Shown here in pieces: positions 1-64,000 of a stretch of DNA of 64,000 nucleotides (the stretch's first letter is position 1; every line of letters starts with the position of its first letter). Under the pieces are notes generated by a model. The model ran no database searches. It saw only the letters and a list, made by a program, of their open reading frames with translations, and was not told the DNA's origin. Both the position numbers and the translations under genes were made by a program. Source of the DNA: Helicobacteraceae bacterium (GTDB taxonomy: Bacteria > Campylobacterota > Campylobacteria > Campylobacterales > Sulfurimonadaceae); the NCBI GenBank assembly GCA_027038835.1, contig JALWGC010000014.1, positions 1 through 64,000 on the forward strand, read 5' to 3'.

Positions 1-58
1 GTCAATGATCTCAAACACTCTTTGAAAACCAACTCGGTCTTCCTGTTTGCGGACGGGA

Positions 59-64
59 ATTATA
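59..64 (-). promoter_or_regulatory. Possible -10 box of a minus-strand gene leaving the left edge
   Basis: On the minus strand there is a TATAAT hexamer, followed about 27 bases later by AGGAAG and a TTG at position 32. This could be the start of a gene that runs off the left edge. Only about 10 codons would lie inside the window and a second frame is also open (it contains GTG at about position 15), so I do not call the gene. Otherwise positions 1-127 hold nothing I recognise. Confidence 0.25.
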
Positions 65-127
65 GGGGAAAATAGCTTAAGGGGAGATTAAATAGTGAGG
101 AAGATTGGAAAGTTTTTGAAAATTTGT

Positions 128-160
128 AAAAACGGCTACTACAATATATGTACGTAGCCG
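128..160 (-). terminator. Rho-independent terminator of the pseudopilin gene
   Basis: On the minus strand, CGGCTAC (160-154) pairs with GTAGCCG (139-133) across a 14-base loop, and five T's follow directly (132-128). The stop codon of the pseudopilin gene lies at the edge of the right arm, so coding end and terminator overlap. The loop is longer than usual, which lowers confidence slightly. Confidence 0.7.
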
Positions 161-810
161 GTTTCAGGTTCTATTGCGACAGTCAAACTATCACCATTGG
201 TTGTTTTTAAATCAATTTTACATGTAGATTTTATTAGTTTTATCCCAAAATAAGGAGCTGTTACCGTACCTACATGAATAGGACCTGCGATGGGTCTGCC
301 TGTATGGTCGAACGATATTATCTTTTTTCCATCATTATTAATTGCACATCCGCCACTCATAGTAATATCGCTTATTGAATATTTATGCCCAAGATTAAGC
401 TCTTTGCTTGCTTTCGAACTTGAATACGGGATGGTGCCTGCACTATACCCTCCTGTAAGTTTTTTCGATTTGTCAAGCTGACTCGTAGCGATTTCGGATG
501 CATCTGGAATACCATCGGCATCTTTATCTGTATATATAGTATATGACCAATGATTGTCACTTCCAGCCGTCTTACTAAATCTTAGTTGCCACCTTTTTTT
601 AAACCATGTAGAATCACTGGCATCAAATTGGTCATCTATCATGGCTAAATGTTGAGTATAACGGATGTCGGATACTAGCTGGTGAGCTGCCAAATAAAGA
701 TTATCTTTGTTTCCAAAGATTTTTGGAAGCATTACAGCGGACAAAATTCCTATAACGACTATAACGAATACTAACTCTAGCATCGTAAATGCATATTTAA
801 AACTTCTCAT
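139..810 (-). CDS. Type IV pilin-like / type II secretion pseudopilin
   Basis: This 223-residue protein begins with a short basic leader (MRSFKYA) followed by FTMLELVFVIVVIGILSAV, the N-methylated pilin signature with Glu at mature position 5 and a long hydrophobic helix. Prepilin peptidase normally cuts after Gly; here the residue before Phe is Ala. The remainder is a soluble head with two Cys in the last third. Such proteins are processed in the inner membrane and assembled into pili or secretion pseudopili. No assembly ATPase, secretin or platform gene is near, so it is an orphan. An earlier in-frame TTG at 828 would add six residues but overlaps the TGCTATAAT promoter element (825-817), so I chose the ATG at 810. 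The predicted transcription start falls on that ATG, which suggests a leaderless message. Confidence 0.8.
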   Translation of the reverse strand: MRSFKYAFTMLELVFVIVVIGILSAVMLPKIFGNKDNLYLAAHQLVSDIRYTQHLAMIDDQFDASDSTWFKKRWQLRFSKTAGSDNHWSYTIYTDKDADGIPDASEIATSQLDKSKKLTGGYSAGTIPYSSSKASKELNLGHKYSISDITMSGGCAINNDGKKIISFDHTGRPIAGPIHVGTVTAPYFGIKLIKSTCKIDLKTTNGDSLTVAIEPETGYVHIL

Positions 811-816
811 AAGATA

Positions 817-825
817 ATTATAGCA
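817..825 (-). promoter_or_regulatory. Extended -10 promoter of the pseudopilin gene
   Basis: TGCTATAAT on the minus strand is a perfect extended -10. Its last base is seven positions from the A of the ATG at 810, so transcription would begin on the start codon or within a base or two of it. No good -35 is visible. Confidence 0.6.
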
Positions 826-883
826 CAAAAACGGTTATATGCGAAAAATTGTTTATAAGATAAGAGTGAAATGGGAAGAAAAG

Positions 884-909
884 AAACAAGAGGTAACAAC
901 CTCTTGTTT
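884..909 (-). terminator. Terminator of the aclBA operon
   Basis: An 11-bp perfect inverted repeat, AAACAAGAGGT / ACCTCTTGTTT, has a 4-base loop. On the minus strand it is followed by the T-rich stretch TTTCTTTTCTT. It begins 11 bases after the aclA stop codon. Confidence 0.8.
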
Positions 910-919
910 AGAAAAAGCC

Positions 920-2737
920 TTATTTAATCTCTTCAGCTTTCTCGACATTGTAAAGTATATCGTCCATTGGGTGACGATACATTGGCATAGCGAGGCGTTT
1001 TTCATCAAGAATGTGACCGATGAAACCGATGCTTCTTCCAACAATAAAGAACGAGTTAAGCGTCCCGCTAGCGATAAACTCATCGATTTCCTCTTCAGTA
1101 TAACCAAGCGCACGCCACATATCAACCATCAAAATACCGATTGTACCATCAACGTTGAGAATAAGGTTCTCTTTTTTGCTAGTTGTTAGCTGCTCGACGG
1201 TAAGAGCGTAATCAAGAAGTGTAGTTGATGGGAAGAACTCTTTTGCGTATTTTTTAAGTCCTTCAACCCTTTTGTCCGGATTTTTCAAAGATTTGATTCT
1301 ATGACCGATACCAGGGATAGGAATACCTTGTTTTTTCATATAGTTCAAGAACTCTGCCGGTGTCATATCGTTATCATGGGCATATTTGAAATATTGCGCT
1401 GCACCATCGATTGCTCCACCGAATCTTGGACCGATTGTAAGAAGTCCGGTAACAAGTGCTTCAACAACCGATTTACCTGCACGAGCGGTAACTTTAGCGT
1501 TGTGTGCACCCGAAACGGCTGGTCCATGGTCTGCAACTGTTTTGATAACGGTTTCGATGAAATCGGTAGCCCATTTCGGATAAACTTTTTTGAACCATAG
1601 AAGCGAGATAACATCACCGATCGATTTACCGGTATCTGGTGTCGCAACAGAACTGATAGGGAACCCGGCGTAAGTCGCTTCTTCACCTCTGTCATCAGAG
1701 ATAGTACATACAAATTGTTTAGGACGTCTTACTTTAGGAATCGTGTTGATTTCCGGCTCTTCGATTTCCGTGATAATACCCTCATTTTTAAGTTTCGTAT
1801 ATACCTCGTTGATTTTCGCAGGAAGGTCGTTGAAGCTATCTGGAACGTAGATACCTGCTTCTTTCATAGCTTGGTTTTTCGCAACTGCCGTTTCTTCATC
1901 AGCATTCGCACTTGCACCTGCGTGACCGAATTGCACTCCAGAGCTGAAGTGTTTAGCGATTGTACCGATACACCATGCAACGATCGGCTTTGTGATTCTT
2001 CCATCTTTCACGGCTTCGATAATTTTGTATTCTTCTCTACCACCGACTTCACCGAGAAGAACCATATATTTTACATCCGGGTTTTTCTCCATGCGAAGCA
2101 TATTGTCGATAAAAGTACTACCTACGAATCTATCACCACCGATAGCGACACCCTCTGCAATACCGTCGGCATTGATAGAGATGATATTTGAAAGCTCGTT
2201 GAACAAACCACCCGAACGAGTTACAAGACCACAGCTTCCGGTTCTATGAAGTTTTGAATTGATAATATTTTCTATAGTACCACCGATATTCGCTATTTTG
2301 AAAGCTCCCGGAGCGATAGCACCGACAGTTGCAGGTCCGATAACCGTAACACCCGCTTTTCTTGCAGCGTTGTTCATTTTTCTTGCAAGTCTTTCAGGAA
2401 TACCTTCAGCAGTAATCATCATCACTCTAAAACCACCGATTTCAAGCGCTTCCATAGTAACGTCGTAAGCGGTTCTAAATGATGCGAAGTTTAGAAGTAC
2501 ATCCGCATTTGGGCAAGCTGCTTTTGCATCTGCGGTATTTCTAAATACCGGTACCATGATTTCATCGCCGCCCCAGAAGAACTTCTCGAACTTGTTGGAG
2601 CTTGTAGGAGCTACGATAGCCGCTACCGAGGGAGTCTCACGCTTGATAACGTAGTCATAGTCAAGCATACGCTGGATAGCTGTTTTGTTGTTGTTCCAAA
2701 ATATAGCTTGTGTGTTTTTGTCAAATAATCTTTCCAT
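920..2737 (-). CDS. aclA: ATP citrate lyase alpha subunit AclA
   Basis: The gene encodes 605 residues, close to the usual length of the large subunit of the two-subunit bacterial ATP citrate lyase. With AclB it cleaves citrate, using ATP and CoA, to acetyl-CoA and oxaloacetate, the key step of the reductive TCA cycle. The N-terminal half is a succinyl-CoA-synthetase-alpha-like CoA-binding fold. GHAGA at about residue 271 carries the His (about 272) phosphorylated during catalysis. The C-terminal part is citrate-synthase-like, with HNAKVTARAGKSV and GHRIKSLKNPDKR. It lies 10 bases downstream of aclB in one operon and is closed by the hairpin at 884-909. The gene marks an autotroph of the Sulfurimonas/Sulfurovum kind rather than a host-associated Campylobacter or Helicobacter (inference). 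Confidence 0.97.
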   Translation of the reverse strand: MERLFDKNTQAIFWNNNKTAIQRMLDYDYVIKRETPSVAAIVAPTSSNKFEKFFWGGDEIMVPVFRNTADAKAACPNADVLLNFASFRTAYDVTMEALEIGGFRVMMITAEGIPERLARKMNNAARKAGVTVIGPATVGAIAPGAFKIANIGGTIENIINSKLHRTGSCGLVTRSGGLFNELSNIISINADGIAEGVAIGGDRFVGSTFIDNMLRMEKNPDVKYMVLLGEVGGREEYKIIEAVKDGRITKPIVAWCIGTIAKHFSSGVQFGHAGASANADEETAVAKNQAMKEAGIYVPDSFNDLPAKINEVYTKLKNEGIITEIEEPEINTIPKVRRPKQFVCTISDDRGEEATYAGFPISSVATPDTGKSIGDVISLLWFKKVYPKWATDFIETVIKTVADHGPAVSGAHNAKVTARAGKSVVEALVTGLLTIGPRFGGAIDGAAQYFKYAHDNDMTPAEFLNYMKKQGIPIPGIGHRIKSLKNPDKRVEGLKKYAKEFFPSTTLLDYALTVEQLTTSKKENLILNVDGTIGILMVDMWRALGYTEEEIDEFIASGTLNSFFIVGRSIGFIGHILDEKRLAMPMYRHPMDDILYNVEKAEEIK

Positions 2738-2747
2738 TCTCTACCCC

Positions 2748-4076
2748 TTACTTCTCAAGTGCCATTCTAACGATGTCTGTAACGTGTGTTTCAGGACCGT
2801 AAACTTCGATATAAAGACCGAGTCTGTCCGCCGCTTCTTTGATATCTTTAAGACCTTTTTCATAGTTCGGTCCACCACGTCTTACATAGATGCGCGTATT
2901 GTGTTCTTTCATTTTATCCGCATACTCTTCAAATGCTTGAATGATACCGGTAAAAGTTTTTGCGACATCGGTAAAGTTCGCGATAGCACCACCGATAATG
3001 AGAACTTTATCTCTTCCTTTATCGTCAGGATAGCGTGTCATAAGATCAAGTACAGTTTCTGCATAGAACTTCGTTTCACCCGTTGTCGGACCACCGGAGT
3101 ACTCACCGTAGTTCGCCAGGTCGGCTATAGAACCACCGGTTGCTTCTGCGAAATCCGCGATAGTGTCTGCATAAACGACCGATGCACCACCACCGGCAAC
3201 CATAGTCCAGATTCGCCCTTTAGGGTTAAGGATAGTAAGTTTCAAAGAAGCACCCGATTTAGCATCCGCTTCTGCGATAGCTTTTTCTTCTGGAGTTTGA
3301 TCTTCCATACCAAACGGTGTCGGATACTCGATATCCCCCCAAGCTTCTTTCATCATAAAGCCTGCCGTATCGTCAAGTCTTGCAACAAGGTCAAGAATAG
3401 CCATTTCGTTGTCATCGAGCATAACGATCGGGTTGATTTCAAGATATGCGAAGTTCAAATCTCTATAAAACTTGAAAAATTGTACAGCAAAAGACGCGAA
3501 TCCCGCTTTGTTCTTTTCTGGAATATCAGCCGGTACGTTCGCTTTGATCTCTCTTTCCATATCGGCATCGTCCATATCGATAGGAATGCGAACTTCGACA
3601 ACTTTGTCCCAGTTTTCTTCAACTTCCATACCACCTTCGGCAGACATATAAAGAACATCGTCTTCATCTACACATGTAGCACTGATGTAGTATTCTTGGT
3701 CTTGAGAGTGTGGAGTGAAAGGCTCGACTATAAAATGAGTGAGCATTCCCGATTGACCAGAAAGTAGTGTTACGGGATGGCTACTTTTCTCGTCTATCCA
3801 TTTAGCAGCGTCTTCGAGTGTTACGTCACCCGGTTTGTTCACTTTAAAAAGTACAAGATCGTTTTTCCCTCTTTTTCCAAAAAGCATATCCGGTTTTGCA
3901 ACAAGTGGTTCTTGTTTTAGCCATTCAAAACCATGCTCCTCGGCTTTTTTCAAAAGTTCCTCACCGCTTGTTACCAAGACAGACTTGAAACCGTAGTGGA
4001 AACCACTGAAATATTTTTCCCAGTGCTTCGCAAACAATGCTTTGCCGTCGTATTCTCGTATCGCTTTTTGTGCCAT
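2748..4076 (-). CDS. aclB: ATP citrate lyase beta subunit AclB
   Basis: This 442-residue protein is the small subunit of ATP citrate lyase. Its N-terminal half is a succinyl-CoA-synthetase-beta-like ATP-grasp domain, seen in FGKRGKNDLVLFKVNKPGDV and the metal/ATP region YLEINPIVMLDDNEMAILDL. The second half holds the CoA-ligase-type fold with GRIWTMVAGGGASVVYADTI and GGAIANFTDVAKTF. It supplies ATP binding and part of the CoA and citrate sites to the AclAB complex. It is the first gene of aclB-aclA. The start is preceded by a TAGGGAGT ribosome site, and an extended -10 (TGCTACAAT) lies about 32 bases upstream. Such high-flux enzymes are usually strongly transcribed, and the clean promoter and terminator here agree with a self-contained two-gene unit. 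Confidence 0.97.
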   Translation of the reverse strand: MAQKAIREYDGKALFAKHWEKYFSGFHYGFKSVLVTSGEELLKKAEEHGFEWLKQEPLVAKPDMLFGKRGKNDLVLFKVNKPGDVTLEDAAKWIDEKSSHPVTLLSGQSGMLTHFIVEPFTPHSQDQEYYISATCVDEDDVLYMSAEGGMEVEENWDKVVEVRIPIDMDDADMEREIKANVPADIPEKNKAGFASFAVQFFKFYRDLNFAYLEINPIVMLDDNEMAILDLVARLDDTAGFMMKEAWGDIEYPTPFGMEDQTPEEKAIAEADAKSGASLKLTILNPKGRIWTMVAGGGASVVYADTIADFAEATGGSIADLANYGEYSGGPTTGETKFYAETVLDLMTRYPDDKGRDKVLIIGGAIANFTDVAKTFTGIIQAFEEYADKMKEHNTRIYVRRGGPNYEKGLKDIKEAADRLGLYIEVYGPETHVTDIVRMALEK

Positions 4077-4107
4077 TGCGACTCCCTATAATTTATGTTT
4101 GGCAAGA

Positions 4108-4116
4108 ATTGTAGCA
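4108..4116 (-). promoter_or_regulatory. Extended -10 promoter for aclBA
   Basis: TGCTACAAT on the minus strand lies in the 89-base gap between the glycosyltransferase stop and aclB. The predicted start near 4101 gives a leader of about 24 bases with the ribosome site TAGGGAGT. No consensus -35 is visible. Apart from this box the gap holds no feature I recognise. Confidence 0.55.
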
Positions 4117-4165
4117 CATCTTGGCTAATTGTTATATTTTGGCTTATCTTTCGTATAAAATAGGT

Positions 4166-5356
4166 TTATTTACTGTTAAGTTTTGTAACATAAACGTGAA
4201 AGACTTTTTTATTGTTGTAACTTATAGTAACATCTTTTCCGTTTCGAGTTTTGTACGGAAGCAATATATACTCATCACACTTTTTTATACCGTAAAACTC
4301 CAAGCGCAATTGCATTTTATAATCGGTACGTGCACATTTTATATCAAGCTGTTTGAGTTTCATAGCCAATTCTTTGGCTACATGATTTTTGTATGCGAAA
4401 TGTTTTTTAGGATTTTCCAAAAATAGATAAAGAAACTTGTTCGATAGTACGGCGAACAAATTCAAAGCCAAAAATGCCAACGCGATACCAAAAAGCAACC
4501 GATAACGCTTTCGAAACTGTGGCAAACGAACCCTGTAAGAAGACTCGAAAGTTCTCGCCGCAACAACGAGACCAAGAAGCAAATAGGGCGCATAAATCTC
4601 AAGATGAACTCTCTGACGTACCGAAAGCAAAAGGGAAAACACCAAAGCGGTTGTTGACAAAAACCAGACCAAATCTCTTTGTTTCGCCAAATAAGCACGA
4701 TAGAGTGCATAGATGAGAAAAACGAAAACAACCGGTGAGAATATAGCCGCATAAACCCCTAAAGCATCGAGAAAATGCCCTGTCGGCGCACCTCCTATAT
4801 CGCTTCCAAAAAGAAAAAAGTTCGCCGCTGCCAAAAAAAGGGAAAAAAGCGCCAAAGACCGCTTTTTGTTGTATAAGGCATAAAAAAACACCCCTAAGAA
4901 AAGATAAAAGTACGGTTGCCCCAAAAAGACTAAAAATGCCATATAAAAATAGAGGATAAAATGGTCATCGAAAAGCTTGTACAGATAAACGAAGAAAAAA
5001 AGAGAAAATATGATAAAGCCGGTATCGTTTATCAAAAGTGAAGCGCTGATAACTCCGGGTAAAGCCACATACACCAAAACGAGCAAAAGCCTGTTCTGTT
5101 CTTTTTTCAAATAAAACGAACTTATCTTGTAAAGCAGCAGCGTACTGAAAATATGCAAGAAAATCATGGGCAAACGCACCGTATAATCGTTTTGCCCAAA
5201 CAAAGGAACGAAAAGATGGGAAAAATAACCGGCTATCCCATGATAGCCGAAATATACATGCGCCTCGTCGTACGAAAGGGAAATAGCCCCTACTTGCACA
5301 AGTAAAACGAGAACGTTTATTGCCAAAATCGACGGCAACGCATACTTCGTTTTCAC
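4166..5356 (-). CDS. Membrane glycosyltransferase, GT39/ArnT-like
   Basis: This 396-residue integral membrane protein has about ten hydrophobic segments. It opens with one membrane helix followed by the short motif SYDEAHVYFGYHG. An acidic pair in the first periplasmic loop is typical of the dolichyl-phosphate-mannose/ArnT (GT39, PMT_2) family, which moves sugars from a polyprenyl-phosphate carrier to lipid or protein acceptors on the periplasmic face. RLPMIFLHIFSTLLLYKI also fits this family. The C-terminal 60 residues are soluble. Its start overlaps the end of the upstream amidotransferase gene by four bases, so the two are translationally coupled, although I see no functional link. Acceptor and donor cannot be read from sequence. 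Confidence 0.72.
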   Translation of the reverse strand: MKTKYALPSILAINVLVLLVQVGAISLSYDEAHVYFGYHGIAGYFSHLFVPLFGQNDYTVRLPMIFLHIFSTLLLYKISSFYLKKEQNRLLLVLVYVALPGVISASLLINDTGFIIFSLFFFVYLYKLFDDHFILYFYMAFLVFLGQPYFYLFLGVFFYALYNKKRSLALFSLFLAAANFFLFGSDIGGAPTGHFLDALGVYAAIFSPVVFVFLIYALYRAYLAKQRDLVWFLSTTALVFSLLLSVRQRVHLEIYAPYLLLGLVVAARTFESSYRVRLPQFRKRYRLLFGIALAFLALNLFAVLSNKFLYLFLENPKKHFAYKNHVAKELAMKLKQLDIKCARTDYKMQLRLEFYGIKKCDEYILLPYKTRNGKDVTISYNNKKVFHVYVTKLNSK

Positions 5357-5922
5357 AATTTTAAGAAATTTCCTATCATTTCATGTCCATACTCGCTCAT
5401 TATCGATTCTGGATGGAACTGCACACCGTAGATATCTTTATCTTTTATCTTCAGCGCCATAATTTCACCATCATCCAAACTCGAAGCCGTAGGGACGATA
5501 TTTTCGTTGATACTCTCCTTATCGACAACAAGAGAGTGGTAACGTGTCGCTCTAAACTCTTTTGGGATATCGGAAAATATGGGCATATCCTCTTCTACAG
5601 CGACCTGAGAAGTCTTGCCATGCATCATATTTCGCGCTCTGACAATCTTCGCACCAAAAACCTGTGCGATACTTTGATGCCCAAGACATATACCGAAAAT
5701 CGGCACTTTGTCCGCGAAGCGTTGTATAACTTCCAACGTAACACCCGCTTCGTTCGGAGACGCCGGTCCGGGCGAGATGATAATCTTTTCAGGAGCGAGC
5801 GTTTCGATCTCCTCTACGCTCATTTCATCGTTTCGAATCACTTGCAAATCAGCCCCAAGCTCTTTGCAGTATTGTACGATATTGTATGTAAAACTATCGT
5901 AGTTGTCTATCATTAAAACCAT
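5353..5922 (-). CDS. trpG: Anthranilate / aminodeoxychorismate synthase glutamine amidotransferase subunit
   Basis: This 189-residue class I glutamine amidotransferase opens with MIDNYDSFTYN, the signature of TrpG/PabA. The nucleophile is Cys79 in GICLGHQ, and the His-Glu pair is in VQFHPES near the C terminus; PGPASPNE is the conserved oxyanion-side motif. It releases ammonia from glutamine for the chorismate-using TrpE or PabB partner, making anthranilate (tryptophan) or aminodeoxychorismate (folate). Neither partner is nearby, so TrpG and PabA cannot be separated, and one protein may serve both. An extended -10 lies just upstream, so it probably starts its own transcript together with the following glycosyltransferase. 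Confidence 0.88.
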   Translation of the reverse strand: MVLMIDNYDSFTYNIVQYCKELGADLQVIRNDEMSVEEIETLAPEKIIISPGPASPNEAGVTLEVIQRFADKVPIFGICLGHQSIAQVFGAKIVRARNMMHGKTSQVAVEEDMPIFSDIPKEFRATRYHSLVVDKESINENIVPTASSLDDGEIMALKIKDKDIYGVQFHPESIMSEYGHEMIGNFLKL

Positions 5923-5949
5923 ATTGTCAGTACCTGAAATTTTTTTTGT

Positions 5950-5958
5950 ATTATATCA
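5950..5958 (-). promoter_or_regulatory. Extended -10 promoter for the trpG-like gene
   Basis: TGATATAAT on the minus strand sits in the 39-base gap between the permease stop and the amidotransferase start. The predicted transcription start is near 5943, about 20 bases before the ATG. Confidence 0.6.
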
Positions 5959-5961
5959 AAA

Positions 5962-6756
5962 TTATTGCAACTCTTTTTGGTTTGTAAGCGTTTGGAGATA
6001 ATTGGAAATATTGATAAGTGAAAATGTAACCAAAAATATCATAAGACCCGGGAAAAAACTGATCCACCAAGCAATTTCCACGAACTCTTTCCCTTCGCTC
6101 ATAATCGTTCCCCAGCTCATTTGCGGCGGCGTTATGCCAAGCCCCAAAAAACTCAATCCCGATTCCGCCAAAATCGCACCGCCCACACCGAATGTAAAAC
6201 TGACGAAAAAAATGGGTGCAAGCAGCGGTGCATAATATTTTAAAAGAATTTTGCTCTTTTTTACCTTCGCGATATCGAGGATTTTGATAAAAGGTTTGGA
6301 GGTTAGTGCAAAACTTTCGCTTCGAACAAGTCGTGCAGTCGTCATCCATCCAGTCAATGAGATAATGAGAATCAGAACCCACACCGAAGCGTTTACATAA
6401 CTAACGAGTGCCAACAAAAGAAAAAAAGTCGGAAAAGTCAAAAACAGATCGACAAAAACGACAAACGCTTTGTCGATTTTTCCCTTGAAATACCCAGCAG
6501 TAGCTCCAAGAACGAACCCTATGAAAGAAGCTATCAAAGCACTTCCGACACCGATAAGAAGCGAAACTCTTCCTCCGTACATGACTCTGGCAAAAACATC
6601 TCGTCCAAGTCTGTCGGTACCGAAAAGATGCTCCAAAGAAGGTGGAAGCAACAAGGCAGAACTATTAAGGTGTGCCGGATCGATAGAATAAAAAAACGGT
6701 CCTACAAAACAAAAAAGAAAAACCAACACAAGCGTAGCGATGCTGCTTTTAGGCAT
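5962..6756 (-). CDS. OppC/DppC-type ABC transporter permease
   Basis: This 264-residue inner-membrane permease belongs to the peptide/nickel ABC importer family. It shows the family N-terminal region HLFGTDRLGRDVFARVMYGG, then several membrane helices. The cytoplasmic EAA-like loop is LVRSESFALTSKPFIKIL and the end region is ESGLSFLGLGITPPQMSWG. Such proteins pair with an OppB-type permease, two ATPases and a periplasmic binding protein to import oligopeptides or similar solutes. None of these partners is in the window. The gene starts two bases after the flgK stop, so it is at least co-transcribed with the flagellar genes. The substrate cannot be predicted. Confidence 0.88.
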   Translation of the reverse strand: MPKSSIATLVLVFLFCFVGPFFYSIDPAHLNSSALLLPPSLEHLFGTDRLGRDVFARVMYGGRVSLLIGVGSALIASFIGFVLGATAGYFKGKIDKAFVVFVDLFLTFPTFFLLLALVSYVNASVWVLILIISLTGWMTTARLVRSESFALTSKPFIKILDIAKVKKSKILLKYYAPLLAPIFFVSFTFGVGGAILAESGLSFLGLGITPPQMSWGTIMSEGKEFVEIAWWISFFPGLMIFLVTFSLINISNYLQTLTNQKELQ

Positions 6757-6758
6757 CT

Positions 6759-8693
6759 TTACTGTTTGATCCCCAAAAGAGTGTTGAGCATCTGATCTAC
6801 CGTCGTGATCACTTTTGCCGACGCACCGTATGCAGTTTGGTAGCGAATAAGGTTGGTCATCTCTTCATCGATGCTCACTTTCGTAATCGACTCGAACTCC
6901 TGTTCTACGGCGTTGAACTGTGCTGTAATAGTATCGTTGTACGTCGATACTTTTGCCGCTTGGATTCCTACATTCGAAGAGAGAAAATCGAAAAAACCGT
7001 ATGCGGTGTCGTTGAATTTTTGTTGGTTTATCGTAAAATCGTATTTTTCGAATTGATGCTGCACCATCTCGAGTGCCACTTTGTTGTCTCCGACAATCTC
7101 GCTCGCTCCTGCAGAAATCTTGGTCGGGTCACCTTTTAGTGTGCTGTTAAGAGAGATATCTTTTGCATTATGACCGTCGAAAAATCTATTAAGACCAAGT
7201 CCTCCTGCAAAATTCGTCCCAGAACCGAGCTGTTTCGACTCCAGATTATCTTCTATGGCCACTCTGTAACCCAGCGATTCGTATTTTGGCTGCATAGAGA
7301 TGGAGAAACTTTGTTTGTCGTCTTGGTTTGTCGAAAAACTCACCCGCACCATATCGTCGATATCGTTTAGCGCGTCGTTGTCTTCGTTGTCGTCTCGATG
7401 ATCATGTGCATCTGGATCAAGTGGGTCGTTCTTATTTAGCGATATTTGATACTCTATCGAATTTTTGATAGGAGCGTTGGATGCATCCCCCTGCCCTAAA
7501 ACGGTAGCTTGATCGATCTTTATCTCCCTTTTTGCAACGACATTACCGTCGATGTCGTACACTTTGAGAAAAAACGATCCCGTTTTAATCCCTTTACCGG
7601 AATCGACAAGAGGTGTTTTTTCTATATCGAAATCGATAGGATTGGAGTTGAGACTTTTCACACCTACATTGGCGTAGATATTGTTCGTCGAAGAGATTAG
7701 CGTCGTCGCGAAAGCATCGAGCTGAGAGTAGGTGTTTTGGATAATACCATCGCTTGGCATACCGCTGGTCGTATCAATATTACCGCCGCGAAGTTCCAAA
7801 ATCGCTCCAACTTTTCCACCTTTGATTTTTTGATCCATCGGAACGAGTACGGCATCTTGCCTTTCGTAGTACACTTCGTAAAAACCATCGGAGCTTTTCG
7901 AATCGTCAACCACCAAAGGGTGAAACGTCGATCCATCGACAAGATTGAAACCGTTTATATGTAGATTGTACCCTCCGGATGCCTTCGTTTTTGCAGGGTC
8001 TATGTTGATGTTGGAATCGAGTGTCCCAACACTCACTTTCGCACCGATAAGTCTTGAAAGATCACGCTCAAGAACACTTCTTTTGTCGCGAAGGTCATTG
8101 GCCGTGTATCCGTCTGCCGCTTCCGCTCGGTCTATCTCTTTGTTCACGTTGGCTATCTGTTCTGCGAGTCTGTTCACTTCGTCAATATTGACTTTTAGCT
8201 CTTCGTTGAGTTTTTTTTGCATACCGTACACTTGGTCATGCAAAGAATGTATATGGTTTGCCAAAGTGTTCGTTTGTTCTGCCAAAGCGACTTTGACCGA
8301 ATTGTCCGCCGGATTGTCGGCAAAACGCTGCCAAAGGTTGTAGAACTCTTTCAAATCGGCTTTTACACCCACGTCGTTTATCTCAGGAAAATAAGTAGAA
8401 AGCTCATCGAGCGTCTTTTTCATAAAGTCGCTGTTTTCTTTGTCGGAATAAGTCGCAGTATATTTTCGAAAAACGAAATCATCGAAAACACGCTCTATGT
8501 TTTTGATATCGACACCGTTTCCTACATTTCCCGGAGCGAGTGCGAGCGGTGTCGCTGCCTGCTGTACAACCCTTTTTCTGCTATAACCGTCCGTTTCGGC
8601 GTTGGAAACGTTCTGCCCTGTCGTGTTGATGCCGACTTGAGAAGCGTTTAGACCGCTATATCCTATTCCAAGTGTATTGAACAGCGTCGCCAT
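6759..8693 (-). CDS. flgK: Flagellar hook-associated protein 1, FlgK
   Basis: The 644-residue protein joins the hook to the filament as the first junction protein, outside the cell. The N terminus (TLGIGYSGLNASQVGINTTG, then NVSNAETDGYSRKRV) is the rod/hook/HAP helical signature. The C terminus (EEMTNLIRYQTAYGASAKVI) is the matching flagellar basal-body C-terminal motif, and both form the D0 coiled coil. The middle is long and variable, as is usual for FlgK. It is the last flagellar gene of the flgI-flgJ-flgM-flgN-flgK run, one base after flgN, which encodes its export chaperone. The same order is known in Campylobacter jejuni (from memory). FlgK is typically a late or middle gene under sigma-54/sigma-28 control. 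Confidence 0.96.
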   Translation of the reverse strand: MATLFNTLGIGYSGLNASQVGINTTGQNVSNAETDGYSRKRVVQQAATPLALAPGNVGNGVDIKNIERVFDDFVFRKYTATYSDKENSDFMKKTLDELSTYFPEINDVGVKADLKEFYNLWQRFADNPADNSVKVALAEQTNTLANHIHSLHDQVYGMQKKLNEELKVNIDEVNRLAEQIANVNKEIDRAEAADGYTANDLRDKRSVLERDLSRLIGAKVSVGTLDSNINIDPAKTKASGGYNLHINGFNLVDGSTFHPLVVDDSKSSDGFYEVYYERQDAVLVPMDQKIKGGKVGAILELRGGNIDTTSGMPSDGIIQNTYSQLDAFATTLISSTNNIYANVGVKSLNSNPIDFDIEKTPLVDSGKGIKTGSFFLKVYDIDGNVVAKREIKIDQATVLGQGDASNAPIKNSIEYQISLNKNDPLDPDAHDHRDDNEDNDALNDIDDMVRVSFSTNQDDKQSFSISMQPKYESLGYRVAIEDNLESKQLGSGTNFAGGLGLNRFFDGHNAKDISLNSTLKGDPTKISAGASEIVGDNKVALEMVQHQFEKYDFTINQQKFNDTAYGFFDFLSSNVGIQAAKVSTYNDTITAQFNAVEQEFESITKVSIDEEMTNLIRYQTAYGASAKVITTVDQMLNTLLGIKQ

Positions 8694-8694
8694 T

Positions 8695-9126
8695 TTACAC
8701 CCTCACTTCGAGCAAAGACGGGTCTTTCGAAGCGACTCGCTCGTACCCATCGAGCTCCGTTGGAACGATTTTTTCCAAAAATTCGTTATATAAGGTACTG
8801 ACTGAGAGTACCATACGTGCATATTTTTGATTTATCTCTTTGAGGTTTTGTAGCTGTGTTTTGAGCTCGTCGAGCTTTTGATGCTGTGTAGCATCGAGTA
8901 GTTCGGGCAATTCTTTGTCCGGATTTTCACTCATACGTTTGGAGATTTCATGGTCTATCATAGCTTTTTTCGCCTCGAACGCCGCGATTTTTTCCTCTTT
9001 GAGCGGTAAGCGCTCGAACTGCTGCGAAGCATTGGCTTGTTTGATATCTTCTATATCCTGACGTGTTATTTCGATAATATCTTTTAAATCGTTCAAAGCT
9101 CCGTCAAGATGGTGTGTAAGTAACAT
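8695..9126 (-). CDS. flgN: FlgN-like flagellar export chaperone
   Basis: This 143-residue, almost entirely helical protein has the heptad-like, charged composition and the length of FlgN, the cytoplasmic chaperone that delivers FlgK and FlgL to the flagellar export gate. It shows little motif-level conservation, so the call leans on size, helical nature and its position between flgM and flgK. The C-terminal region (YARMVLSVSTLYNEFLEKI) resembles the substrate-binding amphipathic helix expected in the family. The stop lies one base before the flgK start, which supports coupling of chaperone and client. Confidence 0.75.
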   Translation of the reverse strand: MLLTHHLDGALNDLKDIIEITRQDIEDIKQANASQQFERLPLKEEKIAAFEAKKAMIDHEISKRMSENPDKELPELLDATQHQKLDELKTQLQNLKEINQKYARMVLSVSTLYNEFLEKIVPTELDGYERVASKDPSLLEVRV

Positions 9127-9144
9127 GAAATCCCCTTTCTCATT

Positions 9145-9363
9145 TTAAGAGAGTAACTCCTCCGCCATTTTTCTGGCTAACGAGTCGATATCCACTTTGT
9201 ACTCTCCCGAAGCGATTTTTTCTTTCATCGCTTCGACTTTCGTTTTGGCCGTTCCCTCTTTGGAAGCGGCGGACGATGCCCCCTCCTTTGCGGAGGAAGC
9301 GTTTTTTGCCAAGTTGCTTGAATAAGCGCTTGCAACACTTGCGCTACTGACTCCGTTTGTCAT
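9145..9363 (-). CDS. flgM: FlgM anti-sigma-28 factor
   Basis: This 72-residue small protein has a Ser/Ala/Lys-rich disordered N terminus and a C-terminal segment (VEAMKEKIASGEYKVDIDSL then ARKMAEELL) that matches the FlgM helix which binds FliA. FlgM holds sigma-28 inactive until it is exported through the finished hook-basal body. The position between flgJ and flgN matches the C. jejuni order (from memory). A sigma-28-like promoter precedes it (9406-9432), which would give the usual feedback of FliA on its own inhibitor. The ATG is preceded by AAAGGGATCGAAA. Confidence 0.85.
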   Translation of the reverse strand: MTNGVSSASVASAYSSNLAKNASSAKEGASSAASKEGTAKTKVEAMKEKIASGEYKVDIDSLARKMAEELLS

Positions 9364-9405
9364 TTTCGATCCCTTTTTTCATCGACATAGATTTTCTTAC
9401 TAACT

Positions 9406-9432
9406 ATATCGACACTAAAGGAAAAAAATTAA
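9406..9432 (-). promoter_or_regulatory. Candidate sigma-28 (FliA) promoter of flgM
   Basis: On the minus strand TTAA (9432-9429) is followed after exactly 15 bases by GTCGATAT (9413-9406). The FliA consensus is TAAA-N15-GCCGATAA. Two mismatches lie in the -10, and the -35 is imperfect. CGATAT also fits the CGATWT -10 described for Campylobacter sigma-28. The 65-base gap upstream of flgM holds nothing else. Confidence 0.4.
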
Positions 9433-9728
9433 CCCTTATTTCGACTCAAATACTCATAAAGCATTTGAGAAAACCCAAAACTGCCGCTACTTGCTTTACT
9501 CAGCTCTTCTCTGTACATCGATTTGTAAATCTTCTCTCCGGGATCGTTTTGGGAAGAGAAAAGATTTTTTTCATCTTTTAGTGCATTGTCCAAAAGCATC
9601 TTGACGATGATAGCTTCGAAAGCGTCGGTTTGTTCTTTGAGTTTTTTATCGTCTTGATCTGCGTTTATCGTCGGGATTCGTTCTTGACGAACAAGTGACA
9701 AATCCCCATGCAAAGCTCCTACCATCAT
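9429..9728 (-). CDS. flgJ: Rod-binding protein FlgJ, N-terminal domain only
   Basis: The 99 residues contain the rod-capping domain of FlgJ: DDKKLKEQTDAFEAIIVKML, then a short loop and YKSMYREELSKASSGSFGFSQMLYEYL. It guides assembly of the flagellar rod through the periplasm. The peptidoglycan hydrolase domain of the enterobacterial FlgJ is absent, as is usual in this phylum. The gene overlaps the end of flgI by four bases and precedes flgM. Confidence 0.87.
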   Translation of the reverse strand: MMVGALHGDLSLVRQERIPTINADQDDKKLKEQTDAFEAIIVKMLLDNALKDEKNLFSSQNDPGEKIYKSMYREELSKASSGSFGFSQMLYEYLSRNKG

Positions 9729-10774
9729 ATCACCTCCAAATCCGCAGCTATACTCCCGGCACTTTTCATGCTCTCCAAAATCGAGATGATATCTTTTGGA
9801 GTCGCACCGAGTTTTTGTAAACTTCTAACAAGGTTGGCAACCGTCGTCGTCCCTTTTTTCGTATAGAGCTCGTTTTCGTTCACGCCGATGACCATATCGT
9901 TATCGACCACCATGGAGCCTGCCGGCTTGTTTGGTGTTTGCTGCTCTTTTATCTTGATGGTGATATCACCATGGGTCAACACTATCGGCTTGACCTCTAT
10001 GTCAACACCCGCAACGATCGTTCCGGTTCGCTCGTTGATGATGATTTTCGGTTTGGAAGAATAGTTCATATCTATATTTTGCACTTCGGCTAAAAACTCG
10101 ATCATCGTTTTGTTCTCAGGGCGTTTGAGTTTGACGGTTCTTGGGTCTATCGCCACGGCTACTTGTGTCGCATAGTATTTGTTGATCGCTTGTTGAATGG
10201 CGACGGCGTTTTTGAAGTTTTCCTCTTTCAACGAAAGCAAAACGTAATTTTGGTGGTACAAGTCGATGTTGATCTCCCTCTCGACCAAACCACCGTTGTA
10301 AACCTTACCGGCAGTTGGATGAGACTCGCTTCCGTTCCCTCTTTCGTTTTTACCGCCGATCGAAACAGCCCCTTGCGCGACTGCGTAGATGTTGCCGTCA
10401 ACCCCTTTTAGCGGTGTCATCAAAAGGGTTCCCCCTTCCAAGCTTTTCGCATCTCCGATGGAAGAAACCGTCACGTCGAACTTGTCCCCTTCTCTTGCAA
10501 AAGGTTTGAGTTTCGCCGTTACGACGACGGCGGCGACGTTTTTGGACTTGATGTCGATTGGGTTCATGTTGATATTCATCGCACGAAGCATATTGGAGAT
10601 GGTTTGTAGAGTGAATTTCGAAGTCGTTCCGTCTCCGGTCTTTTTCAAACCGACCACAAGCGAATACCCTATAAGCTGGTTATCCCTTACACCGACGATG
10701 TTGGCTACTTCGGTTATTTTTGTCGCTTGCAACAAAGTAGTGAGAAAAATTACGGCAAGTAAAACTTTTTTCAT
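9725..10774 (-). CDS. flgI: Flagellar P-ring protein FlgI
   Basis: The 349-residue periplasmic protein starts with a signal peptide (MKKVLLAVIFLTTLLQATKI) and continues with ITEVANIVGVRDNQLIGYSL, the start of mature FlgI. GYSLVVGLKKTGDGT, MSTP-like MTPLKGVDGNIYAVAQGAVS and INERTGTIVAGVDIEV are family signatures. FlgI polymerises into the P ring around the rod in the peptidoglycan layer. It heads the flgI-flgJ-flgM-flgN-flgK block and has a sigma-54-type promoter directly upstream, in agreement with sigma-54 control of rod, ring and hook genes in Campylobacterota. Confidence 0.96.
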   Translation of the reverse strand: MKKVLLAVIFLTTLLQATKITEVANIVGVRDNQLIGYSLVVGLKKTGDGTTSKFTLQTISNMLRAMNINMNPIDIKSKNVAAVVVTAKLKPFAREGDKFDVTVSSIGDAKSLEGGTLLMTPLKGVDGNIYAVAQGAVSIGGKNERGNGSESHPTAGKVYNGGLVEREINIDLYHQNYVLLSLKEENFKNAVAIQQAINKYYATQVAVAIDPRTVKLKRPENKTMIEFLAEVQNIDMNYSSKPKIIINERTGTIVAGVDIEVKPIVLTHGDITIKIKEQQTPNKPAGSMVVDNDMVIGVNENELYTKKGTTTVANLVRSLQKLGATPKDIISILESMKSAGSIAADLEVI

Positions 10775-10805
10775 CGTTCCATCCTTGAAAATTCAAAGAT
10801 GAAAA

Positions 10806-10821
10806 AGCAAAACTCATTCCA
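10806..10821 (-). promoter_or_regulatory. Sigma-54 (RpoN) promoter of flgI
   Basis: On the minus strand TGGAAT, five bases, then TTGCT form a GG-N10-GC element that fits the RpoN consensus TGGCAC-N5-TTGCT, with a perfect -12 box. It overlaps the last codons of rsmD. The predicted start near 10796 gives a leader of about 21 bases before the flgI ATG at 10774. Confidence 0.7.
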
Positions 10822-11416
10822 TTTCGGGTTTATCGTAGTATGTCAAGGAGGTTTTGCCGAACTTTTTCGATTTCGTTTTTTCGTAAATCCCTATTTTTTG
10901 CGGTAACTCAAGTCCTGTCATGTGCTCGATGGTTATGCGTTTGACCACTTCTTTAGGAAGATTTTTTATCAGTTCTATCATATTGTCGTAGATATCTTCG
11001 AAACCTTCGCGAAAGCTAAAGGGAGGGTCTATGTAGAAATACGCCGGCGTTTTTTCCCTTTTGAGGCGTGCTACGATGTGGTCGATGGTAACGAAGCTAT
11101 CCCCGGCGAACACTTCGCAAGAAGCGGGGTCGGTCTGCTCTATATTGTGTCTGAGTATTTTTAGCGCTTGTTTGTCTTTTTCCATGAAAAATATTTGTTT
11201 CGCACCACGGCTTAACGCTTCAAGACCGATACTCCCACTTCCACTGAACACTTCGACAAACGTCGCATCGACGATTTCGAACTGAATCGTATTGAAAAAC
11301 GACTCAAGTACTATCCCTTTGGAACTTCTCGTCGTTTGCAATGGAGGGAGAACCAGCTCTTTGCCTTTGTACTTTCCGGCAACTATCCGTTTTGAAAGGT
11401 ACTTTTCTTTAGCCAT
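10814..11416 (-). CDS. rsmD: 16S rRNA (guanine-N2)-methyltransferase RsmD
   Basis: The 200-residue SAM-dependent methyltransferase belongs to the RsmD family, which modifies G966 of 16S rRNA in the 30S subunit. RIVAGKYKGKELVLPP is the family N-terminal signature. EVFSGSGSIGLEALSRGAK is the SAM-binding motif and YIDPPFSF the catalytic DPPF motif of exocyclic-amine methyltransferases. It overlaps the upstream 123-residue gene by eight bases. Its 3' end contains the flgI promoter. Confidence 0.93.
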   Translation of the reverse strand: MAKEKYLSKRIVAGKYKGKELVLPPLQTTRSSKGIVLESFFNTIQFEIVDATFVEVFSGSGSIGLEALSRGAKQIFFMEKDKQALKILRHNIEQTDPASCEVFAGDSFVTIDHIVARLKREKTPAYFYIDPPFSFREGFEDIYDNMIELIKNLPKEVVKRITIEHMTGLELPQKIGIYEKTKSKKFGKTSLTYYDKPEME

Positions 11417-11780
11417 AAAACGCCTTTACGGTTTCAAGAACCTTGTTTTGGTATTCTTGTGTCAATGTTTCTATCCTTTGTCGCAATTGTTCGAAATCTC
11501 GTTCTTTTTGCGTAAGTTTTTTTCCCTCAAAGGTATCTTTCGTTTCATCGCCTTTTAGCGATTTATGGCGATTTTGCAAAGCCAATAGCAGTTGCGATTT
11601 CGAAAACGGTTTTTTCAAATCAGCCCCTTCATCGCTTGCAATCAAAAACGTACGTTTATCATCACTTTGGAAATCGCGCACGACAATCTCACTATGTTTA
11701 ATGGAACTAAGATGTCTGCCCAAAAAATTCTCCAACGCTTTTTGCAGTAAAAGCGACTTGCATTCAACGGCTATTTTCAT
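11409..11780 (-). CDS. Uncharacterised 123-residue protein
   Basis: I do not recognise this family. The N-terminal 55 residues look like a small alpha/beta domain (MKIAVECKSLLLQKALENFL, then IVVRDFQSDDKRTFLIASDE). The C-terminal half is a highly charged coiled-coil helix ending in LTQEYQNKVLETVKAFYG. The first part vaguely recalls receiver-like or nucleotide-binding folds but no catalytic residues are obvious. It overlaps the exonuclease gene upstream and rsmD downstream, so the four-gene run 12909-10814 is translationally coupled. Cytoplasmic, with no signal peptide. Confidence 0.75.
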   Translation of the reverse strand: MKIAVECKSLLLQKALENFLGRHLSSIKHSEIVVRDFQSDDKRTFLIASDEGADLKKPFSKSQLLLALQNRHKSLKGDETKDTFEGKKLTQKERDFEQLRQRIETLTQEYQNKVLETVKAFYG

Positions 11781-12490
11781 AAATAATACTCCAACGTATA
11801 ACGCATATCTTCATCGATATCCGCCAAAGAGGCCATCCAAGCAAGATACCCCCTATCGCTTAGCGAAATCTCTTCTATATATCTTCCGGCATATTTACCG
11901 AATTCGAATTTTTGCAAAAGAACCGGCTTGTATGACAGCTCCTTTAGCTTCTCAAGCGGTGCAAGTTCCAAAAGCTCGTCCAAAAGAAGTTTCGTAATTA
12001 TAGCATCACTTCTGGCTTCATGTGGACAAAGAGCGAAGCCGTTCAAAGCGAGTTTCTCTACCATCGGCGCTTCTTTTTTGTACAACCGCATCTCGTAACG
12101 TAAAAAGTTGAGCGAATAACTCTCCAAATCGGGAATAAGATGGCGGGTACAGCGAAGCGTGTCGATCGCATCGGTCGATATGTCTATACCCGATTTTTGC
12201 AACATCTGTGCCTCAAAAGGCAAGTTGTGCGCAACGATAGTGGCGTTTTTCTCTACCAATTCACATAGTTTTTGAAACGTTTTGGCTTTTTTAAGAGGTG
12301 GTTTGGAGCGAATCATCTCGTTGGTGATATTGTTTATGGCCGATGCCGCAGGAGGGATTTTCACCCCTTCGTCGACCAAATCGTAATCGATCTCCATCCG
12401 CTCGTCATCTTGCACCAACAATGCCAAGGAACAGATGACGTCCCTATCCTCCAGTCCCGTCGTTTCACAATCGACAAACCCAAGCATCAA
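11777..12490 (-). CDS. DnaQ-like 3'-5' exonuclease (DEDDh family)
   Basis: This 237-residue protein has the three exonuclease motifs. Exo I is FVDCETTGLE at residues 5-14, exo II is IVAHNLPFEAQML around residue 90, and exo III is HEARSDAIITKLLL with the catalytic His and Asp. The fold is that of the DNA polymerase III epsilon subunit and related proofreading or repair nucleases. The C-terminal extension (KFEFGKYAGRYIEEISLSDR then GYLAWM) matches the exodeoxyribonuclease X-type tail (DUF3820-like) of DnaQ-family proteins that are not the polymerase subunit. The role is likely DNA repair or RNA/DNA processing. Start: two adjacent ATGs (12490, 12487); either would serve. It overlaps both neighbours. 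Confidence 0.85.
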   Translation of the reverse strand: MMLGFVDCETTGLEDRDVICSLALLVQDDERMEIDYDLVDEGVKIPPAASAINNITNEMIRSKPPLKKAKTFQKLCELVEKNATIVAHNLPFEAQMLQKSGIDISTDAIDTLRCTRHLIPDLESYSLNFLRYEMRLYKKEAPMVEKLALNGFALCPHEARSDAIITKLLLDELLELAPLEKLKELSYKPVLLQKFEFGKYAGRYIEEISLSDRGYLAWMASLADIDEDMRYTLEYYL

Positions 12491-12909
12491 AGCTCCTCGT
12501 TCGCTTCTATTTTCTCCAATAGATGAAAATAGTGCTCAAGCGTCAAAAAACTTTTTTCGAACCTGTAACGGATAACGAACTCCACAATCTCGCTTCGAAG
12601 CGCTTGCGAAGCGTTTTCGACCCTGCCGAAATATCCAAGAGAGATATTTTTGGTCTTGCCGTCAACTTTCGTTATGGCCAGCAGTTGCAGGTACTTCCCC
12701 TCTTGGATACGCCCAAAATTCTCCTCTTGCAGCGAGATACCCGAGAGGTTAAGCGCTTTGTATGTAAAAATATCGTTAAAATCGTGTACCTTCTTAAAAA
12801 GGGACAACTTCTCAAAAAGTTCTTTGAGCCTTTTGAGGTTTTCACTCCGTTTGAGTTCGTAACTCGATATTTTCGTCGTTAATTGTTTGAGTCGTTCGAG
12901 TGCATCCAT
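12487..12909 (-). CDS. Uncharacterised 140-residue protein
   Basis: I do not recognise this one. The N-terminal 45 residues form a charged helical region (LERLKQLTTKISSYELKRSE). The second half is alpha/beta with YLQLLAITKVDGKTKNISLG and a helical end (LEHYFHLLEKIEANEEL). There is no signal peptide, no membrane segment and no Cys pair. It is the first gene of the minus-strand run leading to the exonuclease, unknown protein and rsmD, and its stop overlaps the exonuclease start. The divergent promoter region with murA lies upstream. Confidence 0.7.
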   Translation of the reverse strand: MDALERLKQLTTKISSYELKRSENLKRLKELFEKLSLFKKVHDFNDIFTYKALNLSGISLQEENFGRIQEGKYLQLLAITKVDGKTKNISLGYFGRVENASQALRSEIVEFVIRYRFEKSFLTLEHYFHLLEKIEANEEL

Positions 12910-12955
12910 AAGCGGGATTTTATCCCAAAAACAATAAAGATTGGCTATAATTGCG

Positions 12956-12961
12956 CAAATT
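12956..12961 (+). promoter_or_regulatory. -10 box for murA
   Basis: TATAAT in the 69-base divergent gap between the 140-residue gene and murA. The predicted start near 12968 leaves only about 10 bases of leader, in which no good Shine-Dalgarno is visible. Confidence 0.5.
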
Positions 12962-12978
12962 TTATCTAAAAGTGTACT

Positions 12979-14241
12979 ATGGATTTTCTACGAATACTCG
13001 GACAACAAAAACTTGACGGAACCATAAAGATTTCAGGTGCAAAAAACGCTTCGCTGCCACTCATAGCGATGTCGATTCTCGCTAAAAACCGCATCACGAT
13101 GAAAAACGTTCCCCATGTTGCGGATATCAAAACCCTTTTGAAACTTCTTGGAAACTTGGGTGCGACCTACAGTTTCGAAGATGAAACGATTCAAATCGAT
13201 GCTTCGAGCATAGAAAAAACCACAGCGACATACGACATCGTCAAAACCATGCGTGCTTCGATTTTGGTACTTGGTCCGTTATTGGCTCGTTTTGGGCACT
13301 GTGAAGTTTCACTACCGGGCGGATGCGCCATCGGTCAGCGCCCTATCGACTTACACCTAAAAGCGCTGGAACTCATGGGCGCCACTATCGAGATAAAAGC
13401 GGGCTACGTCAAAGCAAGCGCCCCACAAGGTCTCAAAGGCGCACATATCATTTTCGACAAGATAACCGTTACGGGAACTGCTAACGTGGTTATGGCGGCC
13501 GCTTTGGCAAAAGGGGAAACGCAAATCGTCAACGCCGCCAAAGAGCCCGAAGTGGTACAGCTTTGTGAAGTGTTGCAAAAAAGCGGTGTGGAGATAGAGG
13601 GGATAGGAACGGCGATGCTTCGCATCAAAGGAAACGGCGGAGAATTGCTCCACATAGACCCATTCACCATCATTCCTGACCGTATAGAAGCCGGAACGTA
13701 TCTTTGTGCGGGTGCTATCACCAACTCGCGGCTGAGCATCTCCTTCGCCGATGCCTCCCACCTCGAATCGGTCATCGCCAAACTCGAAGAGATGGGATGC
13801 TGTTTCGAGATAACCCAATACACTATCACTATAGTTCCAACGGAAAACCTCAGACCCGTACGTATCGTCACTCAAGAATACCCCGGTTTTCCAACCGATA
13901 TGCAAGCCCAATTCGTCGCTTTGGCGACACAAGCCAACGGCGTATCGGTCATAGAAGAAAAACTGTTCGAAAACCGCTTCATGCATGTAAGCGAGCTACA
14001 AAGAATGGGTGCTTCCATCACTCTCAACGGAAACGTAGCGACAGTTACCGGAAAGACGAAATTAAGCGGCGCGGATGTCATGGCGACAGACCTTCGCGCA
14101 TCGAGCGCTTTGGTGCTGGCAGGACTCGTAGCCGAAGGAAAAACCGATGTCCACCGTATATACCATCTCGATAGAGGCTATGACAATCTTGAGGGGAAAC
14201 TCCAAAGTGTCGGAGCGAAAATAGAAAGACTAAAAGAGTAG
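12979..14241 (+). CDS. murA: UDP-N-acetylglucosamine 1-carboxyvinyltransferase MurA
   Basis: The 420-residue enzyme transfers enolpyruvate from PEP to UDP-GlcNAc, the first committed step of peptidoglycan synthesis in the cytoplasm. [18 protein letters not shown] holds the PEP-contacting Lys22 and Asn. [14 protein letters not shown] contains the catalytic Cys (Cys116 here, Cys115 in E. coli), which is also the fosfomycin target, so the protein should be fosfomycin-sensitive on this criterion. [13 protein letters not shown] near the end holds the conserved Arg of the second domain. It is a single plus-strand gene, convergent with hspR, and both stop codons lie in one shared hairpin. Confidence 0.97.
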
Positions 14242-14255
14242 CTTTGGCTACTCTT
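14234..14255. terminator. Shared hairpin of murA and hspR
   Basis: AAGAGTAGC and GCTACTCTT form a 9-bp stem with a TTTG loop. The murA stop (14239-14241) is in one arm and the hspR stop (14248-14250) in the other. T-runs are poor on both sides (TTTTAG on the minus side), so it may act as a bidirectional but weak terminator. Confidence 0.55.
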
Positions 14256-14625
14256 CAAAAACGATCATTTCGTAAATACTTTTCTTCGTTACAAGCGATT
14301 TGTTCGGCGGGACTGAGCGATTTCCAGCCATTTTGTTCAGCTCCTCGCGTAAATCCGCTATCTCTTTCTCCATACTTTCCATCTGCTCTTTCAAACGTAG
14401 AATGATATCGACTCCCGCTAAATTGACACCCAGTTCACGTGTGAGGCGAAGAATCAGTTTGATTTTATCGATATCGCGCTGCGAATAGAGCCTGACCCTT
14501 CCGTTGGAGCGGGAAGGTTTTATCAGGTTTTCCCGTTCGTACTGACGAAGCGTCTGGGGATGAATATCCAAAATCTTCGCAACGATACTGATAAGATAAA
14601 CCGGTTCATCGTAATGGTGCAGCAT
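14248..14625 (-). CDS. hspR: HspR, MerR-family heat-shock repressor
   Basis: The 125-residue DNA-binding protein has an N-terminal MerR winged helix (VYLISIVAKILDIHPQTLRQ, then YERENLIKPSRSNGRVRLYS). A dimerising coiled coil follows (LRLKEQMESMEKEIADLREE). HspR represses chaperone operons by binding the HAIR inverted repeat and usually controls its own operon. It follows cbpA directly (the stop of cbpA and the start of hspR touch), the same cbpA-hspR pair as in Helicobacter pylori. A HAIR-like operator lies over the cbpA promoter. Confidence 0.93.
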   Translation of the reverse strand: MLHHYDEPVYLISIVAKILDIHPQTLRQYERENLIKPSRSNGRVRLYSQRDIDKIKLILRLTRELGVNLAGVDIILRLKEQMESMEKEIADLREELNKMAGNRSVPPNKSLVTKKSIYEMIVFEE

Positions 14626-15546
14626 CTACAACTCCTTTGGAAGTTTTTCGTCCATCATCTCTCTTAACTTAGGATCGAGCGTATCGACATCCGGCAATAC
14701 GACGTTAGCTATGAGATACAGGTCCCCTTTGGCTTTTGTCTTTCTGTTTATCGCACCCATACCTTTTACTTTGAACTTCTGTCCGTTTTTCGTATTTTTA
14801 GGAACTTTGAGTTTGATCTCTTTTTCAAGGGTCTTGACAGGCACTTTACCGCCAAAAAGTGCTGTATGCAGCGGAATATCGATGGTTTTGACAAGATTGT
14901 CCCCATCCCTTTGGTATTCGGGTGAGGGAGCTACATGAATGGTCAAATACAAATCGCCTCTTCTTCCCCCTTGAGCGTGCCCTTTGCCTCGCACACGCAT
15001 CTTTTCACCATCTTTTACACCCGCAGGTATTTTGATGTCGAACGATTCACCGTTGATACTAACGGAATGGCTACCCCCAAGGATAGCGACGTTAAACGGG
15101 ATCGTTACGGAAGTACGGATGTCGAGATTTTGCGGTTGTTGATAGTGCGCTCCACCGTCAAAACCTCCAAATCCGCCGCTAAATCCGCCAAAACCGCTAC
15201 TACTTCTAGCTCTGGCACCCCCGCCGCCAAATCCGCCAAAACCACCTTGACCGAAGATACTGTTGATAAGGTCTTCCAAATCGATATCTTGATGGCTTCG
15301 GCTAAAGTCGCTGAAACTTTGACCGTTGAACATCGCATCGCCAAACTGGTCGTACTGCGCTTTTTTCTCTTTGTCGCTAAGTACTTCATAAGCGGCGTTT
15401 ATCTCTTTGAACTTCTCTTCGCACTCCGGCTCTTTACACACGTCCGGATGGTATTTTCTGGCTAATTTTCTATATGCTTTTTTAATCTCCGCTTCACTTG
15501 CGTTTGGAGAAATACCTAACGTTTCGTATAATGATTTATTACTCAT
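14626..15546 (-). CDS. cbpA: CbpA, DnaJ-class co-chaperone
   Basis: This 306-residue J-protein begins with a J domain ([23 protein letters not shown] motif in ARKYHPDVC). A Gly/Phe-rich linker (about residues 95-135) and two beta-rich substrate-binding domains with [13 protein letters not shown] and [13 protein letters not shown] follow. The DnaJ zinc-finger cysteines are absent, which makes it CbpA-type rather than DnaJ. It delivers unfolded clients to DnaK and stimulates its ATPase. It is the first gene of cbpA-hspR. Its promoter has a consensus -35, an extended -10 and an HspR-type operator, so it should be heat inducible through relief of HspR repression. Confidence 0.94.
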
Positions 15547-15594
15547 TGCTATCCTCTTTCCTATAAAATATATTTATTTCTTTTTCTACGCGCA

Positions 15595-15624
15595 ATTATA
15601 TCATAAAAGTTGAGTCAATGTCAA
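15595..15624 (-). promoter_or_regulatory. Sigma-70 promoter of cbpA-hspR
   Basis: On the minus strand TTGACA (15624-15619), an 18-base spacer and TATAAT (15600-15595) with a preceding TGA give a near-consensus vegetative promoter. It is the strongest -35/-10 match I found in the window. The predicted start near 15588 leaves a leader of about 41 bases. Confidence 0.75.
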
Positions 15625-15629
15625 TCAAC
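15609..15629. promoter_or_regulatory. HAIR-like operator for HspR
   Basis: TTGAGT and AATCAA are separated by exactly seven bases, within a perfect outer repeat AGTTGA/TCAACT. The HAIR consensus is CTTGAGT-N7-ACTCAAG; six of seven bases match on the left and five of seven on the right. The operator covers the -35 hexamer, so a bound HspR would exclude RNA polymerase, consistent with autorepression. Confidence 0.72.
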
Positions 15630-15683
15630 TATAAAGAAAACTTCCCTAAAGCGGAGATTTCGATAAACGATGAAAACTAAAAG

Positions 15684-15713
15684 GAAAAAAGAGGATGTTC
15701 CCCAAACGGGGAA
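15684..15713 (-). terminator. Probable terminator of purH
   Basis: On the minus strand TTCCCC-GTTT-GGGGAA forms a 6-bp GC-rich stem nine bases after the purH stop. CATCCTC and then a run of T's (15690-15685) follow. The T-run is displaced from the stem by seven bases, which weakens it. Confidence 0.5.
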
Positions 15714-15721
15714 GAGAGGTT

Positions 15722-17260
15722 TTAGTGGAGAAAATGTCTTTTACCGCTGAAATACAGACTCATACCGTGCTCGTTCGCCGCTTCGATAACCTCTTCGTCG
15801 CGAATGCTTCCACCCGGCTCTATAACCGCGCTAACACCGGCACTTGCAGCAGCGTCTATGGAGTCTCTAAACGGGAAGAACGCTTCGCTTGCCAGCGCTG
15901 CACCGCTAACGTCAAGCCCCATCTCTTTAGCTTTTTTCAGCGCACATTGAGCCGCATCGACTCTTGAAGTCATACCCATTCCCACGGCAACCATCGCCGA
16001 ATTTTTCACATATACGACACAGTTGGATTTCGTCAAAGACGCTACTTTGTAAGCGATTTCAAGGTCTTTTAGCTCCTGTTCGCTCGCCGCTTTTTTCGAA
16101 ACGAGCTTCGCGTTTTTCACTTCGTCCTCTTCGACTTTGTCGGCATCTTGGTACACAAAACCGCCATCGATATGCTTGAAATCTTTCTCATCGTCCGCAA
16201 GAGTGATTTTGTCGCTTCCATACTCGAAAAGTTTTATCCGTTTTTTCGTTCCAAACACCTCTTGCGCTTCAGGAGTGATGCGTCCGGCTATCACCACTTC
16301 GAGGAAAATTTCGTTCATTTTCTCCGCAAGCGCTTTATCCACTACGCCGTTTACCGCTACCACACCGCCGAATGCGGAAACTGGGTCGCACTTGAGCGCT
16401 TCGGTATAGGCATCGACCAAATTCTCTCTAATGGCAAAACCGCAAGGGTTTCCATGCTTGACGATACACACCGCATTTTCGTCTCCAAACGCCGCAGCTA
16501 TTTTCACCGCGCCGCTGATGTCGGTAAGGTTGTTGAAGCTCGCTTCCCCTTTGAGGGTTTTGAAATTTTTCGAATAATGGTTTTCAAATTCGTACAACGC
16601 ACCTTTTTGATGCGGATTCTCTCCGTAACGGGTATCGAAAACTTTCTCGCCAACGATGAATTGTTTCGCGCCGAAACCGCCGTTGAAGCGGCTGTTCATG
16701 TAGTTAGCTATCATACTGTCGTACGCCGCTGTGTGCTCGTACGCTTTTATCATCAAATCTCTTCGAAATTCAAGAGTGTTGTTGCCGTTTTCTATGGCAT
16801 CCAAAACCGCGTCGTAATCGGCTACGTCGGTAACGATGATGACGCTGTCGAAGTTTTTCGCCGCACTTCTTACCATCGCAGGCCCGCCGATGTCGATATT
16901 TTCGATAATCTCTTCAAAGTCGTCCGTTTTTTCGATCGTCGCTTTGAACGGGTAGAGATTGACACATACAAGATCGATAGCCTCCACACCGAGTTCTTTG
17001 GCTTGATCCAAATGGGACTGTTTGTCACGTCGATGCAAAATACCGCCGTGGATGTAAGGGTTGAGCGTTTTCACACGCCCTTCGAAACACTCCGGGAATT
17101 TCGTCACTTCGTCTATTTCTATGGCGTTGACACCCGCTTCTTTTATCATCTTGAACGTTCCGCCGGTGGAGATGATTTCATATCCGTTTTGCTCGAGTCT
17201 TTTTGCGAACTCGACGATGCCGCTTTTATCGCTAACGCTTAGTAATGCTCTTTTTTTCAT
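15722..17260 (-). CDS. purH: Bifunctional AICAR transformylase / IMP cyclohydrolase PurH
   Basis: The 512-residue enzyme performs the last two steps of de novo purine synthesis: formylation of AICAR with 10-formyl-THF and ring closure to IMP. The N-terminal MGS-like cyclohydrolase domain starts with [20 protein letters not shown] and includes [24 protein letters not shown] and [16 protein letters not shown]. The transformylase domain contains the conserved [10 protein letters not shown] with the catalytic Lys-His pair and ends with [20 protein letters not shown] and PGGS. It is co-oriented with and 14 bases from the DUF302-like gene. purL is also nearby but in a separate unit. Confidence 0.97.
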
Positions 17261-17274
17261 TCTCTATCCTTCGA

Positions 17275-17853
17275 TTAAAAATCGCCGCTTGCGGCACGAC
17301 TTGGAATCTCCGTCATAGCTTTTTGCACTTTCGATGCCAGTTGCATCATGGTACTATCGAGTGGATACCCTCCATGAATAGCCAATGTCAAATCCATCGT
17401 TATAAGATACGCATCACCGTTTCCATACTGCACATACATGATTCTACACGGCATGAAACCGCCGAAATATCTTGAATGGTTCAAAAAGATTTTGGCTATA
17501 TGCAAAGAACATAACGACCAGATTCTCGCTTCTTTGACTTCTGTAGGAGCCGCGTCTTCTTTTGTGAACATTTTGACATAGCCTGTCACTCTCATGTTGT
17601 ACTCTTCAGCCAATGCCGTAATCGACTCCTTTACATCGTCGCCGCTGACATCTTCTGCAACTTTGTATTCGACCATCATCGCTTTTGCCGGGTCGCCGTC
17701 TTTAAGAACCTTGTTGAACATATCCATATAAGCCGGAATAGCACCTTTGTCCAACTTTTTCACACCTTCGGCCATACCACCGAACATAACATACATACCT
17801 ATCATGGCAGCAACCGCGACCACACCGATAAATGCGAACAGATTTCTTAGCAT
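17275..17853 (-). CDS. Membrane-anchored DUF302-like protein
   Basis: This 192-residue protein has one N-terminal membrane helix (NLFAFIGVVAVAAMIGMYVM) and a periplasmic domain that resembles DUF302 in its second half (SLCSLHIAKIFLNHSRYFGG, then FMPCRIMYVQYGNGDAYLIT). DUF302 proteins are of unknown function, often found near redox and sulfur genes. Two Cys are present (SLC, MPC). The start is ATG 17853, because AAAGGAAAG stands just upstream. In-frame ATGs at 17868 and 17886 have no ribosome site. It shares a short divergent promoter region with the 103-residue gene and reads into purH. Confidence 0.72.
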   Translation of the reverse strand: MLRNLFAFIGVVAVAAMIGMYVMFGGMAEGVKKLDKGAIPAYMDMFNKVLKDGDPAKAMMVEYKVAEDVSGDDVKESITALAEEYNMRVTGYVKMFTKEDAAPTEVKEARIWSLCSLHIAKIFLNHSRYFGGFMPCRIMYVQYGNGDAYLITMDLTLAIHGGYPLDSTMMQLASKVQKAMTEIPSRAASGDF

Positions 17854-17898
17854 CACTTTCCTTTGCATACCGCTTTGTAGCGGCAAAATATTTGCGGT

Positions 17899-17911
17899 AT
17901 TATAATATAAT
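17899..17911. promoter_or_regulatory. Overlapping divergent -10 boxes
   Basis: The stretch ATTATAATATAAT contains TATAAT on the minus strand (17904-17899) and twice on the plus strand (17901-17906 and 17906-17911). The two divergent genes thus seem to have interlocked -10 elements in a gap of under 95 bases. No -35 matches are clear for either. Confidence 0.45.
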
Positions 17912-17945
17912 AAAATTATTTTCTGTTTAGGTGGAGGGGAGTATT

Positions 17946-18257
17946 ATGTATAAATTCGCCTTTTTTGTACCAAAAGAGCAAAAAGAGGACGTCAAAGAAG
18001 CGCTTTTTTCCATAGGGGTTGGAAGTTACGAAAACTACGACAAATGTTCATGGGAAACACTCGGAGTTGGACAGTTCAGAGCGCTTGAGGGTGCGAACCC
18101 TTTTTTGGGTGAAATAGGTGAGGTCGAAAAAGTGGATGAATACAAAGTGGAAATGATATGCAAAACGGAGCTTATAGAAAAAGCGGTAGCGACTTTGAAA
18201 AAAGCCCACCCCTACGAAGAGGTGGCGTATGAAGTGATAAAACTGGAAAACTTTTAG
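17946..18257 (+). CDS. YqfO/NIF3-insert-like (CutA-like fold) small protein
   Basis: This 103-residue protein resembles the stand-alone form of the PII/CutA-like insert domain of NIF3/YqfO proteins. It starts [20 protein letters not shown], and [34 protein letters not shown] and [15 protein letters not shown]-like [20 protein letters not shown] are the conserved blocks. The biochemical role is not established; the fold suggests trimeric ligand or metal binding in the cytoplasm. The ATG at 17946 follows GGAGGGG, so I prefer it over the upstream GTG at 17931, which lies before that site. It is convergent with purL, and the stop codons overlap by four bases. Confidence 0.82.
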
Positions 18258-20470
18258 AGGTCTTGTTCTACGACCTCTTTGAATCTTCCAAAATAGACCT
18301 CTTTGAGGTTTTTCATATCGATTGAAACATCGTTGATTTTGACTTTCTCGCCGCCAACGACACCGATAAGCTCAAACGGCAAGTATTCTTTAGCGAACGC
18401 TTCGAACGCTTCTTGGTTTTGCGGTTTAACTTCCAAAATAGCGCGTGAGAAACTTTCGCTGAAAATATCTTCTTCGTTTTCGACACTCATAGTTACATCA
18501 CACCCAAGGGAACTTACCGCGGCCATTTTCGCAAGCGCTACGGCGACCCCGCCGCTACTTGCATCTTTTGCGGCTTCAAGCAGCCCTTTTTTGTTCCCCT
18601 CAATCACCAAGTCCCAAAGTTTGAGCTCTTTTTCGTAGTCTATGGAAGGCATCTCCCCTTCAACTACGCCGTATATCTCTTTAAGGTACAAACTACCGCC
18701 AAATTCGTGTTTCGTCTCCCCTACGAGGTAAAGAAGGTTCCCCTCTTGTTGGAAACTCGAAAACAGCACTTTGTTTTGGTCGTCGTTGACCCCGACGGTC
18801 GCGATCGATGGTGTTGGGAAAACACTCACCCCTTCCGTTTCGTTATACAGCGATACATTCCCCCCGATTACCGGCGTATTGAGCTTAGCACACGCTTCTT
18901 TGATACCCAGACACCCTTGCGCGAACTGCCACATCACTTCCGGATTTTCCGGATTCCCGTAGTTGAGGCAGTCGGTGATGGCAAGCGGTCTCGCACCGCT
19001 CATCGCGACGTTTCGTCCACTCTCAACGACTGCAGCAGCCGCACCGTTTTTCGGATCGACATAACAGTAACGGACGTTACAATCCGCACTCATCGCAAGC
19101 GCTCTACCGTTTTCTTTCACTCTTATCACCGACGCATCGAGGCTGCCCCCTTTCTTGACGGTGTTGGTTTGCACCATCGAGTCGTACTGCTCGTAAATCC
19201 ACGCTTTATCGACCACTTCCATAGAAGCGATCAGTTTTTCAAACGCCTCTTGATTGGAAACTTTTGGAAAATCTTCGAGCTTGATCCCTTTGACCACTTT
19301 TAGATAATCCGGTTCTTTCATAGGTCTATTCAGCACAGGCGCTTCTTCACTTACTGGGTCAACAGGAACGTCGGCGACTTTTTCTCCATGCCAAAACAGC
19401 TCCATTCTCCCCGTATCGGTCACTTCCCCTATAACCGCGGCATCGAGTCCCCATTTTTCGAATATCTCGATAATCTCCGCTTCGCTCCCTTTTTTCGCAC
19501 AAAGCAACATACGCTCTTGACTTTCAGAAAGCATGAACTCATACGGAGTCATCCCCTCTTCTCGCGCAGGTACTTTGTCAAGGTGCATCACCATTCCACT
19601 GCCTGAACGTCCCGCCATCTCGAAACTACTCGAAGTGAGTCCCGCAGCTCCCATGTCTTGAATACCGATTACATAATCGGTTTTGAAAAGCTCCAAGCAC
19701 GCTTCAAGGAGAAGTTTTTCGGTAAAAGGATCCCCCACTTGTACCGTCGGGCGGAGGCTTTTGGACTCTTCGGTAAAACTGTCGCTACTCATAACCGCAC
19801 CGCCAAGACCGTCTCGACCCGTTTTGGCTCCAACATAGATAACCGGGTTGCCTATCCCTTCCGCTCTACCGTAGAAAACCTCATCGCTTTTGGCGATACC
19901 GAGAGTGAAAGCGTTTACGAGGATATTTCCGTTATAGCACTCGTCAAAGCTCACTTCTCCACCTATCGTAGGGACACCCATACAGTTACCGTAACCGCCT
20001 ATCCCCTCTACGACGCCACGAACGAGGTAACGTTGATGTTTGGAGGTTTTATCGTCGTTTAGCACGTTACCGAAACGAAGCGCGTTAAGGTTGGCAACGG
20101 GGCGCGCACCCATGGTAAAAACATCTCGCATAATCCCCCCAACACCCGTCGCCGCTCCTTGGTACGGCTCGATGAAACTTGGGTGGTTGTGGCTTTCCAT
20201 CTTGAAAACCGCGGCATACCCATCACCGATATCGATAACGCCGGCATTTTCTCCCGGACCTTGAATGACCCATGGTGCTTTTGTCGGGAAACCGCTAAGG
20301 TGTACTTTGGAAGACTTGTAGGAACAATGCTCACTCCACATAGCGCTGAAAATCCCTAGCTCTACCAAGTTCGGCTCACGTCCGAGTATCTTTTTTATAT
20401 GCTCGTAATCCTCTTTGGAAAGCTTGTGAGAAGCTAAGAGTTCGTCGATGTTTTCTAATGGCTGATTCAC
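18254..20470 (-). CDS. purL: Phosphoribosylformylglycinamidine synthase subunit PurL
   Basis: At 738 residues this is the small-type PurL, which needs separate PurS and PurQ subunits. It converts FGAR to FGAM with ATP and ammonia. Conserved blocks are [37 protein letters not shown] with the catalytic His, [35 protein letters not shown] and the second-half [13 protein letters not shown]. The start is GTG at 20470, preceded by TAGGAT. A TATAAT lies 35 bases upstream. No PurS or PurQ gene is in the window. Confidence 0.96.
18256..18278. terminator. Possible hairpin at the purL / small-gene convergence
   Basis: AGAGGTC and GACCTCT form a 7-bp stem with a 9-base loop, immediately after the plus-strand stop and inside the last codons of purL. 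Only two or three T's follow on the plus side. Weak support. Confidence 0.3.
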
Positions 20471-20504
20471 GGAAATATCCTATTTGAGTAGTTTTTAAAG
20501 TGTG

Positions 20505-20510
20505 ATTATA
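20505..20510 (-). promoter_or_regulatory. -10 box for purL
   Basis: TATAAT on the minus strand in the 70-base gap between the Gre-factor gene and purL. The predicted start near 20498 leaves a leader of about 27 bases that includes the ribosome site TAGGAT before the GTG start. No PurR-like operator is evident. Confidence 0.5.
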
Positions 20511-20540
20511 TCCAAACGTGGGTAAAAAATATTTAAAACG

Positions 20541-21068
20541 CTACTTAAAGCGAAAATCCTCTTCGGTCGGAATCTTCTTTTTGAGCTCGAAAACGGGGAT
20601 ATACTCGATTTTTTCTATCTCGTACTCTTTTTTCCCTTTTGGCAGTTGCAAAACCACCTCGTCCCCTTCTTTCTTCCCGATAAGCGCTTTTGCAAGAGGG
20701 GAATGGATGGAGATAAGCCCGTTTTCCACTTCCGCTTCGAGCGAACCGCAGATGGTATAGACCTCCTCCTCATCGGTATCGAGGTTGAGCAGATGTACAC
20801 GAGAACCGAAACACACCCTTGAGTGTTCCAGCGTCGAAGGGTCGATAATGGTCGCTTTTTCTATCATGGAATTGAGAAAGAACAAACGCTTGTCGATATG
20901 GCGTAGCTTCTCTTTTGCCGCTTGATACTCCGCGTTTTCGCTTCTATCGCCATGGGCTGCGGCTATTTGTTTCTCTTTTGCGACTTCAGGCTTGTGAACG
21001 TCTTTTAAAAACTTGAACTCTTTTACAAGAAGGTCGTACCCCTCTTGCGTCATCGGTTCTTGTTTCAT
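20541..21068 (-). CDS. GreA/GreB-family transcript cleavage factor
   Basis: This 175-residue protein has the N-terminal coiled-coil finger with the acidic tip HGDRSENAEYQAAKEKLRHI, whose Asp and Glu position the metal for RNA cleavage in the secondary channel of RNA polymerase. The C-terminal FKBP-like domain shows ISIHSPLAKALIGKKEGDEV. Gre factors rescue backtracked elongation complexes. The signature is mixed: DPSTLEHSRVCFGSRV resembles campylobacterial GreA, while GDRSEN with IDKR and the end IEYIPV recall GreB. At 175 residues it is slightly longer than E. coli GreA or GreB (158). It lies two bases downstream of the 111-residue gene in one unit. Confidence 0.88.
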   Translation of the reverse strand: MKQEPMTQEGYDLLVKEFKFLKDVHKPEVAKEKQIAAAHGDRSENAEYQAAKEKLRHIDKRLFFLNSMIEKATIIDPSTLEHSRVCFGSRVHLLNLDTDEEEVYTICGSLEAEVENGLISIHSPLAKALIGKKEGDEVVLQLPKGKKEYEIEKIEYIPVFELKKKIPTEEDFRFK

Positions 21069-21069
21069 T

Positions 21070-21405
21070 CTACCCCTCGAAACCTACAATGTAAAAGGTG
21101 TCTTTGCCTTCCACTTTTTGGAGTTTCGCTTTGTATTTCTCTTTGAAGCGTTCTATCTTTTCATACGCTTCGGCTTTCATCTCTTCAGATGCCGCTTCTA
21201 TTTTGATTTTTAGATAATCGTTCGAGTTCGACATCGCGACATACGATTTATCGACTTGCAACGCATCATGCAAATCGAGCACATGTTTTATAATCTTTTC
21301 ATACCCGGGAGTGTTTTTTTCTATTTTTTCAAGTTGAGTACGAAGTGTGTCGTTGGGTATATAACCCAATTTAGTCAAAACCGCATCGGTATTTATAATT
21401 GTCAT
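21070..21405 (-). CDS. Uncharacterised 111-residue protein
   Basis: I do not recognise a family. The protein is mostly helical. It has LTKLGYIPNDTLRTQLEKIE at the start, a central HVLDLHDALQVDKSYVAMSN, and a charged helix (EEMKAEAYEKIERFKEKYKA) before a short strand (TFYIVGFEG). No signal peptide, Cys or metal motif is seen. The ATG follows AAGGTTGAAAA, a good ribosome site. It heads a two-gene unit with the Gre factor, which suggests a cytoplasmic and possibly transcription-linked role (inference only). The HDOD gene is divergent. Confidence 0.75.
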   Translation of the reverse strand: MTIINTDAVLTKLGYIPNDTLRTQLEKIEKNTPGYEKIIKHVLDLHDALQVDKSYVAMSNSNDYLKIKIEAASEEMKAEAYEKIERFKEKYKAKLQKVEGKDTFYIVGFEG

Positions 21406-21495
21406 TTTTCAACCTTGTTCTAAATAAAATAATAGCGAGCTGAGAAATATATCAATTTTTTGTAAATATTCAGAATCTATTTGTGAACGATATAT

Positions 21496-21501
21496 TATAA
21501 T
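21496..21501 (+). promoter_or_regulatory. -10 box for the HDOD-rnr-holA run
   Basis: TATAAT on the plus strand. The predicted start near 21508 leaves a 23-base leader with AAAGG before the ATG at 21532. The rest of the 126-base divergent gap (21406-21531) is AT-rich with no other recognised element. Confidence 0.5.
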
Positions 21502-21531
21502 ACCCTTATATAAAAGAACAAAGGTTATATC

Positions 21532-22338
21532 ATGACAGAAGAAGTACTCAAAAAAATCAAACAGCTTCCTCCGCTTCCAGAAACCGCAATGCAGATAGAA
21601 GCGGTGTATCAAGACCCCAACTCCTCGTTCAACGATATGGTCAAAATTATCGAAAAAGACCCGCTTTTAACTGCAGACATCCTTAAAGCGGCGAACTCTC
21701 CGCTATACGGTTTCAGTCGGGAAATCAACTCCATCTCCCAAGCGGTCGGACTTTTCGGGATGGGCACGGTACGCGGTTTCGCACTTGCGTCGATAGTCAA
21801 AAAAAGTTTCTTACTTGATCTTTCCCCGTACAACCTCACAGAACTCGCATTTGCGGAGCTAAGTAAAAAACAGCACGCCTTGACGACTTCTTGGTGTCTC
21901 AAGAGCGAAAACCGTCTAATGGGTGTTCTCTCCCCTGCGGCTTTCTTGGTGGAAATAGGCAAAGCTATCATCGCGCAAGTCCTTATGGAAACGAAAAAAG
22001 CAGAAGCGTTCCAAGAAGCGCTTGCGGAGCTAAACGGCGACGCCGATGCCGCTGAGATAGAGATTCTCGGTCTATCGACTCCGGAAGTCAGTGCCAAGAT
22101 ATTCGAACACTGGAGATTCGAAGAGAATCTCGTCGATGTCATCGCCAACTGCGATACGCCTAACGAAGCTTCGAGCGATGAGAACAAACGTGCATCGGCC
22201 ATACTCGACGCCGTAAGAACTACCATCTCTTTAAACGGTACGGTAGAAAAAGAAAACCTCGAAAAAGCCAAAGAGATAATTGAAGAGTTCGGACTCAATC
22301 TCGAAAACTACGAAAAAGCTGTGGAAGGTTTACAATAG
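21532..22338 (+). CDS. HDOD-domain protein
   Basis: The 268-residue protein consists almost entirely of an HDOD domain. Family motifs are LPPLPETAMQIEAVYQDPNS, then IIEKDPLLTADILKAANSPL with YGFSREINSISQAVGLFGMG. HDOD is a catalytically inactive relative of HD phosphohydrolases, found in regulators tied to chemotaxis, motility and c-di-GMP, with partners usually unknown. No output domain is attached. It is the first gene of a run with rnr and holA: the rnr TTG directly follows its stop, so it is translationally linked to RNase R. Confidence 0.88.
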   Translation: MTEEVLKKIKQLPPLPETAMQIEAVYQDPNSSFNDMVKIIEKDPLLTADILKAANSPLYGFSREINSISQAVGLFGMGTVRGFALASIVKKSFLLDLSPYNLTELAFAELSKKQHALTTSWCLKSENRLMGVLSPAAFLVEIGKAIIAQVLMETKKAEAFQEALAELNGDADAAEIEILGLSTPEVSAKIFEHWRFEENLVDVIANCDTPNEASSDENKRASAILDAVRTTISLNGTVEKENLEKAKEIIEEFGLNLENYEKAVEGLQ

Positions 22339-24273
22339 TTGAAACATCTACTTACCAAACTCTCTCTTGGACTTGACGCACAAGACCTTTCACCGGAGTT
22401 TGCACCGTTTGTGGAGAAACTGCTCCACAAAGGTTACGTCAAACTCCATGACAACATCTACAAACTCAACTCCAAATACCGTTTTGGTTCCATCACTTTA
22501 GCAAACAACAAAACCGGCGCATACCTGCACGCTTACGGTGAAGCGATAAAAGATATTTTCATAGCGCAAGAAGACCTCAAAGACGCCAAAAGCGGCGATA
22601 TCGTCGTCGTTCAACGCTACATCGCCAAAAAAGGACCACCAAGCGGTAAAGTCATCGAAGTTCTTGGACGGGAAGAAAGTTACGCTATCGGTGTCGTCAT
22701 CGAAAAAGACGGAGAAAAATCGCTTGTCGATTTACGTACACTCCATCCCGTCGGAGTGCCGCTAAGCGAAGATGAACTCCAAGCGTTTCATGTAGGAGCG
22801 CTTTATAGAATCAACAACCAAACCAACAAGATAGACCAAAAACTCGGGCATATAGACGACCCAAAAAGCGATGAGAGAATCGTTCTTGCACAATTTGACA
22901 AACATGATGAATTTACCCAAGAAGTTTTGAACGAAGTCGAAAATTTTCAAGAAGTCGATGCTGCGAAACACAAAGACAGAAAAGACCTTCGCGCACTCCC
23001 TTTTTGCACCATCGACCCCGTAACGGCGAAAGACTTCGACGATGCCATATACTGGGATGGAAAGAACTCCACTCTCTACGTCGCCATCGCCGATGTGAGT
23101 TACTACGTCAAACCGTTTGGCGAACTCGACAACGAGGCGATGTACAGAGGTTTCAGTATCTACTTGCCGCACCGCTCCATCCCGATGCTTCCGAGAATAC
23201 TGAGCGAGAATCTCTGCTCGCTCAAACCCAACGTCGATAGACTCGCGTATGTGTTCGAAATAAAACTCGATACGACGCGTCTAGAAGTCAAACACTCCGA
23301 AGTGTACGAAGCGATAATCCACTCCAAGCGGAGATTCCACTACGACGAAGTCGATGCACTTTTTGCGCAAAAACTCAAAGCGAGCAGTCCACAAGAAGCG
23401 GAAATCTTCATCTATCTCAAACAGCTGAAGAAAATAACCGATGCATTGAGGAAAAAACGCTTAGAGGTGGGATTCGATTTTAGAAGCGAAGAGGTTTCGA
23501 TGCAGCTTGATGAAAACACCGACCTTGTAGCGACAAAAATCGAAGATTCCACCCCTTCACACGCACTCATAGAAGACTGTATGCTTCTAGCCAACAAAGA
23601 AGCGGCAAAACGTTACGAAAGGGGTGTGTTTCGAGTCCATGAAGAACCAAGCCAAAGCAAACTCCAAACACTCTATCAAGAGCTCTCCGCCATCGGCATA
23701 AACGTAGAGATAAAAGAAAGCGTCAAAGAGACCATCGAAAACATTCAGCATCAGGCAAAAGAAAGAGGGATACAAAACGATGTCGATACCCTCATTGTCC
23801 GTTCCCAGATGCAAGCGCGCTACTCACCCGTCAATCTCGGGCACTTTGGGCTCGGATTTGAGCGATATACCCATTTTACGTCACCCATTAGGCGGTATGC
23901 CGACTTGACGGTGCACAGACAGCTAAAAGCGCTCTCAAAAGGGAACAAGGAGGAAGAATCCTACATCTTACGCAATATAGAAGCGCTTTGTTTGCAAATC
24001 TCCACCCTCGAGCGCGAAGCCGATGCGGTCGAAAAAGAATATATGCAACGTAAATACGCCAGATGGGCTCTTGAGAATATCGGCAAAACGTTCCAAGCGA
24101 AAGTAAGCGCTACGACACCCGAACTCAAAGCCGACCTTGACGACACTATCAAAGGCGCTTCGCTTCATCTTACCCATACGCCAAATATCGTCTTGTTCCA
24201 AAAAATTCGAGTCAGAATAGAAAACGTCGATTTATACAAAGCCAAAATTACCGCAAGTGTGGTAGAGGAATAG
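22339..24273 (+). CDS. rnr: Ribonuclease R family 3'-5' exoribonuclease
   Basis: The 644-residue RNB-family enzyme degrades structured RNA processively from the 3' end. The RNB core begins at CTIDPVTAKDFDDAIYWDGK, which carries the catalytic Asp cluster. YLPHRSIPMLPRILSENLCS, LIEDCMLLANKEAAKRY and FTSPIRRYADLTVHRQL are further signature blocks. A shortened N-terminal OB-like region and a reduced C-terminal S1 domain make it smaller than E. coli RNase R (813), as is usual in this phylum. The start is TTG at 22339, immediately after the HDOD stop, with GGAAGG inside the end of the HDOD gene as ribosome site. Confidence 0.93.
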   Translation: MKHLLTKLSLGLDAQDLSPEFAPFVEKLLHKGYVKLHDNIYKLNSKYRFGSITLANNKTGAYLHAYGEAIKDIFIAQEDLKDAKSGDIVVVQRYIAKKGPPSGKVIEVLGREESYAIGVVIEKDGEKSLVDLRTLHPVGVPLSEDELQAFHVGALYRINNQTNKIDQKLGHIDDPKSDERIVLAQFDKHDEFTQEVLNEVENFQEVDAAKHKDRKDLRALPFCTIDPVTAKDFDDAIYWDGKNSTLYVAIADVSYYVKPFGELDNEAMYRGFSIYLPHRSIPMLPRILSENLCSLKPNVDRLAYVFEIKLDTTRLEVKHSEVYEAIIHSKRRFHYDEVDALFAQKLKASSPQEAEIFIYLKQLKKITDALRKKRLEVGFDFRSEEVSMQLDENTDLVATKIEDSTPSHALIEDCMLLANKEAAKRYERGVFRVHEEPSQSKLQTLYQELSAIGINVEIKESVKETIENIQHQAKERGIQNDVDTLIVRSQMQARYSPVNLGHFGLGFERYTHFTSPIRRYADLTVHRQLKALSKGNKEEESYILRNIEALCLQISTLEREADAVEKEYMQRKYARWALENIGKTFQAKVSATTPELKADLDDTIKGASLHLTHTPNIVLFQKIRVRIENVDLYKAKITASVVEE

Positions 24274-24274
24274 C

Positions 24275-25246
24275 ATGTACAAAGCGGAGTTTGACAAAAT
24301 CCTTGAACGAGGGGTAAAAGAGCGCAACTTCATCCTTTTTGGCGAAAGTGCGTTTTTCATCGACCGCTATTGCGCCCAATTAAGCGATATCGAAGATGCC
24401 AACAAACTTACGTTCTATTTCGACGAATACGATTTTGCAAGTGCGAAAACCCACCTTGGCCAAGCTTCCCTTTTTGGGGGAACGAACCTTTTGGTGATAA
24501 AAAGCGAAAAGAAAATCCCTAAAAAAGAGCTCGAAACCCTTTTTGAACTATGCAACAAAGGGGATAACCGTTTCGTGTACGCTTATTACGGTAGTGACCA
24601 CAAAAGCTACAACAACGCATTTAAAAAATTGGGTGTGCTAACGGTTCGGTTTTTCACACCCAAACACAATGAAGCGATCTCGATTTTGATGCAAGAGGCC
24701 AACAAAAACGGACTGCAAATCGACAACTACACCCTAAACCATCTGCTCTCGTTGCATAACGGGAAAGTAGAGCTCGCCCTAAGCGAACTCGAAAAACTCG
24801 CCCTGCTCGCGCAAGGTCCTATCGGTAACAAAGATATAGATGCACTTGTGTACGGCATGGGGGAAGTCGATTTGCAGACGTTCATCAAAGAGTTTTGGCA
24901 AAAGAAAGATTTTCTTCCGAATTTAGAGAGGCTTTTAGAAAGCGGTGAAGATGAGATACGCATCGTTACCGCACTGAACACTTTTTTGCATGAACTCTAC
25001 CTTTTCAACATCTACATCCGCATCAACGGACATGCCGACGCGAAAGCGATACTCGGCTACAATCCACCACAATTCGTCATAAACGAAAAAGCGCAAATGG
25101 CGATGAAAATCAAACCCAAGACCTACTATGTGTTAACGAAAAAACTGCTCGATGCGGAGCTGAAGATGAAATCGGCAAATAACGACAAACGCGCGATACT
25201 TTACGCCACGTTGCTTGAGATAAGTAAATTGGTAATGAGGGTTTGA
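24275..25246 (+). CDS. holA: DNA polymerase III delta subunit HolA
   Basis: The 323-residue protein has the layout of the clamp-loader delta subunit. It starts KAEFDKILERGVKERNFILF, then FGESAFFIDRY corresponds to the degenerate P-loop region, without a working Walker A. The middle segment (NYTLNHLLSLHNGKVELALS, then ELEKLALL) is the lid-like DNA_pol3_delta domain and the C-terminal collar helices follow. Delta opens the beta clamp during loading. The ATG follows GAGGAA and is one base after the rnr stop, so HDOD-rnr-holA form one transcription unit. Confidence 0.87.
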   Translation: MYKAEFDKILERGVKERNFILFGESAFFIDRYCAQLSDIEDANKLTFYFDEYDFASAKTHLGQASLFGGTNLLVIKSEKKIPKKELETLFELCNKGDNRFVYAYYGSDHKSYNNAFKKLGVLTVRFFTPKHNEAISILMQEANKNGLQIDNYTLNHLLSLHNGKVELALSELEKLALLAQGPIGNKDIDALVYGMGEVDLQTFIKEFWQKKDFLPNLERLLESGEDEIRIVTALNTFLHELYLFNIYIRINGHADAKAILGYNPPQFVINEKAQMAMKIKPKTYYVLTKKLLDAELKMKSANNDKRAILYATLLEISKLVMRV

Positions 25247-25279
25247 CCCCAAGTCGCAGTAGTTCGTACAAAGAAGAAG

Positions 25280-25300
25280 TTCCGCTCCACGGGAGCGGAA
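25280..25300. terminator. Hairpin between convergent holA and mrp
   Basis: TTCCGCTCC and GGAGCGGAA form a perfect 9-bp stem with a 3-base loop. On the minus strand CTTCTTCTTT follows, on the plus strand AAGATTA. It probably ends mrp transcription best, and may also stop holA reading through. The T-tract is broken by C's. Confidence 0.6.
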
Positions 25301-25304
25301 AAGA

Positions 25305-26411
25305 TTACATAGAGCAGGCACTCACACCCGGAGGAGTCGTCGGCTGTACCGCCTCGTTATCGACACCCCCTTCTGCATTGATTTTCTCTATAAATTTCCA
25401 AATTTTATCTGCCGCTTCGGCGTAGCGTTTCGCACTCTCACTTTCAGGATAGACAAAACTGATAGGTTGACCGCTGTCCCCCCCTTCGCGAATCGCAGGC
25501 TCGATAGGAATCTCGGCGATAACTTCCGTGTTGTACTCTTTTGCCATCGGCTCGGATGTTCCTTTGCCGAAGATATCGTACTCTTTACCGGTGTCTGGCG
25601 CTATGAATCCACTCATATTTTCCACAATTCCGGCAATCGGGATATGCAATTTCTGGAACATATCCAAACTTCTTTTGCTATCGTCAAGCGAAACCGTCTG
25701 CGGTGTCGTGACGGTGAGTCCCGCAGTTACAGGCACGCTTTGAGCGAGAGTGAGCTGTGCATCACCCGTTCCCGGCGGCATGTCGATAACAAGTACATCG
25801 AGTTCGCTCCAAAGGATATCTCGCAAGAACTGCTCGATAGCTTTCATAATCATCGCTCCACGCCAAATGAGCGATTGCCCCTCTTCCATCAAGCTTCCCA
25901 TCGACATCACTTCCAAACCGTACGCCTTGATCGGAAGCACTTTGTTGCCTTGAACTTCCGGTTTGATATCTTCGATGCCCAACATTCTTGGAATGTTCGG
26001 TCCGTAGATATCGGCATCGAGAAGCCCCACTTTCAGCCCTTGCTTAGCCAAAGAGATAGCGATGTTCACCGACGTCGTCGATTTTCCGACACCCCCTTTA
26101 CCCGAACTTACCATCAAAAAGTTCTTGATTTGAGGTGCTATGTTCTTCCCTTTGGAACTACTCTCTTTTGGCATTTGCGGTGCAGTTATATGCACCGTTA
26201 CGTTCGCCGCACCTGCACGCTTTAGCTCTTCAGTCGCTTCTTGCTTGATTTGCTGTGCAACTTCGGGAGCCGATGAGGTGATATCGACAAATACCGTTAC
26301 GTCGTCACCGTCAATCTGAATATCTTTGACAAACCCGAACGTCACGATATCTTTGGTAAAACCGGGGTACGTAACTTTCGAGAGTGCTGATTTTACATTC
26401 TCTTCTGTCAT
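25305..26411 (-). CDS. mrp: Mrp/ApbC-type P-loop ATPase, Fe-S carrier family
   Basis: This 368-residue protein has an N-terminal MIP18 (DUF59) domain (residues 1-75, KSALSKVTYPGFTKDIVTFG) and a Mrp ATPase domain with the deviant Walker A SSGKGGVGKSTTSVNIA. Family members bind and transfer Fe-S clusters to apoproteins. The CxxC that ligates the cluster in many members, usually after VENMSGF, is replaced here by FIAPDTGKEYDIFG; only one Cys, at the C terminus (SACSM), stands out. I chose ATG 26411, preceded by AAAGGAAAAAT, over the ORF start at 26468, since the DUF59 domain begins there. Single gene with its own extended -10. Confidence 0.9.
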   Translation of the reverse strand: MTEENVKSALSKVTYPGFTKDIVTFGFVKDIQIDGDDVTVFVDITSSAPEVAQQIKQEATEELKRAGAANVTVHITAPQMPKESSSKGKNIAPQIKNFLMVSSGKGGVGKSTTSVNIAISLAKQGLKVGLLDADIYGPNIPRMLGIEDIKPEVQGNKVLPIKAYGLEVMSMGSLMEEGQSLIWRGAMIMKAIEQFLRDILWSELDVLVIDMPPGTGDAQLTLAQSVPVTAGLTVTTPQTVSLDDSKRSLDMFQKLHIPIAGIVENMSGFIAPDTGKEYDIFGKGTSEPMAKEYNTEVIAEIPIEPAIREGGDSGQPISFVYPESESAKRYAEAADKIWKFIEKINAEGGVDNEAVQPTTPPGVSACSM

Positions 26412-26476
26412 ATTTTTCCTTTTGTAATGATATTTCGTAAATAAGACAAATTTTATCTGATTTAGCAATCGAACGA

Positions 26477-26485
26477 ATTATAGCA
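26477..26485 (-). promoter_or_regulatory. Extended -10 promoter for mrp
   Basis: TGCTATAAT on the minus strand, with a predicted start near 26470 and a leader of about 58 bases to the chosen ATG at 26411. This start position also argues against the longer ORF that begins at 26468, which would be nearly leaderless. Confidence 0.6.
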
Positions 26486-26560
26486 CTCATTGATTAACTT
26501 TTGCTTAATAGCCGCAAACCCGAAGATTTCTTCAGTATCGGAGTTTGCAACCATACAAAA

Positions 26561-27457
26561 TCAAAGATGTTTTTTCGCTATTTTCGCCGCTTTGGAGGAA
26601 GGGTATTTTTTTATCAGCGCTTGAAAGAACTTTTTGGCGTTCTTTTTATCGCCCGTGTATTTCATCGACAATGCGGTATGCAGCATCAAAGTCGGCATGT
26701 ATGAAGCTTTGGAGTAACGTTTCGCGCTTTCTTTATAGTACGCAAGTGCGGTTGCGTAATCGCGTCTGTAGTAGTATATCTCCCCAAGCTTGAAAGAACT
26801 TCTTGCCGGTTTGTAGTTATGCGCAAGCAAATACTTGTAGTACTCGATAGCTTTGGAATAGTTCTTTTTGGCATAAGCTCGCTCTGCACGCTTGAGTATC
26901 TCCGCTTTGGAAAGTTTTGAGAGGGACGAACTCGAACCTTTGGCAAGATTTTTAAGCTCCCCTCCAACCAACTTTTTAAATTCGTTGAAGCTCGCAACAA
27001 GTTTCATAAACTCCTCTTTGGAGACATATTCGCTTGATAAAGAGGCGTTGAGTTCTTCGTAACGGTTTTTCAAAACTTCCAAATCGGCACTGTTTTTCGA
27101 AACCAAAGCTTCGATTCTTTTTTGATACTCATCGACGCTCATTTCGTCGTTTTGCAGCTTTTGCCCAAGCTCTTTGATTTTCAGTTCGTTGTTGTGGTTC
27201 TTGCGTGCCAAGCCTTCGACAATCGTTTGCAATCCGTCTATACGTTCACGCAGAGAGTTGACTTTGTTGTCTTGTGTTTTTGTGGTTACTTCGACGCTTT
27301 GGAGTTTCTTTTTCGTCTCGAGGATAGCCCTCTCTTCAGGAGTGAGGCCGTACGGATTGGGGCTGGTTAAATCGCCGGCACCGTAAGCCGAAGGCTCCGA
27401 TGCACTTAGCGATGCAGCCGCAACCAAAAGTGCGGAATAAAAATAACCGAGTCTCAT
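26561..27457 (-). CDS. cpoB: CpoB/YbgF-like Tol-Pal system protein
   Basis: The 298-residue secreted protein has a signal peptide (MRLGYFYSALLVAAASLSAS), then a long coiled-coil region (about 50-170) and a C-terminal TPR domain (AERAYAKKNYSKAIEYYKYL, LGEIYYYRRDYATALAYYKE, TGDKKNAKKFFQALIKKYPS). This is the layout of CpoB (YbgF), which links the Tol machine to septal peptidoglycan synthesis in the periplasm. It ends the exbB-exbD-tolA-tolB-pal-cpoB cluster, four bases after pal. The coiled coil is much longer than in E. coli. Confidence 0.85.
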   Translation of the reverse strand: MRLGYFYSALLVAAASLSASEPSAYGAGDLTSPNPYGLTPEERAILETKKKLQSVEVTTKTQDNKVNSLRERIDGLQTIVEGLARKNHNNELKIKELGQKLQNDEMSVDEYQKRIEALVSKNSADLEVLKNRYEELNASLSSEYVSKEEFMKLVASFNEFKKLVGGELKNLAKGSSSSLSKLSKAEILKRAERAYAKKNYSKAIEYYKYLLAHNYKPARSSFKLGEIYYYRRDYATALAYYKESAKRYSKASYMPTLMLHTALSMKYTGDKKNAKKFFQALIKKYPSSKAAKIAKKHL

Positions 27458-27461
27458 TTGA

Positions 27462-28031
27462 CTACGGAAGAACTTTGAAATCTACTCTACGGTTTTTCGC
27501 CCAACACTCTTTTGTGTGGTCGGTACAAACTGGGTTGCTTTCACCATAGCTTACCATGCTGATGCGCTCGCTTTCGACACCTTGAGCGACAAGCGCTTCT
27601 TTTACCGATTTTGCACGTTTTAGACCAAGAGCGAAGTTGTACTCGTCGCTACCCCACTCGTCACAGTTACCCTCGAGTTTGATTTTCAAAGAAGCGGGAG
27701 CCGCTTTTGCAGCAGCCGCATCGATAGCGATTTTATCTTCTTGGTCGGCTCTGATGTTGAATTTATCGAAATCGAAATAGACGGTTTGCAATTTCTTTTG
27801 CAAATTCATAATCATTTGTTCTGCTGTATCGACCGCGTTCGTTTCGCTACCGACTTCTTGCATATCGGAACTTACCTGTTCTGTCGTCACTTCGGACGCC
27901 TCACCGCCGTTTTGGCTCGTAGTTTGCTCTTGAGCTTGTGTTTGTTGTTCATCGACTGCAGGTTCTTTCGTGCTACATCCAGCAAAAAATAAAACCGCAA
28001 TCGCTACACTTGAGAGAAGAGTCTTTTTCAT
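27462..28031 (-). CDS. pal: Peptidoglycan-associated lipoprotein Pal
   Basis: The 189-residue outer-membrane lipoprotein has lipobox LFFAGC with the lipidated Cys at 19, a Gln/Thr/Glu-rich linker, and a C-terminal OmpA-like domain (VYFDFDKFNIRADQEDKIAI, GNCDEWGSDEYNFALGLKRA, MVSYGESNPVCT). The Asp and Arg that contact meso-diaminopimelate are in the NFALGLKRAKSV segment. It ties the outer membrane to the cell wall and receives TolB. A separate extended -10 lies in the 78-base gap after tolB, so pal-cpoB can be made independently of the upstream genes. Confidence 0.94.
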   Translation of the reverse strand: MKKTLLSSVAIAVLFFAGCSTKEPAVDEQQTQAQEQTTSQNGGEASEVTTEQVSSDMQEVGSETNAVDTAEQMIMNLQKKLQTVYFDFDKFNIRADQEDKIAIDAAAAKAAPASLKIKLEGNCDEWGSDEYNFALGLKRAKSVKEALVAQGVESERISMVSYGESNPVCTDHTKECWAKNRRVDFKVLP

Positions 28032-28064
28032 TTATACACCTTTTTATAGATTTAAATTCAGATT

Positions 28065-28073
28065 ATTATACCA
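28065..28073 (-). promoter_or_regulatory. Extended -10 promoter for pal-cpoB
   Basis: TGGTATAAT on the minus strand in the tolB-pal gap, with a predicted start near 28058 and a 26-base leader that includes AAAAAGGTG. Confidence 0.6.
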
Positions 28074-28109
28074 AATTTTTGTTAATGTTTATATCTGTTT
28101 TCGATTTTT

Positions 28110-29357
28110 TTACCAATCAAGAGACTGAATGCGCCCACTCGATAGTGGAAATAGGTAGTTTTTGTTATAAGCTAACCTTATTACACCAATAGCGCTTTGA
28201 TTTTTGTAATTTTTGATGAACAATATAGCGTCTCCGTCTCTTGAAAACCTTGGAAACTCGTTGATGCCCGTAGCGGTCAACCTTCGTATGGAATCACTAT
28301 TGAGCGATATCAAATGAAGGTTGAACGTATTTTTGGAAAAGAGGTTGGAACTCTCACGCGCTTTGTAAACGATGTAGTTGCGCCATACGCTACAAGCGGA
28401 GTTGGTCTTGCCGTAATAAACCAGCTGCTCGACGTCGTTGCCGTCGATACTCTTTTGAAAAATGTTCGGATACCCGAGCCTGTCGGAAACGAAAACGATT
28501 TTATCACTTTCTAGAAACTGCCCTCCGACATCGATACCACCATAGTGGGTCAAGCGCTTGAAGCTTTTTTTCTCAATATCGTAAAGATAGATATCGGGTT
28601 GCGAAGAGGGCGACATCGTCACTAATATCTTGCTTCCGTCATCGTTGACATCGGAACATACGATCATTCCGTCACTACTTGCTACGCTAGTTATCTTTCC
28701 GGTTCTTATGTCGAAATATTTAAGCGTAGGTTTGCTCGAGCTAAGCGAGGTGTAGTAGATTGCGGTTTGTTTTTCGTCCGCCCATTTTGGAAAGATATTA
28801 AACCCCCCTTTTAAAATGGTATGCTGATATGTCAACGTATAATCGGCAATCACTATCTCACTCTTTTTCGGTGCGACGATTTTAGCAAAAACCACTCTGC
28901 GCTTCATCCAGCTAACATCATCACCCCCTAAAAACTTGTTTATGTCGTATGCGATGGCGTGGGAGAGAAAAATATAAGCCGATTTTTTGGAAATCTTATA
29001 TTTTTTCTCGAATTTCACCGTCCCTTTGGCTATGAGTTTTGTTTCGACATTGAGTTTGCCGCTGTCGTCTTCAAAGAGTTTATAGCGCAGCACGTAACTT
29101 TTGTCTTTGTTTTCCACAGCAACCGATGAGGCATTGAAGTAGGTGATGATGCGGTGTTTGTCCACATTGAAGCGGGACAAAACGTTCATATCTGCAGATA
29201 GCGCTTTGAAAAACGCCATTTTGAACCCTTCATCGTAGTTGATAGAAGCATCTTCTATTGCAAGTGAGGGTAGCGTATCGACCTGTTTTTTGACCTCTAT
29301 CGTCAAATCGACCGCATACAGCGATATACTCATAATCAATATAAGCAAATATTTCAA
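28110..29357 (-). CDS. tolB: TolB, periplasmic beta-propeller of the Tol-Pal system
   Basis: The 415-residue periplasmic protein has a signal peptide (MKYLLILIMSISLYAV), an N-terminal alpha/beta domain (to about 140) and a C-terminal WD40-like propeller with repeated blocks such as SDVNDDGSKILVTMSPSSQP, DIYLYDIEKKSFKRLTHYGG and FVSDRLGYPNIFQKSIDG. TolB binds Pal and shuttles between it and TolA during outer-membrane constriction. It follows the TolA-like gene after three bases. Confidence 0.93.
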   Translation of the reverse strand: MKYLLILIMSISLYAVDLTIEVKKQVDTLPSLAIEDASINYDEGFKMAFFKALSADMNVLSRFNVDKHRIITYFNASSVAVENKDKSYVLRYKLFEDDSGKLNVETKLIAKGTVKFEKKYKISKKSAYIFLSHAIAYDINKFLGGDDVSWMKRRVVFAKIVAPKKSEIVIADYTLTYQHTILKGGFNIFPKWADEKQTAIYYTSLSSSKPTLKYFDIRTGKITSVASSDGMIVCSDVNDDGSKILVTMSPSSQPDIYLYDIEKKSFKRLTHYGGIDVGGQFLESDKIVFVSDRLGYPNIFQKSIDGNDVEQLVYYGKTNSACSVWRNYIVYKARESSNLFSKNTFNLHLISLNSDSIRRLTATGINEFPRFSRDGDAILFIKNYKNQSAIGVIRLAYNKNYLFPLSSGRIQSLDW

Positions 29358-29360
29358 ATT

Positions 29361-30128
29361 TTACTCCTTGTTGTCCGGCTTGAGTATTATGACGACTCGC
29401 GCACTTTGGGTATGAGGGTTTTTGGGAAATAGAATAGTTCGCAACCGCTCTTTTATGTTGTCGGCTTCTTGGTTGAGCGCTTCGCTTGGCGAGTAGTTGA
29501 GTATGCGAAAATCAAGCACTTTTCCAAGCGGACTAAGCTCTATAACCGCTTTGACCTCGTACCCTTGCGTATTTGCCGGCGGGAAGAAATGGTCATAAAC
29601 TATAGCGTGAATTTTAGCCAAATACTCGTTTACCTCCTCGCCGCTGGAGGTGTTCTTCTTGGTTTTGGAATCTCTCCCTTTATCTTTTGCGGTTGCATTT
29701 GCATGGGGCTTATGTGAAGCGGTGTACTCCTCCGTATCGACACTTTTTTGGATTTCGGCTATCCTCTTCGCGTCTATCTTTTTCGTTTTTTTCACTTTCG
29801 TATCGACCTTTTTCGTCCACACGTTGTCAAACAACGAATCGAGATCGATATCTTCACTCACGCTATCGACACTGGAGCGTTTTTTGTTTTTTTTCTTTTT
29901 CTGTTTTATCGTTTTCGTTTTACTCGATGCTTTCTTGACGACTTTTTTTTCATAAGGCTCGTTTTGCAGCGATATAGAGATGTAGTTTTTTTTCGTCATA
30001 CCGTAAGTGGGGGAGTTGGAAGATAGAAACATCACATAGACAAATCCACTTAGAAACAGAAAAAAAAGGCTCAGGGAAATGATGCCGCCGAGAATGAAGT
30101 AGTTTTTTTCCTTAGCCGTTTGTTGCAA
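29361..30128 (-). CDS. tolA: TolA/TonB-like periplasm-spanning protein
   Basis: The 255-residue inner-membrane protein has an N-terminal anchor (YFILGGIISLSLFFLFLSGF), a Lys-rich spacer (residues about 60-140, with KKVVKKASSKTKTIKQKKKK) and a C-terminal TonB/TolA domain (GYEVKAVIELSPLGKVLDFR, then ARVVIIL). It should transmit the ExbB/ExbD (TolQ/TolR) proton-driven motion to TolB and Pal. The start is probably TTG at 30128, behind AGAGG, inside the last codons of exbD. The longer frame to 30209 adds an unlikely Cys/Pro/Ser segment that overlaps exbD deeply. The gene sits between exbD and tolB as expected. Confidence 0.85.
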   Translation of the reverse strand: MQQTAKEKNYFILGGIISLSLFFLFLSGFVYVMFLSSNSPTYGMTKKNYISISLQNEPYEKKVVKKASSKTKTIKQKKKKNKKRSSVDSVSEDIDLDSLFDNVWTKKVDTKVKKTKKIDAKRIAEIQKSVDTEEYTASHKPHANATAKDKGRDSKTKKNTSSGEEVNEYLAKIHAIVYDHFFPPANTQGYEVKAVIELSPLGKVLDFRILNYSPSEALNQEADNIKERLRTILFPKNPHTQSARVVIILKPDNKE

Positions 30129-30501
30129 GGGAAACCTCTGTAAATCCTGCTTGCTTGACGGCAGCCAAAACAGACATGACGCTGCCATAGTCAAGTCGCT
30201 TGTCGGCACTTATGAGCACGCTCGCTTTGAGGTTGAGTTTTTTGGCATACTGATAGAAGTTGTCGCTAAAGGCGTTTAATTGGAAAATTTCGCCGTTGAC
30301 TTTGACGACACCCTCTTTGTTGATGGTTATATGCACGGGAGGGATTTTTTCGACTTGCTTCGAAGCCGAGCCTTGAGGGAGCATAACCGTTTCTTCGAAA
30401 ACGATGTTGGGTGCAATGACCATCAAAATAGCCAAAAGCACAAGCATAATATCGACCATCGGCGTGATGTTAAGCTCGGGCGATTCTTCCCAATCGAACA
30501 C
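30112..30501 (-). CDS. exbD: ExbD/TolR-family proton channel subunit
   Basis: This 129-residue protein has the short cytoplasmic start, then the single membrane helix with the conserved Asp (ELNITPMVDIMLVLLAILMV). A small periplasmic domain follows (VHITINKEGVVKVNGEIFQL, then VLISADKRLDYGSVMSVLAA). The helix Asp carries protons for the ExbB/TolQ pore. Given the downstream TolA-TolB-Pal, the physiological role is TolR. It starts directly after exbB and shares its end with the TTG start of the TolA-like gene. Confidence 0.93.
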   Translation of the reverse strand: MFDWEESPELNITPMVDIMLVLLAILMVIAPNIVFEETVMLPQGSASKQVEKIPPVHITINKEGVVKVNGEIFQLNAFSDNFYQYAKKLNLKASVLISADKRLDYGSVMSVLAAVKQAGFTEVSLATNG

Positions 30502-31074
30502 TTATTGCACCTCTGTTCTTGAAAGAAGAGACTCACTTTGCATTCTGATAAGGTTGATAGTCTCAAAAGCGTTACGCTTCAAGATTTGATGGTAAGTATA
30601 AGCGAAAATAGCTACTAAAATACCTGCAGCAGTAGCTATGAGCGCATCGGCGACCCCCGTAGCGATGAGACTCATCCCTCCGGTCGTTTTTCCTATATGG
30701 GCGAAAGTGTCGAGTATAGAAACAACAGTACCAAAAAGCCCGATAAACGGCGCGGTAGAAGCGACTATGGAGAGAAAAGTCAACCCTTTTGTCGCTTCTT
30801 TCGTCGCAGAAAGTATCGAAAGCTCGAAAAGGTCTTTATTTAAGCCGTTTGCGCTTTTGATAAAATGGCTTAGATAAGAGCTTTCCGTAACGTTGCGTGA
30901 ACCCATCAAAAGAGTCTCGAGCGATTTCTCCTCGACTACAAGCCAATTCTTCACGCTGAAATAACGATAAAAAAAGACCCAATTGACCGCTATGAAGTAG
31001 ATTGAAAGAAAAAAAAGCACACCCAGAGTAACCGGGTGCGATTTTATGTAGAAATCTATGATATTGTTCAGCAT
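30502..31074 (-). CDS. exbB: ExbB/TolQ-family proton channel subunit
   Basis: The 190-residue inner-membrane protein has three membrane helices. The conserved region LTFLSIVASTAPFIGLFGTV, then GMSLIATGVADALIATAAGI and LVAIFAYTYHQIL define the MotA/TolQ/ExbB family. It forms the pentameric pore around ExbD/TolR. The gene starts on the last base of the atpC stop (31074), so ATP synthase and Tol genes are physically joined. I recall the same junction in C. jejuni. Confidence 0.93.
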   Translation of the reverse strand: MLNNIIDFYIKSHPVTLGVLFFLSIYFIAVNWVFFYRYFSVKNWLVVEEKSLETLLMGSRNVTESSYLSHFIKSANGLNKDLFELSILSATKEATKGLTFLSIVASTAPFIGLFGTVVSILDTFAHIGKTTGGMSLIATGVADALIATAAGILVAIFAYTYHQILKRNAFETINLIRMQSESLLSRTEVQ

Positions 31075-31466
31075 TAAAGAAGATTTTTCGCTGCTGTTTC
31101 CAATTTCGCAGAAGCAGAAGCGATGGCGACACCGGAATCGGCAATATCGTCAAGCATAGCTTTTGCTTCTTCGAGAGCTTTGGAGATTTCACTCTCACTC
31201 TCACCGCGAATCGCGACCGCACCTTCGACAAGTACGACCACTTTCTCTTCGTCAACTTGGGCAACACCCCAGTTGATTAGAACCGACTCGATTTTTTTGT
31301 CCTCTTTTTCGATATCTATCACACCGCTTGTAAGCAAAGTCGTCAAACTTGCGTGGTGTGCTAGAACTCCGAACTCACCCTCTTCACCCGGAAGAGTGAC
31401 AGATACGACATCTCCGTCGTAAATCTGCCCGTTAGGAGTGAGGATCTCAAGTTTAAATTTCTCCAT
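31074..31466 (-). CDS. atpC: ATP synthase F1 epsilon subunit
   Basis: The 130-residue protein has the N-terminal beta-sandwich (KLEILTPNGQIYDGDVVSVT, LPGEEGEFGVLAHHASLTTL) and a C-terminal two-helix part (SEISKALEEAKAMLDDIADS). It belongs to the rotor stalk and can inhibit ATP hydrolysis by extending its C-terminal helices. Last atp gene of the cluster. Confidence 0.95.
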   Translation of the reverse strand: MEKFKLEILTPNGQIYDGDVVSVTLPGEEGEFGVLAHHASLTTLLTSGVIDIEKEDKKIESVLINWGVAQVDEEKVVVLVEGAVAIRGESESEISKALEEAKAMLDDIADSGVAIASASAKLETAAKNLL

Positions 31467-31483
31467 GAGAATCCTTTATAGCC

Positions 31484-33789
<2,306 letters not shown>

Positions 33790-33799
33790 TACGTGATCC

Positions 33800-35317
33800 T
33801 TATTCCGCTACGAAAGAGGCTTTGAACTCATCCAACGCTTTGATCATAAGAGCTTTCGTTTCATCGTCGATTTTCTTCGTGCTTCTTATGTTTTCGAAAA
33901 TCTGCGGATACGACGCTTCGATGAACGGATAAAGTTCCGCTTCGAATTTCGTTACTGCAGATACCGGAAGATCATCGAGATAACCTTCGTTACCTGCGAA
34001 GATAATCATCGCTTGTTGCTCTGCAGAAAGTGGAGAGTATGGAGGTTGCTTCAATACTTCCACCATTCTTTGACCACGCTCGAGTTGCTTTCTTGAAGCT
34101 TCATCGAGGTCGGATGCGAACTGAGCGAACGCTTGAAGTTCACGATACTGAGCAAGATCGAGTCTTAGAGTACCGGCAACTTGCTTCGTAGCTTTGATTT
34201 GCGCTGCACCACCGACACGAGAAACAGAAAGACCAACGTTGATAGCCGGTCTGATACCTGAGTTGAACAAATCTGTTTCAAGGAAAATCTGACCGTCGGT
34301 AATAGAGATGACGTTTGTCGGAATGTATGCCGCAACGTCACCGGCTTGCGTTTCGATGATAGGAAGTGCTGTCAACGATCCAGCACCTTTTTCATCGCTA
34401 AGCTTCGCCGCGCGCTCGAGAAGTCTTGAGTGTAGGTAGAAAACATCACCCGGATACGCTTCACGACCCGGAGGACGTCTAAGGATCAAAGACATTTCAC
34501 GATACGCTACCGCATGTTTTGAAAGATCATCGTAAACGATAAGACCGTGGCGACCGTTGTCTCTGAAGTATTCACCCATAGTTACACCGGTATATGGTGC
34601 GAGGAACTGAAGTGCAGCTGCTTCGGAAGCGGTTGCGGAAACGACGATTGTGTATTCCATAGCACCGTGTTCTTCAAGGCGTCTTACAATCTGAGCTACG
34701 GTAGATTCTTTTTGACCTACAGCTACGTAGATACAAGCGACACCGTTACCTTTTTGGTTGATGATGGTATCGAGCGCAACAGTCGTTTTACCTGTTTGTC
34801 TGTCTCCAATGATAAGCTCTCTTTGCCCTCTACCGATTGGAACGAGTGCGTCGATAGCCTTGATACCTGTCGCCATTGGTTCATGTACCGATTTTCTGTC
34901 CATGATTCCCGGAGCTTTTTCTTCTACGAAACGAGTTTCGCTAGCTTCGATCGGACCTTTGCCGTCAATCGGCTCACCGAGTGCGTTAACTACACGTCCA
35001 AGGAGTGCATCACCCACAGGAACACGGAGAAGCTTAGCCAATCTCTTGACACTCATACCCTCTTTGAGGTTTTGTCCTCCACCAAGAACAACGACACCGA
35101 CACTCGCTTCTTCAAGGTTGAGTGCGAGCCCTTTCGTTCCATCTTCGAACTCTACCATCTCACCTGCCATTACGTTGCTAAGTCCGTAAACTTGAGCGAC
35201 TCCGTCGGCGTAAGAAACTATCTTTCCGGTTTCATCTACATCGACACTTAGTTCAAAGTTGTCGATACGCTCTTTTATGATCGAGCTGATCTCATCAGCT
35301 TTTATCTTTGCTACCAC
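33800..35317 (-). CDS. atpA: ATP synthase F1 alpha subunit
   Basis: The 505-residue non-catalytic nucleotide-binding subunit has Walker [57 protein letters not shown] and the signature [17 protein letters not shown]. It alternates with beta in the F1 hexamer. The N-terminal residues ([20 protein letters not shown]) contact the delta subunit. Confidence 0.97.
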
Positions 35318-35338
35318 TATCTTTCTCCTCTCGTGAAG

Positions 35339-35872
35339 TTAAATTGCTTTTAAAATATGTTCAACAATCTGATTGCTGATTCTTGATTTGGAGAAACTGA
35401 TTTCGATCCCCAAATCCTCTACATCGACTTTGATACCGTCGAAATCGCTTTTCTCGAAACGAAGCGAAATCGTCGAGTCGAATTTTTTCCCTAAACCTTC
35501 TCCAAGCTCTCCAAGAACTTTCTCATCGACCTCACTGTCGCTGTAAACGACACCGCTGTAGCTTTTTTTCTGATCGGCGATGTATTTTCTCAATACTTCA
35601 GCGATATCCCCGACAAGCGCGATGCGGTCTTTGAGTGCCAACAATCTGACGAAGTTCTCGACCTCTTTCGAACCCGATTGCTCGATCGCGGCTACTAGAA
35701 TCTCGGCTCTTTTCTCTTTGGAAACCTGAGGAGCGTTGATCACTTTCGCGATTTGAGGCTCTTTCAAAGCATCGGCCAAAGCGTCCATCACTTCCGCGAG
35801 GTTTTCAAGAGAAGCCAAATCAAACGCGCCCGTCAAAGCTTTAACGTACTTTTTCGCTATCAATTCGTTCAT
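35339..35872 (-). CDS. atpH: ATP synthase F1 delta subunit
   Basis: The 177-residue OSCP-type subunit joins the peripheral stalk to the top of F1. The N terminus IAKKYVKALTGAFDLASLEN and the helical domain with KVINAPQVSKEKRAEILVAA and VENFVRLLALKDRIALVGDI are typical; the C-terminal part (LGKKFDSTISLRFEKSDFDG) is the family beta segment. It starts one base before the end of atpF. Confidence 0.92.
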   Translation of the reverse strand: MNELIAKKYVKALTGAFDLASLENLAEVMDALADALKEPQIAKVINAPQVSKEKRAEILVAAIEQSGSKEVENFVRLLALKDRIALVGDIAEVLRKYIADQKKSYSGVVYSDSEVDEKVLGELGEGLGKKFDSTISLRFEKSDFDGIKVDVEDLGIEISFSKSRISNQIVEHILKAI

Positions 35873-36376
35873 CTATGCAACCTTCTTGAGTATTACGTTC
35901 ACCATCGCGTCTTTCGTAAGAGTGCTAGAACCTTCACGAACGACCTCTTCAAGTACTTCTTCGACAACCGAAGCGATCATCTTTCTTTCTGCAAGTTCGA
36001 GTTTGCCTTGTTGTACTTTTTCAAGGTTTTCCAAGTCACTCTCACATTGCGCGAGAATCGAATCGTTGAGCACTTTGCTCTCTTTTTTCGCATTTTCCAA
36101 AATCTCTTCGGCAAGTTTTTCCGCCTTGGAAATCTCAGCGAGCGCGTCTTTCTTTCTTTGAACCGATTCTTGAACTTTTTTCTGAACGCTTTCTAGCGAC
36201 TCGGCGATACTCGCGCTTCTCCCGCCAAAAAAGTTTTTGACCGGTTTAGCGAGCAAGTACCACAAAATTCCCGCAAACAGAATGAAGTTCACCGTTCTTT
36301 GAACGATGTCGGTTCCGTGTTCCGACGCGAACGCGAGGGAAGATACGGCAAGAAGGAGTGTTAATATTTTACCCAT
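35873..36376 (-). CDS. atpF: ATP synthase F0 b subunit
   Basis: This 167-residue peripheral-stalk subunit has a signal-like start (MGKILTLLLAVSSLAFASEH), one membrane helix (TVNFILFAGILWYLLAKPVK) and a long charged helix rich in Glu/Lys/Ser. An extra N-terminal hydrophobic stretch resembling a cleavable signal is seen in b subunits of this phylum. It pairs with the b' protein from the preceding gene. Confidence 0.9.
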   Translation of the reverse strand: MGKILTLLLAVSSLAFASEHGTDIVQRTVNFILFAGILWYLLAKPVKNFFGGRSASIAESLESVQKKVQESVQRKKDALAEISKAEKLAEEILENAKKESKVLNDSILAQCESDLENLEKVQQGKLELAERKMIASVVEEVLEEVVREGSSTLTKDAMVNVILKKVA

Positions 36377-36385
36377 TTGCCATCC

Positions 36386-36808
36386 TTATATTTGATTGAA
36401 CTTGAGTTTAAGAGCTTCTTTGAAAACAGGAACTTGACCAAGAAGATCGTTTTTCAACTCAATGCTCTTTTGTTCAAGTGTTCTCTCAAACTCTTCGTAC
36501 TCTTTCGCCAAAGTAGCTTTTTTCGCTTCGATTCTACTCTCAGCAAGCTCTTTCGCATCCGCAATTACTTTCTCTCTTATCGCTGCCGCTTCTAGTTTGG
36601 CATTATCGACGATGCTTTGCGCTTTTTCCAAAAGCTCCTTGATCTCCTTGTCGTTCGAGCCGGCTTTGCTCAAATCGTTTTGGATATCTTCGTCCCTTTT
36701 TTGGATAAATGCAAGCAACGGACTGTAAAGCCAACTATTTAGAACAGCTATAAGAATAAGAAACACAACCAACGTGCTTAATAGCAGTTCTGGACTAATA
36801 TCTAACAT
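36386..36808 (-). CDS. atpF': ATP synthase F0 b' subunit
   Basis: The 140-residue second stalk subunit has one N-terminal membrane helix (LLLSTLVVFLILIAVLNSWL) followed by FIQKRDEDIQNDLSKAGSND and a long charged helix. Together with b it forms a heterodimeric peripheral stalk. First gene of the atp run; the ATG is preceded by a perfect AGGAGGT. The a and c subunits are not here, and in this phylum they are usually located elsewhere. Confidence 0.88.
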   Translation of the reverse strand: MLDISPELLLSTLVVFLILIAVLNSWLYSPLLAFIQKRDEDIQNDLSKAGSNDKEIKELLEKAQSIVDNAKLEAAAIREKVIADAKELAESRIEAKKATLAKEYEEFERTLEQKSIELKNDLLGQVPVFKEALKLKFNQI

Positions 36809-36830
36809 AGCACCTCCTAAAAGTTGCGAG

Positions 36831-36836
36831 ATTATA
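36831..36836 (-). promoter_or_regulatory. -10 box for the atp operon
   Basis: TATAAT on the minus strand in the 139-base gap between parB and atpF'. The predicted start near 36824 gives a 15-base leader containing AGGAGGT. The rest of the gap (36840-36947) is AT-rich, with AAATCGG repeated twice, and no terminator for parB that I would defend. Confidence 0.55.
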
Positions 36837-36947
36837 CAATGTTTAAATTGAAAAGATAGTTAAAAAAGGTGGTTTTGGAAATTTTTTTTGAAAAAAAGGA
36901 AAAATTGTGTAATTTTCGTACATGAAAATCGGGACGAAATCGGTGTT

Positions 36948-37808
36948 TTAGAGCCGTTTGGTAAAACTGTCCACTTCGTCCTGAGAAGTAAATTCAAGTG
37001 TTATCGTGTCGCTACCGACTACACTTTTAATACCGAGAGATTTCAGCTTTTCATGCAGTTGCATCAAATAGAGCTCTTTTGAGGTGTTCCCTTTTCGTTT
37101 TGGCTCTTTTTCTTTTTTCTCTTCTTTTGCCAAGCGCATCGATTTGATGATTTTCTCCACCTCTCTAACGCTGAGTTTTTGCCCAACGATAGAGTTGACC
37201 ATCGTCGTCTGCTCTTTTTCGTCAAGACCTATAAGCACTTTGGCATGGCCGGCGCTGATTTTTTTCTCTATGAGCGCTTCTTGCGTTTTTTTCGACAATG
37301 ACAACAAACGCAGCGTGTTGGTTATGTGCGTTCTGCTTTTGTGTATGATGGATGCGAGTTCTTCATGTGTAGCGCCATGCAGCTCTATAAGCGCTTGGTA
37401 GCTTTTTGCAAGCTCGATAGGGTTCAAATCTTCGCGCTGTATGTTTTCTATAAGCGCGTATTGCTGCATCTGCTCCTTCGTGATATCGAGCACGATCGCT
37501 TTGATAGTTTTGAGCTTGGCCAATTTGCTCGCGCGAAATCGTCTCTCGCCCGCTACGAGTATATAGCCGTCTATGTCGTCTTCTACAACGACTACGGGTT
37601 GAATCAGCCCGTCGTTTTTGATCGATTCGGCAAGCTCTTTCAAACTCTCTTGGGGAAAATGTTTCCTTGGCTGATAAGGGTTTGGTTCTATACTCTCAAG
37701 CGGTATTTCCACAACGCCGTTTTTTGTACTCGATTCGTTTTCGTACGCCTCGCTCACCTCTCCAAGCAAAGCGTCAAGTCCCCGTCCCAATCCAGATTTT
37801 TTCATCAC
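36948..37808 (-). CDS. parB: Chromosome partitioning protein ParB
   Basis: The 286-residue ParB/Spo0J protein starts with LGRGLDALLG and has the ParB nuclease-like domain with ESIEPNPYQPRKHFPQESLK, GYILVAGERRFRASKLAKLK and ALIENIQREDLNPIELAKSY (the CTP-binding boxes). A helix-turn-helix follows (HEELASIIHKSRTHITNTLR) and then a C-terminal dimerisation segment. It binds parS and spreads as a CTP-dependent clamp. Its start overlaps the parA stop by four bases. I found no full parS palindrome in the window. Confidence 0.95.
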   Translation of the reverse strand: MMKKSGLGRGLDALLGEVSEAYENESSTKNGVVEIPLESIEPNPYQPRKHFPQESLKELAESIKNDGLIQPVVVVEDDIDGYILVAGERRFRASKLAKLKTIKAIVLDITKEQMQQYALIENIQREDLNPIELAKSYQALIELHGATHEELASIIHKSRTHITNTLRLLSLSKKTQEALIEKKISAGHAKVLIGLDEKEQTTMVNSIVGQKLSVREVEKIIKSMRLAKEEKKEKEPKRKGNTSKELYLMQLHEKLKSLGIKSVVGSDTITLEFTSQDEVDSFTKRL

Positions 37809-38587
37809 TGTAGTATCGCCTGTGCAAGATTTTGATACGCTATCGAACCGCTCGACTTGACGTCGTACAAAATAGCGGGTTTACCAAACGACGGAGACTC
37901 CGCAAGTTTGACGTTTCTAGGCACGACGATATATTTTTCTTCGCCGTTTTTAAAAAGTTTCCCTTTGAAATGTTGCTTCAAGTCGGCAAAAACCTGCTTC
38001 GAGAGGTTGTTTTGGGAACTGTACATCGTCGGCAAGAACCCTTTTATGGTGAGATTCGGATTTATCGACTTTTTCACCAACTTGATGGTGTTTAGCAACT
38101 GCGCAAGCCCTTCGAGTGCGAAAAATTCACACTGTATCGGAATAATCACCGAGTTCGACGCCGAAAGAGCGTTTATGGTCATAGGACCAAGAGCTGGAGG
38201 AGCATCGATGATAATATAGTCGTACTCGTTTTTCACCTGTTCGATAGCACGCTTCAAAACGAGCTCTCTCCCTTTTGCTTTTTCGACATCGTAGTACTCT
38301 TTTTCTATCCCTACCAATCCGATGTTCGAAGGGGCGAGATGCAACGTCGGAATGTCGGTTTTAAGAATGATATCTTTTAGCTTCTTCGCACCTATGAGTA
38401 CATGATAGATGTTGAATTCGTAGTCGTTTCTATGAAATCCGAACGACGTGGTCGCATTCGCTTGCGGGTCGGAGTCTATAACAAGTACTTTTTTTTCCGC
38501 AACCGCCAAGGACGCCGCCAAATTGACAGCCGTCGTGGTTTTGCCCACGCCCCCTTTTTGGTTCGCTATAACTATCACTTCACTCAT
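37805..38587 (-). CDS. parA: Chromosome partitioning ATPase ParA (Soj)
   Basis: The 260-residue deviant Walker ATPase begins VIVIANQKGGVGKTTTAVNL. It has IDSDPQANATTSFGF and IIIDAPPALGPMTINAL, followed by PIQCEFFALEGLAQLLNTI. It binds DNA non-specifically as an ATP dimer and pulls ParB-parS complexes apart during segregation. It lies between birA and parB with four-base overlaps on both sides. Confidence 0.95.
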   Translation of the reverse strand: MSEVIVIANQKGGVGKTTTAVNLAASLAVAEKKVLVIDSDPQANATTSFGFHRNDYEFNIYHVLIGAKKLKDIILKTDIPTLHLAPSNIGLVGIEKEYYDVEKAKGRELVLKRAIEQVKNEYDYIIIDAPPALGPMTINALSASNSVIIPIQCEFFALEGLAQLLNTIKLVKKSINPNLTIKGFLPTMYSSQNNLSKQVFADLKQHFKGKLFKNGEEKYIVVPRNVKLAESPSFGKPAILYDVKSSGSIAYQNLAQAILQ

Positions 38588-39219
38588 CGTAGACTATACA
38601 CCTTTTCTCCGTTTATCATTATGGAACCGTCTTCTTGCAGTTCCGCGCTCTCCATCGAAATTCTCTGCGAATCGACGTGCGTGTAAAAAGATTTGTTTTT
38701 ATAAAATTCTACACTATATTTTCTAAAAACTTGCTTCCATGGGATCTTTTTTTCCACTTTTTTGACAAAATGCTCCACAACCGTTTTCGCTTCCGCCTCT
38801 ACATCGCACACGGCGAAATCTTCAGGAGCGCTGACAAGGTTGAGGCCGACTCCACAGACGAGCGTGTCGGCTACCAAGTTGGTAACCATCCCCCCTGCTT
38901 TCTTTTTTTCTATATAAAAATCGTTCGGCCATTTTAGCCACACTTTCGAGCCAAAACTTTCCAACACCTCCTTCAACAGCCAAGCGAAGTAGATAGAAGC
39001 CGATTCGATTCTCAAATCATCGGGCAGTTGAGAACGCGAAATTGCAAAACTCAAAAAAAGGTTCCCCTCCTCTCCAATCCAGCCGTTTCCGCGACTTCCG
39101 ACACCATTTGTCTGTAAATCGGCATAGACCGCAACGGGCGGTTCAAGCTTCTTCTCTTTCAAAGACTCGATGAGATACTTTTGTGTCGAGTCTATTCGCT
39201 TATGAAAGTGTATTTCCAA
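38584..39219 (-). CDS. birA: Biotin-protein ligase BirA
   Basis: The 211-residue enzyme has only the catalytic domain and no N-terminal DNA-binding domain, so it should not act as a repressor. IDSTQKYLIESLKEKKLEPP, then GVGSRGNGWIGEEGNLFLSF (the biotinyl-AMP loop) and WLKWPNDFYIEKKKAGGMVT are the family motifs. It attaches biotin to carrier proteins of carboxylases. It overlaps fmt and parA. Confidence 0.92.
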   Translation of the reverse strand: MEIHFHKRIDSTQKYLIESLKEKKLEPPVAVYADLQTNGVGSRGNGWIGEEGNLFLSFAISRSQLPDDLRIESASIYFAWLLKEVLESFGSKVWLKWPNDFYIEKKKAGGMVTNLVADTLVCGVGLNLVSAPEDFAVCDVEAEAKTVVEHFVKKVEKKIPWKQVFRKYSVEFYKNKSFYTHVDSQRISMESAELQEDGSIMINGEKVYSLR

Positions 39220-40108
39220 CTTGCAACCTTTGTCCGTTTATGTACGAAAACACGTCCATCTCTTTTTTCGACGGAGGCTGTAACCGTCTTAATGCCAAAC
39301 TCCCTTTTGCACAACCCACTACCGTTTCTTCGCCGATGCCGAGTATCTCACCTTTTTTGTGCTTTTGTTGTGTTTCTACAAGCCGCATCTCTTTTAGTTT
39401 CAAACCGCTTTGGAGGTAGATGCCCGGCCAAGGGGTGAATGCGCGGTATTTGTTGTAAACCGTTTGCGCATCGTCGAACTCGACAAGACCGTCCGCTTTG
39501 GTTATTTTTTTGCAGTGGGACGCTTTTGATTCGTCTTGAGGAATCGGAGTGAGGGTTTCAAACTCGTTTACAACCTCTACGGTCAAATCGGCTGCGATAT
39601 TTGTGAGTTTCGCAAAAAGCTGCGGCGCCGTTTCATCAGGGTCGATTCGGCACTCATGTATTTTAAGGATATCGCCCGTATCGAGCCCTTCATCCATCAG
39701 CATCGCCGTTACACCCGTTTTTTCATCTCCATTCAAAAGTGCTTGCTGGATGGGGCTTGCACCTCTGTATGCCGGCAAAATGGAAGCATGCAGATTTATA
39801 CAAGGTGCGTGTTGCAAAATCTCTTTTGGTAGTATCTGTCCGTATGCCGCGACGACTATATAGTCGCATTCTTGGTTCAAAACGGATGCTACGGCCTCCT
39901 TTTCTCTGAGTCTCTCAGGCTGAAATACGGGTATGTCGTTACTTAGGGCCAACAGCTTCACAGGTGGCGGAGTGAGGATTTTCTTTCTCCCTACCGGTTT
40001 GTCCGGCTGTGTGTACACACTGACAACTTCAATGTTTTTTTCCTCTATCAATCTCTTGAGAATCGCCTCTGCATAATCGGGCGTTCCCATGAATATAACA
40101 CGTTTCAC
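39200..40108 (-). CDS. fmt: Methionyl-tRNA formyltransferase
   Basis: The 302-residue enzyme formylates initiator Met-tRNA using 10-formyl-THF. RVIFMGTPDYAEAILKRLIE, HASILPAYRGASPIQQALLN (with the catalytic Asn-His region) and AMLMDEGLDTGDILK are family motifs. The C-terminal OB-like domain includes YNKYRAFTPWPGIYLQ. The start is GTG at 40108, behind AAAAGGAA. It overlaps birA by 20 bases and follows mfd by 13 bases. Confidence 0.95.
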   Translation of the reverse strand: MKRVIFMGTPDYAEAILKRLIEEKNIEVVSVYTQPDKPVGRKKILTPPPVKLLALSNDIPVFQPERLREKEAVASVLNQECDYIVVAAYGQILPKEILQHAPCINLHASILPAYRGASPIQQALLNGDEKTGVTAMLMDEGLDTGDILKIHECRIDPDETAPQLFAKLTNIAADLTVEVVNEFETLTPIPQDESKASHCKKITKADGLVEFDDAQTVYNKYRAFTPWPGIYLQSGLKLKEMRLVETQQKHKKGEILGIGEETVVGCAKGSLALRRLQPPSKKEMDVFSYINGQRLQVGNTLS

Positions 40109-40121
40109 GTTCGATTCCTTT

Positions 40122-43094
40122 TTATTGTTTTCTCAAAAAGCGTAAAACCGCATCGATGATGTCGTCATCGTCTTTCGAAGCGGCTTTTAGTACTTCTTTG
40201 TTGTCGTCATCATATACGATGGTGATGTTTTGTGCATAGTTCATAACGGTTTTGACCCCTTTTTGGAGTGCAAGCAGTTTGATGACGACCAGTTCGATAA
40301 ACTGTTTCGTCGGCGTATCGAGCGCACCGAAGCGATCGACCATCTCCTCTTCGATAGCGTAAACCTCCACTACCTCCTTGGCTTGGGAAAGTCGTCTGTA
40401 AAGGTCTATCCGCAGTCGTTCTTCACTTACCGTTTCGTTGGAGATGTACGCACTGATGGTGAGTTTGATATCGACATGCTTCTCTTTCTCTTTGGTGTTG
40501 TTCGTAAGCTCCCTGATAGCATCTTCGAGCATACGCAAATAAAGCGAATACCCGATATTTTTGATATGCCCGCTTTGTGCGTCTCCTATGAGGTTTCCAC
40601 CCCCTCTTATCTCCAAGTCATGGTGTGCCAACACGCTTCCAGAACCCAAATAGGAGTTCGATTCCAAAGCTAAGAGCCGTTTTTTCGCTTCTTCGGTGAT
40701 AGCCTCTTTGTTTTCGACCAAAAAGTAGGCAAACCCCTCGAGATTGCTTCGTCCGACCCGTCCCCGAAGCTGGTGCAAGTCGGCTATGCCGAATCTGTCC
40801 GCTCCATCGACGATGATGGTATTGACCCGTGGCATATGGATACCGCTTTCGACGATGCTGGTTGAGAGCATCAAGTCGTATTCGAGCGCTTCGAACTTCA
40901 AAAGCTCTTTCTCGGTCTGTGCAGCGGAGATTTTCGAATGTAACATCACGATGCGAAGATCGGGCAGTATAGCTTGCAGCTCTTTGAGTTTGAAAGGCAT
41001 ATGCTCAATGGAGTTATGCACATAAAACACCTGCCCGCCTCGTCTAAGCTCACGCATGATTATCTCTTTTATCAGCTTTTCGTCCCACTCTTTGACAAAT
41101 GTACGCACGTCTTGGCGCTCTTTTGGTGGAGTGAGCAGTTCGCTCATCGTCTTAATCTGCGAAAGAGCTTGGTTGAGGCTTCGAGGGATCGGCGTCGCAC
41201 TCATAGAAAGCATATGCACATTATGGTAAAGCTCTTTGATTTTCTCTTTTTGTTTAACGCCGAATTTATGCTCCTCATCGACGATGACAAGCCCGAGTTT
41301 GGCAAACTCGAGTGAAAAAAGCGCATGTGTCCCTACCACACAGTCGATCGTGCCCTCTTTGAGCCCTTTTTTGATCGCGTTTTTCTCTTTTGTGCTTACG
41401 AATCTATCGAATTTCGCTACCGTTATCCCCTCACACTCAAGACGCTCTTTGAGGGTGTGGAAATGTTGCGAACTCAGAAGAGTCGTAGGTACGATGAGTG
41501 CTGATTGGAAACCGGCTTGTTTGGCCACGAAAATCGCATTCATAGCCACTTCGGTTTTTCCAAATCCGACATCGCCGCTTAAAAGACGATCCATAATCTT
41601 TCCGCTTGCAAGGTCATCGACTATCTCTTCGACGGCTCTTTTTTGATCCTCCGTATATTCGAACCCGGCTTTGTTTTGAAACTCCAAAAGTGCACTTTTG
41701 TCCACCTTGATGCGCGGCGCTTCTATAAGCGCTCTTGTAGCAGCGAGATTGACGATTTTACCGGCAATTTCGAAAAGTTTCTTTCTCACACTCTCTTTGA
41801 GTTTGGCAAAACTCCCTTTGCCGAGGCGATCGAGCGTAGGCACGCTCCCGCCTGCGGCGATATAGCGATCGATCACGTCGAGATTCTCGACTGGAAGCAT
41901 CACTTTGTCATCACCCATGTAGCGGATAGTGACGAAATCTTTCACCCCGCCTAGAACCTCCGCTTGGGTGATACCGTCAAATATCCCGACCCCGTAGGAT
42001 TCATGGACGACATAATCCCCTTTTTTCAAATCATCGAGCAAAATCGTCGTTTTTCTGCGTCTTGCTTTTTTTTGCGTTCTATTGAGTGAAATCACAAGTT
42101 TGTCTGGAGTGGATACGTTGACGATATAGGGCGCTTTGAGGTAAACGATGCCGTCAAGTTCGTAGATACCGTGCTGCTTGAGAATCGCCTTGTTTTGCGC
42201 TATGACGATGCGCTCTTTGGATGCATGCGCTTCTAAAAGGGGGAGCGCTTTGGTTACGACGACGTCGTTGTAGTCTTGCGGTTTTGGTAAAACCTCCAAA
42301 TCGAAGCTTTCTTTTGGGACTTTTGGGTCGTTAAACGCATAGAGCTCCGCCAAAAGGGGTGCAAGTTCTTTGGAAAACAGAGCTTTTTTGTTTTCCAAAA
42401 AGTTTTCTGCGAACTCCTCCAAATACCAAAATCCAAGACTTGCCATATCTTTACTTAAAGGCGCAAAAGAGGAACTTTCCACCTTTTTGGCAATCGTTTC
42501 GTACTGCTTCTTGTTCAGAGAAAAGAGTGCCGGAGGGATTTCTACGCTTTCTACCTCATCACCGATACTTCTTTGAGTATCGAGCTCGAACGGTTTTATC
42601 TGCTCTATTTCGGTATCGAAAAGCGAAATCCTGTAAGGGTTGCGTGCATTTGGCGGAAAAATATCGATGATATCCCCTCGAAAACTCACTTCACCTTCGA
42701 GTTCCACGATATCGACAAACTCGTACCCCCACCGAAACAACTTCTCTTTCAACTCCTCCAAATCAAGCTCATCCCCAAAACCAAGCGAAAAAGAATCGAA
42801 CAATTCCCGTTTTGGCAAAGGGAAAAGAAGCGAGCTAAGCGGTGCTATGACAACGGGGGAACTTTTGGCGTCGTAGTAACGCTTGAGTTGTGCAAAAAGC
42901 TGATGGAGTTCATGGGAATACACCCGTAAATCATCTCCAAACGCCGCTTTGAAGTCCGGAAAAACCACGACTTCCTTGCCGAAATATCTCGCAACGTCGG
43001 CCAATGCCGCGGCTTCCTTGTCATCTTCGCATACCAACACATCGACAGCGATGTTTTGTTCTAAATAATAAAAAAAAGGAGCTTGTGCCGTCAT
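40122..43094 (-). CDS. mfd: Transcription-repair coupling factor Mfd
   Basis: The 990-residue DNA translocase removes RNA polymerase stalled at lesions and recruits UvrA. The N-terminal UvrB-like module includes LEGEVSFRGDIIDIFPPNAR. The polymerase-interacting domain contains GDYVVHESYGVGIFDGI. The RecG-like motor shows Walker A GDVGFGKTEVAMNAIF, Walker B VIVDEEHKFGVKQ, SMSATPIPRSLNQAL and RVNTIIVDGADRFGIADLHQ, then LRGRVGRS. The C-terminal TRCF domain ends the protein. It heads the run mfd-fmt-birA-parA-parB and is somewhat shorter than E. coli Mfd (1148). Confidence 0.96.
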   Translation of the reverse strand: MTAQAPFFYYLEQNIAVDVLVCEDDKEAAALADVARYFGKEVVVFPDFKAAFGDDLRVYSHELHQLFAQLKRYYDAKSSPVVIAPLSSLLFPLPKRELFDSFSLGFGDELDLEELKEKLFRWGYEFVDIVELEGEVSFRGDIIDIFPPNARNPYRISLFDTEIEQIKPFELDTQRSIGDEVESVEIPPALFSLNKKQYETIAKKVESSSFAPLSKDMASLGFWYLEEFAENFLENKKALFSKELAPLLAELYAFNDPKVPKESFDLEVLPKPQDYNDVVVTKALPLLEAHASKERIVIAQNKAILKQHGIYELDGIVYLKAPYIVNVSTPDKLVISLNRTQKKARRRKTTILLDDLKKGDYVVHESYGVGIFDGITQAEVLGGVKDFVTIRYMGDDKVMLPVENLDVIDRYIAAGGSVPTLDRLGKGSFAKLKESVRKKLFEIAGKIVNLAATRALIEAPRIKVDKSALLEFQNKAGFEYTEDQKRAVEEIVDDLASGKIMDRLLSGDVGFGKTEVAMNAIFVAKQAGFQSALIVPTTLLSSQHFHTLKERLECEGITVAKFDRFVSTKEKNAIKKGLKEGTIDCVVGTHALFSLEFAKLGLVIVDEEHKFGVKQKEKIKELYHNVHMLSMSATPIPRSLNQALSQIKTMSELLTPPKERQDVRTFVKEWDEKLIKEIIMRELRRGGQVFYVHNSIEHMPFKLKELQAILPDLRIVMLHSKISAAQTEKELLKFEALEYDLMLSTSIVESGIHMPRVNTIIVDGADRFGIADLHQLRGRVGRSNLEGFAYFLVENKEAITEEAKKRLLALESNSYLGSGSVLAHHDLEIRGGGNLIGDAQSGHIKNIGYSLYLRMLEDAIRELTNNTKEKEKHVDIKLTISAYISNETVSEERLRIDLYRRLSQAKEVVEVYAIEEEMVDRFGALDTPTKQFIELVVIKLLALQKGVKTVMNYAQNITIVYDDDNKEVLKAASKDDDDIIDAVLRFLRKQ

Positions 43095-43112
43095 TTATCG
43101 ATCCAGTCGAAA

Positions 43113-43118
43113 ATTATA
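43113..43118 (-). promoter_or_regulatory. -10 box for mfd
   Basis: TATAAT on the minus strand, predicted start near 43106, giving only about 11 bases of leader. The remaining gap to 43212 is AT-rich with a short TGGC/GCCA hairpin near 43183-43197 that I do not consider a terminator. Confidence 0.45.
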
Positions 43119-43212
43119 CAAAGGCAACCGATTTAGATTTTTTAAATCAAAAAACTTACTACAAGTCACCTTCGATATGAGAATGGCATTTTAGCCACTT
43201 TTTCTTAATTTT

Positions 43213-44364
43213 TTAGAATTTATAAACAATATGCAACCCTAACGTAGATGGCTTTAAAAGATTATCTACCCTTATCCCAAAATCGAAATTTTCATATCTT
43301 GAAAACAATGAAAACGAATGGAAACGTGTTTCATACCCTAACGCGAAATCCAATGATTGAGAAACTCGGTAAGTTCCTTCAAAATACGGCATATAAATTC
43401 CATATATATAATCGCTTCCTCCCCTGAAAAGATATCGTCCATAGGTGTAGCCAAATTGCGTTCTGTATTTTTTTGAAAGTTTTTGAACGATATCTTCATA
43501 CCCTTCATATCCCCAAGCAGTAGGTTTATACGATATATAACCATCCTTATCATATACTTTGGAATTACTCGAAAGCCTAACTTCACTCAACGGCAACCCC
43601 TTCCAATACAACCTTCCAAAAAAATCATTTACAAGAAAAAGAAAATCAAACTTATCCTTTTTGAGGTACAAAGAAAAATGCGTACTATACCCATATGCTT
43701 CCGCACTTTGAACATCGAGTTTATATAAATAGTTGTGGGTATAATTATAGTTCGCTACAGCGTCGAAAGAATACGTTTTCATACCTTCTGCGCGTGCATT
43801 CCCATAAACCGTGCCATTTTGCATATCTTTACCTTGTAACACTTCAACACCATAACCGACTTTAAAAAACCAACTGCCCTTTTTGAGAAGTTCTAAGCTG
43901 TTACTATATGTTATTCCTTGCACTTCAAAAGCTTTGATAGACAATTCGAGTTTATATGTTTTTCCTAAAGGAAACTCTTTTTTATTTGTCGCAAGATAAA
44001 GAAGTTCTACCGTATCTCCGTTAGTCTTTATATAAACTTCTTCTTTGTAAACATAGCCAATATAACCAAATTTTTCGCTTTTATAGCCAATATCCGCCCT
44101 AACGCTCCCTAATGCTATATTTGTGCCATTTTTAATATGAGGAGAATCGGTCTTGAGACCATTTAGCAATAAATCTTTCAATACAAACGGATCGTTAGTT
44201 AAAAACGTATTTGCATTTGCACAAAAAGAACTATTGTTCTCCATCCTCTCCAAAGGATCAAAAAACGGTAATACACCGGCATAAGCCGGTGCATGAACGC
44301 TCAAAAAAGCGATTAATAGATTCGATATCCTTTTAGAAAAGTGTTTCAAAGGTACCGTCGGCAT
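43213..44364 (-). CDS. Uncharacterised exported protein, probable outer-membrane beta-barrel
   Basis: No family is recognised. The 383 residues start with a basic region and a hydrophobic stretch (ISNLLIAFLSVHAPAYA), a likely signal peptide cut after AYA. The remainder is rich in Tyr, Phe, Lys and Gly with alternating strands such as YSFDAVANYNYTHNYLYKLD and KFDFLFLVNDFFGRLYW. It ends in ...LGLHIVYKF with a terminal Phe, the usual beta-barrel sorting signal. The start codon lies inside the last codons of the lipoprotein gene (32-base overlap), so the two are translationally coupled and probably work together at the cell surface. An in-frame TTG at 44349 is an alternative start that would shorten the leader. 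Confidence 0.72.
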   Translation of the reverse strand: MPTVPLKHFSKRISNLLIAFLSVHAPAYAGVLPFFDPLERMENNSSFCANANTFLTNDPFVLKDLLLNGLKTDSPHIKNGTNIALGSVRADIGYKSEKFGYIGYVYKEEVYIKTNGDTVELLYLATNKKEFPLGKTYKLELSIKAFEVQGITYSNSLELLKKGSWFFKVGYGVEVLQGKDMQNGTVYGNARAEGMKTYSFDAVANYNYTHNYLYKLDVQSAEAYGYSTHFSLYLKKDKFDFLFLVNDFFGRLYWKGLPLSEVRLSSNSKVYDKDGYISYKPTAWGYEGYEDIVQKLSKKYRTQFGYTYGRYLFRGGSDYIYGIYMPYFEGTYRVSQSLDFALGYETRFHSFSLFSRYENFDFGIRVDNLLKPSTLGLHIVYKF

Positions 44365-47152
44365 ATTTTACCGCAGGAGTTCCTGCTCTATCTTCTATTT
44401 TTCCAATGATCTCACCTTTAGCGTTCGTTACATTGGATTTCGAATAATCAACCGTATTGTCACCGTTTAATGTAAGAGTCGCTTTGACACCAGCGGTAGA
44501 TGATATATTGACAACTTTGGTTCCATTGTCGTCTTTATATGTCGAATCTGCCGTAATGGAAACGTCACCATTTACATATGTGATTTTTACATTTTTCGAA
44601 TCGGAGCTATTTTTATACGTCATACCGATTTGCATAGTAGCGGACTCGGACATTTTCAACGTCCCGTTCACGGCGATATCGAGTTGAGGTTCGTAATTTT
44701 CATCAGAAAGATTCGCATCTTTGATATCGAGCCATTTAGCTTGTATCTTTGCATTCAAATATGTATTGTTTTGCGTATTTTCAAGCTTACCGTCAAAAGT
44801 GATGTTAGATGGAAAATGTCCGCTATTAACGACATCGCTATCTCTATCGGAACCTTTATCATAGTTATCACCTATTCTTGGAGAATCGCACGCATCCAAA
44901 CCACTATAATTTCCTATATCGGTAATACCTACCGGTTCGCTCTTCAAATCATTCCAATATACCCATGAATAATCAATATCTGAAGGAGCGATTCCTTTAT
45001 ATTTCACACCGTTTAAATTGAAATCGCTTGTATTGTTGTCATCACAATAAATATGTACTCCAAATTGATAAGAGATTTGTTCCTCTTCGAAGCCTTTGGC
45101 TTGTTCTATCGTATTGACACCGTAAGTAGCATCGAGCTTTCCATCAAGAGAGTAGTTTCCGACAGAACCTTGCACATAAAGGTTTTGCAGTTCCACATAC
45201 TGCAAATCAGGTTCGGTTTCATTGGTATCTTCTTCATCCTTCGCATTGTAAGCAGCTATAAGATTCGCATCTGTTACACTTACGCTAAAAGCATCACTTA
45301 CTATGTTAGCGTCTATATGAAGTTTTGCACCGGATGTCGTTTTTGTGGTAACTACATTCGCTTCTACTTGTTGAGAACCGACGCCACTTCCATAATAATC
45401 TGCAGGCATGGTTCCACTCAATTTCGCGCTTATCTTATCGAACGAGAAAGGATCAAAATCATCTACATCGATATCCGAATATTCTACAGAACCACTCCAC
45501 TTTCCGCTACCGTTTACATCTTCAATGGTGTAATTCCATACTACATTGTCCGATGAAGTATTTTTCTCTACAGTTATGGTTCTGTTACCTTGTGCCACCG
45601 TTTTACTTTTGCTTGTTAGATTATTATCGATCGCATCGATTATCATTTTGCTTAAAGTGTTGAACGCTACCGCGGTAAACGTTGTCTTGTCAGTTACACT
45701 TGTCAATGTATCGTCGATATTTTTCGCTTCACCCTGTGCGAAACTATCGGCTTGTTTGATTTGTGTACGAACACTAGCGAACAAATTTTTCGCTTTTTCG
45801 ATATCACTCATCGAAGCGATTCCTTTTGGAGGATTGATTTTCAAAGCCAATGTCATCAATTCTGCATTTTGTGTATCGTATATCAATTTCGCAAACGCTT
45901 CTTTCGTCATCGTTGGCGTGAAGTTTTTTAATGAAACTTGTGATAACGCTTCATCGCTGATAGTGTATCCAAGTTTACCCACATACTCTTTTAGTTGCCT
46001 TTTTTTATACACTTGCTTCAACTGGGAGAGTCCCTCTACATCACTATCGAGCTTAACGATGGATTCTATCGTCACATCTGCAGCGGAAGTAACATTCAAA
46101 GCAGTTTTAATCGTGCCGATATCATCCTGCGAAATCGTGATACCGAATGTGGTGAAAATATTTTTGATCGCTATTTCCACAGGATTGGCTGCATTTGCGG
46201 CTGTTGTTGCATTATCTTCGACACTGGCGATAAAGCTATCATCGATAGTTTCATTATTTTCCACCGCCGTCACTACATTTTTTTGTATAACGTTAACCGC
46301 AACATCGATTTTTATAGCAGCATCTGCAAGTGTCGTATTGGAATCCTTTACGGCATTCTCGACTTGTTTTTCGATGGCAGTAGCGACCGATGCGATTTTT
46401 TTAGCTTTTGGTGGAAGTTTACTCGAATCGCTTTGGGCCGCAGTTTCAACAAGCGCCGCTATGGTTTTGTTTGTATCATCGGACTTGGTGACTTGTTCTA
46501 TAGCATCGACTAAAGCATTGTAAATATCCGCCGTATCGTTAGCATCATCCGTTACCGATGCCATCGTAGTGATGATTCTATGCAAAGCCATAGTTTTCGC
46601 GATAACCTTTTTCTCGCCCTTTTTAGCTAATTTCACAGGATCGGCCTTGAGCTCTTCGGGCTTAAGCCCAACCGCTTTTGCTACCTTTTCATACGCTTCT
46701 TCTATAGAAACATTTTTATCTTCGACCAATGCGCTTGCAAGTGTTGTGAGCGGTGTAACGTTAACCGATTCTTCACTCCCTCCATACGGGGCTTTCAAAA
46801 GACCTACCAAATTTTTCTTCGAATCGATATCGATTCCTCCTAGAAGTAAAATCGGGGCTTTTGCATTCAGAGCGATTTTTTTCTGTGCCGGCGTTACTTT
46901 AAGAGAATACGAACCGTTGACATCAGTGACCGATGCAGGCTCATCGCTATTACATTTCTCATTTGTATTCAAATCCAAACAAACCGTCGCACCGCTGATG
47001 TAACCATCGGAAGCCGTACCGTTTGTCAATGTCGGACTAGGTGCTACGGGAGGTTGACTACCTCCTCCACCTCCACCGCCACATCCGACAAACGCCATAG
47101 TACCGGCAACTAACACAATACTTGCTATTTTTGAAATACTACCTCTTTTCAT
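44333..47152 (-). CDS. Large surface lipoprotein, uncharacterised
   Basis: This 939-residue protein has a lipoprotein signal with lipobox AFVGC (Cys24) followed by seven Gly, a common spacer in surface lipoproteins. Residues 40-85 (ASDGYISGATVCLDLNTNEK, then TDVNGSYSLKV) resemble carboxypeptidase-regulatory/Ig-like modules common in exported proteobacterial proteins. A long Ala/Lys/Asp/Thr-rich helical region (about 120-480) follows, and the C-terminal half is Asn/Asp/Ser-rich and predicted beta. The start ATG 47152 is preceded by AAAGGAGA; the longer frame adds 21 unlikely residues. Two Cys appear again near 690-750. It may be an adhesin or structural surface protein; function unknown. Confidence 0.8.
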   Translation of the reverse strand: MKRGSISKIASIVLVAGTMAFVGCGGGGGGGSQPPVAPSPTLTNGTASDGYISGATVCLDLNTNEKCNSDEPASVTDVNGSYSLKVTPAQKKIALNAKAPILLLGGIDIDSKKNLVGLLKAPYGGSEESVNVTPLTTLASALVEDKNVSIEEAYEKVAKAVGLKPEELKADPVKLAKKGEKKVIAKTMALHRIITTMASVTDDANDTADIYNALVDAIEQVTKSDDTNKTIAALVETAAQSDSSKLPPKAKKIASVATAIEKQVENAVKDSNTTLADAAIKIDVAVNVIQKNVVTAVENNETIDDSFIASVEDNATTAANAANPVEIAIKNIFTTFGITISQDDIGTIKTALNVTSAADVTIESIVKLDSDVEGLSQLKQVYKKRQLKEYVGKLGYTISDEALSQVSLKNFTPTMTKEAFAKLIYDTQNAELMTLALKINPPKGIASMSDIEKAKNLFASVRTQIKQADSFAQGEAKNIDDTLTSVTDKTTFTAVAFNTLSKMIIDAIDNNLTSKSKTVAQGNRTITVEKNTSSDNVVWNYTIEDVNGSGKWSGSVEYSDIDVDDFDPFSFDKISAKLSGTMPADYYGSGVGSQQVEANVVTTKTTSGAKLHIDANIVSDAFSVSVTDANLIAAYNAKDEEDTNETEPDLQYVELQNLYVQGSVGNYSLDGKLDATYGVNTIEQAKGFEEEQISYQFGVHIYCDDNNTSDFNLNGVKYKGIAPSDIDYSWVYWNDLKSEPVGITDIGNYSGLDACDSPRIGDNYDKGSDRDSDVVNSGHFPSNITFDGKLENTQNNTYLNAKIQAKWLDIKDANLSDENYEPQLDIAVNGTLKMSESATMQIGMTYKNSSDSKNVKITYVNGDVSITADSTYKDDNGTKVVNISSTAGVKATLTLNGDNTVDYSKSNVTNAKGEIIGKIEDRAGTPAVKYADGTFETLF

Positions 47153-47270
47153 ACTTTTTTCTCCTTTGCTGTATGATACTAATGTTAAATAGTACTCCAA
47201 AAACATTAAAAACAAACTTAATCAGCAAAAATCACCAAAAAACATATTTTAATATCATATTTTCAAACTG

Positions 47271-47672
47271 CTATTTCGTTACATTTTCAAGCAGTTTCGA
47301 TTCTTGCGAACTCTTGATTATACTTTTTCCTTCAAACAATCCTTTTGGTTCTATTACCAATTCAATCGATTCGATTGTACCGTCAACCTTACCGGTAGGT
47401 TTGATTTCGACAACATCTACGGAAATACTTCCGGCCACTTCCCCTTGCACTATCAAATGTTTGGCAAAAACTTCCCCTTTGATTCTACCGTTTTTACCGA
47501 CTGTTATCTCTTCGCTGGAGTTGATGATCCCTTCGAATTCACCATCGACGAACAGTTTGCATTTGAGGTTCATTTCCCCTTTGATTGACGATCCAATAGT
47601 GATAATCGTCGTGCTCGATCCTGCTTCTTTACTATTTTTATGTTTGTTATCATCGCTATTAAAGATTGCCAT
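47271..47672 (-). CDS. ccmA: Bactofilin, CcmA-like cell-shape protein
   Basis: The 133-residue protein has the right-handed beta-helix pattern of bactofilins (DUF583): IGSSIKGEMNLKCKLFVDGE, then FEGIINSSEEITVGKNGRIK and VDGTIESIELVIEPKGLFEG. Bactofilins polymerise without nucleotides, and in Helicobacter the homologue CcmA is needed for cell curvature. The ATG at 47672, 10 bases behind AAGGAGAA, gives MAIFNSDDNKHKNSK. The ORF start at 47723 would add 17 residues encoded by the M23 gene. Even with the short start it overlaps that gene by 103 bases. It is the last gene of the leuS-lptE-GGDEF-folC-M23 run. Confidence 0.88.
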   Translation of the reverse strand: MAIFNSDDNKHKNSKEAGSSTTIITIGSSIKGEMNLKCKLFVDGEFEGIINSSEEITVGKNGRIKGEVFAKHLIVQGEVAGSISVDVVEIKPTGKVDGTIESIELVIEPKGLFEGKSIIKSSQESKLLENVTK

Positions 47673-48529
47673 GGGACTCTTTTCTCCTTGTGAAAGATTT
47701 CGTTGAAATTGTTCGCGTTCCATTTGATGAACCAGTATGGATTGAGCGGTCTTTGAATGAAGCGGACTTCATAGTGCAAATGGGGTCCATTACTTAGACC
47801 GCTATTGCCCGTAAGTGCGATAAGGTCCCCTTTTTTGACGAACTGACCCGCTTTGACCTCTATACGGCTCAAATGTCCAAAATAGGTTTTAAAGCCGTAA
47901 TTGTTATCTAAAATGACCAACTTTCCGTAACCGCTTCGTTTGTGGTATCCTGCATATTCTACGACTCCATCTGCCGTCGCGTACACGGGCGTACCGGTTT
48001 TAGCTTTCATGTCTGTACCGGGATGAAGTTCCCTTTTGTTCAAAGTGGGGTGGATACGCCAGCCGTATTTACTCGTTATCCCTTTGTATTCCACGGGTGA
48101 GCCGTTAGGGATGAACTGCAACATCGCCGCGATGTTTTCCGAAGAGAGTTTCGTCAAATCGACCCGTTGCTGCAAACTCATCTGAGCGCTTGGCTTGAGC
48201 CCGATAAGCGTTTCTATTTCCGAAAGTGAATTGGAAACCTCTTCGAGTTGCAAACGTTTTTGCGCCAACTCTTCTTGAATCTTCTTGGTAGAGTTTTGCA
48301 AACGTTTGTTCTTTTGCACAAGTTGAAAATACGCTCGCTGCATCCGTTCTTTTTTCGCTTCGGTTTCTTGTACGCTTTGGCTTAAATAGTAAATCGTCCC
48401 AACCGACACGATTATGAACGCCGTCAAAAATAAAACGGCATAAAAAAAGAGTTTTTTGATGATTTTATTGAGATTGTACTGTTTGACACCCTCTTCGTCG
48501 GTAATCGTAATGGTAAAATGGTTAAGCAT
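47570..48529 (-). CDS. M23-family peptidoglycan endopeptidase, Csd1-like
   Basis: The 319-residue protein has a cytoplasmic start, one membrane helix (LFFYAVLFLTAFIIVSVGTI), a periplasmic coiled coil (about 50-110) and a C-terminal LytM domain. That domain has the zinc ligands in ELHPGTDMKAKTGTPVYATA (His, Asp) and LSNGPHLHYEVRFIQRPLNP (His-x-His). Such enzymes cut peptide cross-links and in H. pylori the equivalent Csd1 sets helical shape with CcmA. All ligands are present, so it should be active. Its 3' end overlaps the bactofilin gene, and its start overlaps folC by eight bases. Confidence 0.9.
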   Translation of the reverse strand: MLNHFTITITDEEGVKQYNLNKIIKKLFFYAVLFLTAFIIVSVGTIYYLSQSVQETEAKKERMQRAYFQLVQKNKRLQNSTKKIQEELAQKRLQLEEVSNSLSEIETLIGLKPSAQMSLQQRVDLTKLSSENIAAMLQFIPNGSPVEYKGITSKYGWRIHPTLNKRELHPGTDMKAKTGTPVYATADGVVEYAGYHKRSGYGKLVILDNNYGFKTYFGHLSRIEVKAGQFVKKGDLIALTGNSGLSNGPHLHYEVRFIQRPLNPYWFIKWNANNFNEIFHKEKRVPWQSLIAMITNIKIVKKQDRARRLSLLDRQSKGK

Positions 48530-49676
48530 ACAGTTTTAAAAACCCCTCCACGACGGTAAACGAGCCAAAAACGAGATATTTTTGCTCTTTTTTAATTTTT
48601 TCAAACGGAAAGTATTGTATCTTTAATTGTTTTAAAGTTTTTTGAAGTGTTTGTTTTTGCGCCAAGCGCTCCCCCTCAATCGGTATGATTTCGACATGCT
48701 TGAGAATCGGCTTCAAGATTTTGAGTATCTCTTCGTAATCTTTATCTTTATAGCTGTTATAGACCAAAACGAACTTCTCCCCCTCCAGCGCTTTTTTTAC
48801 ACAACGTGCCGCCAAAGGGTTGTGCCCGACATCGACGACGATATTTGGCGCGATACGACTCAACCTGCCAAAAAGCCTCCCGTTTGCAAAGCTTTTTGCA
48901 TCGTACTTCACCCCAAGAAGTTGCAAAGCGGCTATGGCGGTTTGGAGATTTTCTTGCAGATACATAGGTAGATGTTCTTGCTTCGCAACCTCCAAAACCG
49001 TTTTTTCATCCTCTTTCGATACCATATCCGCTACGCGATAGAGTTTTGCACCTTTTTCTTTGGCTATTTCATAGGCGCATCGCTCCACTATATCGTAGCG
49101 CTGTTTGGCAAGGAGTGTTTTTTTCGCCATTGCACCGAGTTTCGTTTTGGTTATCGCTTCGATGCTCTCCCCCAAAAACGCTTCGTGGTCTTTATCGACG
49201 GGAGTGAGTACGGTCAATATCTTTACAAACACCGCCGTAGCGTCATATTCACCTCCTAGCCCCGCTTCGAGTACGACATACTCGCACTCGCTAAAACACA
49301 GCATCGCCAAAAAAGTGGTGTATTCGAAATAGCTAAGCGAATCGCTCTCTTCTTTTGTCAAAATCTTTTGCAGTTTTTCATGTGCGGCTTCTAAAACATC
49401 CTCTTTGACATCCGCACCGTCTATCCATATTCGTTCATTGAAGCGCATGATATGCGGCGATGTGTAATGTCCTGTGCGAAAACCTGCACGAAAAAGTGCC
49501 GTACTTAAGAATCTGCCCGTCGTCCCTTTGCCGTTCGTCCCCACGATATGGATAATTTTCGGCTTTGGAAGCTGTGCTTGAATACGGCTGTATATCCGCG
49601 GCATACGGTTGTAGTCTATTTCGTCGTAAAAAAGGGGTTTGGCGTCTAAAAACGTTTCGAGATTATTCAAAGACAA
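48522..49676 (-). CDS. folC: Folylpolyglutamate / dihydrofolate synthase FolC
   Basis: This 384-residue Mur-ligase-like enzyme adds glutamate to folates. It has ATP-binding HIVGTNGKGTTGRFLSTALF, then FRTGHYTSPHIMRFNERIWI and LVLEAGLGGEYDATAVF-like YVVLEAGLGGEYDATAVF, and PNIVVDVGHNPLAARCV. I chose TTG at 49676 (protein starting SLNNLETFLDAKPLFYDEID), behind GAGGAAGGAAG. The longer frame to 49772 runs inside the GGDEF gene and adds basic residues unlike any FolC. The start overlaps the GGDEF end by 14 bases. Confidence 0.92.
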   Translation of the reverse strand: MSLNNLETFLDAKPLFYDEIDYNRMPRIYSRIQAQLPKPKIIHIVGTNGKGTTGRFLSTALFRAGFRTGHYTSPHIMRFNERIWIDGADVKEDVLEAAHEKLQKILTKEESDSLSYFEYTTFLAMLCFSECEYVVLEAGLGGEYDATAVFVKILTVLTPVDKDHEAFLGESIEAITKTKLGAMAKKTLLAKQRYDIVERCAYEIAKEKGAKLYRVADMVSKEDEKTVLEVAKQEHLPMYLQENLQTAIAALQLLGVKYDAKSFANGRLFGRLSRIAPNIVVDVGHNPLAARCVKKALEGEKFVLVYNSYKDKDYEEILKILKPILKHVEIIPIEGERLAQKQTLQKTLKQLKIQYFPFEKIKKEQKYLVFGSFTVVEGFLKLYA

Positions 49677-51201
49677 CTCTGTCTCTTCCTTCCTCTTTAG
49701 CTTTGTAAAGAAGTTTATCCGCATTGGCGATCGTTTCGGCAGCGGAAGAAGCGTTTTTGCGTTGCGCCACACCTGCGCTGACGGTAATGGGGATTCTACT
49801 GCCTTTATAGAGGAACTTCGCGCGTTTTACATGCTCGTTCACTTTCTTGGCATACAGTGCACCGCCATCTGCGTCGGTGTCTCCCAAAATCACCAAGAAC
49901 TCCTCACCGCCGAACCTGCCTACAACGTCGATATCTCTGGAGTCGCGCCGTAGAATCGATGCGAACGATTTGAGAATCACATCCCCTGCTTCATGTCCGT
50001 AGGTGTCGTTGACTTTTTTGAAATGGTCGATATCGAATATCACGACCGTATAGTTTCTTCCGTAGCGTTTGAATTCCCCCTCTCGAATACGCAAAAACTC
50101 ATCGAGTGCGCGTTTGTTGTAAAGGTTGGTCAAAAAGTCGATTTTCGCCTCTTTTTGGGCTTTTTTCAACTCCCCTTCAAGCTCTTTGACCCTCTTTTGC
50201 AACTGCCTGACCTCAAAGCTATGCCCTTCAAGATCGCTTCGAAACTCTATGGTGTTCTCCTCGAGCGCTATGGCGATAGTGTAGAGCTTTTTATGCGCGA
50301 GCTGGAAATTGATCTCCCCCTCTTTGGTAAACGATTCGAGCTCTTTTTTTATCCGCTGAATCTCGTTGGTCGAACCGTCTGAATGCTCTATCATGTTGAT
50401 AAGGCGGTTGGAGAGTTTGTCCAAAATCCCCTCTAACGATTCCACCATCTCCTGTACACTCTTTTTATCGAGCGCAATGCGCGAAGCGATAGCCTGCTTG
50501 ATCTCATCTTGGAGCGAATCTTCAAGCAACGCTTGGGGATTTCGTTCAAGTTTTTGGGTCAGAGACTCTATGTTTTGACTTACATGCGCCGAAATCGAGG
50601 GGGTGAAAGAGGAGATGAACAAAGAGACCACATTTTTCAAATCGCACTCTTGTTTTTTTTCTACCACACCGACATCGAGCCCTTCTATCGTTTTTTGCAA
50701 GTCTTTCGTATCGACCGTTCCAAAAGGCTTGAGTTTTTCCAAAAAAGTATCGTCATAAGTCTGCGCAAAGTTGTTCCACAACTGTTTGAAATACTCCACT
50801 TCCGCCGCAGAATGGGGTTTGGAAATCACCTCGATCGTCTTTTTCGCCAAATCTCTGGCTTGAAGATTGTGCAAAAGGGCGATTGCCTTGAGTGTCGCGA
50901 TGTTGAGTTCGGTTTGTGCATCGAGTTGTTCGGCACATTTTATTTTGTCGGTTCGATTGAGTTTGGCTATGAGGTATCTCGAGAGTTCCGCAAGTGTTTG
51001 GATGCGGTAGTTTTTCAACTCTTTTTGCAAATCGGGGTTGAGACTAAGAAGCATCTTCTCGACATGAGAGCAGTCATCGACTTTGACACCTGCGAGTTTC
51101 GCTTCTTTGCAAAACGCTTCAGCGTAAAAGTCCGGCGTGAGTATCTTCCCCTCGCGCTCGAGCCGTTTAATTGCTTGTTTAATAATCTTTTTTATCTGCA
51201 T
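49663..51201 (-). CDS. GGDEF-domain diguanylate cyclase
   Basis: The 512-residue protein carries a C-terminal GGDEF domain (about 350-512) that joins two GTP to c-di-GMP. The active-site loop is GGEEF (431-435), with RDID (422-425) five residues earlier, matching the RxxD inhibitory site for product feedback. FLTNLYNKRALDEFL and FDIDHFKKVNDTYGHEAGD are the usual motifs. The N-terminal 340 residues are soluble and helical with no transmembrane helix or known sensor, so the input signal is unknown. It lies between lptE and folC with overlaps on both sides. Confidence 0.92.
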   Translation of the reverse strand: MQIKKIIKQAIKRLEREGKILTPDFYAEAFCKEAKLAGVKVDDCSHVEKMLLSLNPDLQKELKNYRIQTLAELSRYLIAKLNRTDKIKCAEQLDAQTELNIATLKAIALLHNLQARDLAKKTIEVISKPHSAAEVEYFKQLWNNFAQTYDDTFLEKLKPFGTVDTKDLQKTIEGLDVGVVEKKQECDLKNVVSLFISSFTPSISAHVSQNIESLTQKLERNPQALLEDSLQDEIKQAIASRIALDKKSVQEMVESLEGILDKLSNRLINMIEHSDGSTNEIQRIKKELESFTKEGEINFQLAHKKLYTIAIALEENTIEFRSDLEGHSFEVRQLQKRVKELEGELKKAQKEAKIDFLTNLYNKRALDEFLRIREGEFKRYGRNYTVVIFDIDHFKKVNDTYGHEAGDVILKSFASILRRDSRDIDVVGRFGGEEFLVILGDTDADGGALYAKKVNEHVKRAKFLYKGSRIPITVSAGVAQRKNASSAAETIANADKLLYKAKEEGRDRVVFE

Positions 51202-51704
51202 TATCCCCGTGCCCCCTCTGCTGAAACTTGCGCCACAAACGACACGATAGCTTTTTGCGCCGCATTTCTAATCGCTTCGAAACGTTGCTGGTCGGTTACA
51301 AGCGCGTTTGGCTCCACGGCAAAATCATAGTATCCCTGTGCCGTGTAATTTTTCGCTTTACCGTTTTTAAAACGCTTGATATGCAGCGTAATGGTCATTC
51401 TATAGGCTATGACAAAACCGTTTTCATCGTACTGAATCGGCGTATAGGAAGGAGTGGAGATGGAGATATCCAAATGGGCATCGCTGTTGGCTCTTTTTAC
51501 AAGCGAAGCGTGAAAAACATCGATTATCGCCGCATCGACGGCATCTTTGACCAAAACGGTATTTTCCGGGTCTTCAGCGGAGATGACGACGTTGGTGCTT
51601 ATCTTCTCTCCAAGCGATTCACGTGCGTACTTGGCGCTTGGCTTGTACCCGCAAGCGGCAAAAAGCAGTATCAAAACACCCAAAACCGCTTTTTGCCACC
51701 ACAT
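51201..51704 (-). CDS. lptE: LPS-assembly lipoprotein LptE-like
   Basis: The 167-residue lipoprotein has lipobox LLFAAC (Cys18) followed by GYKPS, the ACGY start typical of LptE. The mature part (NVVISAEDPENTVLVKDAVD, LDISISTPSYTPIQYDENGF, RMTITLHIKRF) fits the small LptE/RlpB fold that plugs LptD in the outer membrane. The gene follows leuS by three bases, the same neighbourhood as leuS-lptE in E. coli, which strengthens the call. LptD is not in this window. Confidence 0.8.
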   Translation of the reverse strand: MWWQKAVLGVLILLFAACGYKPSAKYARESLGEKISTNVVISAEDPENTVLVKDAVDAAIIDVFHASLVKRANSDAHLDISISTPSYTPIQYDENGFVIAYRMTITLHIKRFKNGKAKNYTAQGYYDFAVEPNALVTDQQRFEAIRNAAQKAIVSFVAQVSAEGARG

Positions 51705-51707
51705 AAC

Positions 51708-54152
51708 CTACCCCTTCACAACCAAGTTGACGAGCTTTTTGGGAACGACAATCTCTTTGACTATCGTTTTCCCTTCAAGCCATTTGGCGACCGCTTTTTT
51801 GGCCTCTTGGACGATCTCCTCTTTCGAAGCATCGGCTTCGACTTCTATTTGCGCTCGGTTCTTTCCATTGACACTCACGCCGTAAGGGTGGGTATCTTCG
51901 ACGAAAACCTCTTGAAGAATCTCTTGTTTGGCGAGGTTGGCTCTACCAAAGAGTCTTTGACTTATCTCCCAGCAAGTATGCGGGATTACCGGTTCCATGA
52001 TACTTGTAAGTATCCAGTACGCCTCGCTCCAAAGTGTTTCGTTCTCGATGTTTTGCAGTGCGTTCATCGCTTCCATCACACCCGCTATCATCGTATTGAA
52101 CGTATAACGCTCTTCATACACTTCGACAGCACGTTTGAGCGCTTCGTACACCTTTTTGCGTGCTTGCTTCTCCTCTTTGGTCAAAGAAGCGTGATCGATA
52201 CTCGGTTTTTGACTACAAGGTGCGGCTTTTTGGCTTCGTTCGTAAAAACGCTTGATGAAACGGTACGCTCCCTCCACCGCACTATCGTTCCACTCAAGCT
52301 CCTGAGTCGGCGGAGCCGCAAAAAGGATAAAGAGTCTTGCGGTATCAGCCCCATACTTCTCTATAAGCTCATCTGGATCGACGGTGTTGCCTTTTGATTT
52401 ACTCATTTTCGCACCGTCTTTGAGCACCATCCCTTGGGTCAAAAGCCTCTCAAACGGCTCATCGAGATCGACATATCCGAGGTCTCTAAGCGCTTTTGTG
52501 AAAAACCGAGCATACAGCAGGTGCAAAACCGCATGTTCGATTCCGCCGATGTAATGATCGACTCCCATCCAGTAATCGATCTGCTCTTTGCTAAAAGGCT
52601 CGCTTTCCCAGTTGCTCTCATCGGCACAATAGCGCAAGAAGTACCAGCTCGATTCCACGAAAGTATCCATCGTATCGGTCTCACGTACAGCATCACCGCC
52701 ACATTTCGGACAAGTTGTAAATTTCCAAGTCGGATGTTTTTCAAGCGGATTTCCCTCACCCGTTATCTCGATGTCTCGTGGAAGGGCTACCGGGAGATTT
52801 TCTTTTTTCTCCATCACCAAACCACATTTTTCACAATGGATAAACGGAATAGGTGCACCCCAGTAACGCTGACGGCTCACACCCCAGTCTTTAAGCTTGT
52901 AGTTGGTGGTTTTCTTCCCTATCCCCTCTTTTTCGAAATACGCGATGATAGCGCGTTTGGCTTCGTTGCTTTTAAGACCGCTGAACTCTCCACTATCAAA
53001 CAGCACACCCGCTTCGGTGTAAGGCAAACTCAACTCCCCTTTTGCCGGTCGTATCACCGCTTTTATCGGCAGGTCGTATTTGGTCGCGAACTCGAAATCA
53101 CGCTCATCATGCGCAGGAACAGCCATCACCGCCCCGCTTCCGTAATCCATCAGCACGAAGTTGGCAACCCATACCGGAATCTTTTCTCCGGTTAACGGAT
53201 GAATCACGCTCAAACCAAGCGATACGCCCTCTTTCGTTTTTTGTCTGTCGATGTTCGAAGCGTTTTTCATCGCTTCTATCTTCGCTTTTGTCGCAGCATC
53301 GACCAAGTCGTTTTCCAACATGTAAGAAACGACGGCGTGTTCAGGTGCGAGCGCGGTGTAACTCACGCCGTAGATGGTATCGGGTCGGGTGGTAAAAACA
53401 TCGAAGCTCGCAAACGTAGCGCCGAGTTTTTCTTTGGATGCGTCATCGAAATACAAATCAAAAGCGAGACCGTTGGATTTGCCTATCCAGTTTTCTTGCA
53501 TGGTAAGCACTTGTTTTGGCCACCCGTTTTGAAGTTTTTTCAAATCTTCCAAAAGTTCGTCGGCGTACTTGGTGATTTTGAAGTAGTACTGGTTCATCTC
53601 TTTTTTGACTATCGGCGTATCACATCGCCAACAACACCCATCTACCACTTGCTCGTTGGCTAAAACCGTCTGGTCGTTCGGACACCAGTTAAGCAACCCT
53701 TTTTTACGGTACAAAAGCCCTTTTTCGTACATATCGATTATAAAGCCTTGTTCGAACTTCGTATAAAGTTCGTCGCTGGTTGCGAGTTCTCGTTTTTTGC
53801 TAAACGAAAGCCCTAGTGTCGCGAACTCTTTTTTCATGTAATCGATATTGGAATAAGTCCACTCTCTTGGATCGGCTCCGTTTTTGATAGCGGCGTTTTC
53901 GGCAGGGAGTCCGAAGCTATCGAACCCTATCGGGTGCAATACGTTAAAACCTTGTTGTCTGTAATAACGCGCGAACGCATCGCTGATGGTGTAGTTTCTC
54001 ACATGACCCATATGCAGCCTTCCGCTTGGGAAGGGAAACATACTCAAAATATACTTTTTCTTTTTCGTAAAATCGCTCTCAGGCTCGAAACTTCCGTTTT
54101 CTCGCCAAAATTCCTGCCATTTGCTTTCTAATTCTTTCGCGTTGTATTCCAA
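51708..54152 (-). CDS. leuS: Leucyl-tRNA synthetase
   Basis: The 814-residue class I synthetase charges tRNA-Leu. The HIGH motif appears as HMGH in [20 protein letters not shown], and the KMSKS motif as [15 protein letters not shown]. The editing domain contains [20 protein letters not shown], and the zinc-finger insert has CEKCG and CPKCGG. The C-terminal domain holds [20 protein letters not shown]. It is slightly shorter than the E. coli enzyme (860). It follows the DUF6394-like gene in the same unit. Confidence 0.97.
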
Positions 54153-54168
54153 AAATCAACTCCTATTT

Positions 54169-54513
54169 TTATACGTCGTAATCTTCATGTGTTTTACTGC
54201 TTTCGATGTAAACAAGCCCCATAGAGAAAACATTGGCTATGAGTGCACCTATCGAGAGTGCGATAGCCCATTTGTCATCCCCTACGATGACCAAAAAGAT
54301 AAATGCGGGGATAAGGTGTAAATCCGCAACCAAAGAGGAAGCCAGCAGTTCGGCAGAGAGGAGGTTTCTCACCCCGATTTTGAGTATCGTCGAAATCAGG
54401 TTCAAACTCGCGGCGATAAAAAGCGAAATTGCGTTGTTTTCGTACAAAAACCCGGCAATAGAGGTCAAACTCATAAGTGAAAAGAAAACGTAAATAACCT
54501 TACCCCAGTCCAT
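54169..54513 (-). CDS. Small integral membrane protein, DUF6394-like
   Basis: The 114-residue protein has about four hydrophobic helices (VIYVFFSLMSLTSIAGFLYE, AISLFIAASLNLISTILKI, LIPAFIFLVIVGDDKWAIAL and ALIANVFSMGLVY) and no soluble domain. It resembles a small family in Campylobacterota of unknown function that I know as DUF6394; the name is from memory. It is the first gene before leuS and has its own -10 box upstream, so it heads the leuS-lptE-GGDEF-folC-M23-bactofilin run. Confidence 0.75.
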   Translation of the reverse strand: MDWGKVIYVFFSLMSLTSIAGFLYENNAISLFIAASLNLISTILKIGVRNLLSAELLASSLVADLHLIPAFIFLVIVGDDKWAIALSIGALIANVFSMGLVYIESSKTHEDYDV

Positions 54514-54555
54514 GCTTTACCTTTTGTTGAAATGCTTTTGTGCTTGTGTGGGTGG

Positions 54556-54561
54556 ATTATA
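54556..54561 (-). promoter_or_regulatory. -10 box for the DUF6394-like/leuS run
   Basis: TATAAT on the minus strand in the 56-base gap after the chemoreceptor-like gene, with predicted start near 54549 and a 35-base leader that includes AAAAGGTAA. Confidence 0.5.
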
Positions 54562-54569
54562 CTAAAAAT

Positions 54570-55709
54570 TTACTTTTTTAGAGATGAAATCGCATCGACA
54601 AGAGCGGATATCTCCGTTTTGACGTTCGCAAGCGTCTTTTGCGTTTCTTCGGCAAGCTTGCGCACCTCATCCGCAACCACGGCGAAACCTCGCCCATGCT
54701 CACCCGCGCGCGCAGCTTCGATGGCGGCATTAAGAGCGAGCAAATTCGTCTGGTCCGCTATCTCACCGATGCTCTCAAGCACTCCGAAAATACTCCTACT
54801 TTGTGAAACCAGAGCGTCGAAATCAAGCGCCAACGCTTCGTTTTTTTCTACTTGAAGTTCCAATTCGTCCATTTGCTCCCGAAGCGATGCCGTTTGAGTT
54901 TGCAACGCTTGGTTAGCCGCTTGCAACTCTTCGCACTTCCGTTGTTCTTGTGTAAGTTGCAGCTCTTTTTGGTAGATAACATCCTCAAGCGACATACGCT
55001 CTTTTGTATGTTTTTGCGTAAGAGCGTCGATATCGCGCTTGAGGGTTTCTATTTCGTTTTCACAAGAGATTTGCGTCTCTTGGAGCCTGTTTTGCAAAGT
55101 GAGCATCTCCGTTTTCGTTCGCTCTATCTCCATCGTTTTAGCTTCGAGTTCCTCTTCTTTGCTTCTGTCCTCTTTTTTGAAGATTCGACCAAGTACGACA
55201 CCCAAAACCAAAGCGATACACCCGACAATCACAAGCGACCAAACCGAAAAAAACCCGCTTGGTTCTGCTTCTTTTTGGTGGTGCACAACTTGCACCGGTT
55301 TGGCTAAATGGGTGTTTTTCAACTCTTTTACACTTTGTTTTTGTGCCAAAAGCGTTTGGGAAATCGCAAACAGGTGTAAATAAAGTTTTTTAAAGTTTTC
55401 CAACGATTCCAAAGGGATATTTTCGTTCTTTTCGTACAGTTCGTCGATAAGACGTAACGTTCTTTGTTTGAGTTTCTCCAAAGAAAGCGCGGAGTTTTCA
55501 TCGATTGAAAGTGCGGAAGCTATGCGATCATGGGTAGATAGAGCCAGATAGTACAGTTGTATTTTCTCCTCTGGCGTGAGGGTGTAAGAGAGCTTTTGAA
55601 GTTCGTTTTCAAGCAACTTGTACGTCTCGTTGAAACTCTTTCTTTCTTGCGAAAAATCCCCATAAAGAAACGTCAAACCAAATAGGAGTATCAAAAATAT
55701 CTTTTTCAT
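54570..55709 (-). CDS. Chemoreceptor-like protein with truncated signalling hairpin
   Basis: The 379-residue protein has a signal peptide ([17 protein letters not shown]), a helical periplasmic domain (20-150), one membrane helix (about 154-176) and a long coiled coil (183-300). It then carries the methyl-accepting chemotaxis tip [40 protein letters not shown] (314-353). The protein ends only 26 residues after the tip, so the return arm of the usual antiparallel hairpin, with its methylation sites, is missing and no HAMP domain is seen. It should still bind CheA/CheW or dimerise by the tip (inference). The ATG at 55709 is chosen because the signal peptide begins there; TTG at 55721 is an alternative. 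It follows the unknown 177-residue gene by 30 bases and probably shares its FliA promoter. Confidence 0.8.
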
Positions 55710-55739
55710 ACCCCTTTTCAAGCAAGATTTATACCAAAG

Positions 55740-56273
55740 TTATGCGTAGAGTTTTTTCCCATCTCCATCGAGATAATGCAACGTTTTTTCAAGCAACTTA
55801 CGTGCCTCTTCGAAGAGTTTATCGAACCCCTCTTGAATCTGTTTGTTCTTTTCCATCTCTTTGTCGAAAAGCTCCACTACCGAGTTTTTCACCAAATTCT
55901 TCCTATTTTCGTCTTTTTCGCTCATCACTGAGAACACATCGGCAATCTGTTTGGCGATTTTGGTAACCGGCGATTTTGGAGCATCTTGTTTGAGCTCGTC
56001 TAAAAACTTGTCTATGTAAGGCTGGGCTATCTTCATAAACGCCGCTATCTCTTTTTTGTCCTGCTCGTCGATTCCGTTGGAATCTACCGAAAAACGAAAC
56101 GACTGCATCGAAGCGAATTTCATAACGCTTTTTTCACTTTCACCGTTTTTTCGGTTTGCATATTGAAGCGATTGTTCGTTGGAGAGATCAAGCTCTATCA
56201 CATCGCCGCTGCTTGTTTTCATGCTTATACTCAAATCATGGGCGCGATAAGCGCTTAGTGCTTGTGTGGTCAT
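55740..56273 (-). CDS. Unknown 177-residue protein under a FliA-type promoter
   Basis: I do not recognise the family. It begins MTTQALSAYRAHDLSISMKT and has a first half with short strands (GDVIELDLSNEQSLQYANRK, FRFSVDSNGIDEQDKKEIAA) and a helical second half (KNLVKNSVVELFDKEMEKNK). No signal peptide is present; the composition recalls small cytoplasmic flagellar-associated proteins of unknown role. The ATG at 56273 follows AAGAGG. The GCCGATCT/TAAA promoter just upstream places it in the late flagellar regulon. The chemoreceptor-like gene follows it. Confidence 0.78.
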   Translation of the reverse strand: MTTQALSAYRAHDLSISMKTSSGDVIELDLSNEQSLQYANRKNGESEKSVMKFASMQSFRFSVDSNGIDEQDKKEIAAFMKIAQPYIDKFLDELKQDAPKSPVTKIAKQIADVFSVMSEKDENRKNLVKNSVVELFDKEMEKNKQIQEGFDKLFEEARKLLEKTLHYLDGDGKKLYA

Positions 56274-56303
56274 AATCTTGCCTCTTGGATATCTTTGCAA
56301 AAT

Positions 56304-56330
56304 AGATCGGCAAAACGGCAAAAATATTTA
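56304..56330 (-). promoter_or_regulatory. Sigma-28 (FliA) promoter
   Basis: On the minus strand TAAA (56330-56327), exactly 15 bases, and GCCGATCT (56311-56304). The FliA consensus is TAAA-N15-GCCGATAA, so 10 of 12 fixed bases match with exact spacing. The predicted start near 56297 gives a leader of about 24 bases to the ATG at 56273. Confidence 0.75.
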
Positions 56331-56349
56331 CACTTGTAAGATTTTTGCG

Positions 56350-56355
56350 TATAAT
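56350..56355 (+). promoter_or_regulatory. -10 box deciding the start of the AI-2E-family gene
   Basis: TATAAT on the plus strand overlaps the ATG at 56354, with predicted transcription start near 56362. Start codons at 56345 (TTG) and 56354 (ATG) would therefore lie outside the message, and the TTG at 56381, after CGGGAAAT, becomes the likely start. Confidence 0.5.
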
Positions 56356-56380
56356 GGTAAATAAAAAACGGGAAATCGAG

Positions 56381-57394
56381 TTGGAAAAATACAGCAAAGA
56401 ATACGGAATCGGCTATTCGTTCATCGTCGCAGCCGCGATAGTGGTGGTACTAGCCGCGATAAAAAGCGCCTCGGTCATCGTCGTCCCTTTTTTACTCGCT
56501 TTGTTCCTTAGTATCATCCTCTCTCCGCTGTTTTTATGGATACGCTCCAAACACGTTCCGACTTCCCTTTCGCTCGTTATCGTCTTGTTGCTTTTGACGC
56601 TGCTGTTTATAGCTCTTGGGCTGGTCATAGGCTCTTCGGTCAACGAATTCAGCGCCAATCTACCGGCATACGAGATAAAACTCAAAAACGACTTTCACGC
56701 TCTTTTCGATCGACTCGGCACACTTGGCATAACGTTGCCAAAAGAGCAACTAAGCGAGCTCTTCAACACCGACAGCGTTATGAACTACATAGCCAAAACA
56801 CTCAAATCGTTAGGTTCGATTCTCACCAACTCCTTTATGATTATCCTCACCGTCGTCTTTATGCTGCTGGAGGTATCACGCTTTAGAGAAAAAATATCCT
56901 CTTCCCACTCCAAAAACTTCGATTCGTTGCAACATATAGTCGATACGATTCAACGGTTCGTCGTTTTGAAATCGGCAACTTCCGCAGCTACCGGCATCAT
57001 AGTCGCGATCGCTTTGACGCTCCTTGGTGTCGATTATGCCGTTTTGTGGGGGATTTTAGCGTTCTTGCTCAACTTCGTTCCAAATATCGGCTCGATTATC
57101 GCCGCCGTACCTGCGGTTTTGATGGCGCTTGTACAGTTCGATATACAAACCGCGCTCATCGTCGCGGCTATCTACCTCGGTGTCAACATCACCATAGGTT
57201 CCATACTCGAGCCGAAAATCATGGGTGATGGTCTTGGGCTTTCGACTTTGGTCGTGTTTTTATCGCTCATTTTCTGGGGCTGGCTTCTAGGGCCGGTGGG
57301 GATGTTGCTCTCGATTCCGCTGACGATCATGGTCAAAATCGTCCTCGGTTCGAAACAACAAACCAAATGGATGGCTTCGTTGTTAGGCAACTGA
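56381..57394 (+). CDS. AI-2E family (PerM-type) membrane transporter
   Basis: The 337-residue integral membrane protein has about eight helices. The AI-2E/PerM family signature is seen in FLLALFLSIILSPLFLWIRS, LWGILAFLLNFVPNIGSIIA and VNITIGSILEPKIMGDGLGL, then STLVVFLSLIFWGWLLGPVG. Members export autoinducer-2 or other small molecules, or act as sodium/proton antiporters; the substrate here is not predictable. The start is uncertain (TTG 56381 preferred, see the -10 box). It is divergent from the FliA-controlled genes and precedes surE by 16 bases. Confidence 0.87.
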   Translation: MEKYSKEYGIGYSFIVAAAIVVVLAAIKSASVIVVPFLLALFLSIILSPLFLWIRSKHVPTSLSLVIVLLLLTLLFIALGLVIGSSVNEFSANLPAYEIKLKNDFHALFDRLGTLGITLPKEQLSELFNTDSVMNYIAKTLKSLGSILTNSFMIILTVVFMLLEVSRFREKISSSHSKNFDSLQHIVDTIQRFVVLKSATSAATGIIVAIALTLLGVDYAVLWGILAFLLNFVPNIGSIIAAVPAVLMALVQFDIQTALIVAAIYLGVNITIGSILEPKIMGDGLGLSTLVVFLSLIFWGWLLGPVGMLLSIPLTIMVKIVLGSKQQTKWMASLLGN

Positions 57395-57410
57395 TGGTAA
57401 AATTCCGCTT

Positions 57411-58199
57411 ATGAAAAAACACTACGAAATACTTATAACCAACGACGACGGCTACGAAGCACAGGGGCTGCGAGCCCTTATCGACACCGTACGTTCCATC
57501 GATGGCGTGCATGTTACCGTCGTCGCTCCGGCGAACGAAAAATCGGCTTGCGGGCACTCTCTTACGTTGCACCACCCCTTACGCTTCGTCGAAATCGACG
57601 ACGATTTCTACAAACTGGCCGATGGAACGCCGAGCGATTGTGTCTATTTGAGTTTGAGTGCGATTTACGGTGATGAACGAAAACCCGACCTTGTCATAAG
57701 CGGCATCAACAAGGGTTCGAATATGGGAGAAGACATCACTTACAGCGGAACGGCAAGTGCCGCGATGGAAGCGGTTCTACATGATATTCCCGCCATAGCG
57801 ATAAGCCAAGTTGTCGATTTTAGCGAACCATTCGTCGATTACACCCTTGCTTGCAAAGTCGCAAAAGATATAGTTGTCAAAATCCTTGGCGGCGGGTTTC
57901 CCTTGCCAAAAAGGGAGTTTCTAAACATCAACGTCCCCTCCAACATAAAAGAGCTTAACTACAAAACGACATACGCCGGATATAGATACTACTGCAACGA
58001 CGCGACTCTACACAGAAACCCTCGCGGCGAAGAGTACTACTGGCTGGGGTTGCACCCTTTGGCGTTCGATGTACGAGCGGGAAAAGAGCATCTTGTGTGC
58101 GACTACGACGCTATCAAAGAAGGGTTCGTTTCTCTTACCCCGATACAGCTTGATTTGAGTGCGTACGAAAGTATGAAAACGCTGGAGCGGTGGTTGTGA
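57411..58199 (+). CDS. surE: 5'/3'-nucleotidase SurE
   Basis: The 262-residue metal-dependent phosphatase hydrolyses nucleoside monophosphates and is linked to stationary-phase survival. It has the conserved start ILITNDDGYEAQGLRALIDT (the Asp-Asp metal ligands), then APANEKSACGHSLTLHHPLR and VISGINKGSNMGEDITYSGT, then ASAAMEA. The length is typical. The gene overlaps the tcdA-like gene by four bases. Confidence 0.95.
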   Translation: MKKHYEILITNDDGYEAQGLRALIDTVRSIDGVHVTVVAPANEKSACGHSLTLHHPLRFVEIDDDFYKLADGTPSDCVYLSLSAIYGDERKPDLVISGINKGSNMGEDITYSGTASAAMEAVLHDIPAIAISQVVDFSEPFVDYTLACKVAKDIVVKILGGGFPLPKREFLNINVPSNIKELNYKTTYAGYRYYCNDATLHRNPRGEEYYWLGLHPLAFDVRAGKEHLVCDYDAIKEGFVSLTPIQLDLSAYESMKTLERWL

Positions 58200-58834
58200 G
58201 AGACGAAAGAACCAAACTCCTGCTTGGGGAGGATTTTTCCAAACTCCAAAACTTCAAAGTGCTCCTTTTAGGGGTAGGCGGCGTGGGTGGTTTTTGTCTG
58301 GATTGCCTCTATAGAAGCGGTATTCGCGACATAACGATCGTCGATTTCGACACGTTCGATGCAACCAACCAAAACCGTCAGATGTGGTCGGAACTCCACC
58401 AAGGAGAAAGCAAGGTAGAAGCGCTGAAAAGCCGCTACGAAGGGGTGGTCGCATTGACGCGAAAAATAGACGAAGAGTGGGTAGAGCATTTCGACTTTAC
58501 CCCTTACGACCTCGTTCTTGACGCCATAGACGACACCAAAGCCAAAATAGCGCTGGCGCAAAAATGTCACAAAAAACTCATAAGCTCTTTTGGAAGTGCA
58601 AAACGGCTCGATCCGACCAAAATAGAAGTAGGCGACATCTGGAAAAGCAAAGGGGACAAATTTGGAGCGAAAATCCGCTACGAACTGCGAAAAAGGGGTT
58701 TTAAGAAAAAATACACCGTCATCTACTCCACCGAACCCGCCTTATGCAAAGCCAAAGGGAGCTTTGTAGGAGTCAGCGGGGCGTTTGGTTTGACGATGTG
58801 CTCCCAAGCGATACAAAGAGCGATAGGAAAATGA
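58196..58834 (+). CDS. tcdA: TcdA/ThiF-family E1-like dehydratase
   Basis: The 212-residue protein has the E1-like nucleotide site LLLGVGGVGGFCLDCLYRSG and IVDFDTFDATNQNRQ-like ITIVDFDTFDATNQNRQMWS, then VLDAIDDTKAKIALAQKC. SFGSAKRLDPTKIEVGDIWK and RYELRKRGFKKKYTVIYSTE match TcdA, which cyclises t6A37 to ct6A in tRNA using ATP. At 212 residues it is shorter than E. coli TcdA (268). The start GTG at 58196 overlaps the surE stop, with GGAG about 10 bases before; GTG at 58190 is an alternative. Confidence 0.85.
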   Translation: MRDERTKLLLGEDFSKLQNFKVLLLGVGGVGGFCLDCLYRSGIRDITIVDFDTFDATNQNRQMWSELHQGESKVEALKSRYEGVVALTRKIDEEWVEHFDFTPYDLVLDAIDDTKAKIALAQKCHKKLISSFGSAKRLDPTKIEVGDIWKSKGDKFGAKIRYELRKRGFKKKYTVIYSTEPALCKAKGSFVGVSGAFGLTMCSQAIQRAIGK

Positions 58835-59727
58835 TACAATCGTTTTGGCTTTCGTTACTGCTTGCAGTTCTTTGTTTCGCCAAAGACGGCGTAGAGTTCG
58901 ATTATGAACTCGATATGTACTACTCCAACGTTTCGGCGTTTGTTAACCTCGATAAAGACAAGAACATCACCGACGGTACCAACTGGAGCGAAAAGGAGAT
59001 ATACACCCATCTGCTAAAAAACTCCTTCCATCCGAACATCTTTTTGACCGAACTTGCGTTCCACCCTATGTCATGGGGCGGGGTATGGTATAGAAAACAC
59101 TATCCGCAACGCTACACCAAAGCATCGATAGACAACTTCAACATCGTCAAAGCGCTTACCGCCGGATGGGAAGAGCCCTACTCCATCTCTTTTTTCGTCG
59201 GTCGGATGCTCGTTTTCAAACAAAAACACGCCCATCACATAGGGAACAACCGTGCTTACATGGGGTTGTTGCTCTCCATCGGAGACCAGACCATCAAAGA
59301 CAACAAAGCCTACGACGATACTTGGCTCAACGTCGAATACAAACTCAAAGGAACGCGCGAATTGGAAAGAAAGGACCTTGATTGGAGTTTTCGCATAGGG
59401 TATCGCTACCATAACAACAAAAACTTCGCCAACACCTTGTATGTGGGTGCGAGAAGAAGCAGTATCGATTTTTACAAAAGTATCTGGTCCATTCTTTACA
59501 ACAGCGCCTTTTCCACCCTCTTGGAAGTTGACGACAAACGTTTTTCGCTAACCAAAGCGGAGATGGTGCTCGAGAAGAAATGGCCACTTCGTTCATGGGG
59601 GCAGAATATCGCTTTGGGGCTTGGCGTGGGGTATCTGTACTACGGCAAGCACCGTTACAGCGACGCTTTGCAAAACGAAGGGTACAACGCCCATCAGTTG
59701 ATTTTTCAACCGAATCTAAAATGGTAA
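58831..59727 (+). CDS. Uncharacterised exported, probable outer-membrane protein
   Basis: No family recognised. The 298-residue protein starts with a signal peptide (MIQSFWLSLLLAVLCFAK) cut before DGVEFDYELDMYYSNVSAF. The mature part has alternating aromatic strands (WSFRIGYRYHNNKNFANTLY, NIALGLGVGYLYYGKHRY) and ends PNLKW with a terminal Trp, which fits an outer-membrane beta-barrel (inference). The ATG at 58831 overlaps the tcdA-like stop (ATGA). The longer ORF start at 58744 runs inside that gene. It leads a run of three unknown genes. Confidence 0.72.
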   Translation: MIQSFWLSLLLAVLCFAKDGVEFDYELDMYYSNVSAFVNLDKDKNITDGTNWSEKEIYTHLLKNSFHPNIFLTELAFHPMSWGGVWYRKHYPQRYTKASIDNFNIVKALTAGWEEPYSISFFVGRMLVFKQKHAHHIGNNRAYMGLLLSIGDQTIKDNKAYDDTWLNVEYKLKGTRELERKDLDWSFRIGYRYHNNKNFANTLYVGARRSSIDFYKSIWSILYNSAFSTLLEVDDKRFSLTKAEMVLEKKWPLRSWGQNIALGLGVGYLYYGKHRYSDALQNEGYNAHQLIFQPNLKW

Positions 59728-59736
59728 GGTGCGAAA

Positions 59737-60115
59737 ATGTTCGACTTTTTAGACAGCGACTGGTTCAATATAACGCTCCAGATTGTGTTCATACTCCTTA
59801 TTTGGTTCGATATAAAAAAATACCGCCAAACGAAGAAAAAAGAGTATATCGTCAATATCGTAGCGACAATCGGTTTCGCTATTTGGGTACTCTACCCTTA
59901 CTACATAAGCTACTTCGAGTGGAGTGAAGCACAAAAAAAACACCCTTTTGAAAACTTGCAAGCAAGAGAACAACGCCACTTTGTGTCGATGTGTGAAAAA
60001 ATCGATATACGAGCATTACTCCCACAAGGAGTACCTACAAAAAAAACGAACCGAAGAACTGGAACAATTCATCCAAGATGCAAAAGAGGAGTGTAGAGGC
60101 GATGGGTGGTTTTGA
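59737..60115 (+). CDS. Small membrane protein, probably interrupted by a one-base frameshift
   Basis: The first 88 codons encode one or two membrane helices (TLQIVFILLIWFDI, then NIVATIGFAIWVLYPYYISY) and end at SMCEK. Codons there run into an A6 tract (59996-60001). In the annotated frame the tail becomes a basic, low-complexity stretch that stops at 60098. Skipping one A yields SIYEHYSHKEYLQKKRTEEL and a helical tail ending GDGWF at 60115 (about 125 residues in all), which looks much more like a real protein. It then ends in a 14-base overlap with the next ATG. Unknown function. Confidence 0.5.
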
Positions 60116-60344
60116 ACTTAGCTGTGAAGGTATTATCGGCGATGGGTGCGGAGGGGGAAGAACCTTTTACATAGAAGATGACAAACTCAACGTCTTCGAC
60201 CCCGTAACGAAAACGTCACTCCTACTCTTAGACAATGTAAAAAACGCCGTGGCGATAGAGAAAAAAGGGTGCGATATAACCATCACGACAACGGATGGAA
60301 AAATCCTCTTCAATCTATCGACGTTTCAAACTACCAGACTTTGA
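60102..60344 (+). CDS. Uncharacterised 80-residue protein
   Basis: This small protein begins MGGFELSCEGIIGDGCGGGR and has short strands (TFYIEDDKLNVFDPVTKTSL, ITITTTDGKILFNLSTF). Three Cys are present in the full length. No family is recognised and no signal peptide is visible. The ATG at 60102 follows TAGAGGC; the ORF also opens at TTG/ATG 60078, but that lies in the preceding gene. The end overlaps mqnE by 14 bases on the opposite strand. Confidence 0.6.
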   Translation: MGGFELSCEGIIGDGCGGGRTFYIEDDKLNVFDPVTKTSLLLLDNVKNAVAIEKKGCDITITTTDGKILFNLSTFQTTRL

Positions 60345-61365
60345 TTTCGTTGTAAAGACTGTCGCGCTCGACCGGAACGAACCCGCTGTCTTTGATGAGC
60401 CCCACGAACTCTTCGAGCTCCATCCCGTTTGCGCTTTTGGCTCCCGCGGCGGAGTTGATAGATTCTTTTTCTATCGTGCCGTCCAAGTCGTTGGCACCGA
60501 ACTCTTGGGCGACAAGGGCGAGGTTCACCGTCGAGGTAACCCAGTAGGCTTTGAGGTTTGGAACATTATCAAGCACCAAACGGCTGATGGCGAAAGTGCG
60601 AAGAATCTCGTTGGCGGTGATAGGCTCTTTGACGTTTAGATAGTTGTTCTCCATCTGATAGACAAGCGGAATGAAGCAGTTGAAACCGCCCGTTTCGTCT
60701 TGCAAATCGCGAATGCGCATCATGTGGTCGATCCTGTGCGCGCGGTTTTCGACATGCCCAAAAAGCATCGTTACGTTGCTTTTTTTGCCGCGTTGGTGCC
60801 ATTTTCTGTGTATCTCGAACCACTCATCGGAACTCACTTTCCCTTTACAAATATAATCGCGCACTTTTTCATCGAATATCTCCGCACCCCCTCCGGGCAT
60901 CGAATCGACACCGTTTTCGACCATCAAGTCCAAAATCTCGTCGTAACTTTTACCGTACTCTTTTGCCAAGAAATTCACCTCGGCGGCGGTAAGCGCTTTT
61001 ACATGGATATGCGGATATGCGGATTTGATTTTTTTGAAAATCTCCAAGTACCATTCCAACCCGGTATTTGGGTTGTGAGCCGATACGATGTGCACCTCTT
61101 TCGCACCCCTTTTGTCGATATCCTCGACGATTCGTAAAATCTCTTCATGGGTCATGGTGTATTGGTTGGGGTTTTTACGGCTTGCGCTGTATGCGCAGAA
61201 CTTGCAAACATCTTTGCATACGTTCGTGGGGTTTATATGACGGTTGACGTTGAAGTAGGTCTTTTTGCCATGCAGCTTTTTTCGCACGCTATCGGCACGC
61301 TCGCCAAGGTCGAAAAAGTCGGCGTCGTAGAGTTTCAAAGCGGTATCGAAGTCTATTCTTTGCAT
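60331..61365 (-). CDS. mqnE: Aminodeoxyfutalosine synthase MqnE
   Basis: The 344-residue radical SAM enzyme joins the futalosine route to menaquinone, adding 3-[(1-carboxyvinyl)oxy]benzoate to SAM-derived 5'-deoxyadenosyl. The cluster motif is Cys50-x3-Cys54-x2-Cys57 in NVCKDVCKFCAYS. VHIVSAHNPNTGLEWYLEIF, SMPGGGAEIFDEKVRDYICK (GGGAEIF, the MqnE rather than MqnC form) and NVTMLFGHVENRAHRIDHMM, RDLQDETGGFNCFIPLVYQ are family signatures. The other mqn genes are not in this window. It is divergent from glnD. Confidence 0.94.
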   Translation of the reverse strand: MQRIDFDTALKLYDADFFDLGERADSVRKKLHGKKTYFNVNRHINPTNVCKDVCKFCAYSASRKNPNQYTMTHEEILRIVEDIDKRGAKEVHIVSAHNPNTGLEWYLEIFKKIKSAYPHIHVKALTAAEVNFLAKEYGKSYDEILDLMVENGVDSMPGGGAEIFDEKVRDYICKGKVSSDEWFEIHRKWHQRGKKSNVTMLFGHVENRAHRIDHMMRIRDLQDETGGFNCFIPLVYQMENNYLNVKEPITANEILRTFAISRLVLDNVPNLKAYWVTSTVNLALVAQEFGANDLDGTIEKESINSAAGAKSANGMELEEFVGLIKDSGFVPVERDSLYNEIKVW

Positions 61366-61425
61366 CTATTCATCTTTTTTTTATCGGAATTTTACTACAA
61401 TAAGAGTAAAAAAGAAGTTAGATAG

Positions 61426-63939
61426 ATGATCGATATAGAATTACAAATAGAAGACCTGCTCGAAAACGGCGGGAGCGATTTCGAACTCTCGAAACTTTTC
61501 AAAGCTTATATCAAAGAGTACAAAGAAAGTTTGCCCAAAATTTTCGAAGAGAACCAAGGCAAAGATTTCCTCGTCAAACATACCAAAAAACTCGACCATA
61601 TCATCTCTTTGATGTACAAAACGGTTCTTCGCCGCCTTTTTGGCAACTACCAACCGATGCGAAGCTCCATCCCCGTCGCTATCGTAGCGCTTGGAAGTTA
61701 CGGAAGGGAGCAGCTTTGCGTCCACAGCGACATCGACTTGCTCATAGTATATGAGCCTACTCCCGGTTACAACATCGACCTTATCATCGAAAAACTTCTC
61801 TATCTTGCGTGGGACGCCGGACTCAAACTCGGTCACAGAGTCCATGAAGTAGAAGACCTTTTCAAAGCGAGCAACGAAGATATCACCATCAAGACCGCGC
61901 TGATGGAGTCGCGCTTGATAACGGGTTCATCGTTTACATGGCATGCTACCCAGCGGGAACTGACCAAAATCAGAAAACACAACCAAAAAGAGTTCATCCT
62001 CGCCAAAATCACCGAAGCGCAACAACGGCGAAAGAAGTATCCCCTTTCGATGCAACCCAACATCAAAGAGGGTGTCGGCGGGCTAAGAGATTCCCACTTG
62101 CTTTTTTGGATAGCCCACTCCATCTACGGCGTACGCTCCTTGCGCGAACTTAGCGGCGAGGTTTTCAGCGACGAAGAGTACAAAGAGTACCGCATAGCGC
62201 TCGAGCTTCTTTTCCGTGTACGCAGCGCTTTGCATATAGTCACCAAGAAACAAGAAGACCGCCTCCTTTTGGAGCACCTCCCTACCATCGGCGAGCTGCT
62301 TGGATTTAAAAACACTTTCAAATTCGCCGCCAAAGTGCTCGAAGCGATGTGGCGCATAAACAACTTCACCCAAATTTTTGCGAAGAAAATGGTTCGAAGC
62401 TATATCTACGAACCCCACAATATCGGCGAATTTCGTTCAAAACGTATCGCAAAAGGGATATACCTCAAAGAGGATCGCCTATTCGCCTCGTACTCTTTGA
62501 AACGGCAAAAAATCGACACCCTTTTGGAGATGCTACTCAAGCTCCAAGACAAAGATTTCCGTTTCGATGCCGGATTTTTACGTATCTTCACTTATGCCAA
62601 AATATCCCATCCCCTTCCGAAATCGACCTACAAACTTTTAGCCAAACTCCTCCAAAAAGAGCATATCTACAGCTTTTTGAAACTTTTTTACGATGCGGGG
62701 ATACTCCATGAACTCTTTAGCAACTTCAAAAAAGTGCTTCACTTGCCCCAATTCGACGGATACCACAACTACCCCGTCGATCTTCATTCGATCAAGTGCG
62801 TAGAAGCGCTTGAAAACATCAAAGACCCCTATGTCGCTTCGATATACGAGTGTTTCGAGAAAAAACAAAAACAGCTTCTAAAAGTGGTCGTGCTCCTCCA
62901 TGACACCGGAAAAGGGAGAAAACAAGACCATAGTGAAGTAGGAGCGAAGCTGATATCGAGCTTCGTGGAGAAGTTGGGCTTCGATGCGCAACGCATCGAG
63001 CGTGCCAATCTTTTGGTCAAACACCATACCCTGATGAGCTCCATCGCTTTCAAAGAGGATATCTACAACGAAAAGACACTCTATAAATTCATGTCCCAAA
63101 TCAAGGACGAAACGAATCTCAAACTCCTATATGTCCATACCTACGCCGACATCAACGGTGTGGGCAGCGACATCTACACCTCGTTCAATTCGAAGCTGCT
63201 TCGCGAACTCTACCAAAACGCGCTGGAGATTTCACAAAACAAAGAGCGTATCACCGATGCTTCACGGCGCTTGAGTGTCGAAAAACGGATCAAAAATCTT
63301 GCGGAGTTCAAAACCCTGCCCCGTTTGCTGCAAAACAAGATTCTCAAAGTGGAATCGAACCTCTTTTTCTTCCGCCACAGCCCAAAAGAGATAGTCCAAA
63401 TCGCCCAAAAAGCCAAAGCGACGAAAGAGTACACCTACACCATCACCGCCTCTCCGTCGCTATCGGTCGAGATTATCAGAAAAAAGCCGCTTAACATCGG
63501 CTACCTTTTGGCGATGCTCTCACAATTCGACGTTGCGGGGATGGAGATTTTCACCCTCTTTGACGATATCAAATACTTCAAAATCGAGTTTCAAGAAAAA
63601 ATCGGAGAAGATATGAAAAACGAAATAGCCGCAATCGTGGAAGATTCGTTCGATATGGGAAAAAAACTCAAACTCAAAGATGTCACAATCAAATCCAACG
63701 AAATAACGATCGACTGCGAACACTCTTTGATGTACGCTTCACTCTCTATCAAAACGGCGAATCAACGGGGACTTTTGGCATTTATCATGCAGAAGTTCGA
63801 AGAGATGGAGATAAACATCGCTTCGGCGAAAATCCATTCGAACAAAAAAACGGTCAGAGATTCATTTTTAATGACAAAACAAAACAATTTATGCAATAAT
63901 ACCGACAAAATCGTCAAAAACTTAATTAAAGGTAAATAA
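61426..63939 (+). CDS. glnD: PII uridylyltransferase / uridylyl-removing enzyme GlnD
   Basis: The 837-residue protein has an N-terminal nucleotidyltransferase motif, GSYGREQLCVHSDIDLL (residues 90-106, Asp102 and Asp104). A GlnE-like central region (IKEGVGGLRDSHLLFWIAHS) and an HD domain (VVLLHDTGKGRKQDHSEVGA) follow, then C-terminal ACT domains that sense glutamine (ASPSLSVEIIRKKPLNIGYL and LSIKTANQRGLLAFIMQ). It modifies the PII signal protein according to nitrogen state. No PII or amtB gene is close. The ATG is preceded by AAGAAG, and glmS starts one base after its stop. Confidence 0.93.
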   Translation: MIDIELQIEDLLENGGSDFELSKLFKAYIKEYKESLPKIFEENQGKDFLVKHTKKLDHIISLMYKTVLRRLFGNYQPMRSSIPVAIVALGSYGREQLCVHSDIDLLIVYEPTPGYNIDLIIEKLLYLAWDAGLKLGHRVHEVEDLFKASNEDITIKTALMESRLITGSSFTWHATQRELTKIRKHNQKEFILAKITEAQQRRKKYPLSMQPNIKEGVGGLRDSHLLFWIAHSIYGVRSLRELSGEVFSDEEYKEYRIALELLFRVRSALHIVTKKQEDRLLLEHLPTIGELLGFKNTFKFAAKVLEAMWRINNFTQIFAKKMVRSYIYEPHNIGEFRSKRIAKGIYLKEDRLFASYSLKRQKIDTLLEMLLKLQDKDFRFDAGFLRIFTYAKISHPLPKSTYKLLAKLLQKEHIYSFLKLFYDAGILHELFSNFKKVLHLPQFDGYHNYPVDLHSIKCVEALENIKDPYVASIYECFEKKQKQLLKVVVLLHDTGKGRKQDHSEVGAKLISSFVEKLGFDAQRIERANLLVKHHTLMSSIAFKEDIYNEKTLYKFMSQIKDETNLKLLYVHTYADINGVGSDIYTSFNSKLLRELYQNALEISQNKERITDASRRLSVEKRIKNLAEFKTLPRLLQNKILKVESNLFFFRHSPKEIVQIAQKAKATKEYTYTITASPSLSVEIIRKKPLNIGYLLAMLSQFDVAGMEIFTLFDDIKYFKIEFQEKIGEDMKNEIAAIVEDSFDMGKKLKLKDVTIKSNEITIDCEHSLMYASLSIKTANQRGLLAFIMQKFEEMEINIASAKIHSNKKTVRDSFLMTKQNNLCNNTDKIVKNLIKGK

Positions 63940-63940
63940 C

Positions 63941-64000
63941 ATGTGTGGAATCGTTGGATACATTGGTGAAAAAGACATAAAACAAATCCTCCTTGGAGGG
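63941..64000 (+). CDS. glmS: Glutamine-fructose-6-phosphate aminotransferase GlmS, start only
   Basis: Only the first 20 codons are inside the window. They encode MCGIVGYIGEKDIKQILLGG, the N terminus of the glutaminase domain of GlmS, with the nucleophilic Cys exposed after Met removal. Full-length GlmS (about 600 residues) makes glucosamine-6-phosphate for UDP-GlcNAc. It starts one base after the glnD stop, so it may be co-transcribed with it. The call rests on the start motif alone; PurF also begins with MCG but has a different continuation. Confidence 0.85.
   Translation, partial: MCGIVGYIGEKDIKQILLGG

Follow-up and report, generated by a model that had tools for sequence, protein, structure and literature searches.

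The question raised by this locus is whether the inverted repeat ahead of a small chaperone operon is an operator through which HspR, the product of the second gene, represses its own synthesis. The locus lies in the window, the whole stretch of 64,000 nucleotides that was analysed, and comprises two genes on the minus strand: cbpA (14626..15546), an ORF for a DnaJ-like co-chaperone of 306 aa with DnaJ and DnaJ_C domains, and hspR (14248..14625), encoding a MerR-type repressor of 125 aa. The HspR protein has a MerR-type DNA-binding domain and clears the NCBIfam equivalog model NF047375 (119.2 bits, cut-off 105). The original prediction had placed hspR two genes downstream, but it is the next gene after cbpA, adjoining it directly with no gap, and is followed by a convergent ORF. 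This gene order, cbpA ahead of hspR on the same strand, was found in 121 of 134 loci, the other 13 having a cbpA start outside the fetched sequence. On the minus strand, a consensus scan placed terminator-like stem-loops where hspR ends (14233..14256) and after the upstream gene (15698..15713), both of them weak evidence. Because the scan gave five stems in 2 kb against a mean of 2.1 in shuffled sequences, cbpA-hspR is likely, rather than shown, to be a separate two-gene unit.

Upstream of cbpA, the minus strand reads GTTGATT, GACATTG and ACTCAAC in succession from 15629 to 15609, which bears out the HAIR-like repeat with exact N7 spacing that had been predicted at 15609..15629. Six of the seven arm pairs are complementary, and 11 of the 14 arm bases are those of the Streptomyces HAIR (CTTGAGT-N7-ACTCAAG). 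The match is thus imperfect, as the HAIRs of Campylobacter jejuni are likewise described to be (PMC7464140), and the repeat combines HAIR-like arms at exactly 7-bp spacing with a place in a heat-shock gene promoter. The accompanying sigma-70-type promoter (15624-15595, minus strand) was located by consensus scan and consists of the -35 box TTGACA (15624-15619), an 18-bp spacer and TATAAT (15600-15595) at a fixed distance from the HAIR, the latter within the extended -10 box TGATATAAT (15595..15603). The claim of a consensus promoter holds in full, with 12 of 12 bases and the TG of the extended -10; it is the only 12/12 site among seven promoter-like sites in 14000-16000, while shuffled sequences gave a mean of 2.7 sites with at least 9/12. 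TTGACA had also been put at the centre of the repeat. The overlap is real, but the box is made up of the final two bases of the left arm and the initial four of the spacer, and so lies to the left of the operator's exact centre. The layout is that of the H. pylori and C. jejuni Pcbp, with cbpA and hspR adjacent (the operon being judged from adjacency) and a HAIR over the core promoter.

The repeat alone proves little, since TTGAGT-N7-AATCAA without the promoter boxes occurs exactly twice in the 1.97-Mb genome, at this site and, at 29497-29515, inside an ORF. Bare-repeat genome searches gave 265 matches against 124 for the reversed control, and 130 against 93, and were dropped as evidence; a zero-mismatch match to the operator consensus at 29496-29516 of the window, inside an ORF (29361-30209, minus strand), was taken as probably a chance occurrence. 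The composite of HAIR, -35 and -10 has a single match in the 1.97-Mb genome at up to three mismatches, and the reversed-pattern control has none. Its conservation was assessed from 134 starting loci, made up of 30 (own genome included), 24, and 80 named relatives that were the best 80 of 455 HspR relatives and belong mostly to Sulfurimonas, Sulfuricurvum, ‘Helicobacteraceae’ and other environmental MAGs. Leaving out 13 loci without a cbpA start, 5 with short upstream sequence and 11 identical copies gave 105 distinct regions. Some of the other genomes share their upstream regions, letter for letter, with the named loci, which makes Sulfurimonadaceae in all likelihood the family of the window. 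The original prediction had named absence from close relatives as a finding that would count against the site; L010, a congener, has the site, and in 103 of the 105 distinct upstream regions the composite, with fixed spacing, reaches 17 or 18 of 18, a count that records preservation among kindred loci and not independent events. The exceptions are L053, which scores 15, and L099, which scores 14 and has just 136 bases upstream. A composite score of 17 was reached by 1 of 1050 single-base shuffles. The 20 loci drawn from outside the family, which represent 18 families of the order, all reach 15 or more, and 19 of them reach 17 or more. The HAIR taken alone scores at least 11/14 in 89 and at least 12/14 in 62 of the 105 regions, and dinucleotide shuffles reached 11 in 0.8% of cases and 12 in 0 of 2100.

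Since the left arm and the -35 box have bases in common, and coding sequence holds a closer match to the operator consensus, the HAIR-likeness could simply come with a strong promoter, in which TTGACA and the spacer resemble a HAIR by chance with no repressor bound. A HAIR-anchored alignment of 95 regions speaks against this reading: beyond the HAIR and the core promoter only a few bases close by are conserved, with the farther flanks free to vary, and the right arm (a)CTcAA, lying between the -35 and -10 boxes, is kept even though it is part of neither and is required by no promoter element. The right arm is also kept at the grpE, hrcA and clpB promoters, where its register to the -35 differs, and at groES the HAIR is separate from the -35. 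A promoter by-product is therefore very unlikely.

The evidence argues strongly, at the level of sequence, for 15609-15629 and the promoter forming the autoregulatory operator-promoter of the cbpA-hspR operon, at which HspR would repress its own operon. The autorepression circuit put forward in the original prediction gains support from an HspR that passes its family model, a conserved site and a HAIR lying on the -35, and so does its parallel with H. pylori, where HspR is described to bind the HAIR of Pcbp and to repress the promoter (PMC6102357). HspR very probably represses itself here too, a reading founded on the sequence and its conservation and, as regards binding, repression and the part played by CbpA in this organism, on analogy with the H. 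pylori and C. jejuni work. At the H. pylori Pcbp, mutation of the HAIR is reported to have abolished HspR binding in vitro and to have raised the transcript about 6.5-fold (PMC6102357), and at the C. jejuni Pcbp HspR is reported to protect positions -20 to -65 (PMC7464140, section 3.1).

In the mechanism proposed, HspR, probably as a dimer, would bind the HAIR-like repeat and cover the -35 box, so that the housekeeping RNA polymerase would be blocked from loading. Under stress HspR would be released, allowing CbpA and HspR to be made, and the newly made HspR would then shut the cbpA promoter again. The same HspR would probably also govern grpE-dnaK, clpB and groESL through the HAIR sites in their promoters.

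Two other uses of the site were weighed. The DNA-binding domain of HspR is MerR-type and the dyad covers the -35 box and spacer, as might be expected if HspR were bound within the promoter and activated it by untwisting the DNA. MerR-type activation accompanies a lengthened promoter spacer of 19-20 bp, whereas this promoter has one of 18 bp, and of the 102 cbpA promoters in which the core is clear, 100 have one of 17-18 bp. With the HAIR of the H. pylori Pcbp, moreover, described as mediating repression and not activation (PMC6102357), activation of this kind is very unlikely indeed. The repeat might instead be chiefly a target of CbpA or another nucleoid-type factor, with HspR secondary; cbpA comes first in the operon, and CbpA is reported to modulate HspR in H. 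pylori (PMC6032397). The modulation described there takes place in solution, however, and the spacing and arms of the repeat are those of the known HspR target, which makes a primary role for CbpA or such a factor exceedingly improbable. As an HspR operator, then, the cbpA site is sound, conserved and ordinary.

The original prediction had proposed a genome search for TTGAGT-N7-AATCAA-type sites at groESL and dnaK. HAIRs were found at grpE-dnaK, clpB and groES, but that pattern served poorly as a finder, these promoters carrying other arm variants. In the genome of the window, the grpE-dnaK promoter (C14:194447-194516; L236 2948-3017) has two HAIRs 49 bp apart, scoring 13 and 12 of 14, with no hrcA ahead and with the proximal site on the -35; the clpB promoter (C12:73338-73358; L210 4095-4115) has one HAIR scoring 12/14, the left arm of which doubles as the predicted -35; and the groES repeat, GTTTAGT-N7-ACTAAAC, has fully complementary arms but agrees with the Streptomyces form at only 10/14. 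To judge from their sequences, these three are probably HspR targets. Across the relatives, a best HAIR score of at least 10/12 was found in 39/45 groES, 36/43 clpB, 34/35 grpE regions without hrcA, and 24/26 hrcA regions; for groES this divides into 20/25 in Sulfurimonadaceae (including G005, with fewer than 70 bases upstream), 7/8 in other genomes without HrcA and 12/12 in HrcA-bearing genomes. A score of 10 within 400 bp can be reached by chance in a minority of the regions, so the register of the HAIR relative to the promoter is better evidence than the score. At cbpA the HAIR begins 4 bp ahead of the -35 in 97 of the 102 promoters whose core is clear. The left arm and the -35 coincide in 30/35 grpE promoters without hrcA, 22/26 hrcA promoters and 38/42 clpB promoters, and at groES the HAIR lies upstream of the predicted -35, most often by 23 bp (16/43). 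This overlap would account for the departures of the left arm from the Streptomyces HAIR, which reads TTGATT at cbpA, usually TTGACA at grpE and clpB, and TTGATA at the clpB of this genome.

Two further candidate targets were rejected. For Hsp20, the best HAIR-like match (10/14) lies inside a neighbouring ORF, and two weak hits near C2:168257-168301 are approximately 170-220 bp upstream, within another ORF or at its end. For the DEAD-box RNA helicase, a HAIR-like repeat of at least 10/12 within 100 bp upstream occurs in 3 of 24 loci (L345-L347), all from the genus of the window and including its own genome (C12, upstream of 99097); a fourth member of the genus (L349) has no such repeat in 97 bases, and L348 and L358 reach 10 farther upstream.

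In relatives with the HrcA-CIRCE system, this sits on hrcA-grpE-dnaK and on groES. The HrcA model NF003033 matched none of 61 Sulfurimonadaceae genomes and 26 of 39 genomes from other families of the order, of which 10 of the 26 exceed the curated cut-off; the model is not narrow, since it also gives sub-cut-off matches in 8 of the 14 control genomes. Some of the genomes are incomplete drafts, and that of the window is rated 100% complete. Pfam PF01628 (0 of 51 genomes) was rejected as a test for HrcA, 12 of the same 51 being HrcA-bearing by NF003033. An HrcA-like ORF stands ahead of grpE in 7 of 30 grpE loci, and one such protein has no PF01628 match yet is recognised by NF003033. Surveys based on PF01628, which missed all 12 NF003033-positive genomes, could thus wrongly call HrcA absent from this order.

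A CIRCE element of at least 13/18 at groES was found in 0/25 Sulfurimonadaceae, 11/12 HrcA-bearing genomes and 2/8 other genomes without an HrcA match; in the genome of the window the best CIRCE score at groES is 11/18, below 13. Of the two HrcA-less genomes with a CIRCE, G054 also lacks a grpE match and G043 an HspR match, gaps that missing contigs may explain. G043 (L325, L343), with neither an HspR nor an HrcA match, has strong CIRCE elements at both groES and grpE; the draft may lack its HrcA, or the protein may have diverged too far, and the lineage is possibly HrcA-only. At grpE, a CIRCE-like score of 13 occurs twice in Sulfurimonadaceae (in G011 and in G000, the genome of the window); it overlaps the gene start, and both look like background.

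Neither HrcA in the 61 genomes nor a groES CIRCE in the 25 was thus found in Sulfurimonadaceae, the two marks by which the two-repressor circuit of H. pylori and C. jejuni was sought. With HrcA undetected, the groES CIRCE missing too, and HAIRs at grpE-dnaK, clpB and groES, the chaperone regulon of the family is probably under HspR alone. The hrcA promoter of HrcA-bearing genomes carries a CTTGACA-type HAIR on its -35, the same as the Sulfurimonadaceae grpE promoter, which is most simply explained by deletion of hrcA with retention of its promoter. Two sigma-70-type factors were found in the genome, of 617 and 231 aa, the shorter of which lies between flagellar-type genes and is presumably FliA-like; no RpoH was seen among the sigma-70-type factors of this genome. 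That HrcA is absent from Epsilonproteobacteria among acidophiles has already been published, with remarks on Sulfurimonas (PMC10490939), in a paper in which the word HspR does not occur.

Extra right-arm motifs recur at spacings of roughly 24 bp. Relative to the main HAIR they occur at +24 (9/37) and -24 (5/37) at clpB, and at -49 (21/30 anchored promoters) and -26 (4/30) at grpE; the +24 set comes from five families, the -26 set from Sulfurimonadaceae only. At the clpB +24 position, the left arm is the -10 box. At cbpA, where the flanks are largely unconserved, a motif at +24 occurs in only 3 of 95 regions, and the anchored hrcA and groES promoters show no recurrent second right arm. A ladder of HspR units at about 24-bp steps is offered as a lead only; such steps would fit the footprint of H. 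pylori HspR, which is given as 70-80 bp and modelled as three dimers (PMC6102357).

We lean, if only slightly, towards a wider reading: that Sulfurimonadaceae lost HrcA, the gene being deleted from the front of hrcA-grpE-dnaK while the HspR-bound promoter was kept; that the chaperones were left to HspR alone, bound in steps of about 24 bp (the second grpE HAIR 49 bp upstream, the clpB and grpE arms at +24, -24 and -26, the groES HAIR 23 bp above the -35); and that heat reaches HspR by a different route, for which a chaperone (CbpA or DnaK, for instance) is the likeliest intermediary. The last part follows from the situation in H. pylori, in which HrcA is described as the thermosensor and HspR as heat-stable (PMC6032397), so that in Sulfurimonadaceae heat would have to reach HspR otherwise.

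With the cbpA site, a known circuit is carried into a group for which literature searches found no published study of it; the one paper found to contain both Sulfurimonas and HspR gives the number of hspR genes in the metagenome of a vent (PMC10696704). The interest lies in the probable HrcA-free HspR regulon and not in the site itself, which is ordinary. A family without detectable HrcA, together with just two sigma-70-type factors found in this genome, would be a natural setting where HspR is the only heat-shock regulator recognised, and in which the sensing of stress by HspR, described as unknown for H. pylori (PMC6032397), could be addressed without confounding by HrcA.

Among known systems, the locus is close to the H. 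pylori Pcbp, which has the same cbpA-hspR order and one HAIR, and is the same in kind in that HspR is described there as covering the -35 and -10 and as the sole repressor (PMC6102357, PMC6032397). The H. pylori operon has a helicase as its third gene (PMC6032397), while here hspR is followed by the convergent ORF. For H. pylori, the centres of the HspR sites are given as 72 bp (groES) and 117 bp (hrcA) ahead of the start (PMC6032397), whereas the proximal grpE site here lies on the -35. In C. jejuni, HspR is reported to bind Pcbp, Pclp, Pgro and Phrc, with strong and weak HAIRs (PMC7464140); the same promoters carry HAIRs here, with grpE replacing hrcA. HrcA is reported to cooperate with HspR in C. 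jejuni (PMC7464140), in contrast to Sulfurimonadaceae, in which no HrcA was found. From HrcA-CIRCE systems the family differs in both components, with no HrcA in 61/61 genomes and no groES CIRCE of at least 13/18 in 25/25. In Streptomyces, hspR is encoded within the dnaK operon, unlike here, where its partner is cbpA. What the two have in common is the HAIR of the form CTTGAGT-N7-ACTCAAG, the dnaK operon and clpB as targets (predicted ones here), and an HspR that is autoregulatory in Streptomyces (as related in PMC6102357 and PMC7464140) and probably so in the present operon.
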